This document shows, piece by piece, positions 1-49,075 of a stretch of 49,075 bases of DNA. Location: positions 1 through 49,075 of the forward strand of contig QZJU01000018.1 in the NCBI GenBank assembly GCA_003597955.1, read 5' to 3'. Both the position numbers and the translations under genes were made by a program. Numbering within the stretch: the first letter of the stretch is position 1; each line of letters begins with the position of its first letter. Below the pieces are notes generated by a model. It was not told the origin of the DNA, made no database searches, and was given only the letters and a program-made list of their open reading frames with translations. The DNA is from Candidatus Parcubacteria bacterium (GTDB taxonomy: Bacteria; Patescibacteriota; Patescibacteriia; PEXW01).

Positions 1-2324
1 TTGGCGCTCCTACCCGCGACCGGGAAGGGAATACCCAGTACTTCAAGACCGGACGCATGGTGGAAGAGGCGAATGGCGTCATTCGCGTATACAACGCGAG
101 TGACCAGCAGGTGTGGACCAACTACGTTGGTGGGTCAGGTGGTGGCTCCACCCCCCTTACCTACATGACCGGCCCTGCTCCAGCAGCAGAAATTGTTGCC
201 ATGATTGAGAGCCGGAAGACGACAGTGTTGAACAACCAGAATCCGTACGGCTTCTGGCAGAGTCCGCAGACGGTGAGTGGCGGATTCAACGCGACGTACT
301 GGTGGTACGACTACACCACAACGGAAGCGTACAACGCGGACCACACGTCAAAGAACTGCTACGTCGCCACTGCGACGGGGCAGTCGGGCGCGGTCATCCA
401 CGACGTGTACGGCAGCGCCAACCAGTCCTTCTACGTTGGCTGGTGGCCGTGGGACCACTGGAAAGGTATGGGCTGGAATTGCGGCGCTTGCCCCAATCCA
501 GCCGGTGACCAAGTATTCGGCCAGGGCGGGCCCATCTCCTGCCTCGGCATGCCCATCACGAACCTGTATCGGCCGACGCCCAGTGAGAACTACGGGCGGC
601 AGGACTTCCAAAGAGGGTACATTATCAATGGAGTCATCTACTGCTACGACCACATCACGCACTTCACGCCAGGCTGGACGATAGACGGTTGGAATACCAC
701 GTGGTCGTACGTCATCACCGACTGTTACGACCGCTACGGCGCTGCGGCAGGCCTCGGCCACGCGACAGGATTGGTGAACGAGAACTGGGACGGCACGGGC
801 TATCGAACCCAGAACTACGACGGTGGCATCTACGGTCCGATCATGCTCGTGTACAACCCGAATGGGCCAAGCGAGGCGTATGGTGTCTCTGGCAGTTTCC
901 TCTACGCCTACACCATGGCGGTCCAGGGGAACGGCGTCCGCATCTCCTCACGGATTGGTGCGCCCACCGAAGCGTTCTCCGGCAATCGGCAGCAGTTCCA
1001 GTATGGGTATATGACCATTAACTACGGGACGAACGTCACGTATGTATACCTGAACGACAACACCGAGATCTGGAACAGCCAGACGGGCCTTACGACGGTC
1101 GCCTTCCAGGCCGGTCCGCCGTCGGGCATTTCCGCCTTGATGGAGAGCCGGAAGACGACACCGTTAAACAACAAAAACCCGTACGGCTTCTGGCAGAGTC
1201 CGCTCACCGTGAGTGGTGGATTCGGCGGCACGTATTGGTGGTACGACTACAGCATCACACCGGCGCACCAGTCGGACGGGACGTCCCGAAACTGCTACGT
1301 CTCAATTGGCACCGGGCAGCCCGGTGGTGTCGTCTACGACGTGTCCGGCGGGGCGCGTCAAGCGTTTTACGTGGGTTGGTGGTTTTGGGATCACTGGCAG
1401 CACATGGCCTTGAACTGCGGGGATTGTCCAACGCCGGCCGGGACGCAAGTCCCAAGCCAGGGTGGACCGTACTCGCACTTAGGGATGCCTATCACCAACC
1501 TGTATAGACCAACCCCCAGTGAGAACTACGGACGGCAGGACTTCCAGCGTGGGTACATCATCAATGGGGTTATTTACTGCTACGACCACATAACACACTT
1601 CACTCCAGGTTGGGCCTTGAGTGGTTGGAACAATCTGTGGTCGTACGTCATTACTGACTGTTACGACCGCTACGGTGCCGCTGCCGGTTTGGGTCACGCG
1701 ACACAACTCGTGAACACAAACTGGGACAGCACAGGGTACATCACCCAGAACTACGACGGTGGCATATTCGGTCCGATCATGCTCGTGTACAACCCGAACG
1801 GATCGAGCGAGGCGTATGGCGTCTCCGGCAGTTTCCTCTACGCCTACACCATGGGACTCGATGGCAATGGGGTGCGCCTCTCTACGCGGATTGGCTCACC
1901 GACGGAGGCCTTCTCCGGCAACCGGCAGCAGTTTCAGATGGGGTACATGACCATCAACTACGGCACCGGGGTGACCTACGTCTACCTGAATAACAACACT
2001 GAAATCTGGAACAGCCAGACGGGCGGGCACTTGGGGAAAGTCGCCCAAACGACGCTGCCAACAGTGTTTGCGCTCAAACAAAATCAGCCTAACCCGTTCA
2101 ACCCCGCAACGACCATTAGCTACTCACTTCCTCAAGCGACCCAAGTGACTTTGCATGTCTACAATCTCTTGGGTCAACGGGTAGCCACACTCGTTAATGA
2201 GCGCCAGGCAGCGGGTGAGCACGCTGTTAGTTGGGATGCCTCACAGTACTCGTCTGGCGTGTACCTGTACCGGATCACTGCTGGTGAAGCAGTACAAACA
2301 AAGAAGATGCTCTTGCTCAAATAA
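1..2324 (+). CDS. Partial (5' end off window) secreted repeat protein, LGFP-like repeats, C-terminal Por/T9SS-type sorting domain
   Basis: Frame is open from base 3 (GAPTRDREGNTQYFKTGRMVEEANG...), so the window starts inside the gene. Two ~310-aa near-identical internal repeats (ESRKTT..NPYGFWQSP...GGP..LGMPITNLYRPTPSENYGRQDFQRGYIINGVIYCYDH...). Tail NQPNPFNPATTISYSLPQATQVTLHVYNLLGQRVATL...SSGVYLYRITAGEAVQTKKMLLLK is a typical type A sorting domain. Confidence 0.85.
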   Translation, partial: GAPTRDREGNTQYFKTGRMVEEANGVIRVYNASDQQVWTNYVGGSGGGSTPLTYMTGPAPAAEIVAMIESRKTTVLNNQNPYGFWQSPQTVSGGFNATYWWYDYTTTEAYNADHTSKNCYVATATGQSGAVIHDVYGSANQSFYVGWWPWDHWKGMGWNCGACPNPAGDQVFGQGGPISCLGMPITNLYRPTPSENYGRQDFQRGYIINGVIYCYDHITHFTPGWTIDGWNTTWSYVITDCYDRYGAAAGLGHATGLVNENWDGTGYRTQNYDGGIYGPIMLVYNPNGPSEAYGVSGSFLYAYTMAVQGNGVRISSRIGAPTEAFSGNRQQFQYGYMTINYGTNVTYVYLNDNTEIWNSQTGLTTVAFQAGPPSGISALMESRKTTPLNNKNPYGFWQSPLTVSGGFGGTYWWYDYSITPAHQSDGTSRNCYVSIGTGQPGGVVYDVSGGARQAFYVGWWFWDHWQHMALNCGDCPTPAGTQVPSQGGPYSHLGMPITNLYRPTPSENYGRQDFQRGYIINGVIYCYDHITHFTPGWALSGWNNLWSYVITDCYDRYGAAAGLGHATQLVNTNWDSTGYITQNYDGGIFGPIMLVYNPNGSSEAYGVSGSFLYAYTMGLDGNGVRLSTRIGSPTEAFSGNRQQFQMGYMTINYGTGVTYVYLNNNTEIWNSQTGGHLGKVAQTTLPTVFALKQNQPNPFNPATTISYSLPQATQVTLHVYNLLGQRVATLVNERQAAGEHAVSWDASQYSSGVYLYRITAGEAVQTKKMLLLK
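200..2030 (+). repeat. Large tandem intragenic duplication (~0.9 kb unit x2, plus a partial earlier unit)
   Basis: Protein segments AMIESRKTT...WNSQTG (nt ~200-1090) and ALMESRKTT...WNSQTG (nt ~1135-2030) align almost end to end; the N-terminal GAPTRDREGNTQYF..VW matches the unit end GAPTEAFSGNRQQF..IW. Confidence 0.85.
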
Positions 2325-2358
2325 GCTCAATGCCCTTGGAAAGTAATTGAGCAAAACC

Positions 2359-2389
2359 AGCCCATGGGATTTCTCCCCTGGGCTTTTTT
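2359..2389 (+). terminator. Rho-independent terminator after the sorting-domain CDS
   Basis: agcccatggg-atttct-cccctgggct followed by ttttta; one mismatch in stem. Confidence 0.7.
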
Positions 2390-2591
2390 ATTCCATAATT
2401 TGCGCCGTTTTTACATGTTTATATACGCTGAACTTGCTGAATTGCCGGGTAAACAATTCGATGCATATTTTTTTGGTACAAAATCGTGAATCAACCCATT
2501 TCACATGCGCAATTTCATCGCCATTTTTGGTGTTAATCACTGTCAGGTTCTGCCGTTTTGTGGTTAGTTTGGCTCTAAAAACAAAAAAAAG

Positions 2592-2906
2592 TTGAATGGT
2601 AAAAAGTTTTTTTTGGCCATGAGTAAAACCATTCTTCGCCAAGGTGAACGTGAATTAGCGATAAGTCATGTAGATAAAATTCCAGGTTGTAAAGATTGTA
2701 AATGGCGCTATATCTGTGGGGGTGGATGTGCCTTTCAAACTAAGTATAATTTTGGCACTTTTCAACACACTTCACCTTACTGTGGAGTATATAAAGCAAT
2801 TCTTCCGGTAGTGGTTGAATTGCATGCACTTCAGTTAATCCGTGAATTCCAGAAGAAAGGAGGTGGTGAGAATGGAATATCTGGGCATATTACTTCCGGC
2901 CAATGA
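2592..2906 (+). CDS. SPASM-domain fragment of a radical-SAM peptide maturase (radical-SAM core missing)
   Basis: VDKIPGCKDCKWRYICGGGCAFQTKYNFGTFQHTSPYCGVYKAIL matches the C..C....C.GGCA....N......YC SPASM pattern. In-frame stop at 2565 and no CX3CX2C core upstream. Start could be TTG 2592 or ATG 2619. Confidence 0.65.
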   Translation: MNGKKFFLAMSKTILRQGERELAISHVDKIPGCKDCKWRYICGGGCAFQTKYNFGTFQHTSPYCGVYKAILPVVVELHALQLIREFQKKGGGENGISGHITSGQ

Positions 2907-2982
2907 CGAAGCGATATTTGCAAGTCAGTGTCAAGAATGTTCTCAGTGCGCTGATTGTGATTGCGTTCAATGTCCCGATTAG
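2872..2982 (+). CDS. Small Cys-rich peptide (36 aa), candidate RiPP precursor
   Basis: MEYLGILLPANDEAIFASQCQECSQCADCDCVQCPD; six Cys in the last 17 residues; strong SD (agaaaggaggtggtgaga) just upstream; overlaps the 3' end of the SPASM ORF. Not in the ORF track (too short). Confidence 0.7.
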   Translation: MEYLGILLPANDEAIFASQCQECSQCADCDCVQCPD

Positions 2983-3003
2983 GGACTTAAGGCTGTTTCT
3001 TAA

Positions 3004-3034
3004 AGAGAAGCCATTTCGATGGTTTCTCTTTTTT
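3004..3034 (+). terminator. Rho-independent terminator with TTCG tetraloop
   Basis: AGAGAAGCCAT-TTCG-ATGGTTTCTCT-TTTTT; 11-bp stem with one G.U. Confidence 0.85.
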
Positions 3035-3050
3035 GTTATATACTTAATAT

Positions 3051-3695
3051 ATGCAACTTTTATTCATTCAAGATATTCAACGGGATATTAATAATTGGCA
3101 AACTTCAATTACTCGGAAGAGTTATGGTATCGATTGGAAAACTTATCTTCCCAGTGACATTTCTGAAGCTGAGGTTAATAATACAAAGTTTCTTAAGGGC
3201 TATTTAAAGAAACATTTTTATCAAAACGGAAAAATTTCAACGTTTATTACCTGGATGAATAAGTCTGTAGATGAAGAAGGAATTCGAAACGATCTAGAAA
3301 TACTTCTTGACGAAAAATTTCCCCCAAATCCCATTTCGGTATACATTACTACATTCCATCGTGCGCCGTATGATATACAGCAACATTTTTTCTACCTTAT
3401 TTTTCGAGAAAAGGACAGGGAAAGAAGTATTACGACAATCTATCATGAGTTAATGCACTTCCTTTTCCATATTTACTATTGGGAGCAATGTCAAGCATTG
3501 GGTCTTGATGAACAGCAAATTCACACAGTTAAGGAATCCGTGACTGTATTATTAAATCAAATTTTACAAAAGAGAGGTTTACCATTGGACATGGGGTACC
3601 CGCAGCATAGAGTCTTAAGGGAAAAGTTTAAACATTTTTGGGAGATGGAGCCAAACCTTAGACTTTTGATTGACAAGGTGTCGAAGTTTTTATAG
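3051..3695 (+). CDS. HExxH zinc metalloprotease-like protein
   Basis: TTIYHELMHFLFH (HExxH) with a downstream KESVTVLLN Glu consistent with a gluzincin ligand. Confidence 0.6.
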   Translation: MQLLFIQDIQRDINNWQTSITRKSYGIDWKTYLPSDISEAEVNNTKFLKGYLKKHFYQNGKISTFITWMNKSVDEEGIRNDLEILLDEKFPPNPISVYITTFHRAPYDIQQHFFYLIFREKDRERSITTIYHELMHFLFHIYYWEQCQALGLDEQQIHTVKESVTVLLNQILQKRGLPLDMGYPQHRVLREKFKHFWEMEPNLRLLIDKVSKFL

Positions 3696-3828
3696 TTTAG
3701 GCAGTTTTAAGTATTTGATTTATTAATTAACTTCCCCAAATCCCTTTACTTTTCCTCTAGAAACTGCCAAAATATGCTTAAAAGAGGGGATTTGTAGTTT
3801 TGGATTAATTTGGATAAAAGTAAAATTT

Positions 3829-5205
3829 ATGGGTGAAAAATTATTGTACTTGCTTACCGCGTTTAATTTGATTTTATACCTGTATATAGCCTTTCAAGTC
3901 TCCAAAAAATGGCGCTGGGGCAAAGCGCACAGGAGATTTTTGTTTGTAATATTACTTAGTTTTCTTTGGATATTTATTGTGACAATATTGTTTCCAATTG
4001 TTCAAGATTCAAAAGATCAACTATATCATATTCTAACAAGAGCAGATTTTATTGTAGCCCTTTTCATTGGCGGATTTATGACATCATTCTCGATTCATTT
4101 TCCAGATGAAAATAAAAAGTTAAACCTAAAAAATGAGATTTTATTATTTGTCCCTTTGATTTTACTATCAATTTTTTGTTTAACGGATCTAATCATAAGT
4201 TTTAGTAATCAAGGTCAAAGAAATTTCGCCCCTGCTTATTATTTGTATTTATTTGTTTTGGTGTTTTATTTCTTATTTTTAAGTTTAAAGAATCTACTAA
4301 AAAAGTTTATTTTAAGCCATGGGATAATTCATTTGCAAATTCAATATCTTTTAATAGGATATACATTTGCTGTAATAATATTACTTGTAGAAAGTGTTTA
4401 TGTGAATTTAATTGGTGAAATACCTAGAACAATTGATATTATTATTTTAAATTCATCTGCTTTATTTTCTGGTTTCGCAGCTTTTTCAATGTTAAAATTT
4501 CGTTTCTTGGAGATTAGTTTGGTACTAAAAAGAGGTGTCATTAGATTGTTATCTTTTGCAATAATTTTTGGTATTTATTTATTTATCATCTTGTTACTTA
4601 GAGATACGGTAACACTTGTAAAGCCAGAAACCGAATTAACTTATTTGGTTATTATCACACTTTTAGTCGTTTTAACGGTTGAGCCTATCCGTAAATTAGT
4701 TTACAAAAAAATTGACAAAATTTTTGAAACACACGACGAAAAACAGAAAAAAGTGAAAATTTTGACCCAAGCTATTTTCACTTCGACCAAAAATTACGAA
4801 GGTTTATTAAATTCTATTATTGAGGTTTTGAAAAAACTTACAGGAGTGGAGCAAATTCGGTTCGCAGAAAGCACCGATGCTTATTTTTCTAGCCACAAAA
4901 GCACTTTGGAAAGCTTACGGGCGACTGGCTTGGTTTTGATTCCCGAAGAACTGCCTTACAGATTGGATGATGATCCCAGGTATCCTGAAGCTTTGAAAGA
5001 ATTACGGGGTGAAGAAACAAGCCTATTTTTGCCAATGGGCCGCGCCGAGACTTTTATGGGCAGTTTTATTTTTGGTAAACGTAAAAACCATGCGGCCTAT
5101 GCTATCCAGGAAATAAAAGAATTGGAGGTTTTGCAATACAAATTTGGCGAAGCCATGTTTAATGTCAGGCTGTATAAACAAGCAGTGGGAAGGATAAAGT
5201 TGTAA
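3829..5205 (+). CDS. Membrane sensor protein resembling the N-terminal part of a multi-TM/GAF histidine kinase, lacking kinase domains
   Basis: Multiple hydrophobic TM segments, then EPIRKLVYKKIDKIFETHDEKQKK and a GAF-like region; architecture parallels the N-terminus of 6868..9693; stop before any HisKA/HATPase motif. Confidence 0.6.
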   Translation: MGEKLLYLLTAFNLILYLYIAFQVSKKWRWGKAHRRFLFVILLSFLWIFIVTILFPIVQDSKDQLYHILTRADFIVALFIGGFMTSFSIHFPDENKKLNLKNEILLFVPLILLSIFCLTDLIISFSNQGQRNFAPAYYLYLFVLVFYFLFLSLKNLLKKFILSHGIIHLQIQYLLIGYTFAVIILLVESVYVNLIGEIPRTIDIIILNSSALFSGFAAFSMLKFRFLEISLVLKRGVIRLLSFAIIFGIYLFIILLLRDTVTLVKPETELTYLVIITLLVVLTVEPIRKLVYKKIDKIFETHDEKQKKVKILTQAIFTSTKNYEGLLNSIIEVLKKLTGVEQIRFAESTDAYFSSHKSTLESLRATGLVLIPEELPYRLDDDPRYPEALKELRGEETSLFLPMGRAETFMGSFIFGKRKNHAAYAIQEIKELEVLQYKFGEAMFNVRLYKQAVGRIKL

Positions 5206-5442
5206 TCTTTGCTAAAATGGAGGAGGAGCTGGCAGTGTAGGCTGTTCGTTGTGTGTCCATGGCTATTCAGACTTTTGCCGGCGCTTATGTTTTAGGCATA
5301 AGATGGGCAAAATTTATATACAGTTAGTAAATTTGGCAGTTAAGGCAATTTCAATCGCAATTTACTGATGTAATTTAAACCCCAAAATGTATCAAATGGC
5401 GATAAAAAGGATTAAGAATAATTAAATAGGTGTTTTAAATTA

Positions 5443-6261
5443 ATGAGAAGAACATACAAGGCAAAACAATTATTTCTTAAGAATTCTGATCTAAGTAAAG
5501 ATGGAAAATTATTTCAATTTGAATGTTTTCGTGAATCAAAAGAATTAGAAAGTATTAGAACTTTTTTATTAAAAAACATAGATCAAATTATTGAAGAGAA
5601 TTGGGGAAAATTTGGAAAAGATTTTATTTTACAGCACATAATAAGAGCAAAAAGATTACAATTGGTTAGATACAATAATAAAATAGTAGCAATTGCATCC
5701 GCAAGTAAAAAAGTTATTAATAAAAAGCATGTTTTATACCTAGAGTTTACAGTAATTAATCAAGATTTTCAGGGATATGACCTTTCCATTATCTTAAATG
5801 CTGATATGATAGTTGATGAATTTGTTGAGGGAATGATTCAAAGAAAATTTAAATCCTTACACATAATGGCTATAACAAGAAACCTTAGAGTTTTGGGTTC
5901 ATTAAAACATTTTGCCTCATTTATTTATCCCGATCCAGAATCTATTGGTAGTGATAAAAAATTGCCATTGGCCAATAATGAAACTTGGGAATTGGCGCAA
6001 ACAATATTAAAACAAAGCTGGAATCCAAATAGAAAATTATTAAGGGAAGGATGTGTTTTAATTGGCTCATATGAAAATACGCCATGGCTAATTTCGCCGG
6101 TTTCCCAAAAGCATTATAATCAACAGATCCAAACATTAGGTGAAGAATTTCTTGAGTTGAAAAAAAATAAAGACAAAGAGTTTATTGTCCATGTTAAATA
6201 TAATTTTTTATCTATCATAAAATATTTAATTTGGTTTATTAGAAAGAAAAATGCAAAATAA
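5443..6261 (+). CDS. Hypothetical protein, possibly GNAT-like acyltransferase
   Basis: ORF with AT-rich codon usage; LVRYNNKIVAIASASKKVINKKHVLYLEFTVI resembles a GNAT central fold; weak. Confidence 0.4.
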   Translation: MRRTYKAKQLFLKNSDLSKDGKLFQFECFRESKELESIRTFLLKNIDQIIEENWGKFGKDFILQHIIRAKRLQLVRYNNKIVAIASASKKVINKKHVLYLEFTVINQDFQGYDLSIILNADMIVDEFVEGMIQRKFKSLHIMAITRNLRVLGSLKHFASFIYPDPESIGSDKKLPLANNETWELAQTILKQSWNPNRKLLREGCVLIGSYENTPWLISPVSQKHYNQQIQTLGEEFLELKKNKDKEFIVHVKYNFLSIIKYLIWFIRKKNAK

Positions 6262-6868
6262 AGAATATTTTGATCATTGGGCGGAACATTATGATAATAA
6301 TATATTGTGGGGTCATTATTTTAAATATTGTTATAAACAAATAATAAGGATTGTAAAAGAAAAAAATATTAAATTTTTTAACATTTTGGATTTAGGTTGT
6401 GGAACGGGTGAATTGGAAAGACAACTTTTTTTCCAATTTCCTCATATAGAAATAACCGCTGTAGACCTATCAGATAAGATGATTAATATCGCTTCGAACA
6501 AAATCAAAAATAAAAATATTAAATTTATAATTGATGATGCCAATAATTTACATTTTTTTGAAAACTCTTTTGATACAATTTTTGTTTTAAATAATCTCCA
6601 TCATTTTCCTAGCCTCGAAATATTTCTTGAAAAAATTAATCCATGGTTAAAGAGTAATGGTTACCTTTTTATAATTGACCCATTTAAAGATAATTTAATT
6701 AAAACAATCTGGTGTTTTTTACTTAAGCACCTGTTTTTTAGGGAAAAAAATGTTCATTATCATAAGACGCAGGAACTTATATTCAAAATTCAAAATTTAA
6801 AGTATAGCTTAATAAAATCAAACTCAATTTATTATTTTTCCAGTTTTTTAATTTTTAGAAAAAACTAA
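6251..6868 (+). CDS. Class I SAM-dependent methyltransferase
   Basis: FNILDLGCGTGELERQLFFQFPHIEITAVDLSDKMINIA (motif I and acidic motif II). Overlaps the genes on both sides. Confidence 0.85.
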   Translation: MQNKEYFDHWAEHYDNNILWGHYFKYCYKQIIRIVKEKNIKFFNILDLGCGTGELERQLFFQFPHIEITAVDLSDKMINIASNKIKNKNIKFIIDDANNLHFFENSFDTIFVLNNLHHFPSLEIFLEKINPWLKSNGYLFIIDPFKDNLIKTIWCFLLKHLFFREKNVHYHKTQELIFKIQNLKYSLIKSNSIYYFSSFLIFRKN

Positions 6869-9693
6869 TGTTAAACTTAATTGTTACAATTATTGTAATT
6901 TTAGGAAATTCAATATTAGGAATTATAGTTTATGTTCGTAATCGACATAATTTGGTAAACGTTAACTTCTTTTTATTAGCATTATCTGTAGCAGTATGGA
7001 CATTAACTAATTATGTCTCCAATATTGTTTCTTCAACTTTGGGCGCAATTATTTGGGGGAAATTATCTTACGTTTTTGCTTTTTTAATAATTGTTTTTTT
7101 CTTAAAATTTGTTATTTATTTTAACAAGATAAAACAAAATAAAATTTTAGAATTTTTTTATAATTTATCGGTAATTATTTTTATTTTAAGCATTTGTTTT
7201 ACCAATTTTATTATAGGGAGTGATGTTAAATTTGAATATCCAACAATTTACCTTTCATACGGAGGTTTTTTTTGGTTATATGTTATCTTTTTCCTAACCC
7301 AATTATTTTTTGTTTTTTTAGTATTATATATTAATTATAAAAAAGCAAAAGGTGAAAGGCGATTACAATATAAATTTTTATTTTTATCAACATTAATAGC
7401 AGGAATCTTTGGAACATTATTAAACTTAATTTTACCTTTTATTAGTGGTCTTGGTTATTTGACTCATTTCGGACCAATTGCAACCCTAGTCCTAATTGGT
7501 GGTATAGCGTATGCGGTTGTAAAGCATCGACTATTAGATATTAAATTAATTATTTTACGAACGCTAACTTATTCTATAATTGTACTCTTTACAGCAGTAT
7601 TTATAGTAGGCGTTGGTGTTTTACTCCCACAATTAGTAACTGATGTTACCTCACAAGTATTAATTGGTTTGTCTGTTTCGGTTGCAGTTGTTCTTACTCT
7701 TGACCCCCTCAAAAAATACATTTCCAGAACCACCGACCAATTCTTTTTTAAAGCCCGGATAAATTATCAAAAGCTCTTGCACCAGCTTAGCGAAGTCATT
7801 AATAAAGAAATCAATCTGGATAAACTTTTGAACAAGGTTCAGGAAAGGTTGCATCAGGATTTGAAAATTCAATCCGCAAAAATCCTTTTGCCCAAGCAGG
7901 GCGGGGAAGTTTTTGTGACAAAGACCAATGAATCCCAAGAAGCAATAGTCTTGGGGTTCACCAGTAATTTGGCCAAATATGTCAAATCCGAAAAGCGCAC
8001 TGTGGTTTTGGAGGATTTGGAAAGGAAGATTGAAGACACGACTGATGAAAAAGCCCGGGCGCTTTTGGAAAAGTCCAAGGAAGAGCTGGACAAATTAAAC
8101 GCTTCAGTGGTTTTTCCGGTTTTGACCATTGAAGACCGCATTGCCGCGATTTTGGTTATGGGCGGGAAATTGTCCGGCGACCCTTTTTCGAATGAAGATT
8201 TGAATCTTTTGCAATTATTAGGCCCGCAATTGGCCAGCGCCTTGGAAAAGGCCCGGTTGTACGAAGAAATCCGTCTGTTTAATGTCAAACTGGAAAAAGA
8301 CATTGCTCTGGCCACGGAAAGGTTAAAGCAGAAAAACCTGCAGTTGGAAGACCGCAATCGATTTTTGGCGGCTTTGCAAAAGGTCACCAACCTGATAACC
8401 CAGACTTTGGAATTCAAAAAAGTCACGCAGTCAATCGTGGACGCGATTTATACGGAACTGAGTTTTGTCGGCGGCATCCTTCTGTTTTTAGGCGAATCGC
8501 GGCGCAAGATTTTCCCCGAAGCCATTACTAAAACTCGATTGACCGAAAAAGTCCTGAAGCTATTGCCCAGGCCTTTCAACGAATACTGGGGCGATTACAC
8601 ATCAGACAAAACCCTGTCGGTGCAGGCCATGAAAGCGCGGCAGATCCGGATCGGCACCAAGCTGGATGAGTTTTTCAGCCCGCCCGTGCCCAAGGAAGCC
8701 TGCGAGGCCATGCAAAAAGCGGCTGGCATAAAGACCGTGGTGGCTGTGCCGATCGTCACCGAAAACGAAGTCGTGGGCGCGATTGACTTTCTTTTGGCCA
8801 AAGAGCGCACAGCCATAACCAAAAGCGATTTGAACATGATGCAAGCCATTACCGACCAAACCGGCGTGGTTTACCAAAACATTGAATTGGTCCGCAGATT
8901 GGAAGAAACCAACAAGGAGCTGGCTGTGGCTAATGAACATTTAAAAGAGCTGGATCAGGCCAAAAGCGAATTCGTTTCCATTGCCAGCCACCAATTGCGC
9001 ACGCCCATGACCGGCATTATGGGCTATCTTTCCATGTTGATGGAAGGGGATTACGGCCAGATCAAGGGCGAACAGAAGAAAATCATCGGTGATTTGCTGT
9101 CCGCCAGCCAGCGCATGATCAATATGATCAATATTTTCTTGAATGTCAGCAAGATTGAAAGCGGCAAGCTGGTCATTACCAAAGAGCCGAGGCATTTGGA
9201 AGATTTGATCGAAAAAGTCGTGGCCGTACTGATGAAAACCGCCCGTGACAAGAAGCTGAAATTGGCTTACCAGCGCCCGAAAAATCCCTTGCCGGTTTTA
9301 ATGATTGACGAAAAAATCAATGATGTGGTTTCGAATTTGATTGATAACGCAATTAAGTACACGGAAAAAGGCGGCATTACTATAACTTCAGAGCGGAGCG
9401 GCGAGTGGGTTTTGGTAAAGGTCAAAGACACGGGCCGCGGTTTGGATCCGAAAGAAGCCAAAGGTTTGTTCACTAAATTCGTGCGCGGCTTTGGCATTGC
9501 CCAGGTTAATCCAGACGGCTCGGGTTTGGGTTTGTATGTGGCGCGCCGGATCGTTGAAGTTCACGGCGGGAAAATTTGGGTGGAAAGCGAAGGTCCGGGC
9601 AAAGGCAGCGCTTTCCAATTCACTTTGCCAATCAAGCCGGTCGAAGTTAAGCTCGAATCAGCCAATGCTGAACCGGGCAAGAACAAGAAATAG
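6868..9693 (+). CDS. Multi-TM, GAF-containing sensor histidine kinase
   Basis: TM N-terminus; GAF-like regions; H-box FVSIASHQLRTPMTGIMGYL; N-box DVVSNLIDNAIKYTEKGG; G-boxes VKDTGRGL and GSGLGLYVARRIVEVHGG. Confidence 0.92.
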   Translation: MLNLIVTIIVILGNSILGIIVYVRNRHNLVNVNFFLLALSVAVWTLTNYVSNIVSSTLGAIIWGKLSYVFAFLIIVFFLKFVIYFNKIKQNKILEFFYNLSVIIFILSICFTNFIIGSDVKFEYPTIYLSYGGFFWLYVIFFLTQLFFVFLVLYINYKKAKGERRLQYKFLFLSTLIAGIFGTLLNLILPFISGLGYLTHFGPIATLVLIGGIAYAVVKHRLLDIKLIILRTLTYSIIVLFTAVFIVGVGVLLPQLVTDVTSQVLIGLSVSVAVVLTLDPLKKYISRTTDQFFFKARINYQKLLHQLSEVINKEINLDKLLNKVQERLHQDLKIQSAKILLPKQGGEVFVTKTNESQEAIVLGFTSNLAKYVKSEKRTVVLEDLERKIEDTTDEKARALLEKSKEELDKLNASVVFPVLTIEDRIAAILVMGGKLSGDPFSNEDLNLLQLLGPQLASALEKARLYEEIRLFNVKLEKDIALATERLKQKNLQLEDRNRFLAALQKVTNLITQTLEFKKVTQSIVDAIYTELSFVGGILLFLGESRRKIFPEAITKTRLTEKVLKLLPRPFNEYWGDYTSDKTLSVQAMKARQIRIGTKLDEFFSPPVPKEACEAMQKAAGIKTVVAVPIVTENEVVGAIDFLLAKERTAITKSDLNMMQAITDQTGVVYQNIELVRRLEETNKELAVANEHLKELDQAKSEFVSIASHQLRTPMTGIMGYLSMLMEGDYGQIKGEQKKIIGDLLSASQRMINMINIFLNVSKIESGKLVITKEPRHLEDLIEKVVAVLMKTARDKKLKLAYQRPKNPLPVLMIDEKINDVVSNLIDNAIKYTEKGGITITSERSGEWVLVKVKDTGRGLDPKEAKGLFTKFVRGFGIAQVNPDGSGLGLYVARRIVEVHGGKIWVESEGPGKGSAFQFTLPIKPVEVKLESANAEPGKNKK

Positions 9694-9748
9694 GCTTGAG
9701 AAATTATTCAATATAGTTTTAAGTCACTGCCCGCTAAACTCACTTTGC

Positions 9749-9840
9749 CGGGGCAGGAGGGAGCAACCCCTTCAATCCTTGCCAGGTAGTTTTATACGCC
9801 TCCGCAGAAAACCACGGCTTTAGCCATGGATGAATACCAA
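9749..9840 (+). mobile_element. Decayed right-end remnant of an IS200/IS605-type (TnpB/omega-RNA) element
   Basis: ggagcaaccccttcaatccttgccaggtag...acgcctccgcagaaaaCCACGGC-TTTA-GCCATGGatgaatacc resembles IS605-type right-end hairpins with a TTTA loop; one stem mismatch (C.A); no transposase ORF. Confidence 0.45.
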
Positions 9841-9880
9841 AGCGGATAACCCCGCCGCGCTTTTTAGTCAGGGCGATATG

Positions 9881-9901
9881 CTTCGGCGGATTCCGCCGAA
9901 G
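9881..9901. repeat. Perfect inverted repeat / hairpin
   Basis: CTTCGGCGGA-T-TCCGCCGAAG, extendable with flanking atg(c)/(g)gcat. Confidence 0.7.
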
Positions 9902-9974
9902 GGGCATCATGGGCTTGCCCAGGGAGCTTCATCATATTAAGCTTAAAAAAGCTAAGTTATTAATTGCTTAATCT

Positions 9975-10706
9975 ATGAAAGGCATTATTCTCGCCGGCGG
10001 CACGGGCTCGCGCCTGTTCCCCCTGACCAAAGTCACCAACAAGCACCTCCTGCCGGTTTACAACAAGCCCATGATTTTTTACCCTTTGCAGACCCTGAAA
10101 GACGCCGGCTTGAAAGACATCATGATTGTCTCGGGCAAAGGCCATGCCGGCGGATTCTTGGAGCTTTTGGGCGACGGCCATGACTTTGGCGTTCACCTGT
10201 CTTATGGCGTGCAAGAGCAGCCCGGCGGCATTGCTCAGGCCTTGGGCTTGGCCGAAGATTTTGCGGATAACCAAAAGATCGTGGTTATTTTGGGCGATAA
10301 TCTTTTGGAGGACAATATTGTCAATGCGGTCCAGGCATTTGAAAAACAGGAACAGGGCGCCAAGGTATTTTTGAAAAAGGTGGAAAATCCCAAATCCTTC
10401 GGCGTAGCGGAAATCTCCGGGGATAAAATCGTCAACATCGAAGAAAAGCCCAAAGCGCCGAAAAGCGATTTGGCCGTGATCGGCGTGTATATGTATGACG
10501 CGCAGGTTTTTCAGGTCATTAAGACTTTAAAACCCTCGGCGCGCGGGGAATTGGAAGTCACCGATTTGAATAATTACTATGTAAGCCAAGGCACCATGAC
10601 CTATGAAATTTTAAACGGTGCCTGGGGCGATGGCGGTGAATCTTTTGATTCTTTGTTAAAGGCTTCCAACCTGGCGGCGGAATGGACAAAGAGCGGTAAG
10701 AAATAA
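9975..10706 (+). CDS. Nucleotidyltransferase (glucose-1-phosphate thymidylyltransferase RmlA/RfbA-like)
   Basis: MKGIILAGGTGSRLFPLTKVTNKHLLPVYNKPMIFYPL; ILGDNLLEDNI; VNIEEKPKAPKSDLAVIGVYMYD. Confidence 0.9.
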   Translation: MKGIILAGGTGSRLFPLTKVTNKHLLPVYNKPMIFYPLQTLKDAGLKDIMIVSGKGHAGGFLELLGDGHDFGVHLSYGVQEQPGGIAQALGLAEDFADNQKIVVILGDNLLEDNIVNAVQAFEKQEQGAKVFLKKVENPKSFGVAEISGDKIVNIEEKPKAPKSDLAVIGVYMYDAQVFQVIKTLKPSARGELEVTDLNNYYVSQGTMTYEILNGAWGDGGESFDSLLKASNLAAEWTKSGKK

Positions 10707-10786
10707 TACTAAGAATTTTATATATTTTGGTTTGCCAAAAGCCAATTTTTTTGTTATAATTAACTTCAGTTAATCTGAATTTAAAT

Positions 10787-11956
10787 ATGAATTTTAAATC
10801 CCTGAAGACGCTGGCTGTCAACGGCAAGCAAGTAATCGTCCGCGTGGATTTTAACGTGCCGATCAAGGATGGCAGAGTTATTGATCCCAGCCGGATTCAG
10901 GCGGCTTTGCCGACCATTAATTTTTTGTGCGAACAGAAGTGCCGAATTATCCTTTTGACCCATTTGGGCAAACCCAAAGCCACGCACGATCCGGCCTGCA
11001 GCCTGCAGCCGGTTTTTGAGTATTTGGCCGCGATTCTGCCGGGCGTGAAATTCGCGCCGATCGTGCCCGGAACAGCCGAAGCTATCACCCGAAGCCAGGA
11101 AGTTCGTCCCGGCGATATTTTGCTTTTCGATAATCTGCGCTTCCATACCGGCGAAAGCGAAAATGATTTGGATTTTGCCAAAAATTTAGCGGCCTTAGGG
11201 GAAATTTACATTAACGAAGCTTTTTCCGTCTGCCACCGCAAAGCCGCATCGGTTTCCACGCTCCCGACGCTTTTACCCTCGGCTGCGGGTTTTCAACTGC
11301 AGAAAGAAGTGGAGTTTTTGCAAAAAATTATGGAAAAGCCCCAGCGGCCCTTTATCGGCATCATCGGCGGGGCGAAGATTTCCACCAAACTACCGGTTAT
11401 CCGCGCGTTGTTGGAAAAGGTCGATTACCTTTTGCTGGGCGGCGCCTTGGCCAACACGATTCTAAAAGCTCAAGGCATTGCCGTGGGAAAATCTTTGATT
11501 GAAGAAAGCATGGTCAGCGAGGTTAAAGACCTTAATTTGGTCACCAATAAATTGCGCGTGCCCATTGATGTGGTTATGGCGCCGAGCGTAGAGCCCGACG
11601 CGTTGTCGCAAACCGTGGCCGTGGCCAATGTGCCGGATGAGCAGCGGATCTTGGACATCGGGCCGGAAACCTTGGAGCTTTACAAAATGATTTTGCAGAC
11701 TGCCAAGACCGTGGTTTGGAACGGGCCCATGGGCTATTTTGAGTTGCCGCAATTCGAGCAGGGCACTAAACAGCTGGCGGAGATTATTGCCGGCTTGAAT
11801 GCGGAAACCGTGGCTGGCGGCGGCGAAACCCTGGAAGCAATAAATCAATTGAAATTGAATGATAAATTTACTTTTCTCTCCACGGGCGGCGGCGCCATGC
11901 TGGCATTTTTGGAAGGCAAGCCGCTGCCGGGGCTGGAGCCTTTAACCATTGAATAA
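10787..11956 (+). CDS. pgk: Phosphoglycerate kinase
   Basis: VIVRVDFNVPIKDGRVIDPSRIQAALPTI; LLTHLGKPK; GGAKISTKLPVI; VVWNGPMGYFE; STGGGAMLAFLEGKPLPGLEPL. Confidence 0.97.
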   Translation: MNFKSLKTLAVNGKQVIVRVDFNVPIKDGRVIDPSRIQAALPTINFLCEQKCRIILLTHLGKPKATHDPACSLQPVFEYLAAILPGVKFAPIVPGTAEAITRSQEVRPGDILLFDNLRFHTGESENDLDFAKNLAALGEIYINEAFSVCHRKAASVSTLPTLLPSAAGFQLQKEVEFLQKIMEKPQRPFIGIIGGAKISTKLPVIRALLEKVDYLLLGGALANTILKAQGIAVGKSLIEESMVSEVKDLNLVTNKLRVPIDVVMAPSVEPDALSQTVAVANVPDEQRILDIGPETLELYKMILQTAKTVVWNGPMGYFELPQFEQGTKQLAEIIAGLNAETVAGGGETLEAINQLKLNDKFTFLSTGGGAMLAFLEGKPLPGLEPLTIE

Positions 11957-13214
11957 CATGCCAAAATTAAAATTTTTGAAAGCCATTGAAATTCTGGATT
12001 CCCGCGGCAACCCGACCCTGCAAGTGACGGCCGAATTGTCCGACGGCAGCCGGGCCACAGCCGCGGTGCCTTCGGGGGCTTCCACCGGAAGCCACGAAGC
12101 TTTGGAATTGCGCGATGGCGGCAAGCGATTTTTGGGCCGCGGCGTTCAGCAGGCGGTAAAAAATGTGAATGAAAAACTTGCCGGGCGTTTGCTCAATAAA
12201 GAAATCAAAGATTTAAAAAAGACCGACAAAGCCATGTGCGAATTGGACGGCACAGCCAACAAAGCCAAGCTGGGTGCGAATGCTATCTTGGGCGTGTCTT
12301 TGGTTTTGGCCAAAGTTTTGAGCGTCAGCGAGAAAAAACCGTTGTATCAGTTTTTGGCCGAGCATTACGGCTTTAAACCGGATTTTTCAAAATTCCCTCG
12401 GCCGATGTTTAATGTCATCAACGGCGGCCTGCACGCGGATTCCGGTCTTTCGTTTCAGGAATTCATGCTTTTGCCTACGCAGAAAGATTTTCCCGAGGCG
12501 GTCAGGTGCGGCGCCGAAGTCTTCCAGAATCTTTTGCGTTTGCTCAAAAGCCGAGCCGCTTCGACATTGGTGGGCGACGAAGGCGGGTTTGCGCCCAAGC
12601 TGCGTTCCAATGAGGAGCCGATGCAATTACTCGCCCAGGCTATTGTGCAGGCCGGTTATGTTTTGGGTAAAGACATGGAGCTGGGCTTGGATGCGGCCTC
12701 GACCCAATTCTTAAAGCCCAATGGCATCTATTCGCTGGCATTGGAAGGCAAAGGTTTAAGCGCTGAACAGCTGGTAGCCTTATACGCGGAATGGCATGAA
12801 AAATACCACCTGCATCTGGTCGAGGATGGCTTGGCTGAAGACGATTGGGGGAATTGGGCGATGATGACTAAAACCCTGGGAAATTTAAAGATGCGCGTGG
12901 TTGGCGATGATTTATTCGTTACAGATGTAAAAAGATTGAAGCAAGGGGTTGAAAAAAAAGCGGCTAACGCGATTTTGATTAAAGTCAATCAGATTGGCAC
13001 GCTTTCCCAAACTATGGCCGCCATTAAATACGCCCGCCAGCACAAATATCAAGTGGTGATTTCGCACCGATCGGGCGAAACATGCGATACCACCATCGCG
13101 GATCTGGCCGTGGCGGTCAACGCGGATTACATCAAGGCCGGCTCGCTTTCCCGGGGCGAAAGACTGGCAAAATACAATCGATTGTTAACGATTTGGTCTG
13201 AAGAAAATGGTTAA
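11949..13214 (+). CDS. eno: Enolase
   Basis: AIEILDSRGNPTLQV; PSGASTGSHEALELRDG; NVINGGLHADSGLSFQEFMLLP; VGDEGGFAP; VISHRSGETCDTTIADLAVA. Confidence 0.97.
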   Translation: MNNMPKLKFLKAIEILDSRGNPTLQVTAELSDGSRATAAVPSGASTGSHEALELRDGGKRFLGRGVQQAVKNVNEKLAGRLLNKEIKDLKKTDKAMCELDGTANKAKLGANAILGVSLVLAKVLSVSEKKPLYQFLAEHYGFKPDFSKFPRPMFNVINGGLHADSGLSFQEFMLLPTQKDFPEAVRCGAEVFQNLLRLLKSRAASTLVGDEGGFAPKLRSNEEPMQLLAQAIVQAGYVLGKDMELGLDAASTQFLKPNGIYSLALEGKGLSAEQLVALYAEWHEKYHLHLVEDGLAEDDWGNWAMMTKTLGNLKMRVVGDDLFVTDVKRLKQGVEKKAANAILIKVNQIGTLSQTMAAIKYARQHKYQVVISHRSGETCDTTIADLAVAVNADYIKAGSLSRGERLAKYNRLLTIWSEENG

Positions 13215-14781
13215 AGGCAAATTAAAACTCAAGCCGTGTCTGCCCGTGGTCTTGGTAATCATTGACGGCTGGGGGATTAGCGCGCGCAAAGAGGGAAACG
13301 CCATTGCTTTTGCGCGAACCCCGCATTATGACCAGCTTATGAAAAAATACCCGAATACGCAATTACAAGCCGCGGGTCTGGATGTGGGTTTATCTCGGGG
13401 CCAGGACGGTAATTCGGAAGCCGGGCATTTGAACATCGGCGCCGGGCGTGTGGTTTTGCAGGACGCGGTTTACATTTCGCGGGCGATTAATGACGGGACT
13501 TTCTTCAAGAATCCGGCTTTTCTACGCGCGGTCAAGCATGTGCAAAAACATGGCTCGACCCTACATCTTATGGGCATGCTCGGCAATAGCCAGAGCGCGC
13601 ACGCCAACCCTGATCATTTATTGGCGCTTTTGACTTTTGCCAAATTAAGTCGTTTGCCCAACATTGTTCTGCACATTTTTACGGACGGACGGGATTCGCC
13701 TAGGTTTTCGGCGATTAAAATGGTTAAGCGTCTGGAAAAAGCTCTGGGCCAAGTTCGCGTCGGTTCAGTCACGGGCCGGTATTACGCCATGGACCGGGCT
13801 TTGCATTGGGATCGGATAAAAATGGTTTATGACATGCTGACTTTGGGGAAAGCGAGTTTTCATGCGCGCAATGTCGAAACCGCAATTTTACAAGCTTACA
13901 ACCGAAACGAAAGCGATGAATTTATCCCGCCCACGCTAATTTCGCCAACGGATCATCGCCGGGAATTGATTAAAGAGAATGATTCCATAATTTTTTTCAA
14001 CTTGCGCAGCGATCGTGCCAGACAATTGACTAAGGCTTTTGTGCAGAAAAAATTTCCGGGCTTTGCCCGCAAGAAAGTTTTGCGGAATTTGGTTTTTGTG
14101 GCCATGACGGATTTCGGGCCGGATTTGCCGGGCGTACTTTCGGCATATCCCAGCCGGGATGTGCCAGAGACCTTGCCCATGGCCTTGAAGGCTTTTCGGC
14201 AATTATATATTTCCGAAAGCGAAAAATACGCCCACATGACTTATTTCTTCAATGGCGGTTATGACCACCCCGTGGGCGGCGAGGATCGGGTTTCAATTTC
14301 TTCACCCAAGGTGCCGACTTACAATTTGCGGCCCGGTATGTCCACCTTGAAATTGGTTCACTATGTCAAAAAAGATTTGCGCTTTAACAAACACGACTTC
14401 ATCGCCATAAATTTTGCGGCGCCAGACATGGTGTCGCACACCGGCCATTTTCGCGCGTCCATTAAAGCCGTGGAAACCGTGGATAAGGCTTTGGGCGAAT
14501 TAAAAGCCGCAGTTTTTAAAATCCACGGAACCTTTGTTGTCACGGCTGATCACGGCAACATCGAAGAGCTGAAAAGTTTAACTTCCGGCGAGGTTGATAC
14601 CGAACACTCAAATAATCCCGTGCCGTTTATTTTGGCCGGGCAGGGCTGCCATGGGTTAAAGCTGAGAAAATTCGGCCGTTTAGCTGATATTGCCCCGACT
14701 ATTTTGGAGATAATGGATGTGCCTAAGCCTTTGGAAATGACCGGCCGGAGTTTAATAAACAATAAAAAGCATGGGACCTGA
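13207..14781 (+). CDS. gpmI: 2,3-bisphosphoglycerate-independent phosphoglycerate mutase, copy 1
   Basis: VIIDGWGIS; DGNSEAGHLNIGAGRVV; FTDGRDSPRFSA; GRYYAMDR; FNLRSDRARQLTKAF; VTADHGNIEEL. Confidence 0.93.
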   Translation: MVKGKLKLKPCLPVVLVIIDGWGISARKEGNAIAFARTPHYDQLMKKYPNTQLQAAGLDVGLSRGQDGNSEAGHLNIGAGRVVLQDAVYISRAINDGTFFKNPAFLRAVKHVQKHGSTLHLMGMLGNSQSAHANPDHLLALLTFAKLSRLPNIVLHIFTDGRDSPRFSAIKMVKRLEKALGQVRVGSVTGRYYAMDRALHWDRIKMVYDMLTLGKASFHARNVETAILQAYNRNESDEFIPPTLISPTDHRRELIKENDSIIFFNLRSDRARQLTKAFVQKKFPGFARKKVLRNLVFVAMTDFGPDLPGVLSAYPSRDVPETLPMALKAFRQLYISESEKYAHMTYFFNGGYDHPVGGEDRVSISSPKVPTYNLRPGMSTLKLVHYVKKDLRFNKHDFIAINFAAPDMVSHTGHFRASIKAVETVDKALGELKAAVFKIHGTFVVTADHGNIEELKSLTSGEVDTEHSNNPVPFILAGQGCHGLKLRKFGRLADIAPTILEIMDVPKPLEMTGRSLINNKKHGT

Positions 14782-16375
14782 AACTTTCATTCCTCGAATT
14801 CGGCCTTTAGTTATGTTGATTTTAGACGGCTGGGGCGTGGCCCCGCCTTCGAGGAGCAACCCTTTTAGCATTGCCAAGTTGCCGAATTATGAAGATCTGG
14901 TTTTGCATTACCCGGCCCTGACCCTGCAAGCCTCGGGCGAATCCGTGGGTTTGCCCTGGGGCGAAATGGGCAATTCCGAAGTCGGGCACGTGAATTTGGG
15001 CTCGGGTAAAATCGTTTATCAAAGCCTGCCCAGAATCAATCGAGCGATTGCCGACGGCAGTTTTTTTGCCAACCCGGCTTTTTTGGCGGCGATTGAAAAT
15101 GCGAAAAAGCGTAAAACCCGTTTGCACCTTATGGGTTTGGTGAGTTCCGGCGGGGTCCACAGCTTTAATGAACACGCTTATGCCTTGGTGGAATTGGCCA
15201 AACAGCAGGGCTTGAAAGAATTGTATGTTCACGCGATTTTGGATGGCCGCGACACGCCGCCCAAGAGCGCGGAAAATTTCGTTGGCAAGCTGGTCGCGCA
15301 CATGCACGAAGTGGGTCTGGGCAAGATCGCCACTTTAAGCGGCCGGTATTACGCCATGGACAGAGACAATCGTTGGGATCGGGAGGAAAAGGCCTTTCGG
15401 GCCATGGTGATGGGCCAGGCGGAGAAAAGTGGAACCGATCCTATCACCTTAATTCAGCAAAGCTACGCTTCGGGCGTGTACGACGAAGAATTTCTGCCCA
15501 CGGTGATCACGCAAGCCGATGGTTCGCCCGTGGCGACCATTCAAGACGGCGACAGCGTAATTGCTTTTAATTTCCGTCCGGATCGGATGCGCCAGATTAC
15601 CAAAGCTTTTGTTTTGCCTGGTTTTGAAAAATTTAAAAGAGGTGAGTATTTTAAAAATCTTTTTTATGTCACCATGACCGAATACGATCGAGATTTGCCC
15701 GTGACGGTCGCTTACCCGCCGGAAGAAATTACATATCCGGTAGCGAGAGTAGTTTCGGAAGCCGGACTAAAGCAAATTCACATTGCCGAAACGGAGAAAT
15801 ACGCTCATGTCACTTATTTTTACAACGGCGGGCATGAACAGGCGTATCTCAATGAAGATCACATTCTGATCCCCAGTCCGCATGTTTCCAGTTATGACCG
15901 CAAGCCGGCTATGGCAGTCCGCGAGATAACCGAACGGATTGTCAAGGAGGTTTCCAAAGGTGCTTATGATTTTTACGTGGTTAATTTTGCCAATGCGGAC
16001 ATGGTTGCGCATACGGGCAATATGCAGGCGACCATTGAATCTTTAGAGATTATCGACGAATGCTTGAAGCAGATTACCGACGCAGTCTTGTCGGTCAACG
16101 GCCAGTTGTTCATTACGGCGGACCATGGCAACGCTGAAGAGTTGGTGAATTTGCAAACCGGTTCGATTGATAAGGAGCACTCCACGAACCCCGTGCCGTT
16201 TTTAGCTGTAGCAAATTATTTAAAAGACAATTCACCCTACATCTTGCCCGGCGGGGTAGCGAGCTTGAATGTGGCTCAACCCGTGGGGATTTTGGCGGAT
16301 GTGGCCGTGACCGTTTTGGAAACCATCGGTTTGCCCGTACCGGAAGAAATGACCGGCCGGAATTTATTAATTTAA
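14771..16375 (+). CDS. gpmI: 2,3-bisphosphoglycerate-independent phosphoglycerate mutase, copy 2
   Basis: LILDGWGVAP; EMGNSEVGHVNLGSGKIVYQ; ILDGRDTPPKSA; GRYYAMDRDNRWDR; FNFRPDRMRQITKAF; ITADHGNAEELV. Confidence 0.95.
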   Translation: MGPETFIPRIRPLVMLILDGWGVAPPSRSNPFSIAKLPNYEDLVLHYPALTLQASGESVGLPWGEMGNSEVGHVNLGSGKIVYQSLPRINRAIADGSFFANPAFLAAIENAKKRKTRLHLMGLVSSGGVHSFNEHAYALVELAKQQGLKELYVHAILDGRDTPPKSAENFVGKLVAHMHEVGLGKIATLSGRYYAMDRDNRWDREEKAFRAMVMGQAEKSGTDPITLIQQSYASGVYDEEFLPTVITQADGSPVATIQDGDSVIAFNFRPDRMRQITKAFVLPGFEKFKRGEYFKNLFYVTMTEYDRDLPVTVAYPPEEITYPVARVVSEAGLKQIHIAETEKYAHVTYFYNGGHEQAYLNEDHILIPSPHVSSYDRKPAMAVREITERIVKEVSKGAYDFYVVNFANADMVAHTGNMQATIESLEIIDECLKQITDAVLSVNGQLFITADHGNAEELVNLQTGSIDKEHSTNPVPFLAVANYLKDNSPYILPGGVASLNVAQPVGILADVAVTVLETIGLPVPEEMTGRNLLI

Positions 16376-16378
16376 ACC

Positions 16379-18292
16379 ATGCAAACCCCCGCGGCTGGTT
16401 CAATAAATACGATGAATGCGCGGAAAGCAGTCCGCCGGCATCACGGCTTTTTAAAAACCCTGATCGCTTTGCCGGTCTTTTTGGGTTTTGCGGTATTTTT
16501 CTTAACCCGTCAGCCCCAGCCGACCTTTTCCTCGAATTTAGTCGCCGGCCGTCTGCCTTTGGACGCGCCCGTAGTGTTAGATTTTTCCTGGCCGGTTTCC
16601 CGGAATTTAGAATTTCGAATCAGCCCGCACATTGACGGCGAACTTAGTTTTGAGTCGGCTTGGTTGCGGGAGCACTTGGTCACGCGGGCGGTTTTTACTC
16701 CGGATTTTTCCTGGCCGGCGAATACAAATTACGAAATAACGCTGGCCAACATTAAAAACGCTATTCCCGGCATTCAAAACCCGAAAATTTACGCTTTGAA
16801 TTTTACCACCAACGAATTGGCGGAAATCAAGCAAATCACCCCGGGCTTAAGCCAGGTGATTGGTGCCGATGCTCAGTGGCAGGTTGACCTGAATCAGCCA
16901 GTTTCCCGATTTGAAGAATATCTTTTTCAGTTTGATCCGAATGTGGAGTTCCGGATTTCCAAAAAAGCCGGACAATCGGCTTATGTGATTGTTCCGCAGC
17001 AGCTTTTGGGCCAAGGGCGGAAATACACCCTGAAAATTTTTCAAATTCAAAAAAAATATGTTTTCAGCACGGACGAGATTGCCAGCCAAAGCGAACCGGT
17101 TCTGTTGGCTCAACATGCTTGGCAAGTGAAGGAGCCGCCAGGCGTGGCAAAAGTCTCGCCAACCGGTCAGAACATTGGCTTAGCCGAAAATTTGGAAATA
17201 GTATTCACGGAAAAGCTTGATTTGCAGGTTTTCTTGGAAAATGTCAGCCTTGAACCAAAATTATCGGGTAGTTGGTCCAGCGTTGACGGCAAGACTTTTT
17301 TATTTTTTCCTGAAGATCTCCGGCAAGAAACGACCTATACCGTAAAAATAAAAGCCGGCGCAAAAACGCTTGACGGCGGTTATCTGCCCGATGAAGTAGT
17401 TTATCAGTTTTCCACCATTGAGCCCGTAAAAATTTTGGAAAGTCAGCCAAAAGCCAATGCTTTGGGGGTGACGGTTGGCAGCGCTCTACGCTTTATTTTT
17501 AACCAGCCCGTGGACAAAAAAAGCGCTGAAGCGAATTTTGGCATTTCCCCAAATGTGAAAGGCGATTTTTCTTGGGCTGAAAACACTTTAATTTTCAAGC
17601 CCGCTTCGGCATTGGCATTTAACACGACCTATAATGTTGTTTTTAAAAAAGGCATTTCGGCGCCGGCCGGCTTGGCCTCCACCGAAGAACACCGCCTAAC
17701 TTTTTTAACCGAAGTATCGGTCACGCGCCTGGCCGTACCTTTTCATAGACAAGGTCATAAATTAAGCTGTGAGGTCGCGACTCTGGTTATGGCCTTAAGG
17801 TATCGTGGGTTGGATATTGGCGAACAACCATTGATCGATTTCATCGGCTTTGATCCTACGCCAAAGAAAAACGGGGTCTGGGGGGATCCCCACCGAGCTT
17901 TCGTCGGCGACATCAACGGCCAACAACCAGGCACAGGCTATGGCGTGTATTGGGAACCGATTGCCAAGGCGGCAAACCAATACCGGACGGCGCGGGCTTT
18001 TACAAAAGGCCAGCTGACGGATATCACCAATGAAGTTAAAAAAGGCAACCCGGTTATTATTTGGGGTACGGCCGGGACAGGGCGGCGCATTGATTGGAAA
18101 ACCAGGGACGGCAAAAACATCGTGGCCATCACCGGCGAACACACCCGCATCGTGATTGGTTTTGTCGGTTCGGCCAGCAATCCCAGCAAGATAATAACCT
18201 TAGATCCGCTTTACGGCGAAAAGAATTTTACCCAGTCCGCCTTTCTCGCCAATTGGGGTTTGCTGGGCAATAGCGGGGTAGTAGTGGAATAA
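16379..18292 (+). CDS. Membrane-anchored protein with Ig-like (SbsA/Big_5-type) domains and C-terminal C39-like peptidase domain
   Basis: N-terminal TM; repeated VSPTGQNIGLAENLEIVFTEKLD...TTYTVKIKAGAKTLDGGYL and SQPKANALGVTVGSALRFIFNQPVD...TTYNVVFKKGI; C-terminus VPFHRQGHKLSCEVATLVMALRYRG...EHTRIVIGFVG...ITLDPLYG. Confidence 0.75.
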   Translation: MQTPAAGSINTMNARKAVRRHHGFLKTLIALPVFLGFAVFFLTRQPQPTFSSNLVAGRLPLDAPVVLDFSWPVSRNLEFRISPHIDGELSFESAWLREHLVTRAVFTPDFSWPANTNYEITLANIKNAIPGIQNPKIYALNFTTNELAEIKQITPGLSQVIGADAQWQVDLNQPVSRFEEYLFQFDPNVEFRISKKAGQSAYVIVPQQLLGQGRKYTLKIFQIQKKYVFSTDEIASQSEPVLLAQHAWQVKEPPGVAKVSPTGQNIGLAENLEIVFTEKLDLQVFLENVSLEPKLSGSWSSVDGKTFLFFPEDLRQETTYTVKIKAGAKTLDGGYLPDEVVYQFSTIEPVKILESQPKANALGVTVGSALRFIFNQPVDKKSAEANFGISPNVKGDFSWAENTLIFKPASALAFNTTYNVVFKKGISAPAGLASTEEHRLTFLTEVSVTRLAVPFHRQGHKLSCEVATLVMALRYRGLDIGEQPLIDFIGFDPTPKKNGVWGDPHRAFVGDINGQQPGTGYGVYWEPIAKAANQYRTARAFTKGQLTDITNEVKKGNPVIIWGTAGTGRRIDWKTRDGKNIVAITGEHTRIVIGFVGSASNPSKIITLDPLYGEKNFTQSAFLANWGLLGNSGVVVE

Positions 18293-18322
18293 TTCTTAGA
18301 ATTTTTTAATTTAATTTAGCTC

Positions 18323-18350
18323 TTGACAAAAGCTGGTTTTTTTGTACATT
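18323..18350 (+). promoter_or_regulatory. Sigma70-type promoter
   Basis: TTGACA (18323) - 16 nt - TACATT (18345), upstream of the CDS at 18386. Confidence 0.55.
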
Positions 18351-18385
18351 AGTGGTAAGATAAAATAAGTTATAACAAGTTATTT

Positions 18386-20059
18386 ATGACGACGAAAAAA
18401 TTGTTAACTCTAAAAGAAGCCTCGGATTTATTGGGTTTAAAGCCGGTTACCTTAAGAAAATGGGACCGCGAAGGCAAGCTGCTGGCGATCCGAATCGGAA
18501 CGCGTAAGGATCGTCGGTACAGGCAGGGGGATTTGCGGGTTTTTCTAAACACTTCACAGCAGACACAAAAGCCGAAATGGCAGGAGTATATTCGGAGCAA
18601 TGTTAGCTACCACATTGTTGACCATTGCTTATTTGGAATTTCCAAAGGCTTGGAAGAGTTAATTGGTTTTGGCATCACCAATCATTTGACTTATTTTGTT
18701 AATACCACACTTTATTGGCATTACGATCAGTCGGAATTATTTAAGGTTGGCAAGAGGTTAGTGGCATACTTCAGTCGGCAAAAAAAACTAACGGATTTTC
18801 TGCGGGGCTGGGAAAAACACCAAAAAAATCTTATGGATTTTTTGCACGGTCAAAGGCAAGAGCTAATGTTTAGTTATTCTGTCAAACAACATTTGCGGAC
18901 TTACACGAGTTTCAACGAGTTGGTCAAAACCTGGAATGCATACTCAATGGTAATTGACGCGTTGGACGAAGCCTTGATGGTTGACATTGCCAAACATATT
19001 AAATTGCATTTAAAAAAATTTCTCCCCGAGGCGGAACTTAGTAAAGCATTCGCGAGCTGCTATACGATTTTAACAGCGCCGGAAATAGAGTCACCCATCA
19101 ATACCGAAAAGCGAGATATCGCCGCCATTGCCTTAAAACTTCGAAACCATAAATTGGTAAGAAATAGTAAAACTTTTGATCTTGAAGTTCAGAAGATTTT
19201 AAATAAGTATTGGTGGATTTACGCTGGCTGGGGCCGAGTGGACATGAAAAACATAGAAAAGCAAATTGTAGACACTTTGGACAAACAATTAAAATCTCCA
19301 CAAAAGATCGTTAAGGGTTTAAGCCAGAAGAATTACGGTTTAAGTTTGCGAAAACTTAACAGGCTTTATAATTTTAAGGCCAATCGAAATTTACAGCATT
19401 TGTTAAAACTTTACCAAATTTTTGCCGTTTATCACGATAAACGCAAAGAAATGCAAATGCGATATTCCCAGTGGGAATACGGATATTTTGATATTTTAGC
19501 CAAAATTTTTAAAACCCCGGTCAAGCTATTAGAGTGGTCAGATAGCCAGGAAATCATAAGTTTGCTAAAAACTAAACGATTAGCGGTTTCCGAAAGCGAA
19601 CTAAACCGTCGTTCGGGCAATTTTTTCTTGCTCTTAAGAGATGGTAAGTTGGGCCCGAAGCTAAGCGGTAAAAAAGCTCGAAAAGCCTACGCGGAAAATT
19701 ATACGCAGGTTTTGGACGACATTGCCGATATCCAGGGCATAAGCGCTTCCACCGGCAAGGTTAGCGGCACCGCTTATGTCGCGATTTCCGCGCAAAAAGC
19801 CTTGCAGATTCCCGCCGGGCAAATTCTAGTGACCGGCATGACTACGCCGGATTTTATTCCCGCCATGAAAAAAGCCAAGGCAATCGTTACGGACGAAGGC
19901 GGCATGACTTGCCACGCGGCCATAGTGTCAAGGGAATTAAACATTCCTTGCATTGTCGGCACGAAATATGCCACCAAAGTAATCGCCACCGGGGATAATA
20001 TTGAAGTGGCGGCGAATCACGGAGTGGTGAGGATGTTGGAGAAATCTTCAAAGAGGTAA
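18386..20059 (+). CDS. MerR/excisionase-type HTH fused to helical region and PEP-utilizing phosphohistidine (swivel) domain
   Basis: N-terminus LTLKEASDLLGLKPVTLRKWDREGKLLAIRIGTRKDRRYRQGDLRVFL (HTH). C-terminus ASTGKVSGTAYV...GQILVTGMTTPDFIPAMKKAKAIVTDEGGMTCHAAIVSRELNIPCIVGTKYATKVI. Confidence 0.85.
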   Translation: MTTKKLLTLKEASDLLGLKPVTLRKWDREGKLLAIRIGTRKDRRYRQGDLRVFLNTSQQTQKPKWQEYIRSNVSYHIVDHCLFGISKGLEELIGFGITNHLTYFVNTTLYWHYDQSELFKVGKRLVAYFSRQKKLTDFLRGWEKHQKNLMDFLHGQRQELMFSYSVKQHLRTYTSFNELVKTWNAYSMVIDALDEALMVDIAKHIKLHLKKFLPEAELSKAFASCYTILTAPEIESPINTEKRDIAAIALKLRNHKLVRNSKTFDLEVQKILNKYWWIYAGWGRVDMKNIEKQIVDTLDKQLKSPQKIVKGLSQKNYGLSLRKLNRLYNFKANRNLQHLLKLYQIFAVYHDKRKEMQMRYSQWEYGYFDILAKIFKTPVKLLEWSDSQEIISLLKTKRLAVSESELNRRSGNFFLLLRDGKLGPKLSGKKARKAYAENYTQVLDDIADIQGISASTGKVSGTAYVAISAQKALQIPAGQILVTGMTTPDFIPAMKKAKAIVTDEGGMTCHAAIVSRELNIPCIVGTKYATKVIATGDNIEVAANHGVVRMLEKSSKR

Positions 20060-20121
20060 ATAAAACAATTGACTTAACATTATTCAAGTGCAAGACTTAA
20101 TTTAATTAAACAAGAAAAAAT

Positions 20122-21201
20122 ATGAACGAAAGAGAAGATTTTCATTATCTTGCTAATGAAGCAAGACGTGAAAAACAAGAACAGGCAACGTCAGTTATTA
20201 ATTTTATGGCCGAACAGGGTTTGCCTTCTCAAGAGGTAGATCCACGGGAAATGTTAAGCGGAAACGAAGCAGTTGAGACTCGCTTTGAACCCCTAAGAAA
20301 AAAAGACCCGCCAAACATCATTTACGGTGTTCCACATGCCGGTGAATATGCCCCCAAGGAACTTTACGAAAAGATGACCGATGAGGGTCGGGAAACTTTA
20401 ACCTTGATTGACCCGGGCACTAATCGAATATTTCGGAGCGACAAGATTGCATCTGTCGAAACTAAAATGTCGCGCTTTATCGTGGATCCGAATCGTGCTC
20501 CGGATTTTACTCCTGACAACCAAACCGTTGCTGGAAAGCCACCCGGCAAGATTCTTTGGAAGGAGGGCGTGAGATTCGGGCCAATGTACCAACCTGGCCA
20601 GGAACCGAATGAAAACGAGATTCAAGAATTGGCTGAAAAATATTATCTGCCTTATTACAATGCCATGATGTCTGGCATTGGCTCTTTGGCTGATAGAAGA
20701 GAATCGCAAAAAGAAAGGATTCTTGTGATTGATGGGCATTCTTTCCCTATTACTGAAAATATGGAAGCCTACTTTAAACATTATCAAATTGCCGAACCGG
20801 AAAAAATGCCAATGTTTATATTAGGCACTCGTGACGGCGAGGCTTGTGATGCTGATATTTTGGAAGCATTTGCTGAGGCCTTGGAGGAAAATTTTGAGAA
20901 TCTGCCTTTTGCCCAGAAGGAATTAATTAAAGCTTCAATTAGGGGAAAAATTGTCGGTACAAATGAGTACTTAAAAGGCGTGCATAATGTGAAATTTTAT
21001 GGCGCTCGGGAGCAAGGTATCAATGCCATACAGGTGGAGTGTAATGAGTCAGCCTATATTGACAGAGAAGAAATTCCTGGCAAATCCGGCTATCAAAGAT
21101 GGGCAAGTCTAAAATACAATGACGAGAAAATGAACATCCTGCAAGGTCTTATTGAAAGATCAGCTTTGGCGGTAAACAACTTATTAAAAGCTAAAAGTTA
21201 G
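20122..21201 (+). CDS. N-formylglutamate amidohydrolase-like protein
   Basis: IIYGVPHAGEYAPKEL, SRFIVDPNRAPDF, LVIDGHSFP, GVHNVKFYGAREQGINAIQVECNESAYID resemble the FGase family pattern. Confidence 0.65.
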   Translation: MNEREDFHYLANEARREKQEQATSVINFMAEQGLPSQEVDPREMLSGNEAVETRFEPLRKKDPPNIIYGVPHAGEYAPKELYEKMTDEGRETLTLIDPGTNRIFRSDKIASVETKMSRFIVDPNRAPDFTPDNQTVAGKPPGKILWKEGVRFGPMYQPGQEPNENEIQELAEKYYLPYYNAMMSGIGSLADRRESQKERILVIDGHSFPITENMEAYFKHYQIAEPEKMPMFILGTRDGEACDADILEAFAEALEENFENLPFAQKELIKASIRGKIVGTNEYLKGVHNVKFYGAREQGINAIQVECNESAYIDREEIPGKSGYQRWASLKYNDEKMNILQGLIERSALAVNNLLKAKS

Positions 21202-21206
21202 ATTAT

Positions 21207-22058
21207 ATGAAGACAAATAAAATTCTTGGCAAGAATATCGAGAAATTTAATAAATTAGGCAAGGTAAAAATCGCTTTTGGTTTAAAGGAACCGGACGAGG
21301 AAATTTTAAAGAGCCTTAAGCAGAGCAAGGAATTCGCGGACATTACTTTAGTCGGTCCGCAGGCAATTGAAAAAGTGAAGGGTTTTAAATTAGTTATTGA
21401 TGCACTTCCAGAAGAGCGACTCGCGAATCTCCTGGCCAAAGACGAGGTAGAAGGCATTATCCGCGGGACGATTGATGATTTTAAGACTTATGAGGCTTAT
21501 CAAAAATTAACCAATGAGGCATACACTTTTTCACCGGCAGTTATTGAGGATTCATTCGGCCGACAATTTTTGCTAACCGCTGCCAGCAATCCTGATGATT
21601 GGGATAAAGAACAACGTTTGCGGCATGCCGTTCAGAACGGCGAATTTTTAAAGGCATGGGGCGTGGTCCCAAGAATCGCGGTCTTTACCGGCGAAAGGCA
21701 CGAAACTTATCCGCGGCGCAAGCACATTCGCGATGGCGTCATTGGAATTTTGAATAAAACCTACGAAGATGCTGAATGGATCGTGGCGGAGCTTAAAAAA
21801 CAAGGGTATGAAGCGAAAAACTGGGCAATTGATTTAAATCCGGCTGTCGCTGAGGGCTACAATGTAATTTGTCCGGTTAATGGAATGGTCGGGAATCAGA
21901 TTTTTCGAGTCGTGCTTTTTTGCGGTGGAAAGGTTTTGACGGCCACAAGATTGGGTTTATCCAGAATGTATGAAGACAATAGCCAAACTGAAAAGGATTT
22001 TGTTTTTCATGTGAAATGGCTGAATGCTTTGATAAACAAAAAGAAGTTTAAACCTTAA
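21207..22058 (+). CDS. Phosphate acetyl/butyryltransferase-fold protein (MtxX-like?)
   Basis: VKIAFGLKEPDEEILKSLKQ...DITLVGP; C-terminal LNPAVAEGYNVICPVNGMVGNQIFRVVLFCGGKVLTATRLGLSRMYEDNSQTEKDFVFHVKWL; weak family-level recognition. Confidence 0.45.
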   Translation: MKTNKILGKNIEKFNKLGKVKIAFGLKEPDEEILKSLKQSKEFADITLVGPQAIEKVKGFKLVIDALPEERLANLLAKDEVEGIIRGTIDDFKTYEAYQKLTNEAYTFSPAVIEDSFGRQFLLTAASNPDDWDKEQRLRHAVQNGEFLKAWGVVPRIAVFTGERHETYPRRKHIRDGVIGILNKTYEDAEWIVAELKKQGYEAKNWAIDLNPAVAEGYNVICPVNGMVGNQIFRVVLFCGGKVLTATRLGLSRMYEDNSQTEKDFVFHVKWLNALINKKKFKP

Positions 22059-22074
22059 CGCTAAAGCTTCGGCG

Positions 22075-23613
22075 ATGACCAAACAAAAACTAAACCAGAT
22101 CTTAAAATACGGTCCTTGGGTTGAAGAAGAAGGTCCGGCCTCTTTCTGCATTATCGATCATTGCAAAACTTGTTATATCGACTCTATTTACGCGCACAAA
22201 AAGAAATTTTTTAAAACCTGCATTTATTCGGTTTTTAATAGATATGCGCGGGAATGGACGTCGCGGGAAGATGCAGAGAAATTGTTAGTTTGGTTGCTGG
22301 AGAAATTAAAAAAGAATTCAAGTTTTTTAAAAACTAAAGACAATTTTTTCAACCGAATTGTTAAACAGACGCGAGTTTTTTCAAATCGCATTCAGCAGCT
22401 GAATTTTCACGCCTTGAGCGACGCTGAGCTATTAAAAATTTTTAAAGAGGCTTCAGACCTCAACAAAAGACAATACGGATACTCTTTAATAACCGAGTCA
22501 ACGGATTTATTGACCGAGCGGGATTACATTAAATTCCTTGAAAAAGCTTCCATCAAGGAAACCCCGGAAATTGTTCGAATATTAAGTTTGCCACCCAGAC
22601 GAACTTTTTTTGATGAATTTGAGATGCGGAGCGCTGAGTTGGTTATTGCTTTAAAGCGTAAATATAAAAACCAAATACCTAAAAATTTTAGAGATATCTC
22701 GGATTTAAAGATTAAAGCCGGCATCACTCGACTGCGAAATGAATTTTATTGGCTTGATAATAGTTTTAAAATCGCCAAATCTTTGAAGACAAATGAGATT
22801 TACGAAAAAATAAAAGTTAAATTCAAAGATTTTCCATTAAAAAAGATTCTGCATGAGAAGAAAAGACTGCAACAGAAACCAGGAGTAATAAAATTCGGGC
22901 ACAGAAAAATACATCAAAAATATCAAATTCCCCCAAACGCTAAAAGACTTTTCTTGCTGATTCAATATCTGACGGCTCTGCAAGACCGGCGAAAAGAATT
23001 GGTTTTGCGCTTTGGCTCGAGTTTAGGCAAAGTTTTGGACGAGCTTTCATTGCGGACTCAGATACCGCGAAAGGAATTAGAGATGTATCTGCAAGAAGAG
23101 ATAGTTGAGCTTTTGACTAAAAAAACAAAAATTTCGAAGGGTCTGATTCGGAAAAGACAGAAAACCGTTTTTGTTGGATATTATAAAGGTAGACACACGG
23201 CGGCAGAGTGTTTTTCTGGCAAGGCAGCGGAGCAAATCTTTCAGCGTTTAATGCGCGAGCGGGAAAAATTGCCCCAGGGCCAACTGAACGGCTTTGTAGC
23301 TTCAGTCGGCAAGCGAGGGCGCTTTGTGATCGGTAAAGTTAAAATAATTTTTGATCCTCAAGGCAGAACCATAGGCAGTGATGAAATTTTAGTGACTGGG
23401 ATGACGCGCACGGAATTCGTTGGGCTAATGAAAAAAGCTAAAGCTGTCATTACCAACGAAGGCGGTATCACCACCCACGCTGCAATCGTTTCTCGGGAGT
23501 TAGGCATCCCTTGCATTATTGGTACCCGCTATGCAACTGAAATTTTGAAAAACGGCGATCAAATTAAAATGGACATGCGCACAGGTTTAATTCAAAAAAA
23601 TGAGAGACGGTAA
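22075..23613 (+). CDS. Helical domain + C-terminal PEP-utilizing phosphohistidine (swivel) domain protein 2
   Basis: C-terminus GSDEILVTGMTRTEFVGLMKKAKAVITNEGGITTHAAIVSRELGIPCIIGTRYATEIL; central LQDRRKELVLRF motif shared with the paralogs. Confidence 0.85.
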   Translation: MTKQKLNQILKYGPWVEEEGPASFCIIDHCKTCYIDSIYAHKKKFFKTCIYSVFNRYAREWTSREDAEKLLVWLLEKLKKNSSFLKTKDNFFNRIVKQTRVFSNRIQQLNFHALSDAELLKIFKEASDLNKRQYGYSLITESTDLLTERDYIKFLEKASIKETPEIVRILSLPPRRTFFDEFEMRSAELVIALKRKYKNQIPKNFRDISDLKIKAGITRLRNEFYWLDNSFKIAKSLKTNEIYEKIKVKFKDFPLKKILHEKKRLQQKPGVIKFGHRKIHQKYQIPPNAKRLFLLIQYLTALQDRRKELVLRFGSSLGKVLDELSLRTQIPRKELEMYLQEEIVELLTKKTKISKGLIRKRQKTVFVGYYKGRHTAAECFSGKAAEQIFQRLMREREKLPQGQLNGFVASVGKRGRFVIGKVKIIFDPQGRTIGSDEILVTGMTRTEFVGLMKKAKAVITNEGGITTHAAIVSRELGIPCIIGTRYATEILKNGDQIKMDMRTGLIQKNERR

Positions 23614-25057
23614 TCAAAAATCCTACAGTCTACTGGTAAAAAATTTTTTAAATCAGGATTATTATATCCAAGCTTTTAACGCCGTGCCTTTTTTGTTTAG
23701 CGCTACGGGCTTGAGCGGTTTTTACATGAAAAAGGTTTTGGGGTACGGGTATACAAATTTTTTATATCGGGTGAAACAGGGCTATGGCGAAGTCTTTTAT
23801 TTATATTCCGATTTTCCGCGTTTATGGAAGCTCATCAAAAAACAGACGACCCGGAAAAAGAATTACTTAAAAATCCTCAAGCAGATTTACGAAAAAACCT
23901 ATCAACAGCAATTAAAATTTTACCGTTCGATTTCCGCTGAATCATTGAGACGGGCGGATGATGCTAAACTGTTAGAAATTTTAAAGCAGGGGATTTACGC
24001 CCAGCGCGACTCAGTAGGCATCGGGCACGCGATTGAACCGATCGGAATGTGTTTGGAAGAGGAATTTCGGAATCGGCTGCTAAATGAAATTCCTGACCCC
24101 AAGGAATTTAAGCGCTTTTATTCAACACTTTTAGCGCCCAGTTCGCCTTCCTTTGTCGCCGAGGAAGAGCAGGAACTGCAAAAAATTTTAAAAAGCCCAA
24201 AAGCCAAACGCCGGCGGTTGCTGGCTTTGCACGCCAAAAAGTATTATTGGCTCCGCGGTACTTTTGCGGGCTCGCAAAAAGCGGATGTGAAATTTTTTCA
24301 AAAAAGGCTAGCAAAGCTGGATCCTAAACCCCTGATCCGGAATCAGGTGGCAAAAAACCGGCTGATTAAAAAGTTGGGCTTAAGCAAAAACATTCGATCA
24401 GAAATTAGAACTATAGATTTTTTAACAATTTGGCAGGATGAACGCAAGAAAAATATGATGATTTCTTTTACAAACACGGATTTAATCCTGAACGAGGTTG
24501 CTCGTCGCGTTGGCATCCCTTTGGTTTTCTTACGCTACTTGAACGCCTGGCGGGTTTTGGAAATGCGATCTCTGCGGGAGATTCGCGATATGAAAACGGA
24601 ATTGAAAACAAGATACCAAGGCGTTTTTATTTTGGTTTCTGCCAACACCGAAAAAGTCCTGACTGGAAAAGCTTATAAAGTTTTGGAAAAAACCTTGTTA
24701 AAAACAAAAATCAAAAAGAGAAATCAAGACATTGAAATCCACGGCGTCACAGCAAACGGCGGAACGGTTATTGGACGGGTAAGAGTTTGTATGCAGCTTT
24801 CCACAATCGGCAAAGTCAAGCCGGGCGAAGTTTTAGTGACTTCCATGACTCGGCCGGAATTTATGCCCGCGGTTAAAAAGGCCTCTGCGATTGTCACGGA
24901 CGAAGGCGGCATTACCTGCCATGCAGCCATAGTAGCGAGAGAGTTGAATATCCCTGCGGTTATCGGTACCCGCATTGCCACCAAGGTTTTGAAAGATGGT
25001 ATGCTGGTTGAAGTTAAGGCTAATCACGGTGTTGTAAAAATTTTAAAGGCCAAATGA
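23600..25057 (+). CDS. Helical domain + C-terminal PEP-utilizing phosphohistidine (swivel) domain protein 3
   Basis: C-terminus KPGEVLVTSMTRPEFMPAVKKASAIVTDEGGITCHAAIVARELNIPAVIGTRIATKVL; central WQDERKKNMMISF motif. Confidence 0.85.
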   Translation: MRDGNQKSYSLLVKNFLNQDYYIQAFNAVPFLFSATGLSGFYMKKVLGYGYTNFLYRVKQGYGEVFYLYSDFPRLWKLIKKQTTRKKNYLKILKQIYEKTYQQQLKFYRSISAESLRRADDAKLLEILKQGIYAQRDSVGIGHAIEPIGMCLEEEFRNRLLNEIPDPKEFKRFYSTLLAPSSPSFVAEEEQELQKILKSPKAKRRRLLALHAKKYYWLRGTFAGSQKADVKFFQKRLAKLDPKPLIRNQVAKNRLIKKLGLSKNIRSEIRTIDFLTIWQDERKKNMMISFTNTDLILNEVARRVGIPLVFLRYLNAWRVLEMRSLREIRDMKTELKTRYQGVFILVSANTEKVLTGKAYKVLEKTLLKTKIKKRNQDIEIHGVTANGGTVIGRVRVCMQLSTIGKVKPGEVLVTSMTRPEFMPAVKKASAIVTDEGGITCHAAIVARELNIPAVIGTRIATKVLKDGMLVEVKANHGVVKILKAK

Positions 25058-25992
25058 TGTTTATTAGGGACTTTACTGCGCTTTCCAAAAAAGACACTTC
25101 CATTGCCGGCGGCAAGGGCGCTTCTTTGGGTGAAATGACCCAAGTCGGAATTCCGGTACCGCCAGGCTTTGTTATTCTAGCCCAGGCTTTTGAAGCTTTT
25201 GAGCAAGAAGCAAAACTTGATAAAAAAATCCCCAAACTTCTGCAGGCCGTTAAACCGACAAACCCAAAGTCTTTAGATCTAGCAGCCAAGAGGATTTCCA
25301 AGCTAATTTTAAGCTCAAAAATGTCAATGGTCTTAACTGCCCAGATTCTTGCCGGCTTTAAAAAGTTGAGATCAGCGCAAGTTGCGGTCAGGAGCTCGGC
25401 AACAGCCGAAGATTCCAGCAGCGCTTCTTGGGCGGGAGAACTGGAAAGTTATCTGAATGTCACCCAAAAAGATTTGTTGGCCTCGGTTAAAAAATGTTGG
25501 GCCTCGCTTTTCACCCCTCGCGCGATTTTTTACCGTTTTGAAAAAAGGCTGAATCGCTCTAAAGTTTCAGTTGCCGTAGTGGTTCAAAAAATGATTCAAT
25601 CCGAAGTCTCGGGTATTGCTTTCACGGTTCATCCGGTCAGTAAAAACCGAAGGCAGATGGTTATTGAATCCGGTTATGGTTTGGGCGAGGCTGTAGTTGG
25701 CGGCCGGATTACGCCCGATACCCACGTGGTTGAAAAGCGCCAGTTGCGAATTGTTGATAAAAATATCAGCAGTCAGAATTTAATGATCGTTAGAGCTTCT
25801 AAAGGCAATCTTGAAAAAGTGGTTCCCGCGAACCTTCGCAATAAGCAGAAAATTCAGGATAAGCAGATCCTCGAGTTGGCAAGACTTTGTTTGCAAATTG
25901 AAAAGCACTACCACAAGCCCCAAGACATTGAATGGGCTTATGAAAAACGCAAATTTTTCGTGGTTCAATCCCGTCCGATTACCACCTTATAG
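25054..25992 (+). CDS. Stand-alone PEP synthase/PPDK N-terminal (ATP-grasp) domain protein
   Basis: IAGGKGASLGEMTQVGIPVPPGFVI; VAVRSSATAEDSSSASWAGELESYLNV; SGIAFTVHPVS; ESGYGLGEAVVGGRITPD; PQDIEWAYEKRKFFVVQSRPITTL then stop. Confidence 0.92.
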   Translation: MMFIRDFTALSKKDTSIAGGKGASLGEMTQVGIPVPPGFVILAQAFEAFEQEAKLDKKIPKLLQAVKPTNPKSLDLAAKRISKLILSSKMSMVLTAQILAGFKKLRSAQVAVRSSATAEDSSSASWAGELESYLNVTQKDLLASVKKCWASLFTPRAIFYRFEKRLNRSKVSVAVVVQKMIQSEVSGIAFTVHPVSKNRRQMVIESGYGLGEAVVGGRITPDTHVVEKRQLRIVDKNISSQNLMIVRASKGNLEKVVPANLRNKQKIQDKQILELARLCLQIEKHYHKPQDIEWAYEKRKFFVVQSRPITTL

Positions 25993-25997
25993 CTATT

Positions 25998-26702
25998 GTG
26001 ATGCTGACTTATAGAAATTTTATTTCGGAATACCAAACCTTGGCCAACCCCAAGCAGGCCAAAATTTTGCAAAGGTTTTTTAAAACCGGCAAAGGCGAGT
26101 ATGGCTTTGGCGATGTGTTTTTGGGCATTAAAGTCCCGGTCCAAAGAAAAGCCGCGAAAAGATATTATGACCTGCCTTTAGGCCAAGTAATTGAAATTCT
26201 GCGCAGCAAAATTCATGAACACCGTCTGTCCGCGCTGTTCATATTGGTGCATAAATACCAAAAAGGGGATGAGCATACTAAAAAACGCATTTTTGAACTT
26301 TATTTGTGGAATCTGAAATTCGTGAATAACTGGGATTTGGTGGATTTGTCGGCGCCGAATATCGTTGGCGGATATTTATTGAACCGAAACCGTAAAATCC
26401 TGTTTAAACTGGTTAAATCTAGGAACCTCTGGAGCCGGCGTGTTGCCATTCTGGCGACTTATACCTTTATTCGGCAAAATGATTTTAAAGACACTTTGCG
26501 TTTAGGCAAAATTTTGCTGTCTGATAATCACGATTTAATCCATAAGGCCGTGGGTTGGATGTTAAGGGAGGTTGGTAATCGAAATTCCAGATTGCTGAAA
26601 GAATTTTTAAGGCAAAATTCCCGGCAAATGCCCCGCACGGCTTTGCGCTATGCAATAGAAAAATTCGACAAAAAAACTCGTCAGAAATTTCTGCGCAAAT
26701 AA
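25998..26702 (+). CDS. DNA alkylation repair (AlkD-like, HEAT-like) protein
   Basis: FFKTGKGEYGFGDVFLGIKVPVQRKAAKRYYDLPL; FVNNWDLVDLSAPNIVGGYL; NLWSRRVAILATYTFIRQNDF; KAVGWMLREVGNR. Confidence 0.88.
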   Translation: MMLTYRNFISEYQTLANPKQAKILQRFFKTGKGEYGFGDVFLGIKVPVQRKAAKRYYDLPLGQVIEILRSKIHEHRLSALFILVHKYQKGDEHTKKRIFELYLWNLKFVNNWDLVDLSAPNIVGGYLLNRNRKILFKLVKSRNLWSRRVAILATYTFIRQNDFKDTLRLGKILLSDNHDLIHKAVGWMLREVGNRNSRLLKEFLRQNSRQMPRTALRYAIEKFDKKTRQKFLRK

Positions 26703-26740
26703 AACCCTAAAAGAAGCCAGACTTTCGTAAATTGCAGGAC

Positions 26741-26769
26741 TTCACAATTGCAGTTTTTTTGTTTATATT
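26741..26769 (+). promoter_or_regulatory. Putative sigma70-type promoter for micro-ORF
   Basis: TTCACA (26741) - 17 nt - TATATT (26764). Confidence 0.4.
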
Positions 26770-26806
26770 GTCTTTAGGTCTTCTTTAAATTCACCTCACG
26801 CTCTTT

Positions 26807-26903
26807 CATTTGAAGATCTGGTAACCGGAAGCTCCGGCTTCCTAATTCCCACCTTTTAAAAGGAGGACTGGATGTTTGACTTCAAATGGTTTAAGATCCT
26901 CCT
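26807..26903 (+). promoter_or_regulatory. Structured 5' leader / RNA switch-like element around the micro-ORF RBS
   Basis: CATTTGAAG (26807-26815) pairs with CTTCAAATG (26880-26888); AGGAGGA RBS (26861-26867) pairs with TCCTCCT (26897-26903); internal hairpin GGAAGC-TCCG-GCTTCC (26827-26842). The two long-range pairings cross. Confidence 0.45.
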
Positions 26904-26958
26904 CACCATTATTGGCGTTCCTACGGACGATCATCCGTGGGGAGGCGAGGCCTCTTAA
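26872..26958 (+). CDS. 28-aa micro-ORF, function unknown
   Basis: MFDFKWFKILLTIIGVPTDDHPWGGEAS; strong SD aaaaggaggactgg; own promoter-like element and terminator. Not in the ORF track. Confidence 0.5.
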   Translation: MFDFKWFKILLTIIGVPTDDHPWGGEAS

Positions 26959-26977
26959 GCCGTCATTCCGGTTCCTT

Positions 26978-27014
26978 CCCGCCAGACTTAAAAGTTTGGC
27001 GGGTTTTTTATACT
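26978..27014 (+). terminator. Rho-independent terminator
   Basis: cccgccagactt-aaaa-gtttggcggg-ttttttat. Confidence 0.8.
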
Positions 27015-27111
27015 TAAATAATCCAAAGCGTTGCAGGGTTGACAATTCTGCTATTATGTGATATTTTTGGATGAAAAATGAAATTTGAAAACTGGATTAC
27101 GGGAGGCAAGC

Positions 27112-27801
27112 ATGAAAATACCATTAGCCATCAGGGGCGTAAAGGATGTCGTTTGGGCTCCGGGAACTTTTTTTACGGAGCTGCAAACAGCACCAAAAAT
27201 GTGGCCGACTATCATTGTTCCTTACCTTTTATTATTTTTCATTGTGATTCTTTGGTATCATACTGCAGCAGAAGTGATTGCCGCCAGTCATATCGTTGAC
27301 GGTAACTTATCAGACATGGAGCTGAAATACCAAACATTATTTGGGTCGGAAAATTTGGTTACAGTGCTAAAAAAGACACAGTTGGTTGGCTACGGCGGAA
27401 TGGTTTTACTAACGCCGTTACTAATGGCCCTAATCGGTTATCTTCTGATAGGTTTAGTGAAAAGCGGAAGCAAGTATTCGCAAATCCTATCGATAATCTT
27501 GTATGGAGAGATTATTTATCGGATTGGAGACATTTTGGCAGCGTTGACAATGTTTTGGCGCAACGATCCAAATGTCGCGTTTTCCCTGGGCGGAATACTG
27601 GGCAAATTCACGACCCTCACTCCTGCCCTGAAGAATTTACTCGCTCTGACAAATCCTTTTCTGATTTGGGAGATAATTGTCATTGCCATTGGTTTTTCAG
27701 CAGTCGTCCTTTGTGCTCGTTCAAAATCCGTCAAATTGTCAATTTTGACAGTTTGCTCATTAATCTTTGCTCGAATCATCATTTCATTGTGGATTCAATA
27801 A
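27112..27801 (+). CDS. Multi-TM membrane protein, Yip1-family-like
   Basis: ATG at 27112 with RBS gggaggcaag; several TM helices; VKDVVWAPGTFFTELQTAPKMWPTIIVPYLLLF is typical of Yip1-domain proteins. Confidence 0.65.
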   Translation: MKIPLAIRGVKDVVWAPGTFFTELQTAPKMWPTIIVPYLLLFFIVILWYHTAAEVIAASHIVDGNLSDMELKYQTLFGSENLVTVLKKTQLVGYGGMVLLTPLLMALIGYLLIGLVKSGSKYSQILSIILYGEIIYRIGDILAALTMFWRNDPNVAFSLGGILGKFTTLTPALKNLLALTNPFLIWEIIVIAIGFSAVVLCARSKSVKLSILTVCSLIFARIIISLWIQ

Positions 27802-27818
27802 CCCACCAAATGAAATAT

Positions 27819-27852
27819 AAAGTGCTGATAGACTGTCTATCGGCACTTTTTT
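27819..27852 (+). terminator. Rho-independent terminator
   Basis: aaagtgctgatagactgtctatcggcactttttt. Confidence 0.8.
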
Positions 27853-27938
27853 GTTAGTTGCCAGATTTTCTGCAGGGCAGAAAGTTGGCTTTTGGCATTT
27901 ATTTTTTTATGTCATAATAGGTATGTAGATCGTAACTA

Positions 27939-27967
27939 TTGACAAATTGGCAATTAATACATACTAT
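27939..27967 (+). promoter_or_regulatory. Sigma70-type promoter
   Basis: TTGACA (27939) - 17 nt - TACTAT (27962), upstream of the secreted-protein cluster. Confidence 0.6.
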
Positions 27968-28132
27968 TAATTGTTAATAAAAATTGTTCAAAATTTGAAA
28001 AAAAATGGCAAAAAAGCTGATTTCTTAAAGGAAAATCTGAATTTTTGCTGTGGTTAGCCGAAAAAAAATGATTTTTGAAAAATAAATATTCATAGGCGTT
28101 TACACCGCAAACAATCATATAAAGGAATAAAC

Positions 28133-28927
28133 ATGAATAAGTTCTTCTTGTTTTGCTTGCCCTTGTTAATTTTGGTAAACAGTACAACAGAAGGGCAGAG
28201 TAATGATGTGCAAGATACGGCGCCGCCGTATACGCACGGACTGAATGATGGGAATAGTTTTAAACCGATTATTCCCAAGCCATTCGAAGGTTGCCAGTTG
28301 TTGATAAACCGCATTTCCAGCGGCCAGCTGACTTTGGGGGCGATTTTAAAGAACCTGGGTTATAAGGCAAACATCAAGGTTAACGATTCAAATGTAGTCG
28401 TAACCATTGATGCAGTAGCTGAAGGAGTCTTAGCCCATAACAACGCGCCCGTATTATTGCCGTACAAATTCTATTTGTACGTGATTATAAATGGGCAAGA
28501 CACCGCCAGGTATAACATCGAATACCTTAAAGCACAGGACTCTTTAATCGTGACTTCCGATCCTGAATTGCAATCGAAGCACATTAGTATCGAACCGATG
28601 AAAAGAGTCAAATCCGAACTTTTCTGGATTTTATTCGACACAAAGATGCCCGATAATTTCAAGAAAATCGTCGAGAAACTGGCCACGCCACAGGTTTTAG
28701 AAAGCGGGTATTACTGGGGACTGCCGTTTCCTGTCACCCAACAGAAGGGGCGAAGAGATTCCTGGAATCAATTTTCCGGACGAAGAGTGGTTTTTCTCAA
28801 ACCGCTTGACGGCATTTCTTTCGCGTCGATCTTGGAGGAAATAAAGCAGTATCATTTGACCGGGGAAATATTAGCCTGGGGTTATCTGGAACCAGTGAAC
28901 GAATTAGCTGAAAGGAGTGAAAAGTAA
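28133..28927 (+). CDS. Secreted protein, unknown function
   Basis: Signal peptide MNKFFLFCLPLLILVNSTTEGQS; ATG with aaaggaata RBS; no family recognised. Confidence 0.65.
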   Translation: MNKFFLFCLPLLILVNSTTEGQSNDVQDTAPPYTHGLNDGNSFKPIIPKPFEGCQLLINRISSGQLTLGAILKNLGYKANIKVNDSNVVVTIDAVAEGVLAHNNAPVLLPYKFYLYVIINGQDTARYNIEYLKAQDSLIVTSDPELQSKHISIEPMKRVKSELFWILFDTKMPDNFKKIVEKLATPQVLESGYYWGLPFPVTQQKGRRDSWNQFSGRRVVFLKPLDGISFASILEEIKQYHLTGEILAWGYLEPVNELAERSEK

Positions 28928-28929
28928 CT

Positions 28930-29421
28930 ATGCTTTGGAGAGTACTCGAAAAGCTTTTGGTGATCAGCGGGCTCCTGTTCTGGCTGGGGATATTTGCGAT
29001 TTTGAATCCGCAAATAACCAAGTCGCTGGTAACCAGATTCATTCCAACGCCGCCGCCGGCACCACAAACTCAGGTAATCTATTCTCAAATTCCTCTTGAG
29101 GAATTTACGCCAGAATATATCAACCAGGTTTTGGCAATGCAGGTAAGTGTTGGCGATTCACTGGATCAAGTATACGGTCTAAAAAAGGAAGGGCTTTTGA
29201 AATCAGGGATCGTCTGGTTTGGAATCAGCAGTTACACGAATTCCGTGTTTACTTTTTTCGACTATTACCTGAATTGCGGCTGCGGGCCTGGCGTGGTGTC
29301 TCTTACCCGTTTGGCGCCTGTAGATCGTAAAACCCTTCGACCCATTGTCCAGAAAAAAATGCTTTGGGAAGCTTATTTTTTCAGTGAGCCTGAAGATACG
29401 TCATTCAGTAGCTCGATGTGA
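28930..29421 (+). CDS. Single-TM protein with Cys motif, unknown function
   Basis: N-terminal TM (LLVISGLLFWLGIFAIL), YYLNCGCGPGVVSLTRLAPVD; 2 nt after the previous CDS. Confidence 0.6.
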   Translation: MLWRVLEKLLVISGLLFWLGIFAILNPQITKSLVTRFIPTPPPAPQTQVIYSQIPLEEFTPEYINQVLAMQVSVGDSLDQVYGLKKEGLLKSGIVWFGISSYTNSVFTFFDYYLNCGCGPGVVSLTRLAPVDRKTLRPIVQKKMLWEAYFFSEPEDTSFSSSM

Positions 29422-29480
29422 TGAGCTTACTTGAGTAACTAGCTGTAAATCTTTTACCGCCTTAGAGGAGGTGATTCTTG

Positions 29481-29693
29481 GTGTTTAAGAAAATAACCTG
29501 CATTCTGTTTGCGGTCATACTGATGCTGTGTGTGGCGTCGGTTATGACTTCCTCAACGAGTGCCTTCCCGCCCCAGAACGTGAACCAGCCCGGCTGGATG
29601 TGCGAGCAGTGTTTCACCAACTTCGATAGCTGGTGGTGCAGTGGCTGCCTGGGCATAACCCATGGGGAATGGGTGAATCTCTTTATGTATTGA
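29481..29693 (+). CDS. Small secreted Cys/Trp-rich protein (70 aa)
   Basis: GTG start after agaggaggtgattcttg; signal peptide then ...NQPGWMCEQCFTNFDSWWCSGCLGITHGEWVNLFMY (CxxC...CxxC). Confidence 0.6.
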   Translation: MFKKITCILFAVILMLCVASVMTSSTSAFPPQNVNQPGWMCEQCFTNFDSWWCSGCLGITHGEWVNLFMY

Positions 29694-29700
29694 TTTGACT

Positions 29701-29740
29701 GATGAGGGAAAGTTAGCTTGTAGCCTAGCTTTCCCTTCAT
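29701..29740 (+). terminator. Hairpin (terminator/attenuator-like)
   Basis: tgagggaaagttagct...agcctagctttcccttca; only a weak T-run. Confidence 0.4.
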
Positions 29741-29775
29741 TAAAAATCAAACCCCTATTCCAAAAGGAGGAATTT

Positions 29776-30948
29776 GTGACAAAGAAGACTTTGCTTTTAA
29801 GCGTAGGTCTGTGCCAGTGGCTCGCTTTTTTTCCGGCCCTTTCTTTTGGAGAGTCGGGAAGCAACAAGATGCGAAGCATAGCGGAAGAGCAATACCGCAA
29901 TGGCGTTGCATTCTATTTCAGCGGTGATTATCAGAAGGCTGTAAAAACCTTGATTTCTTCGGTGCAAACCGACACATCTTTTGCTAATGCGTTTAACGCG
30001 CTGGGCATGGTCTATTTGAAGTTGCATGAATGGCAGAAAGCCGAAGTTGCCCTGCGAACGGCCGTGCGACTGGATTCTACTTACGCTTTCGCCTTTTACA
30101 ATCTGGCCGAGGCGGTTTATGCCAGCCCGAAATCAGAGATAAAGGAGTCAATAGAACTTCTTAGAAAATCTTTGCGCTTGGAAACGGATCAGACTCAGCA
30201 GCAAAAAGTCAGAATCAGGCTTGGGGATTACTTATATTATTGCGGCGAATTGTCGGCGGCAGCGGATATTTTCAAAGAAGCAATCCAGCAAGACTCGACG
30301 AATTTACAAGCCATGCTGGGTTTAGCAAAAACCGCAGACAATAACGACCAAGCGATTAGGGAAATCAGCAGGATTTTAACCATTGATTCAACCTTTGGTC
30401 CGGCGCTAAGGGCTCTAGCAAGCCTGTCTTTAATAAACGGTCGTTATGCTGAAGCCCTCGCCATCCTGAATCGGGATTTTCAAGTTGATTCTGCGGTGAC
30501 TTGCGCGAAGTATGCGAACTACGTGAGCTTCATAGATTATTACCTGGAGAGCATCGATGCCAAGGAAATTGAATATTTCAACATTGGCATGAGAAAGAAA
30601 ATTCATCAATTCGTTTTCCGGCAATATACTTCGCGGGAAAAAATGGAGTTAGACCAAGCGGCCGAATTTGATCGCCAAGGCAAAGTGTACGAAGCTCTTT
30701 ACCAGCAATGCAAAGATTCTATTTTTAGCCAAACCTTTGTCGAACGGCAGGAAAAAAACTACCAGAGTAGTATTTTTCTATGGGACAACAATGCGCAGTC
30801 GAATCTTGCCATGGCCCAATTTCTAGATGCTTTAAGAAAAGCCCTTCTAGATTTGCGCTCAGAAGTGATAAAAAAAGCGCAACTACTTTCGCCTAATTGT
30901 TCTTTTCCAGTCGTGAAATTAAGAGATTTCACAATCAGTTTCAAATAA
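29776..30948 (+). CDS. Secreted TPR-repeat protein
   Basis: GTG at 29776 (RBS aaaaggaggaattt), signal peptide; repeats ANAFNALGMVYLKLHEWQKAEVALRTAVRLDSTYAFAFYNLAEA. Confidence 0.75.
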   Translation: MTKKTLLLSVGLCQWLAFFPALSFGESGSNKMRSIAEEQYRNGVAFYFSGDYQKAVKTLISSVQTDTSFANAFNALGMVYLKLHEWQKAEVALRTAVRLDSTYAFAFYNLAEAVYASPKSEIKESIELLRKSLRLETDQTQQQKVRIRLGDYLYYCGELSAAADIFKEAIQQDSTNLQAMLGLAKTADNNDQAIREISRILTIDSTFGPALRALASLSLINGRYAEALAILNRDFQVDSAVTCAKYANYVSFIDYYLESIDAKEIEYFNIGMRKKIHQFVFRQYTSREKMELDQAAEFDRQGKVYEALYQQCKDSIFSQTFVERQEKNYQSSIFLWDNNAQSNLAMAQFLDALRKALLDLRSEVIKKAQLLSPNCSFPVVKLRDFTISFK

Positions 30949-30950
30949 AG

Positions 30951-30978
30951 GGTGTCTGAAATTCAGACATCCTTTTTT
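30951..30978 (+). terminator. Rho-independent terminator
   Basis: ggtgtctgaa-a-ttcagacatcc-tttttta. Confidence 0.75.
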
Positions 30979-31059
30979 ATTTGCACCGTCTTGACTAATT
31001 CAGCTGTTTAGGGATAATAAATAAACTTAGAAATTTTAAATACTAAAGTTTTAATATGT

Positions 31060-32346
31060 ATGCTGGAAATTTTTAGAAACATGTTCCGAAGAAAATTACG
31101 AACCATTTTAACCATTACCGGCATTACTGTCGGAATTTTCGCGTTTACCGTCATGGGCTCTATGGCTTTAAGGTTTAATAAGATGATCTCGGGGGGCAAA
31201 AGTTTTATCACTGGGCAAATAACGGTTTTTCCTAAAGGCACAAGTTTCACAACTGGAACAACCGGACTTTTGCCTCTGGATGTTTTAAAGCGGATTGAGA
31301 AAGTGGAAGGCGTGGAAGCCGTGGCAGCGGGCGTGGAACTGGCCTTAAAAGAGCCGGATCCAGACAATCCGACTGGCGGAGCTGGTTTGGGTATACCGCC
31401 AACCATTGAAGGTACGGACTTGGATTCCGGCCACCGTAACCGCAATTGGACTACTTTAGATATGAAAGCGGGTCGGTTTCTTCAAAAAGGCGATTTAGAT
31501 TCATATGTGACCGTTGGATACACCATTGCGACTGACAATAACTTAAAAGTTGGTGATAAATTTGCAATTAGGGGCCGTGATTTTGAAGTCGTTGGCATTG
31601 TGGATCAGACCTTGACCGGTCCAGACAGTTATGTCTTTATGCCCTTAAAACCCGCACGGGAACTTCTGATTGAATCAAACCCGTTTTTGAAATCATTGAA
31701 AGAGCGCAGCGACGAAGCCGCGAAGATTTCTGACGCCGCTCTTGCGAGTCTGCCGGCGGAAAGTCGCAAACAAATATTAGAAGCTAGGGCTTTTAAATTC
31801 GAAGATGTTACGCAAGTGGCGGCAATTTCTTGGCAAGATGGTCAAGATCCTGAAGCCGTGGTTGACCGGATTAAGGAGCAATTTAAAGACGAGGTCATGG
31901 TGCTCTCGCCAGCTAAAATGGGCGAACAGATCGACAAAGCCTCGGCGATTTTTAACGCCATAATCTTGGGTAGTGCGGTCATTGCCTTGATTGTCGGTGG
32001 TTTTTCCATCATCAACACCATGATTATGTCGATTTCTGAAAGGAAAAAAGAGATCGGTATAAAAAAAGCCATTGGCGCTTCCAATAGCTCCATCGCCTGG
32101 GATTACACTCTGGAAGCCGGATTTATCGGCATTGTCGGTGGCGTTATCGGCATGGCTTTGGGAGTTTTAGTGGCTATATTAATTAACGCCAAAACCAAAG
32201 CCAGCGGAGCGGAAATATTTTTGATTAGAGCCTGGTTCATGGCCGTGGTGGTGGGTTTTTCTTTTGTGTTGGGCATAATCGCTGGTGTAATCCCGGCTTT
32301 AAGGGCCTCCAAAATGAAAGTCGTTGACGCGATTCGCGAATTATAA
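31060..32346 (+). CDS. ABC transporter permease (MacB/FtsX-type)
   Basis: FRNMFRRKLRTILTITGITVGIFAFTVMGSM; C-terminal ISERKKEIGIKKAIGASNSSI...GVIPALRASKMKVVDAIREL. Confidence 0.93.
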   Translation: MLEIFRNMFRRKLRTILTITGITVGIFAFTVMGSMALRFNKMISGGKSFITGQITVFPKGTSFTTGTTGLLPLDVLKRIEKVEGVEAVAAGVELALKEPDPDNPTGGAGLGIPPTIEGTDLDSGHRNRNWTTLDMKAGRFLQKGDLDSYVTVGYTIATDNNLKVGDKFAIRGRDFEVVGIVDQTLTGPDSYVFMPLKPARELLIESNPFLKSLKERSDEAAKISDAALASLPAESRKQILEARAFKFEDVTQVAAISWQDGQDPEAVVDRIKEQFKDEVMVLSPAKMGEQIDKASAIFNAIILGSAVIALIVGGFSIINTMIMSISERKKEIGIKKAIGASNSSIAWDYTLEAGFIGIVGGVIGMALGVLVAILINAKTKASGAEIFLIRAWFMAVVVGFSFVLGIIAGVIPALRASKMKVVDAIREL

Positions 32347-32359
32347 ATTTTTTAAAATT

Positions 32360-33037
32360 ATGTCAAGAACATTAATCCAAGCAAAAAATCTCCGCAAAAA
32401 ATACCAGATGTCTAAGACCAATATTGTCCAAGCTTTGGACGGGGTAGATATTGAAGTCCAGGAAGGGGATTTCTCCGCCATCGTCGGCCCTTCAGGCTGC
32501 GGTAAATCGACCCTACTGCATATTTTGGGCCTACTGGATAAATTGGACGAAGGCGAGTACAACTTAGACGGACTGGATACCACAAAAATCCGAGAAAAAG
32601 ATGCCAACCAAATCCGCGCCAAGAAAATCGGTTTTATTTTTCAGGGCTTTAACTTGATCCCCAGTTTGACCGCCTTGGAGAACATCATGCAGGCCGGCAA
32701 GTATGGCGGCTTGAATGCCAGACAGCGGAAAGAAAGGGCAGAGGAACTTTTGGATGTGATGGGCCTGCAAGAAAGAAAAAAACATAAACCCAACGAACTT
32801 TCAGGCGGTCAACAGCAAAGGGTGGCGATTGCCAGGGCGTTGGTGAATAAACCCGCGATTATTTTAGCTGATGAGCCGACAGGGGAATTGGATAGTGCGA
32901 CTTCGAAAGACATAATCGATCTACTAAAAAAATTGAATCAGGAAAATAACCAAACCTTTTTGATGGTCACTCACAATATGGAGGTCGCGGAAATGTGTAA
33001 GAAAATTATTCGCTTGAAAGACGGCAGGAACGCTTAA
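32360..33037 (+). CDS. ABC transporter ATP-binding protein (LolD/MacB-type)
   Basis: Walker A GPSGCGKST, LSGGQQQRVAIARAL, Walker B IILADEPTGELDS. Confidence 0.96.
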   Translation: MSRTLIQAKNLRKKYQMSKTNIVQALDGVDIEVQEGDFSAIVGPSGCGKSTLLHILGLLDKLDEGEYNLDGLDTTKIREKDANQIRAKKIGFIFQGFNLIPSLTALENIMQAGKYGGLNARQRKERAEELLDVMGLQERKKHKPNELSGGQQQRVAIARALVNKPAIILADEPTGELDSATSKDIIDLLKKLNQENNQTFLMVTHNMEVAEMCKKIIRLKDGRNA

Positions 33038-33097
33038 GCTTAAATTTCAAAAAAAGCTCTGGGCGTCAAACCCTAGCTTTTTTGTTATACTTAAAAT

Positions 33098-35146
33098 ATG
33101 AATCTAAAGCCTCTGTTAAGCCCCAGAACCATTGCCGTGGTCGGCGCTTCGACCGACCGGAAAAAATTGGGCAATGTGATTTTTCGAAATTGCTTGAATT
33201 TCGGTTATCGCGGCAAAGTATATCCGGTCAACCCTAACGCCAAAAAAATAGAAAGGCAAAAGGCTTATCCAGATCTAGTTAGTTTGCCTGGGCGGGTTGA
33301 CCTAGTCATTGTGGTGACGCCCGCACCAACCGTGCCATTAATCATCCGGCAGGCAGTTAAAGCCAAGGCCAGAAGCGCGGTGGTCATTAGCGCTGGGTTT
33401 GGCGAAACTGGGGCGAAAGGCATGGCCTTAGAAAAACAGATTTTAAAAATTGCCAAAGGTAAATTGCCGGTTGTGGGTCCGAATTGTTTAGGCATTGTTT
33501 TGCCGCATTTGAAATTAAACGCCTCTTTTGGCGTGGGTCTGCCTAAGCGTGGCGGCGTAAGCATCCTTTCGCAATCCGGAGCCATTGCCGTGGCGGAAAT
33601 GGAATGGGCCGCCAGCCAGAATTTGGGCTTTCGAACAATCATTAGCCTGGGCAATAAGACGGTTTTGCACGAAAGAGATTTATTACTTGCTTTAAGCCGG
33701 GACCCGGGCACGCGGGTGATTTTGATGTATTTGGAGGATATTCGGGACGGTCGGGAATTTTTGCTGGCGGCCCAACAAGTGATTAAACGCAAGCCGGTGA
33801 TTATTTTGCGCGCTGGTCGGTCAACGGCCGCGGCGCGCGCCGCCCAGTCTCACACCGGCGCTTTGGCTGGTTCGAGCGAAATTACAGACGCAGTTTTAAA
33901 GCAAGTTGGTTGCACTGTGGTTAATACTATTGACGAATGGTTCACTTTGGCTGCAGTCTTTGACCAAGCCAAAAGGCCAAAAGGCAACCGTGTGGCTGTT
34001 TTAACTAATGCTGGCGGGCCTGGAATTTTGGCGACTGACGCGCTGGAAAAAACCAGTTTGCAGTTGGCGGAATTTTCCAATTCCACCCAGGCTGTTCTTA
34101 AAAAGTCATTGCCTTCGGCCGCGGCTTTGCATAACCCCGTGGATGTGGTCGGCGACGCGCCGCCTGCTCGGTATTTTTCGGCTTTAAAGGCAGTTCTGCA
34201 GGATAAGCAAGTGGATTGTGTAATATTAATTTTGACCCACCAATTAGTCACCAACTCTTTGCAAGTGGCAAAGATTATCGTGAAACTGCAAATGAATTTT
34301 AGCCAGCCAATTTTGCCAGTTTTTATCGGCGGCAAAAAGGTGGCGCAGGGCATTGAATTAATGAAGAATTTTGGAATGGCGGTTTTTGCTTATCCCGAGT
34401 TGGCGGTATTTGCGGCGAACGCACTTTATCTTACCGGAGTTAAGCGGGTTTCGACTTTGCAAACTCTGCCAAATCCGGTAAAGAAAATTAAACATTCAAA
34501 TCAAACTGAGGTAGGCGAGTGGGCTGCAAAAAATTTAGCCTTGGCGGGCATTAAGGTTTTGCCCACTTTCAAAATTACATCCGGCCAGCAAGCCTTAAAA
34601 GTTGCGGCTCGCCTGCATTACCCGGTGGTAATGAAAATCGATTCGCCGAAGATTCTGCATAAAACCGAAAGCAGGGGAGTTATGGTGGATTTGCACACGC
34701 CGAGCATGGTGAGAAAAGCTTTCGGCAAAATGCAGACTAAGTTCAAAAAAGACCTGAAAGATCCGCAGACAAGAATCGTTATGCAGGATCAAAGGTTCGG
34801 CGGCTTGGAATTGATTATCGGCGCCATTCAAGATCCGCAATTCGGTCCAGTGGTTATCTTTGGTTTAGGCGGAATATATGTGGAAGCAATTCGCAAGGTC
34901 AACTATGCTTGTGCGCCTTTAAACAAAATTTCCGCCCAGTCGTTTCTGTTGAGTTCAGATGTCTGGCCGATTTTAAAAGGCGTTCGCGGCCAGACTTTTG
35001 CAACTGAAAAAGTCATTAATCTTTTGGTAAAAACCAGCCGGTTTATTGCCAAGCATCCGGAAATAAAGTCTTTGGATTTAAACCCGGTCTTGGTGGGCGC
35101 CAATGAAACTTACATTTTGGACGCTCGCATTGAATTCGCCAAATGA
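33098..35146 (+). CDS. ADP-forming acyl-CoA (acetate-CoA) synthetase, fused alpha-beta
   Basis: IAVVGASTDRKKLGNVIFRN; GPNCLGIVLP; SQSGAIAVAEM; QSHTGALAGSSE; C-terminal ATP-grasp part PVVMKIDSPKILHKTESRGV. Confidence 0.92.
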   Translation: MNLKPLLSPRTIAVVGASTDRKKLGNVIFRNCLNFGYRGKVYPVNPNAKKIERQKAYPDLVSLPGRVDLVIVVTPAPTVPLIIRQAVKAKARSAVVISAGFGETGAKGMALEKQILKIAKGKLPVVGPNCLGIVLPHLKLNASFGVGLPKRGGVSILSQSGAIAVAEMEWAASQNLGFRTIISLGNKTVLHERDLLLALSRDPGTRVILMYLEDIRDGREFLLAAQQVIKRKPVIILRAGRSTAAARAAQSHTGALAGSSEITDAVLKQVGCTVVNTIDEWFTLAAVFDQAKRPKGNRVAVLTNAGGPGILATDALEKTSLQLAEFSNSTQAVLKKSLPSAAALHNPVDVVGDAPPARYFSALKAVLQDKQVDCVILILTHQLVTNSLQVAKIIVKLQMNFSQPILPVFIGGKKVAQGIELMKNFGMAVFAYPELAVFAANALYLTGVKRVSTLQTLPNPVKKIKHSNQTEVGEWAAKNLALAGIKVLPTFKITSGQQALKVAARLHYPVVMKIDSPKILHKTESRGVMVDLHTPSMVRKAFGKMQTKFKKDLKDPQTRIVMQDQRFGGLELIIGAIQDPQFGPVVIFGLGGIYVEAIRKVNYACAPLNKISAQSFLLSSDVWPILKGVRGQTFATEKVINLLVKTSRFIAKHPEIKSLDLNPVLVGANETYILDARIEFAK

Positions 35147-35427
35147 CTCTAGACATTCCTTTAAACCGCATTGGCAACCCGCTCGTCTTTTTTTCCCGTT
35201 TGGGCTATCACCGGGAAACCAACGGTAGTTTTGCCAAACGAGTCGCCAGGCTGCCTTTTCCCAGATTTCATGTGTATCTGGATATTAGCCAAGAAAGCGT
35301 CAGGGTGAATTTGCATTTGGACGCCAAAAAACCCAGCTACCAAGGCACAAGCGCCCATGCCGGGGAATACGACGGGGAAGTGGTGGAAAGGGAGATGGAA
35401 AGGATTAAACAGAACGCAGGGCTCTGA
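35143..35427 (+). CDS. Hypothetical protein
   Basis: ORF overlapping the preceding stop (ATGA), same codon style; no family recognised. Confidence 0.55.
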   Translation: MTLDIPLNRIGNPLVFFSRLGYHRETNGSFAKRVARLPFPRFHVYLDISQESVRVNLHLDAKKPSYQGTSAHAGEYDGEVVEREMERIKQNAGL

Positions 35428-35449
35428 TTAATTTGCTATACTTTAATTC

Positions 35450-37198
35450 ATGAACCAAGTCATTAATCGTTTTACTTGGAAAATTGGCGGCGCTGCAGGC
35501 GACGGCATTATGGTAACGGGCGCGATGTTGAGCAAGATTTTCACGCGCGCCGGGCTTTGGGTTACGGATTATTCGGAATACCCTTCTTTAATCCGTGGCG
35601 GACACAATACCCAAGTGGTGCAGGTTGACGAAGAGCAGATTTTCACCCATGACCAGGGCAATGAGATTTTAGTGGCGCTGAACGAAGAAACCGTGCGCCT
35701 CCACGCCTCGGAAATCAGCCCTGGCGGAGTGATCATTTACGATGACGCAAGGCTGAAAATTCTGCCGGCCATGATCGGCAACCGGGAAGACATTGATTTA
35801 ATGGCCGTACCTTTTCAAAAGATCGCGTCGGATTTAGGCGGCAAGGACATTATGCGCAATACTGTGGCCTTGGGCGCTTCTTTGGCATTCTTAGACGCGC
35901 CGTTCAATCTTATTGAAGGCGTGATGCAAGACACCTTTGGAGACAAGGGCGAAAAAATTGTTAAACTGAATATTAATATTGCCCGGGCAGGCTACGATTT
36001 TGTCAAAAGTAATTTTAAAAAAACTTTTCCCTGGCTGATCAAACCAAAGAAGCAAGAAACCCACATGGTCATCAGCGGCAATGAAGCCATGGCTTTGGGC
36101 TTGCTCCAAGGCGGCTTGAAATTTTACGCGGCTTACCCCATGACCCCGGCGAGTTCGATTCTGATAACTTTGGCTGAATTGGCGCCGGTTTACGGACATG
36201 TCACCAAGCACGCGGAAGATGAGATTGCCGCCGTTAACTTGGCCATTGGCGCGGCTTTTGCCGGCGTTAGGTCGGCGACCGGCACTTCGGGCGGGGGTTT
36301 TTGCTTGATGACTGAAGGTTTGGGCTTGGCCGCGGAAACCGAAACGCCTTTAGTAATCGTTAATGCGCAAAGACCGGGGCCTTCGACCGGCTTGCCCACC
36401 TGGACCGAGCAAGGCGATCTGCGCTTTGTGATGCACGCATCGCAAGGCGATTTCCCCCGCGTGATTTCCGCCCCAGCTGACCCAACCCAAGCTTTTTACG
36501 AATCCGTTCGCGCTTTGAATATCGCGGAAAAATTTCATATGCAGGTGATTATGCTGACCGATAAGTACTTGGCGGAAAGCCATTGGACAACGCCGGAATT
36601 TGATTTAACCAAAGCCAAAATTGAACAGGGCGGATTTTTGGAAAATCCGCCAAAAGGCCAGGTTTTTTACCAGCGATACGCTGATTCGCCAAACGGCGTA
36701 ACACCCCGGTCTTTGCCGGGCCAGCCGGGCGGAGTTTTTACGGCGAATTCCGATGAGCATAGCCCACTTGGTTATTCCACTGAATCCAGTGAAGACCGGG
36801 AACTCCAAGTTGAAAAACGCGCCAAAAAGCTGGAAGCGGTAAAAGCTTTTTTGGGCGAAACGGTTGTTAAGGAAGGTCCGGAAAATTCGGATGTGACTTT
36901 TGTCACTTGGGGTTCAGCCACGCAATCCTGCCGGGAAGCATTGCGGAAATTGAAAGTCATGGGGGTTAATGCCAACATTCTGCAAATTCTTTACATCTTG
37001 CCTTTTCCGGCTGATGCCGTCAGTCGTGTGCTAAAAAATTCCAAAAAAACCATTTTGGTGGAGAACAATTTTTCCGGCCAGCTTGGCGGCGTGATCCGAG
37101 AATTTACGGGCTTAAAATGTGATGCGGAATTACTAAAATACGATGGCCGGCCTTTTTGGCCCGAAGAAATCGTGGATTTTGTGAAGAAAGTAATTTAG
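35450..37198 (+). CDS. 2-oxoacid:ferredoxin oxidoreductase, fused gamma-alpha subunit
   Basis: WKIGGAAGDGIMVTGAMLSKIFTRAGLWVTDYSEYPSLIRGGHNT; FYAAYPMTPASSIL; GVRSATGTSGGGFCLMTEGLGLAAETETPLVIVNAQRPGPSTGLPTWTEQGDL. Confidence 0.93.
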   Translation: MNQVINRFTWKIGGAAGDGIMVTGAMLSKIFTRAGLWVTDYSEYPSLIRGGHNTQVVQVDEEQIFTHDQGNEILVALNEETVRLHASEISPGGVIIYDDARLKILPAMIGNREDIDLMAVPFQKIASDLGGKDIMRNTVALGASLAFLDAPFNLIEGVMQDTFGDKGEKIVKLNINIARAGYDFVKSNFKKTFPWLIKPKKQETHMVISGNEAMALGLLQGGLKFYAAYPMTPASSILITLAELAPVYGHVTKHAEDEIAAVNLAIGAAFAGVRSATGTSGGGFCLMTEGLGLAAETETPLVIVNAQRPGPSTGLPTWTEQGDLRFVMHASQGDFPRVISAPADPTQAFYESVRALNIAEKFHMQVIMLTDKYLAESHWTTPEFDLTKAKIEQGGFLENPPKGQVFYQRYADSPNGVTPRSLPGQPGGVFTANSDEHSPLGYSTESSEDRELQVEKRAKKLEAVKAFLGETVVKEGPENSDVTFVTWGSATQSCREALRKLKVMGVNANILQILYILPFPADAVSRVLKNSKKTILVENNFSGQLGGVIREFTGLKCDAELLKYDGRPFWPEEIVDFVKKVI

Positions 37199-37202
37199 CC
37201 AT

Positions 37203-38072
37203 ATGCCTAAGACTCAAAAAGATTTTAACGATTACAATACTGAAGTAAAACCAACTTGGTGCCCGGGTTGTGGAGATTTCGGCATTTGGACGGCCTTGCG
37301 CATGGCCATTGCAGATTTGGGCTGGGAGCCCCATGATTTTTTGGTCGTTTACGGCATTGGCTGTTCGGGGAATATGGCGAATTTTGTAAAAAGCTATGGC
37401 TTTCACGGCTTGCACGGCCGTGCTTTGCCCGTGGCCATTGGCGCGAAACTGGCGAACCAGGATTTAAAAATCATTGTCTTGGGGGGAGATGGCGACGGCT
37501 ATGGTGAAGGTGGCAACCATTTCATCCACGCCTTGCGGGGCAATGTGGACATTACCTATATTGTCCACGACAACCAAGTTTACGGTTTGACCAAAGGTCA
37601 GATGTCGCCGACGACGGAGCAAGGTCAGCCCACCAGTTCCACGCCCGAAGGTGTTATTGAACAACCGATTAACCCCGTGGCTTTGGCCGTGGCTGCAGGC
37701 GGCACTTTTGTCGCCCAAGGTTTTGCCGGGGACACCCTGCAATTAAGAGAATTAATAAAGCAAGCCATTGCTCACCCGGGTTTTGCGCATGTTAATGTCC
37801 TGCAGCCCTGCGTCACTTTCAACCATCACAATACTTTTTCCTGGTTCATGAAGCGCGTTTACAAACTGGAGCCGGGCAAATATGAATCGGGAAATAAATT
37901 GAAAGCTTTTGAAAAAGCTCTTGAGTGGGGCGAAAAAATCCCGACGGGGATTATCTATCAGGAAATCCGCCACACTTACGAGCAGGATGTTTCGGAACTG
38001 AAAAAGCAATCATTATTAAGGCAAGCTTTGAAAAAAATCGATATTTCAAAAACATTGGCTAAATTTTCCTAA
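37203..38072 (+). CDS. 2-oxoacid:ferredoxin oxidoreductase beta (TPP-binding) subunit
   Basis: PTWCPGCGDFGIWTAL; GIGCSGNMANFVKSYGFHGLHGRALPVAIGAKLAN; GGDGDGYGEGGNHFIHALRGNVDITYIVHDNQVYGLTKGQ. Confidence 0.94.
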   Translation: MPKTQKDFNDYNTEVKPTWCPGCGDFGIWTALRMAIADLGWEPHDFLVVYGIGCSGNMANFVKSYGFHGLHGRALPVAIGAKLANQDLKIIVLGGDGDGYGEGGNHFIHALRGNVDITYIVHDNQVYGLTKGQMSPTTEQGQPTSSTPEGVIEQPINPVALAVAAGGTFVAQGFAGDTLQLRELIKQAIAHPGFAHVNVLQPCVTFNHHNTFSWFMKRVYKLEPGKYESGNKLKAFEKALEWGEKIPTGIIYQEIRHTYEQDVSELKKQSLLRQALKKIDISKTLAKFS

Positions 38073-38095
38073 GTCTTTGAAAAAAAGGAGCGGAA

Positions 38096-38302
38096 ATGGA
38101 ATTCCTGAAATCCGGCGATGGACGCTACTATTTTATGGTGGCGATAATAAAACAAAATGAAAATATCTCGCGCAAGCTAATAAGGGCAAGGGATTTGCTT
38201 GATGCCGAGACCGAAATCTTGAAAAATTTAAACTTCGGAGAGCAGTTATTGGGTTTTGAAGTTTGTTCCATCCCGAAAATTCTTCCAACCTTGAGGTGTT
38301 GA
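38096..38302 (+). CDS. Small hypothetical protein
   Basis: 68-aa ORF with good SD (aaaaaggagcgga). Confidence 0.45.
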   Translation: MEFLKSGDGRYYFMVAIIKQNENISRKLIRARDLLDAETEILKNLNFGEQLLGFEVCSIPKILPTLRC

Positions 38303-38367
38303 AGTTCTGTCAACCTTGACCCATCATCGTTCTGTACTGAAATGGTGCAGGATGGTGCGGGGCGGGG

Positions 38368-38395
38368 TTGACAAAATCCGTATTTTTGCTATTCT
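38368..38395 (+). promoter_or_regulatory. Sigma70-type promoter
   Basis: TTGACA (38368) - 16 nt - TATTCT (38390). Confidence 0.6.
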
Positions 38396-38421
38396 GATTT
38401 GAATTTCAAGGTGGAGGAAAT

Positions 38422-38586
38422 ATGTTTGTAAAGTGTTCTTTAGTCTTGAAAGAAGGTGCGGTTTGCCCGTGCTGCCACGGCGGTAAACTGTGGCGAGTGA
38501 CATATTCTGGGCTATATTCAAATTGGTTGAGATGCGACAATACAAACGGCAAATGCTTGTTTGCTTGTCCAACGGTTAATTTTTAG
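38422..38586 (+). CDS. Small Cys-rich protein (54 aa), function unknown
   Basis: MFVKCSLVLKEGAVCPCCHGGKLWRVTYSGLYSNWLRCDNTNGKCLFACPTVNF; SD aaggtggaggaaat; own promoter and terminator. Not in the ORF track. Confidence 0.65.
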   Translation: MFVKCSLVLKEGAVCPCCHGGKLWRVTYSGLYSNWLRCDNTNGKCLFACPTVNF

Positions 38587-38614
38587 CGAGGAACCACCCC
38601 CTCGCTATTTTTTT
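38584..38614 (+). terminator. Rho-independent terminator
   Basis: TAGCGAGG-aaccaccc-CCTCGCTA-ttttttt; the stop codon lies in the stem. Confidence 0.85.
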
Positions 38615-38628
38615 GGTATAATGAAGGC

Positions 38629-40353
38629 ATGGAAAAAATTTGGCGGGTGGCCGAAGTGGTCAAACCGGAAATTAAAAAGGCTTTCCCCGAACTTGATGAA
38701 ATTGTTTTGCAATTACTTTGGAATCGGAATTTACGCACCCAAGAAGCGATCGACGAGTTTTTGAATCCAGATTGGAGTGAAGACATTCATGATCCCTTTT
38801 TGTTTGTGGACATGAATAAGGCAGTTGACCGAATATTGCGGGCGATTCAAAAAAAAGAAATTGTTATCGTTCACGGTGATTATGATGCTGACGGTGTTTG
38901 CGCTTCGGCGGTTTTGTTCACCACTTTAAAAGCTCTTGGGGCCATTGTTGAAGTTTACCTACCGCACCGCGAACGCGAAGGTTATGGTTTAAATTTGCAG
39001 ACTATTGAACATTTGCACTCGGCTCATCGCGCCAACCTGATAATTACCTGCGATTGCGGCACGAGTAATTTTAACGAGGTGGAAAAAGCTAAAACATTAA
39101 GTATGGATGTTATCATTACCGATCATCATCACGAACCGGTCAAGCGGCCGAAAGCTTTGGCCTTGCTGAATCCGCAATTGAAAGGTTCCGGCTATCCGTT
39201 CGCGTTTCTGTCAGGCTCGGGAGTGGCCTTTAAATTGGCTCAGGGCCTAATTAGGAAGTCGAGGTTGAAAAATCTGAACGGCTTGCCCAAAGAAGGTTTT
39301 GAAAAATGGCTTTTGGATTTTGTGGCCATCAGCACGGTGACGGATTTTATGCCTTTAATTGGCGAAAACCGTACTTTGGTTAAATACGGTTTGGTGGTTT
39401 TGCGAAAATCTCCTCGACCCGGAATTCGCGCACTCTGCGAGGTCATAGCCTCCCGTCAAGAAAACTTGGATGCCACCTCGATTGGTTTTCAGATTGGCCC
39501 CCGCCTGAACGCGGCCGGCCGCATGGACCATGCCAGTACGGCCTTTAGGTTGCTGACCAGCGTTGATCTGGAGGAGGCGCGGGGTATTGCCATCGCTCTC
39601 AATCAATCCAATTCGGAAAGGCAAAAATTAACGGAAAGCATCTTAAGTGCGGTCAAAGAATTGCTGGGAGAAATTGATGATGAAAAAAGGCTTTTAACCG
39701 CTGTCGGGACAGGCTGGCCGGTTGGAGTTATCGGTTTGGTCGCTGGTAAATTGGCAGACGAATACCACAGGCCAACATTGATTATTTCCAAGCATCAAGA
39801 CACGATTGTGGGTTCAGGCCGGAGTATTCCAGCGTATGACATTACCGAAGCTTTGGCTAGACATCAAGAATGTCTTTCTCGTTTTGGTGGCCATGCTGGC
39901 GCCTGCGGTTTTACGGTCGTGCCTGAAAAACTTGAAGATTTTATTGTGGCGATGACACAAGATGCTAATTCTCGACTGACCCCCAAGGATCTGCGCAAGG
40001 AGATTTATATTGATTTTTTAGTGACCTTGCCTCAAGTAAAATTTGAACTTTTGGATATTTTGGAAAGATTCGAGCCCTTTGGTGAAGGTAATGCCAAGCC
40101 CCTATTTGTATGCGAGGGTTTAACAGTGTCAGAATTACAGTCCGTTGGTAAAGAAGGCAAGCATTTAAGGATTATTGCCAATCAAAAAGGTTCTGAGGTT
40201 AAGAAATTTATTGCCTTTGGTGTTGGCGAAGTTTACAGTCGTCTATTGGCTGTTGGTGAAAAGATCGATGTAGTTTTTTCTGTTGATCTCAACGAGTGGA
40301 ACGGGACGCGCGAACTTCAGTTAAAGATCGTGGATTTGAAATTGTCGAAATAA
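38629..40353 (+). CDS. recJ: Single-stranded-DNA-specific exonuclease RecJ
   Basis: VIVHGDYDADGVCASAVLF; IITDHHHEPVKRPKALALLNPQ; QIGPRLNAAGRMDHASTAFRLL; FGGHAGACGFTV. Confidence 0.95.
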   Translation: MEKIWRVAEVVKPEIKKAFPELDEIVLQLLWNRNLRTQEAIDEFLNPDWSEDIHDPFLFVDMNKAVDRILRAIQKKEIVIVHGDYDADGVCASAVLFTTLKALGAIVEVYLPHREREGYGLNLQTIEHLHSAHRANLIITCDCGTSNFNEVEKAKTLSMDVIITDHHHEPVKRPKALALLNPQLKGSGYPFAFLSGSGVAFKLAQGLIRKSRLKNLNGLPKEGFEKWLLDFVAISTVTDFMPLIGENRTLVKYGLVVLRKSPRPGIRALCEVIASRQENLDATSIGFQIGPRLNAAGRMDHASTAFRLLTSVDLEEARGIAIALNQSNSERQKLTESILSAVKELLGEIDDEKRLLTAVGTGWPVGVIGLVAGKLADEYHRPTLIISKHQDTIVGSGRSIPAYDITEALARHQECLSRFGGHAGACGFTVVPEKLEDFIVAMTQDANSRLTPKDLRKEIYIDFLVTLPQVKFELLDILERFEPFGEGNAKPLFVCEGLTVSELQSVGKEGKHLRIIANQKGSEVKKFIAFGVGEVYSRLLAVGEKIDVVFSVDLNEWNGTRELQLKIVDLKLSK

Positions 40354-40356
40354 TCT

Positions 40357-40758
40357 ATGTTAGATTATATTTTATATACTGACGGCGGCGCGCGCGGCAA
40401 TCCCGGACCAGCAGCCATTGGTTATGCTTTGATGCAGGGACACAAATTAGTTTTACAAAACGGCAAAACTGTCGGCAAGGCCACGAATAATGTTGCCGAA
40501 TATCTGGCAGTACTGAATGGATTGCAAGCAGCTAAACAGATGGGCATTGAAAACTTGGAATGCCGGTTGGACAGCCAGTTAGTTTGCGAACAGTTGAACC
40601 AAAGGTATAAGATTAAAAATCAGGATTTAAGTCGGCTATTCGTGAAAATATGGAATTTGACCCAAAGCTTTAAGCGCCTGAAATTCGTTTATATACCTCG
40701 TGAACAGAACCAGTTGGCCGACCGTTTGGTCAATCAAGCCTTGGACGGAAAAATTTAA
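40357..40758 (+). CDS. Ribonuclease H-like protein (RNase HI family)
   Basis: LYTDGGARGNPGPAAIGYAL; TNNVAEYLAVLNGLQAA; RLDSQLVCEQLNQRYKIK; VPREQN-like YIPREQNQLADRLVNQALD. Confidence 0.93.
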   Translation: MLDYILYTDGGARGNPGPAAIGYALMQGHKLVLQNGKTVGKATNNVAEYLAVLNGLQAAKQMGIENLECRLDSQLVCEQLNQRYKIKNQDLSRLFVKIWNLTQSFKRLKFVYIPREQNQLADRLVNQALDGKI

Positions 40759-40762
40759 AGTT

Positions 40763-41644
40763 ATGTTCGTAAACCTCATTTTAATTTTCATTCTGCTACT
40801 GCTGATTGCCATGATCGTCGCGGCTTGGGCTGTGGCTTCGATGATTATCAAACAGCCGCGCGAAGTTAAGCCCCAGGACTGGCAAGCGCACAATCTGCGG
40901 CCGGAGCTGGTTAATTTTGAAGCCACGGACGGCATCAAGCTCGCGGGCGCGTTCCTGGCAGGCAAGAATCGCGCTACCATCATTCTTTTGCACGGCTATG
41001 GGCATTCCAAAACCCAACTTTTGCCTCAAGCTTGTTTTTTAAACCAGGCAGGTTTTAATGTTTTACTATTTGATTTTCGCGGCTCGGGCGAAAGCGCCGG
41101 GGAATTTATTACTTTTGGCGAAGACGAGCAGAAAGATTTGGCTGGTGCTGTGGCTTATTTGCATTCACGAAAAGATCTGGATCATAATCGCATCGGGGTT
41201 TTTGGTTATTCCATGGGTGGGTCGGTGGCGATTTTAAAAAGCGGGGAGATCTCCGAAATTCGCGCCTTGGTCGTGGATTCCAGCTATGCCGAATTCCGCG
41301 CTTTGATTGAGAGTAATTTAAAAGAATATCTTGGCGGGTTGCCGTTTTTTCCTTTGGGCTATTTAATTTTATATATGATTAAAGTTCGTACGGGTGCTTA
41401 CTTTTCCGATATCCAACCCGTTCGCCGGCTAGCAAACTTAAAGAATACCCCACTTTTAATAATTCATGGCACCCAAGATAAAACCGTTCCCGTGTGGGAG
41501 GCGATGAAAATTCACGCCAGCGCCCACGGCCCTGCGGAATTGATGTTGGTTAAGGGCGCTGATCACGCCGGAACCTATTCAGTCGCGGGCGAAAAATACG
41601 TGGAGAAAATCGTGGGTTTCTTTCGTACGCACCTTTTGGCTTGA
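40763..41644 (+). CDS. Alpha/beta hydrolase
   Basis: ATIILLHGYGHSKTQLLP; FDFRGSGESAG; IGVFGYSMGGSVA; LLIIHGTQDKTVPVWEAMKI. Confidence 0.9.
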   Translation: MFVNLILIFILLLLIAMIVAAWAVASMIIKQPREVKPQDWQAHNLRPELVNFEATDGIKLAGAFLAGKNRATIILLHGYGHSKTQLLPQACFLNQAGFNVLLFDFRGSGESAGEFITFGEDEQKDLAGAVAYLHSRKDLDHNRIGVFGYSMGGSVAILKSGEISEIRALVVDSSYAEFRALIESNLKEYLGGLPFFPLGYLILYMIKVRTGAYFSDIQPVRRLANLKNTPLLIIHGTQDKTVPVWEAMKIHASAHGPAELMLVKGADHAGTYSVAGEKYVEKIVGFFRTHLLA

Positions 41645-41693
41645 GGCTGAATTTTGCTTGCCAAAAACAGGTTTTTCCGAGTAAAGTGTATAT

Positions 41694-43529
41694 ATGAAGC
41701 TCGCTGAGATCCGAAAAAAATTTTTGAAATTTTTCGCGTCAAAAAAGCACGCCTTAATCGCCTCGTCGACTTTGGTGCCGTTGAACGATCCGACTGTGCT
41801 TTTGACTACGGCCGGCATGCAGCAATTTAAGCCGTATTTTTTGGGCGAACGCGATCCCATTAAAGATTTGCGTTCACGGCGCTTGGCTTCGGTGCAGAAA
41901 TGCTTTCGGACTTCTGACATTAATGAAGTGGGGGATTTAACCCACCTGACTTTTTTCGAGATGCTCGGAAACTTCAGCGTGGGCGATTATTTCAAAAAAG
42001 AAGGCATTGCTTACGCTTGGGAATTTTTAACCAAAACTTTGAAAGTCCCGACTCAGCGGTTGTGGGCGACATTTTTTAAAGGCAGCCCGGCCGGCAAAAA
42101 GAATAAATTTTCCGCCGACCAAGAGGCTTTTGAACATTGGCAGAAATATTTGCCGAAAAATAAAATCGCGGGCTTTGGTCCGGAAGAAAATTTTTGGGGG
42201 CCGCCGGGGAAGACAGGGCCCTGCGGGCCGTGCACGGAAATTCACTATGACCTGACGCAAACGCCTTGCGAAAAAGCCGATGCGTGTTTGCCGAATTGTG
42301 AGTGCGGACGTTTTGTGGAAATTTGGAACTTGGTTTTTATGGAATATTTTAAATCCACGAGCGGAGAATATTCCGAATTGCCTCACAAAAACATCGATAC
42401 CGGCATGGGCTTGGAACGTTTGGCCATGATTCTGCAAGCCAAAGCCAGCGTTTTTCAAACCGAAGCCTTTACTAAAATCATTCAAAAGATTGAAACCGAT
42501 CCGCGCTTTGGCCTGACCGGAAATAGCCTGGAGGATTCGCGCCGACTGCGGATTGCCAGCGACCACTTCAAAGGCGCGGTTTTTTTGCGGGCGGACGAAG
42601 TTCGATTCAGTAATAAAGAGCAGGGTTATATTCTGCGCAGGATTTTTCGACGCGCCTGTGATCAATACCTTCATCCCGGAATGGACTTATCAAGGCCGGT
42701 GCGTGCCGTGGTCCGGGAGTACCAAGAGGTTTATCCAGATTTAGCCAATAAGCAAGCAGAAATCTTAGCGGATTTTCAGAAGGAATATCTGGCGTATGAA
42801 AAAGTTCGGAATTTGAATTTACAAGTTTTATTAAAGCAGTTGCCGCCCGAAGGAATTTTGTCACAGATCGCTTCGCCAGAAGGGGTCTCCAAAATTCACA
42901 TTACCGGTAAAGCGGCTTTTCAATTGTTTTCGACTTACGGTGCCTCGATTGACCAATTAAAACAAAAAGGTTTTGAGTTCGCTGAAGCGGAGTTTGAACT
43001 GGAAATGGAAAAACACCGCACGGTTTCCCGGGCGGGGGCGGAGAGTAAGTTCGGCGGACATGGTTTAAACAGCGCGGCCTTAAGCGATGTCGAGCGCGAA
43101 AAAATCACGCGCTTACACACGGCCACCCACCTTTTGCAGCAAGCCCTGCGCGATGTCTTGGGCGAAACCGTCAAGCAGGAAGGCTCGGACATCAATCCCG
43201 AAAGATTACGTTTTGATTTCCGCTTTGCGGAAAAGTTAACCCCGGAGCAGATTGCCGAAGTCGAGGAAATTGTAAACGAAAAAATCGACGGGGATCTGCC
43301 CGTAACTTTTCAGGAAATGCCGTATGCAGACGCCATCAAATCCGGCGCACTGGCCTTTTTCAAAGAAAAATACCCCGATCCGGTTAAAGTTTATAGCGTT
43401 GGCGATTATTCCAAGGAGCTCTGCGGCGGCCCACACGTTGAGCGCACCGGGCAAATCGGCGAGTTTAAAATTCTGTCGGAGAAATCTGTTTCCGCCGGCA
43501 TTCGGCGTATAAAAGCCACGGTCGCTTAA
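41694..43529 (+). CDS. alaS: Alanyl-tRNA synthetase (short form)
   Basis: TLVPLNDPTVLLTTAGMQQFKPYFLGE; TGMGLERLAMILQ; editing motifs HTATHLLQQAL and CGGPHVERTGQIGEFKI; ends at ISEKSVSAGIRRIKATVA. Confidence 0.96.
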   Translation: MKLAEIRKKFLKFFASKKHALIASSTLVPLNDPTVLLTTAGMQQFKPYFLGERDPIKDLRSRRLASVQKCFRTSDINEVGDLTHLTFFEMLGNFSVGDYFKKEGIAYAWEFLTKTLKVPTQRLWATFFKGSPAGKKNKFSADQEAFEHWQKYLPKNKIAGFGPEENFWGPPGKTGPCGPCTEIHYDLTQTPCEKADACLPNCECGRFVEIWNLVFMEYFKSTSGEYSELPHKNIDTGMGLERLAMILQAKASVFQTEAFTKIIQKIETDPRFGLTGNSLEDSRRLRIASDHFKGAVFLRADEVRFSNKEQGYILRRIFRRACDQYLHPGMDLSRPVRAVVREYQEVYPDLANKQAEILADFQKEYLAYEKVRNLNLQVLLKQLPPEGILSQIASPEGVSKIHITGKAAFQLFSTYGASIDQLKQKGFEFAEAEFELEMEKHRTVSRAGAESKFGGHGLNSAALSDVEREKITRLHTATHLLQQALRDVLGETVKQEGSDINPERLRFDFRFAEKLTPEQIAEVEEIVNEKIDGDLPVTFQEMPYADAIKSGALAFFKEKYPDPVKVYSVGDYSKELCGGPHVERTGQIGEFKILSEKSVSAGIRRIKATVA

Positions 43530-43550
43530 GGTTTTCTTCAAAACTTAAGC
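43524..43550 (+). terminator. Hairpin downstream of alaS
   Basis: gcttaaggtttt-cttc-aaaacttaagc; ~11-bp stem with one bulge, no T-run. Confidence 0.4.
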
Positions 43551-43554
43551 GGAC

Positions 43555-43694
43555 TTGACCCCGCACCTCTTTTCATCCTATAAATTAAACCAGGGCAAAA
43601 ATTTGTTTGTCAATAAATTACCCCCTATTTAATAAAGACAGTAATCTGTTGAAAAGAGGTGGGGGTTGACGATTTTTCGCAGTGCTGTTACACT
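43555..43694 (+). promoter_or_regulatory. Two putative promoters and a long inverted repeat upstream of the ribosomal operon
   Basis: P1 TTGACC(43555)-18-TATAAA(43579); P2 TTGACG(43666)-17-TACACT(43689); inverted repeat CACCTCTTTTCA (43564-43575)/TGAAAAGAGGTG (43650-43661). Confidence 0.5.
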
Positions 43695-43843
43695 CAATAC
43701 ACTTTAAAAAGTCATTAAATTTGGTTTCTGCTTTACACGATTTTGGTCCGGTTGGTTGCGCACTGATTACTAATTTTTGGGATAGTTGCGCAAGCCGCCC
43801 CGTGCCTGCAAAAAGCAGTCGGGGGTATATTTTTTTAATAAAC

Positions 43844-44116
43844 ATGCATATAAATAAAAATCCGGTAGCGTCCACCCCGTCTAAACTCGAAGCAAAAGGT
43901 GTCAATAAAAAAGGCTTTATTGAGGTTGAAGGTTTGGTGGAAGAATTGCTGCCTTCCGCCACCTTTAAAGTCAAGTTAAGTAACGGACATATCGTCTTAG
44001 CGCACTTGTCCGGCCGGATGCGCATGAACAAGATTAAGATTTTGCCCGGCGATACGGTGATAATGGAAATGACACCTTACGATTTAAAGAAAGGCCGGAT
44101 AATTTTTCGAAAATAA
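43844..44116 (+). CDS. infA: Translation initiation factor IF-1
   Basis: [68 protein letters not shown]; start could be 43844 or further in. Confidence 0.93.
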
Positions 44117-44122
44117 TTTTTT

Positions 44123-44236
44123 ATGAAAGTTCGATCCTCCGTCAAACCAATTTGCTCAAAATGCCGCGTCATTCGCCGCGGGAAAAAACTTTTAGTAATT
44201 TGCAGTAATCCTAAACATAAGCAAAGACAAGGATAA
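44123..44236 (+). CDS. rpmJ: 50S ribosomal protein L36
   Basis: [37 protein letters not shown]; not in the ORF track (short). Confidence 0.96.
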
Positions 44237-44242
44237 ATTTTT

Positions 44243-44632
44243 ATGCCAGCCAGAATCGCCGGAATCATTTTACCCAACAAACCTTTACGTATCGCCCTCC
44301 GTTACATTTACGGTATTGGCCCGACTCTTGCTTTAAAAATCGCCAAAAAGGCCGAAGTCGATCCGCAAATTCGGCCGAATGATCTTTCAGAAAGCGAAGT
44401 CAACCGCTTGCGAGAAATCATTGAAAAGCAGTACAAAGTTGAAGGTGATTTAAGGCGCGATGTTTTGCTCAATATAAAGCGCCAAAAAGAGATCGGTTCG
44501 TATACCGGCATGCGGCATTCCCGTAACCTGCCAGTGCATGGCCAGCGAACCAAAACTAATTCCCGCACGGTTAGAGGTAATATCCGTCGAACCATGGGCA
44601 GCGGCCGTAAACCGGCGGCGGAAAAGACTTAA
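44243..44632 (+). CDS. rpsM: 30S ribosomal protein S13
   Basis: ARIAGIILPNKPLRIALRYIYGIGPTLALKI; GMRHSRNLPVHGQRTKTNSRTVRG. Confidence 0.97.
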   Translation: MPARIAGIILPNKPLRIALRYIYGIGPTLALKIAKKAEVDPQIRPNDLSESEVNRLREIIEKQYKVEGDLRRDVLLNIKRQKEIGSYTGMRHSRNLPVHGQRTKTNSRTVRGNIRRTMGSGRKPAAEKT

Positions 44633-44648
44633 TAAAGAATAATTTTTT

Positions 44649-45131
44649 ATGCCAGAAATTTCAGAGAATTTAAAACCTGAAAAAGCCGCTGAGGCAGCGC
44701 TCGCCGACCAGACGAAAGCAGGTAAGACCGAAGCTCCCAGCGGAGTTGTTTTACCGGCCCGCAGAAAGCGGAAAGCCAAGAAGTTTTTGACTCACGGTAT
44801 TGTCCACATCCAGGCGACTTACAATAATACGATTGTCAGCATCTCTGATTTGAACGGTAATGTTTTGGGTTGGTCATCCGCAGGTTCAGCAGGCTTTAAA
44901 GGCCCGAAAAAAGGTACGCCTTACGCTGCCGGTATTGTCGTCAAGAATCTTTTGGAAAAGCTAAGAGAAGTCGGTTTAAAACAGGTTGATGTGCGGGTTA
45001 GAGGTATAGGCAGCGGCCGCGAAGCGGCCATCCGGGCATTGGCCGGTGCTGGCTTGAGCATCAACGGCATAAAGGATATTACTCCGATTCCGCATAATGG
45101 CGTGCGTCCGCCTAAAGTCAGGAGAGTTTAA
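44649..45131 (+). CDS. rpsK: 30S ribosomal protein S11
   Basis: [45 protein letters not shown]...[17 protein letters not shown]; ~40-aa N-terminal extension. Confidence 0.97.
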
Positions 45132-45133
45132 AC

Positions 45134-45742
45134 ATGGCCAGATATTTAGGATCTAAACACAATCGTTGCCGGCGTTACGGCGTAAAACTTTGCGACTCGG
45201 CCAAATGCCCGGTGGTAAGGCGACCATACCCGCCGGGCCAACACGGTCCCAAAGGCACATCCAGGCTTTCAGAATACGGTTTGCAATTGGCTGAAAAACA
45301 AAAAGCTAAAATAATTTACGGCTTGCTGGAAAGGCAATTTCAAAACTATTTTCACAAAGCCATTCAGAAAAAAGGCGATACGGGCTTGATTCTGCTCCAG
45401 CTTTTGGAACGGCGTTTGGATAATGTGGTTTACCGTTTGGGCCTGGCTGCCACTCACAGCCAAGCGCGGCAATATGTCAGCCACAATTTCATCATGGTTG
45501 ACGGCAAAAAAGTCAACATTCCTTCGTTTTTGGTTAAAGTTAACGATGAAATCAGCGTCGTTAACAAGCCCAAAATTCGCAGCCAAATTGCCGAAAGACT
45601 CAAAGGTACTAAAGGCAAAACTCCAGATTGGTTGAGTTTGGAGGCGGAAAAACAGAGCGGCAAAATTTTGCGGTTACCGGAAACGGATGATGTCCAACAG
45701 CCTTTAAATATGCAACTAATCGTTGAATATTATTCGCGCTAA
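45134..45742 (+). CDS. rpsD: 30S ribosomal protein S4
   Basis: RPYPPGQHGPKGTSRLSEYGLQLAEKQKAKIIYGLLERQFQNYF; LERRLDNVVYRLG. Confidence 0.97.
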   Translation: MARYLGSKHNRCRRYGVKLCDSAKCPVVRRPYPPGQHGPKGTSRLSEYGLQLAEKQKAKIIYGLLERQFQNYFHKAIQKKGDTGLILLQLLERRLDNVVYRLGLAATHSQARQYVSHNFIMVDGKKVNIPSFLVKVNDEISVVNKPKIRSQIAERLKGTKGKTPDWLSLEAEKQSGKILRLPETDDVQQPLNMQLIVEYYSR

Positions 45743-45753
45743 CCCTTAAAAAT

Positions 45754-46515
45754 ATGGAAAAAATCTCTTTGCCTTCAAAGATAAACTTTCAGGAACAGGG
45801 CGAAAACCAAGCCGCGTTCATCATCGAACCTTGCTATCCGGGTTATGGTACCACCCTGGCCAATGCCTTGCGCCGGGTTTTGCTTTCGTCTTTGCCTGGA
45901 GCGGCGGTGACGGCCATAAAAATTTCCGGCATTACTCATGAATTTTCCACTTTGCCGCATGTGCAGGAAGACATGGTGGATTTGATTTTGAATGTCAAAG
46001 GCATTCGGTTCAAGATGCACGAAGGCGAGACGGCCTTAGTGACGATAAAATCCAAGGGCGAAAAAGTTTTGACTGCCGGGGATTTGAAGTGTCCTTCGAA
46101 TGTCGAAGTGACTAATCCAGAACACGTGATTGCACATTTGACAGATAAAGGCGCGGAAATGGAAATGGAATTGACGGTTAACGCCGGTCGCGGGTATGTG
46201 CCTGTGGAAATGCGGGAAAAGGAAAAATTAGACCTTGGCACGATTGCGGTTGACGCCATTTACACGCCGATCAAGAATGTGAATTTTGCCGTGGAAAATG
46301 TTCGGGTTGGCCAAATGACGAATTACGATAAGGTCACCATCACCGTGATTACGGACGGCACAATTTCGCCTCTGCAGGCTTTTTCCGACGCGGCCAAGAT
46401 TTTGGTTGAGCATTTTCAGCACTTGCTGAATTCTTTGCCTCTGCCCGAGGTGACAGTCCCAAAAGCAGGGGAAAGCGTTAAGCCCGCAAAAAAGCGAGCC
46501 AAGAAGGAAAAATAA
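45754..46515 (+). CDS. rpoA: RNA polymerase subunit alpha
   Basis: FIIEPCYPGYGTTLANALRRVLLSSLPGAAVTAIKISGITHEFSTLPHVQEDMVDLILN. Confidence 0.97.
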   Translation: MEKISLPSKINFQEQGENQAAFIIEPCYPGYGTTLANALRRVLLSSLPGAAVTAIKISGITHEFSTLPHVQEDMVDLILNVKGIRFKMHEGETALVTIKSKGEKVLTAGDLKCPSNVEVTNPEHVIAHLTDKGAEMEMELTVNAGRGYVPVEMREKEKLDLGTIAVDAIYTPIKNVNFAVENVRVGQMTNYDKVTITVITDGTISPLQAFSDAAKILVEHFQHLLNSLPLPEVTVPKAGESVKPAKKRAKKEK

Positions 46516-46536
46516 TTGTTATTTTGATTATCTCCT

Positions 46537-46884
46537 ATGCGACACCGGAAAACCAAATCCGTAATTGACCGTAAGGCGGCGCCTCGCCGGGCTTTAATCA
46601 GGCATCTGGCCGAAGCTTTTATCGTTCAAGGTCAGGTTAAAAGCAGCCCCGTCAAGATTCGCGTGGTTCAGCGGGTCGTGGAAAAGGCCATTACCTTAGC
46701 CCGAACCAACACTTTGGCAAGCCGGCGCAAGCTTTTGCAGGCTTTTTCCGAAAAATCGGTAAAAAAGCTCTTAGAGGATCTTGGTCCTAAATACAAAGAT
46801 CGCAAAGGCGGCTATACCAGAAGGATTCACGCCGGACCCCGCCGGGGCGATAACAGCCAGCAAGTTTATTTGGAATTGGTTTAA
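46537..46884 (+). CDS. rplQ: 50S ribosomal protein L17
   Basis: MRHRKTKSVIDRKAAPRRALIRHLAEAFI...YTRRIHAGPRRGDNSQQVYLELV. Confidence 0.96.
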   Translation: MRHRKTKSVIDRKAAPRRALIRHLAEAFIVQGQVKSSPVKIRVVQRVVEKAITLARTNTLASRRKLLQAFSEKSVKKLLEDLGPKYKDRKGGYTRRIHAGPRRGDNSQQVYLELV

Positions 46885-46892
46885 AAATTATT

Positions 46893-47258
46893 ATGCCTAA
46901 GCCGCAAACTCCCAACACCATTATTACGCTTGACGCCGCCGGCCAAACTTTAGGCCGCCTGGCTTCGCGCGTGGCCATGCTTTTGCGGGGCAAGCATAAA
47001 GTGACATTCCGGCCCGATGTGATTTCCGGAGAAAAAGTTATTGTCAAAAATGTTGGCAAAATCTTGGTCAGTGGCCGCAAAGCCGAAGCCAAAATTTACC
47101 CGCATTTTTCCGGTTACCCCGGCGGTTTGAGAATTAAAACTTTCCAGGAGAAAATCAAGCAAGACCCCAAGCAGGTTTTCCGCTTGGCCGTTAAAAGAAT
47201 GCTTCCTGACAACCGAACCCGGAAACATTTGCTTAAACGACTTACCATTCACGTTTAA
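46893..47258 (+). CDS. rplM: 50S ribosomal protein L13
   Basis: TLDAAGQTLGRLASRVAMLLRGKHKVTFRPDVISGEKVIVKNVGKI...AVKRMLPDNRTRKHLLKRL. Confidence 0.96.
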   Translation: MPKPQTPNTIITLDAAGQTLGRLASRVAMLLRGKHKVTFRPDVISGEKVIVKNVGKILVSGRKAEAKIYPHFSGYPGGLRIKTFQEKIKQDPKQVFRLAVKRMLPDNRTRKHLLKRLTIHV

Positions 47259-47265
47259 AAAAATC

Positions 47266-47865
47266 ATGCCTGTTAAACCCGCAAAAACTTTCAAAAAACG
47301 GACGACTCATCAAGCTTCGACGCCAAGCCGGGCAGGGAGTGCTGCATCCGGAAAATCCGCGTCCAAGAAATCTCCGGCAAAGAAAATCAGCGCCAAAAAA
47401 CCGAAAGCGGAAAAAGCCCCGGGCCTGCGGCCGAGTTTGGAAATTCCCAAAGCCGAAGTCCAGAATTTGCCGCCCCAAGAAAAGTATTTGATTTCCGTGG
47501 GCAAGCGGAAAACCGCCATTGCCCGCGTCAGGTATTATGCCTTGGGCAGCGGAGAGATCCAGGTTAATAATCTGACTTTGGACAAATACTTTAATTACCA
47601 GCCCTGGATTGACCAGGCCAGGAGTCCTTTGCAGCTGACGGGCTGGCAAAAAGGCCGCTGGTCAATAAAGGTCCAAGGCGGCGGCAAACCGGCCCAGGCG
47701 CACGCCATTAGCCACGGTCTGGCGCGTCTGCTGGTTCAATTGGATGAAACCCTAAAGCCAGCTTTGCGGGCCGCGGGCATGCTGACCCGCGACGCGCGGG
47801 TTAAGGAGCGAAAGAAATATGGTTTGAAGCGGGCGCGCCGCGCGCCGCAATGGCAAAAACGTTAA
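47266..47865 (+). CDS. rpsI: 30S ribosomal protein S9 with basic N-terminal extension
   Basis: SVGKRKTAIARVRYYALGSGEIQVNN...GMLTRDARVKERKKYGLKRARRAPQWQKR; ~75-aa Lys/Ala/Ser-rich N-terminus. Confidence 0.96.
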   Translation: MPVKPAKTFKKRTTHQASTPSRAGSAASGKSASKKSPAKKISAKKPKAEKAPGLRPSLEIPKAEVQNLPPQEKYLISVGKRKTAIARVRYYALGSGEIQVNNLTLDKYFNYQPWIDQARSPLQLTGWQKGRWSIKVQGGGKPAQAHAISHGLARLLVQLDETLKPALRAAGMLTRDARVKERKKYGLKRARRAPQWQKR

Positions 47866-47896
47866 GGTTTTGGTTTTATTAGCCCTTAAAAAAGCC

Positions 47897-49075
47897 ATGT
47901 CCATAACCAAAACTGCAGAAGCTAACGATGGTCAAGGCCGGATATTAAGAAACACCTCGTATCTGACGGGCGCTTTTATCTTGCAAAAGATAATTTCTTT
48001 TGTTTATTACACGGTCGTCGTAAATTTCATCGGGGTTTCCAAAACCGGGGAGTATGATCCTTTAAAATCGCTTATTCCCATCACCCTAATCTTGATTGAT
48101 TTTTCCCTGTCTGCGGTGATAACGCGGGAAATCGCGCGCAAGCCCGAAAGCACCAAAACCTTGATCGGGAATGTTTTGGGCATCAAAATAATTTTTGCCC
48201 TGGCCGTCCTGACTATTTTCGGCGTGGTCACCAATTTTGGGAATTTCTCCCAGGAAGTCCAATCCTCTTTGTATTTGGTCGCTCTGATCGTCGCTTTTGA
48301 CACTTTTACCCTCACCTTTTTCGCAGCCTTGCGCGGCTTGCAGAACATGAAATTCGAAGCGATCGGCATGGTTTTCAACCAGCTGATTGCCGTGGGCCTG
48401 GGTTACGCCGCCTTGAAACTGGGCTTTGGCATGCGCGGCGTCTTTTTTGCCACGGTGGCCGCCAGCGTTTTTAATTTTTTGTGGTCCATAATTGCTTTCA
48501 AGCGCTACGCCCGGATCTGGCCGAAGATAATCTGGGACAAAACCATAATCGGCTTGCTGCTGAAACTCGCCCTGCCCTTTGCCGCCGCGGCTTTCCTGGT
48601 CAAGGCTTACACCTACACCGACCGGTATTTGCTGCTGGCCTTTAAAGGCACCACGGCCGTGGCTTTTTATGCCGTGGCGCATAAATTGACTTTCGCCTTG
48701 GAATTCCTGCCCTCGGCTTTTGCCGCCGGCTTATACCCGGCCATGAGCGCGTATTTCGTCAGCTCCAAGGAAAAACTGGAAAACACTTTTGAAAAGTCTT
48801 TAGTCTACATGATGATCATTGCCGTGCCGATTTCCGTTGCCATGTGTTTCCTGGCCGACGGCATTGTCGGCTTAGCCTTTAACAAATTTTTTGCGCCTTC
48901 GGCCCGGCCTTTACAGATTTTAATCTTGAGCCTGCCCGTGATTTTCATGAATTTCCCGGTGGGGACCCTGCTTAACGCCATCAACAAAACCAAGCTCAAC
49001 ACCTTGAATATGGCTTTGACCCTATTGGTGAACATTTCCATCAACGCCCTGCTAATCAAGAAGTTTTCCTACATG
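47897..49075 (+). CDS. Flippase / polysaccharide biosynthesis (Wzx-like, MVF superfamily) protein, truncated at window end
   Basis: Open frame to the end: MSITKTAEANDGQGRILRNTSYLTGAFILQKIISFVYYTVVVNFIGVSKTGEYDPLKSLIPITLILIDFSLSAVITREIAR...; many TM helices. Absent from the ORF track because no stop is in the window. Confidence 0.85.
   Translation, partial: MSITKTAEANDGQGRILRNTSYLTGAFILQKIISFVYYTVVVNFIGVSKTGEYDPLKSLIPITLILIDFSLSAVITREIARKPESTKTLIGNVLGIKIIFALAVLTIFGVVTNFGNFSQEVQSSLYLVALIVAFDTFTLTFFAALRGLQNMKFEAIGMVFNQLIAVGLGYAALKLGFGMRGVFFATVAASVFNFLWSIIAFKRYARIWPKIIWDKTIIGLLLKLALPFAAAAFLVKAYTYTDRYLLLAFKGTTAVAFYAVAHKLTFALEFLPSAFAAGLYPAMSAYFVSSKEKLENTFEKSLVYMMIIAVPISVAMCFLADGIVGLAFNKFFAPSARPLQILILSLPVIFMNFPVGTLLNAINKTKLNTLNMALTLLVNISINALLIKKFSYM

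Follow-up and report, generated by a model that had tools for sequence, protein, structure and literature searches.

The window, a stretch of 49,075 nucleotides from a Candidatus Parcubacteria bacterium (contig QZJU01000018.1), contains a run of forward-strand genes encoding a stand-alone ATP-grasp kinase component, designated A, and three proteins, designated R-H, in which an R domain is combined with a His-bearing swivel (H) domain. R-H protein 1 (18386-20059, 557 aa) has an N-terminal helix-turn-helix of the MerR/HTH_17 type (about residues 6-55, HTH_17 E 5.8e-8), an R domain and a swivel with the motif GGMTCHAAI (PF00391 E 2.5e-25). R-H protein 2 (22075-23613, 512 aa) consists of an R domain and a swivel with GGITTHAAI (PF00391 E 1.8e-21), and R-H protein 3 (23600-25057, 485 aa) of an R domain like that of rifampin phosphotransferase (RPH; about residues 1-366) and a swivel with GGITCHAAI and His441 (PF00391 E 1.1e-23). 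The PF00391 match is C-terminal in all three, and a match of NCBIfam PRK06241 on R-H protein 2 covers residues 334-508, reaching into R. The A protein (25054-25992, 312 aa) has PF01326 (PPDK_N) as its sole domain match (E 3e-99, residues 17-311) and ends in QSRPITTL. The genes of R-H proteins 2 and 3 overlap by 14 nt and those of R-H protein 3 and A by 4 nt, and the PEP/pyruvate TIM barrel (PF02896) was not matched in A or the three R-H proteins by domain search. An earlier note made from the sequence had described these four open reading frames, the isolated PPDK/PEP-synthase ATP-grasp domain, the three barrel-less proteins ending in a His-bearing swivel (TCHAAI, TTHAAI, TCHAAI) and the overlap of the last three genes, and all of this was borne out. 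A reading of the locus as pseudogenes or an assembly break was ruled out by the intact frames, the overlapping genes and recurrence in tens of genomes.

The Gly-Gly and the swivel His are retained in 58/58 related R-H sequences, and the His in 128/128 R-H genes counted in clusters, so the R-H pattern is not a product of chance. Two residues before the His, each of the three window proteins has Thr, as do 89 of the larger R-H genes, and a regulator of the PSRP/PpsR type (PF03618), which would act on this Thr, is absent from the window's genome. In relatives the A protein is likewise a separate chain (frames of 305-398 aa), and Gly19-Gly20-Lys21, Arg113, Glu283, Gln305 and Arg307 are invariant in the A clade. 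Mean identity is 57% for A, 51% for H and 15.5% for R.

Fold and profile comparisons indicate that the helical regions of the R-H proteins are homologous to the substrate-binding (R) domain of RPH. The regions are homologous to one another by phmmer (R-H protein 1 against 2, E 1.7e-6; 2 against 3, E 2.6e-4), and R of protein 1 matches both protein 2 and a fused A-R-H protein of a relative (L085). An AlphaFold model of R-H protein 3 (pLDDT 90.6), compared with the PDB using Foldseek, gave RPH for all six best matches (5fbt, E 3.2e-13, 460 columns); the RPH matches span R and H, whereas other enzymes align mainly at the swivel. Profile-profile comparison of R alone with the RPH R domain gave a probability of 95.8 (E 6.8e-9, 228 columns). 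The link to RPH relies on the fold and on profile-profile comparison, because an R-only sequence profile searched against PDB sequences did not recover RPH, and an NCBIfam scan of the R regions returned single weak matches only. The catalytic Arg-Glu-x-x-Lys of RPH (Arg666, Glu667, Lys670) is not conserved as such in the alignment, where it faces Q-D-x-R-K or H-D-x-R-K; the Asp, Arg and Lys could possibly play an equivalent role. The helical regions that the earlier note called divergent are thus related to one another and to RPH R.

The solved structures nearest to A are archaeal PpsA, RPH and HpeI. In the phylogenetic tree, 29 A domains, stand-alone or fused, form a single clade (support 100/100) that branches among domains of the PpsA type, separately from HpeI and RPH. 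Common descent of A with HpeI was not borne out, since HpeI falls outside the clade of the window's A (100/100) and groups, on a long branch, with a haloarchaeal A (97/77) elsewhere among the PpsA domains.

R-H genes occur in every examined genome with this A clade, often in overlapping tandem arrays of up to about 10, with overlaps mostly of 4 nt (19/46 close pairs). The co-occurrence in related genomes that the earlier note had suggested looking for was found twice: R-H genes were present in 10/10 genomes with stand-alone A versus at most 3/28 without (p 6e-7) and, in a second, independent sample across the phylum, in 17/17 versus 5/29 (p 1.5e-8), a few A-less genomes carrying one R-H-sized swivel protein. 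The R-H proteins might instead receive their phosphate from a full-length PpsA or from an enzyme that depends on PEP, with stand-alone A a relic. The window's genome does encode such a PpsA on a different contig (G000:C2:108974 onward, 813 aa), its sole match to PF02896, and the partnership with PpsA that the earlier note had set against its own reading is possible there, as is cross-talk. However, seven relatives (G031, G104, G187, G077, G206, G156 and G172) have 2-10 R-H genes and lack both the PEP-utilizers_C barrel (PF02896) and any PPDK_N other than stand-alone A, so full-length PpsA cannot be the partner in these genomes; G024 was excluded from this list because PpsA fragments exist there. 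Where PpsA is present without stand-alone A, R-H genes are mostly absent, and A keeps all tested catalytic residues and overlaps an R-H gene, which makes a PpsA or PEP donor extremely unlikely.

The number of partners served by A can be judged from the same genomes. Every characterised two-component dikinase is one-to-one (PMC12167813, PMC7500099), and among the R-H genes only that of R-H protein 3 overlaps the A gene; A might accordingly pair solely with this neighbour, the other two being idle or otherwise partnered. Against this, the swivel His and Gly-Gly persist in all paralogues, there is just one A per genome even where 8-10 R-H genes are present, and in the chain L083 of a relative one A carries two R-H modules, so that an exclusive pairing is very improbable. 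Fused A-R-H chains occur in L085 and L082, and the two R-H modules of the A-R-H-R-H chain L083 group with two separate L082 genes (support 95/97 and 100/99).

The locus is thus read, with fairly good confidence, as an RPH-like dikinase split into separate chains with a shared kinase, in which one A would charge three R-H proteins. In the proposed mechanism, A, the putative donor, would bind ATP and transfer phosphate to the swivel His of the three R-H proteins, one after another; by analogy with RPH and HpeHI, ATP would be converted to AMP and Pi. Each charged swivel would then rotate to its own R domain and hand the phosphate to a molecule bound there, most likely a different small molecule for each R-H protein. 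A and H may be conserved because each must fit the other, and R may be free to diverge because it determines specificity. The earlier note's proposal that one kinase serves several His carriers, each acting on a different target, appears well supported by comparison across genomes (the co-occurrence, the seven relatives with A only, the fusions). Its term phosphorelay is probably the wrong word, because the R domains resemble substrate pockets of small-molecule phosphotransferases and not relay partners.

A regulatory system would share the charging of R-H proteins by A and differ in outcome, the phospho-His state controlling DNA or protein binding, and not product formation, with the helix-turn-helix of R-H protein 1 as output. 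PspR of Haloferax mediterranei, an RPH-like protein with a non-classical role, is a reported DNA-binding repressor (PMC10948481), although it is a haloarchaeal single chain with its own ATP-binding domain. Divergent histidine-phosphatase superfamily genes, which could reset phospho-His, adjoin swivel genes above expectation (7/21 matches in about 2.3% of the sequence, p 3e-7). The helix-turn-helix, however, is present in only 1/58 family members, the R domains share 15% identity and have a drug-binding domain as their homologue, and the HAD, HD and nucleoside-metabolism neighbours equally suggest small-molecule phosphates. Regulation is therefore considered unlikely, and phosphotransfer to small molecules is retained as the preferred reading.

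The split itself is known from the two-component dikinases HpeHI, CreHI, PpsAB and PasAB, in which an ATP-grasp chain works with a separate substrate-plus-swivel chain (PMC12167813, PMC7500099), so the earlier note's statement that no system of this layout had been described does not stand for the split. HpeHI, the hydroxyphenylethanone dikinase of Rhodococcus, has an essential swivel His and a substrate component of RPH-like fold (PMC12167813, PMC7500099), and the window shares the separate ATP-grasp chain and the chain joining an RPH-like substrate domain to a C-terminal swivel. In the known cases the ATP-grasp chain has a single partner and the substrates are phenols or aniline, whereas here one A accompanies 3 to about 10 R-H proteins; the window A also belongs to a clade other than that of HpeI, and the residue two before the swivel His is Thr, as in PpsA, in place of the Met of HpeH and the homologues examined (PMC12167813). 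RPH (PDB 5FBT/5HV1) has the same three domain types, a homologous R domain and a C-terminal swivel His, but in a single chain, whereas A and R-H are separate genes in the window; its Arg-Glu-x-x-Lys is replaced by Asp-x-Arg-Lys, and the window A lies outside the RPH clades. PpsA domains are the nearest relatives of A, yet the window system lacks the PEP/pyruvate barrel and has its swivels on other proteins, at their C-termini. The PEP:sugar phosphotransferase system (PTS) also couples one general energy-coupling protein to many specificity proteins through phospho-His; its donor is PEP, not ATP through an ATP-grasp protein, its EI, HPr and EII had no homologues in the cluster by domain search, and the PEP-utilizers_C barrel is missing from the seven A/R-H genomes named above. 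A single A with many R-H partners was not found described in a literature search that left subscription papers and preprints mostly uncovered, and this one-to-many arrangement is the part without a precedent found.

Few metabolic pathways are recognised in small-genome Patescibacteria, yet many of these bacteria devote up to about 10 genes to the R-H family. The wider picture leans towards an ATP-driven hub-and-spoke system, in which a diffusible A would charge up to about 10 dedicated R-H modules with an acceptor apiece. It would be a main route of phosphotransfer in some bacteria with ultra-small genomes that have neither PEP synthase nor another PEP-utilizers_C enzyme, and would have a PpsA-type ATP-grasp origin independent of HpeHI and RPH. 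If one kinase does serve many acceptors, the R-H proteins are enzymes whose substrates could each be revealed by one assay, giving a testable view of what these bacteria take up, trap or modify. The system would then also be a second, ATP-based case of the scheme known from the PTS, where interchangeable specificity proteins draw on a common donor, and would provide a ready-made set of modular phosphotransferases.

HAD, HD and nucleoside-metabolism genes occur among the neighbours of R-H clusters. Riboflavin genes near some clusters were considered as a substrate clue and set aside, as they were seen in four genomes only. The gene run of the window also includes, on the same strand, an N-formylglutamate-amidohydrolase-like protein (20122-21201, PF05013 E 2.6e-32) and an MtxX/Mmp4-like protein (21207-22058, TIGR03270 E 2.9e-21, below the cut-off), both possible pathway partners. 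A homologue of the first adjoins the R-H cluster of G031 (L047:1249-2316, 25% identity, E 2e-30), and the second has homologues within the G031 (E 5e-28) and G206 (E 6.7e-12) clusters.

The gene cluster under study consists of six genes on the forward strand with short intergenic gaps. R-H proteins combine a substrate-binding domain resembling that of rifampin phosphotransferase (RPH), designated R, with a C-terminal swivel domain carrying the catalytic His, designated H. The first gene encodes an HTH-R-H protein (protein 1, 18386-20059) and is followed by genes for an FGase-like protein (20122-21201), an MtxX-like protein (21207-22058), R-H protein 2 (22075-23613), R-H protein 3 (23600-25057) and the stand-alone ATP-grasp protein, A (25054-25992). 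Proteins 2 and 3 overlap by 14 nt, and protein 3 and A by 4 nt. The four ORF positions proposed in the earlier note, in which one ATP-grasp protein was suggested to charge three swivel proteins, agree with the ORF coordinates of the window, and the split layout was confirmed with Pfam, as A matched PPDK_N only and the significant matches on the three carriers were to the PEP-utilizers swivel domain only, save for an added MerR/HTH_17 domain on protein 1. The source genome (0.99 Mb, 98.5 % complete) encodes one full-length PEP synthase (PpsA) away from the cluster, and no PPDK_N or swivel domain additional to the cluster and PpsA was found in it. A counterpart of this FGase-like/MtxX-like gene pair occurs in the related genome G031, and of MtxX alone also in G206; the two proteins may have a role in the pathway of one acceptor. 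Directly upstream of the cluster (16379-18292) lies a gene for a 637-aa protein with bacterial Ig-like (Big_5, Big_10) and C39-like peptidase domains, and before it two adjacent, overlapping cofactor-independent phosphoglycerate mutase genes (13207-14781 and 14771-16375), each of which contains the GNSE active-site serine motif. A further mutase gene of this type is located immediately upstream of the R-H cluster of G035 (L050:3632-5212).

The pre-swivel regions of window proteins 1 to 3 share homology with one another and with many other proteins. Protein 3 was modelled with AlphaFold (58-row alignment, pLDDT 90.6) and the model compared with 350,542 PDB chains, of which the best six were all RPH, matching across R and H (5fbt: E 3.2e-13, 460 columns, TM 0.50); non-RPH matches covered chiefly the swivel. 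Alignment of R-only profiles with R of RPH-type proteins gave a probability of 95.8 (E 6.8e-9, 228 columns) and placed the RPH catalytic residues Arg666-Glu667-x-x-Lys670 (PMC4844700) on Q-D-x-R-K, or H-D-x-R-K in protein 1, so that an acid and a base are retained in changed order. A sequence-only R profile did not recover RPH from the PDB, which indicates that the kinship of R and RPH is distant.

Stand-alone A was present in 10 of a first set of 38 relatives, all 10 of which carry stand-alone R-H genes, compared with at most 3 of the 28 genomes lacking A, two of the three being fragments (Fisher p 6e-7). An independent sample of 193 genomes from the phylum contained 19 with A, whose scores were separated from those of PpsA by a wide gap (A ≥ 479 bits, PpsA ≤ 378). 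R-H-sized swivel genes were found in 17/17 A genomes new to the analysis versus 5/29 control genomes, with one gene each (p 1.5e-8; genome classes assigned manually from frame lengths). The A genomes carry, among others, 10 (G187, G092), 9 (G057) or 8 (G104, G077) R-H genes, frequently in tandem arrays in which the overlap is exactly 4 nt for 19 of the 46 close pairs, and the window cluster is one small instance of this widespread array system. R-H genes fall into two size classes, of ~345-390 aa and ~430-550 aa; the residue two before the His is nearly always Thr (PpsA-like) in the larger class and often Leu in the smaller. G036 has two A genes in opposite orientation ~18 kb apart (L064:8533-9477 and L065:8071-9015) with identical protein sequence. 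The A gene of G031 (L046:7602-9539) is enlarged to 386 aa; an NYN-domain gene comes next, then a repeated A C-terminus, an arrangement that resembles the outcome of an insertion or duplication.

Stand-alone A is the only PPDK_N domain in seven genomes (88-100 % complete, mostly multi-contig drafts), namely G031, G104, G187, G077, G206, G156 and G172, which carry 9, 8, 10, 8, 3, 2 and 2 R-H genes, respectively, and all seven lack the PEP-utilizers_C barrel found in PpsA, PPDK and enzyme I. The possibility raised earlier that a full-length PpsA is the partner of the swivel proteins is thereby countered for the family; the window genome does encode PpsA, and this answer does not extend to it.

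A scan of public genomes identified proteins of this A clade in which the domains occur naturally in one chain, ordered A-R-H in L085 (810 aa) and L082 (853 aa, followed by three further R-H genes) and A-R-H-R-H in L083 (1311 aa). The folded L085 model, of lower confidence (pLDDT 79), had full-length RPH as its best matches and, for the A part, HpeI. The two L083 modules group in the R-H tree with two separate genes of L082, the first with L082_11658 (95/97) and the second with L082_14385 (100/99). Modules encoded by separate genes in one organism are therefore joined to one ATP-grasp domain in another, which at the sequence level is direct support for kinase sharing. A, H and R show mean pairwise identities of 57 %, 51 % and 15.5 %, respectively, the swivel His is kept in 128/128 R-H genes, and Gly-Gly-His is invariant in 58/58 aligned R-H sequences. 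Conserved A and H with divergent R would be expected, though this is not proof, if the A-H fit is constrained and the R ligand changes.

The split itself is already known from the two-component dikinase HpeHI, in which HpeI is a crystallised stand-alone ATP-grasp chain and HpeH an RPH-like R-H protein with an essential His, and from PpsAB, CreHI and PasAB, which have a similar layout (PMC12167813, PMC7500099). Several R-H partners for one A were not described for these four systems in the literature searched. In ATP-grasp trees the patescibacterial stand-alone and fused A form a single clade (29 rows, 100/100) lying among domains of PpsA type, with RPH forms placed apart, and HpeI groups with a haloarchaeal stand-alone A (97/77) in a different part of the PpsA radiation. 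By membership, the window system is neither RPH nor PpsA and lies outside the HpeI clade. These separate positions suggest more than one origin of two-component dikinases, and, since fused A forms are nested within stand-alone ones (98/91), the split appears to predate the fusions in the patescibacterial clade. One haloarchaeal locus (Halobellus, L148:6025-9044) has a gene for a 636-aa swivel protein followed by a 358-aa stand-alone ATP-grasp protein that groups with HpeI.

By analogy, the window system appears to behave like an RPH-type dikinase in split form, in which the kinase is shared and phosphate is predicted to pass to an acceptor. Following RPH and HpeHI (PMC4844700, PMC12167813), ATP would be bound by A, the swivel His would attack the beta phosphate with release of Pi, leaving AMP, and the swivel would rotate to R, where the ligand would be phosphorylated; we infer this route for all three window proteins. 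Window A retains the Gly-Gly-Lys, Arg113, Glu283, Gln305 and Arg307 positions. Small-molecule acceptors are favoured because of the RPH-type pocket and the HAD, HD and histidine-phosphatase-superfamily neighbours. G027 encodes a HAD phosphatase and an R-H protein in one chain (L044:13033-15150, 705 aa), and HAD proteins of that family occur as separate genes next to R-H clusters (genomes G052, G187 and G198; loci L175, L181 and L187). HD proteins also occur among the neighbours, and divergent proteins of the histidine-phosphatase superfamily are enriched near swivels (7/21 matches in ~2.3 % of sequence, a share estimated manually from listed positions; p 3e-7). These phosphatases would suit either the reset of phospho-His or product turnover, so a regulatory reading remains as a less probable alternative, and it is strengthened for protein 1 by the HTH domain and the PspR precedent (PMC10948481).

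In four genomes, a short stand-alone riboflavin kinase (PF01687) adjoins an R-H or A gene (L061:7293-7637, L046:5002-5355, L173:3119-3469 and L183:11832-12311); two of these genomes also have lumazine/riboflavin synthase genes there. These neighbours are a possible clue to substrate. Elsewhere, the A gene adjoins genes for S-adenosylhomocysteine hydrolase, purine phosphorylase and phosphoribosyltransferase (L178:14861-19526) or for S-adenosylhomocysteine hydrolase and a PfkB kinase (L180:11918-15076).
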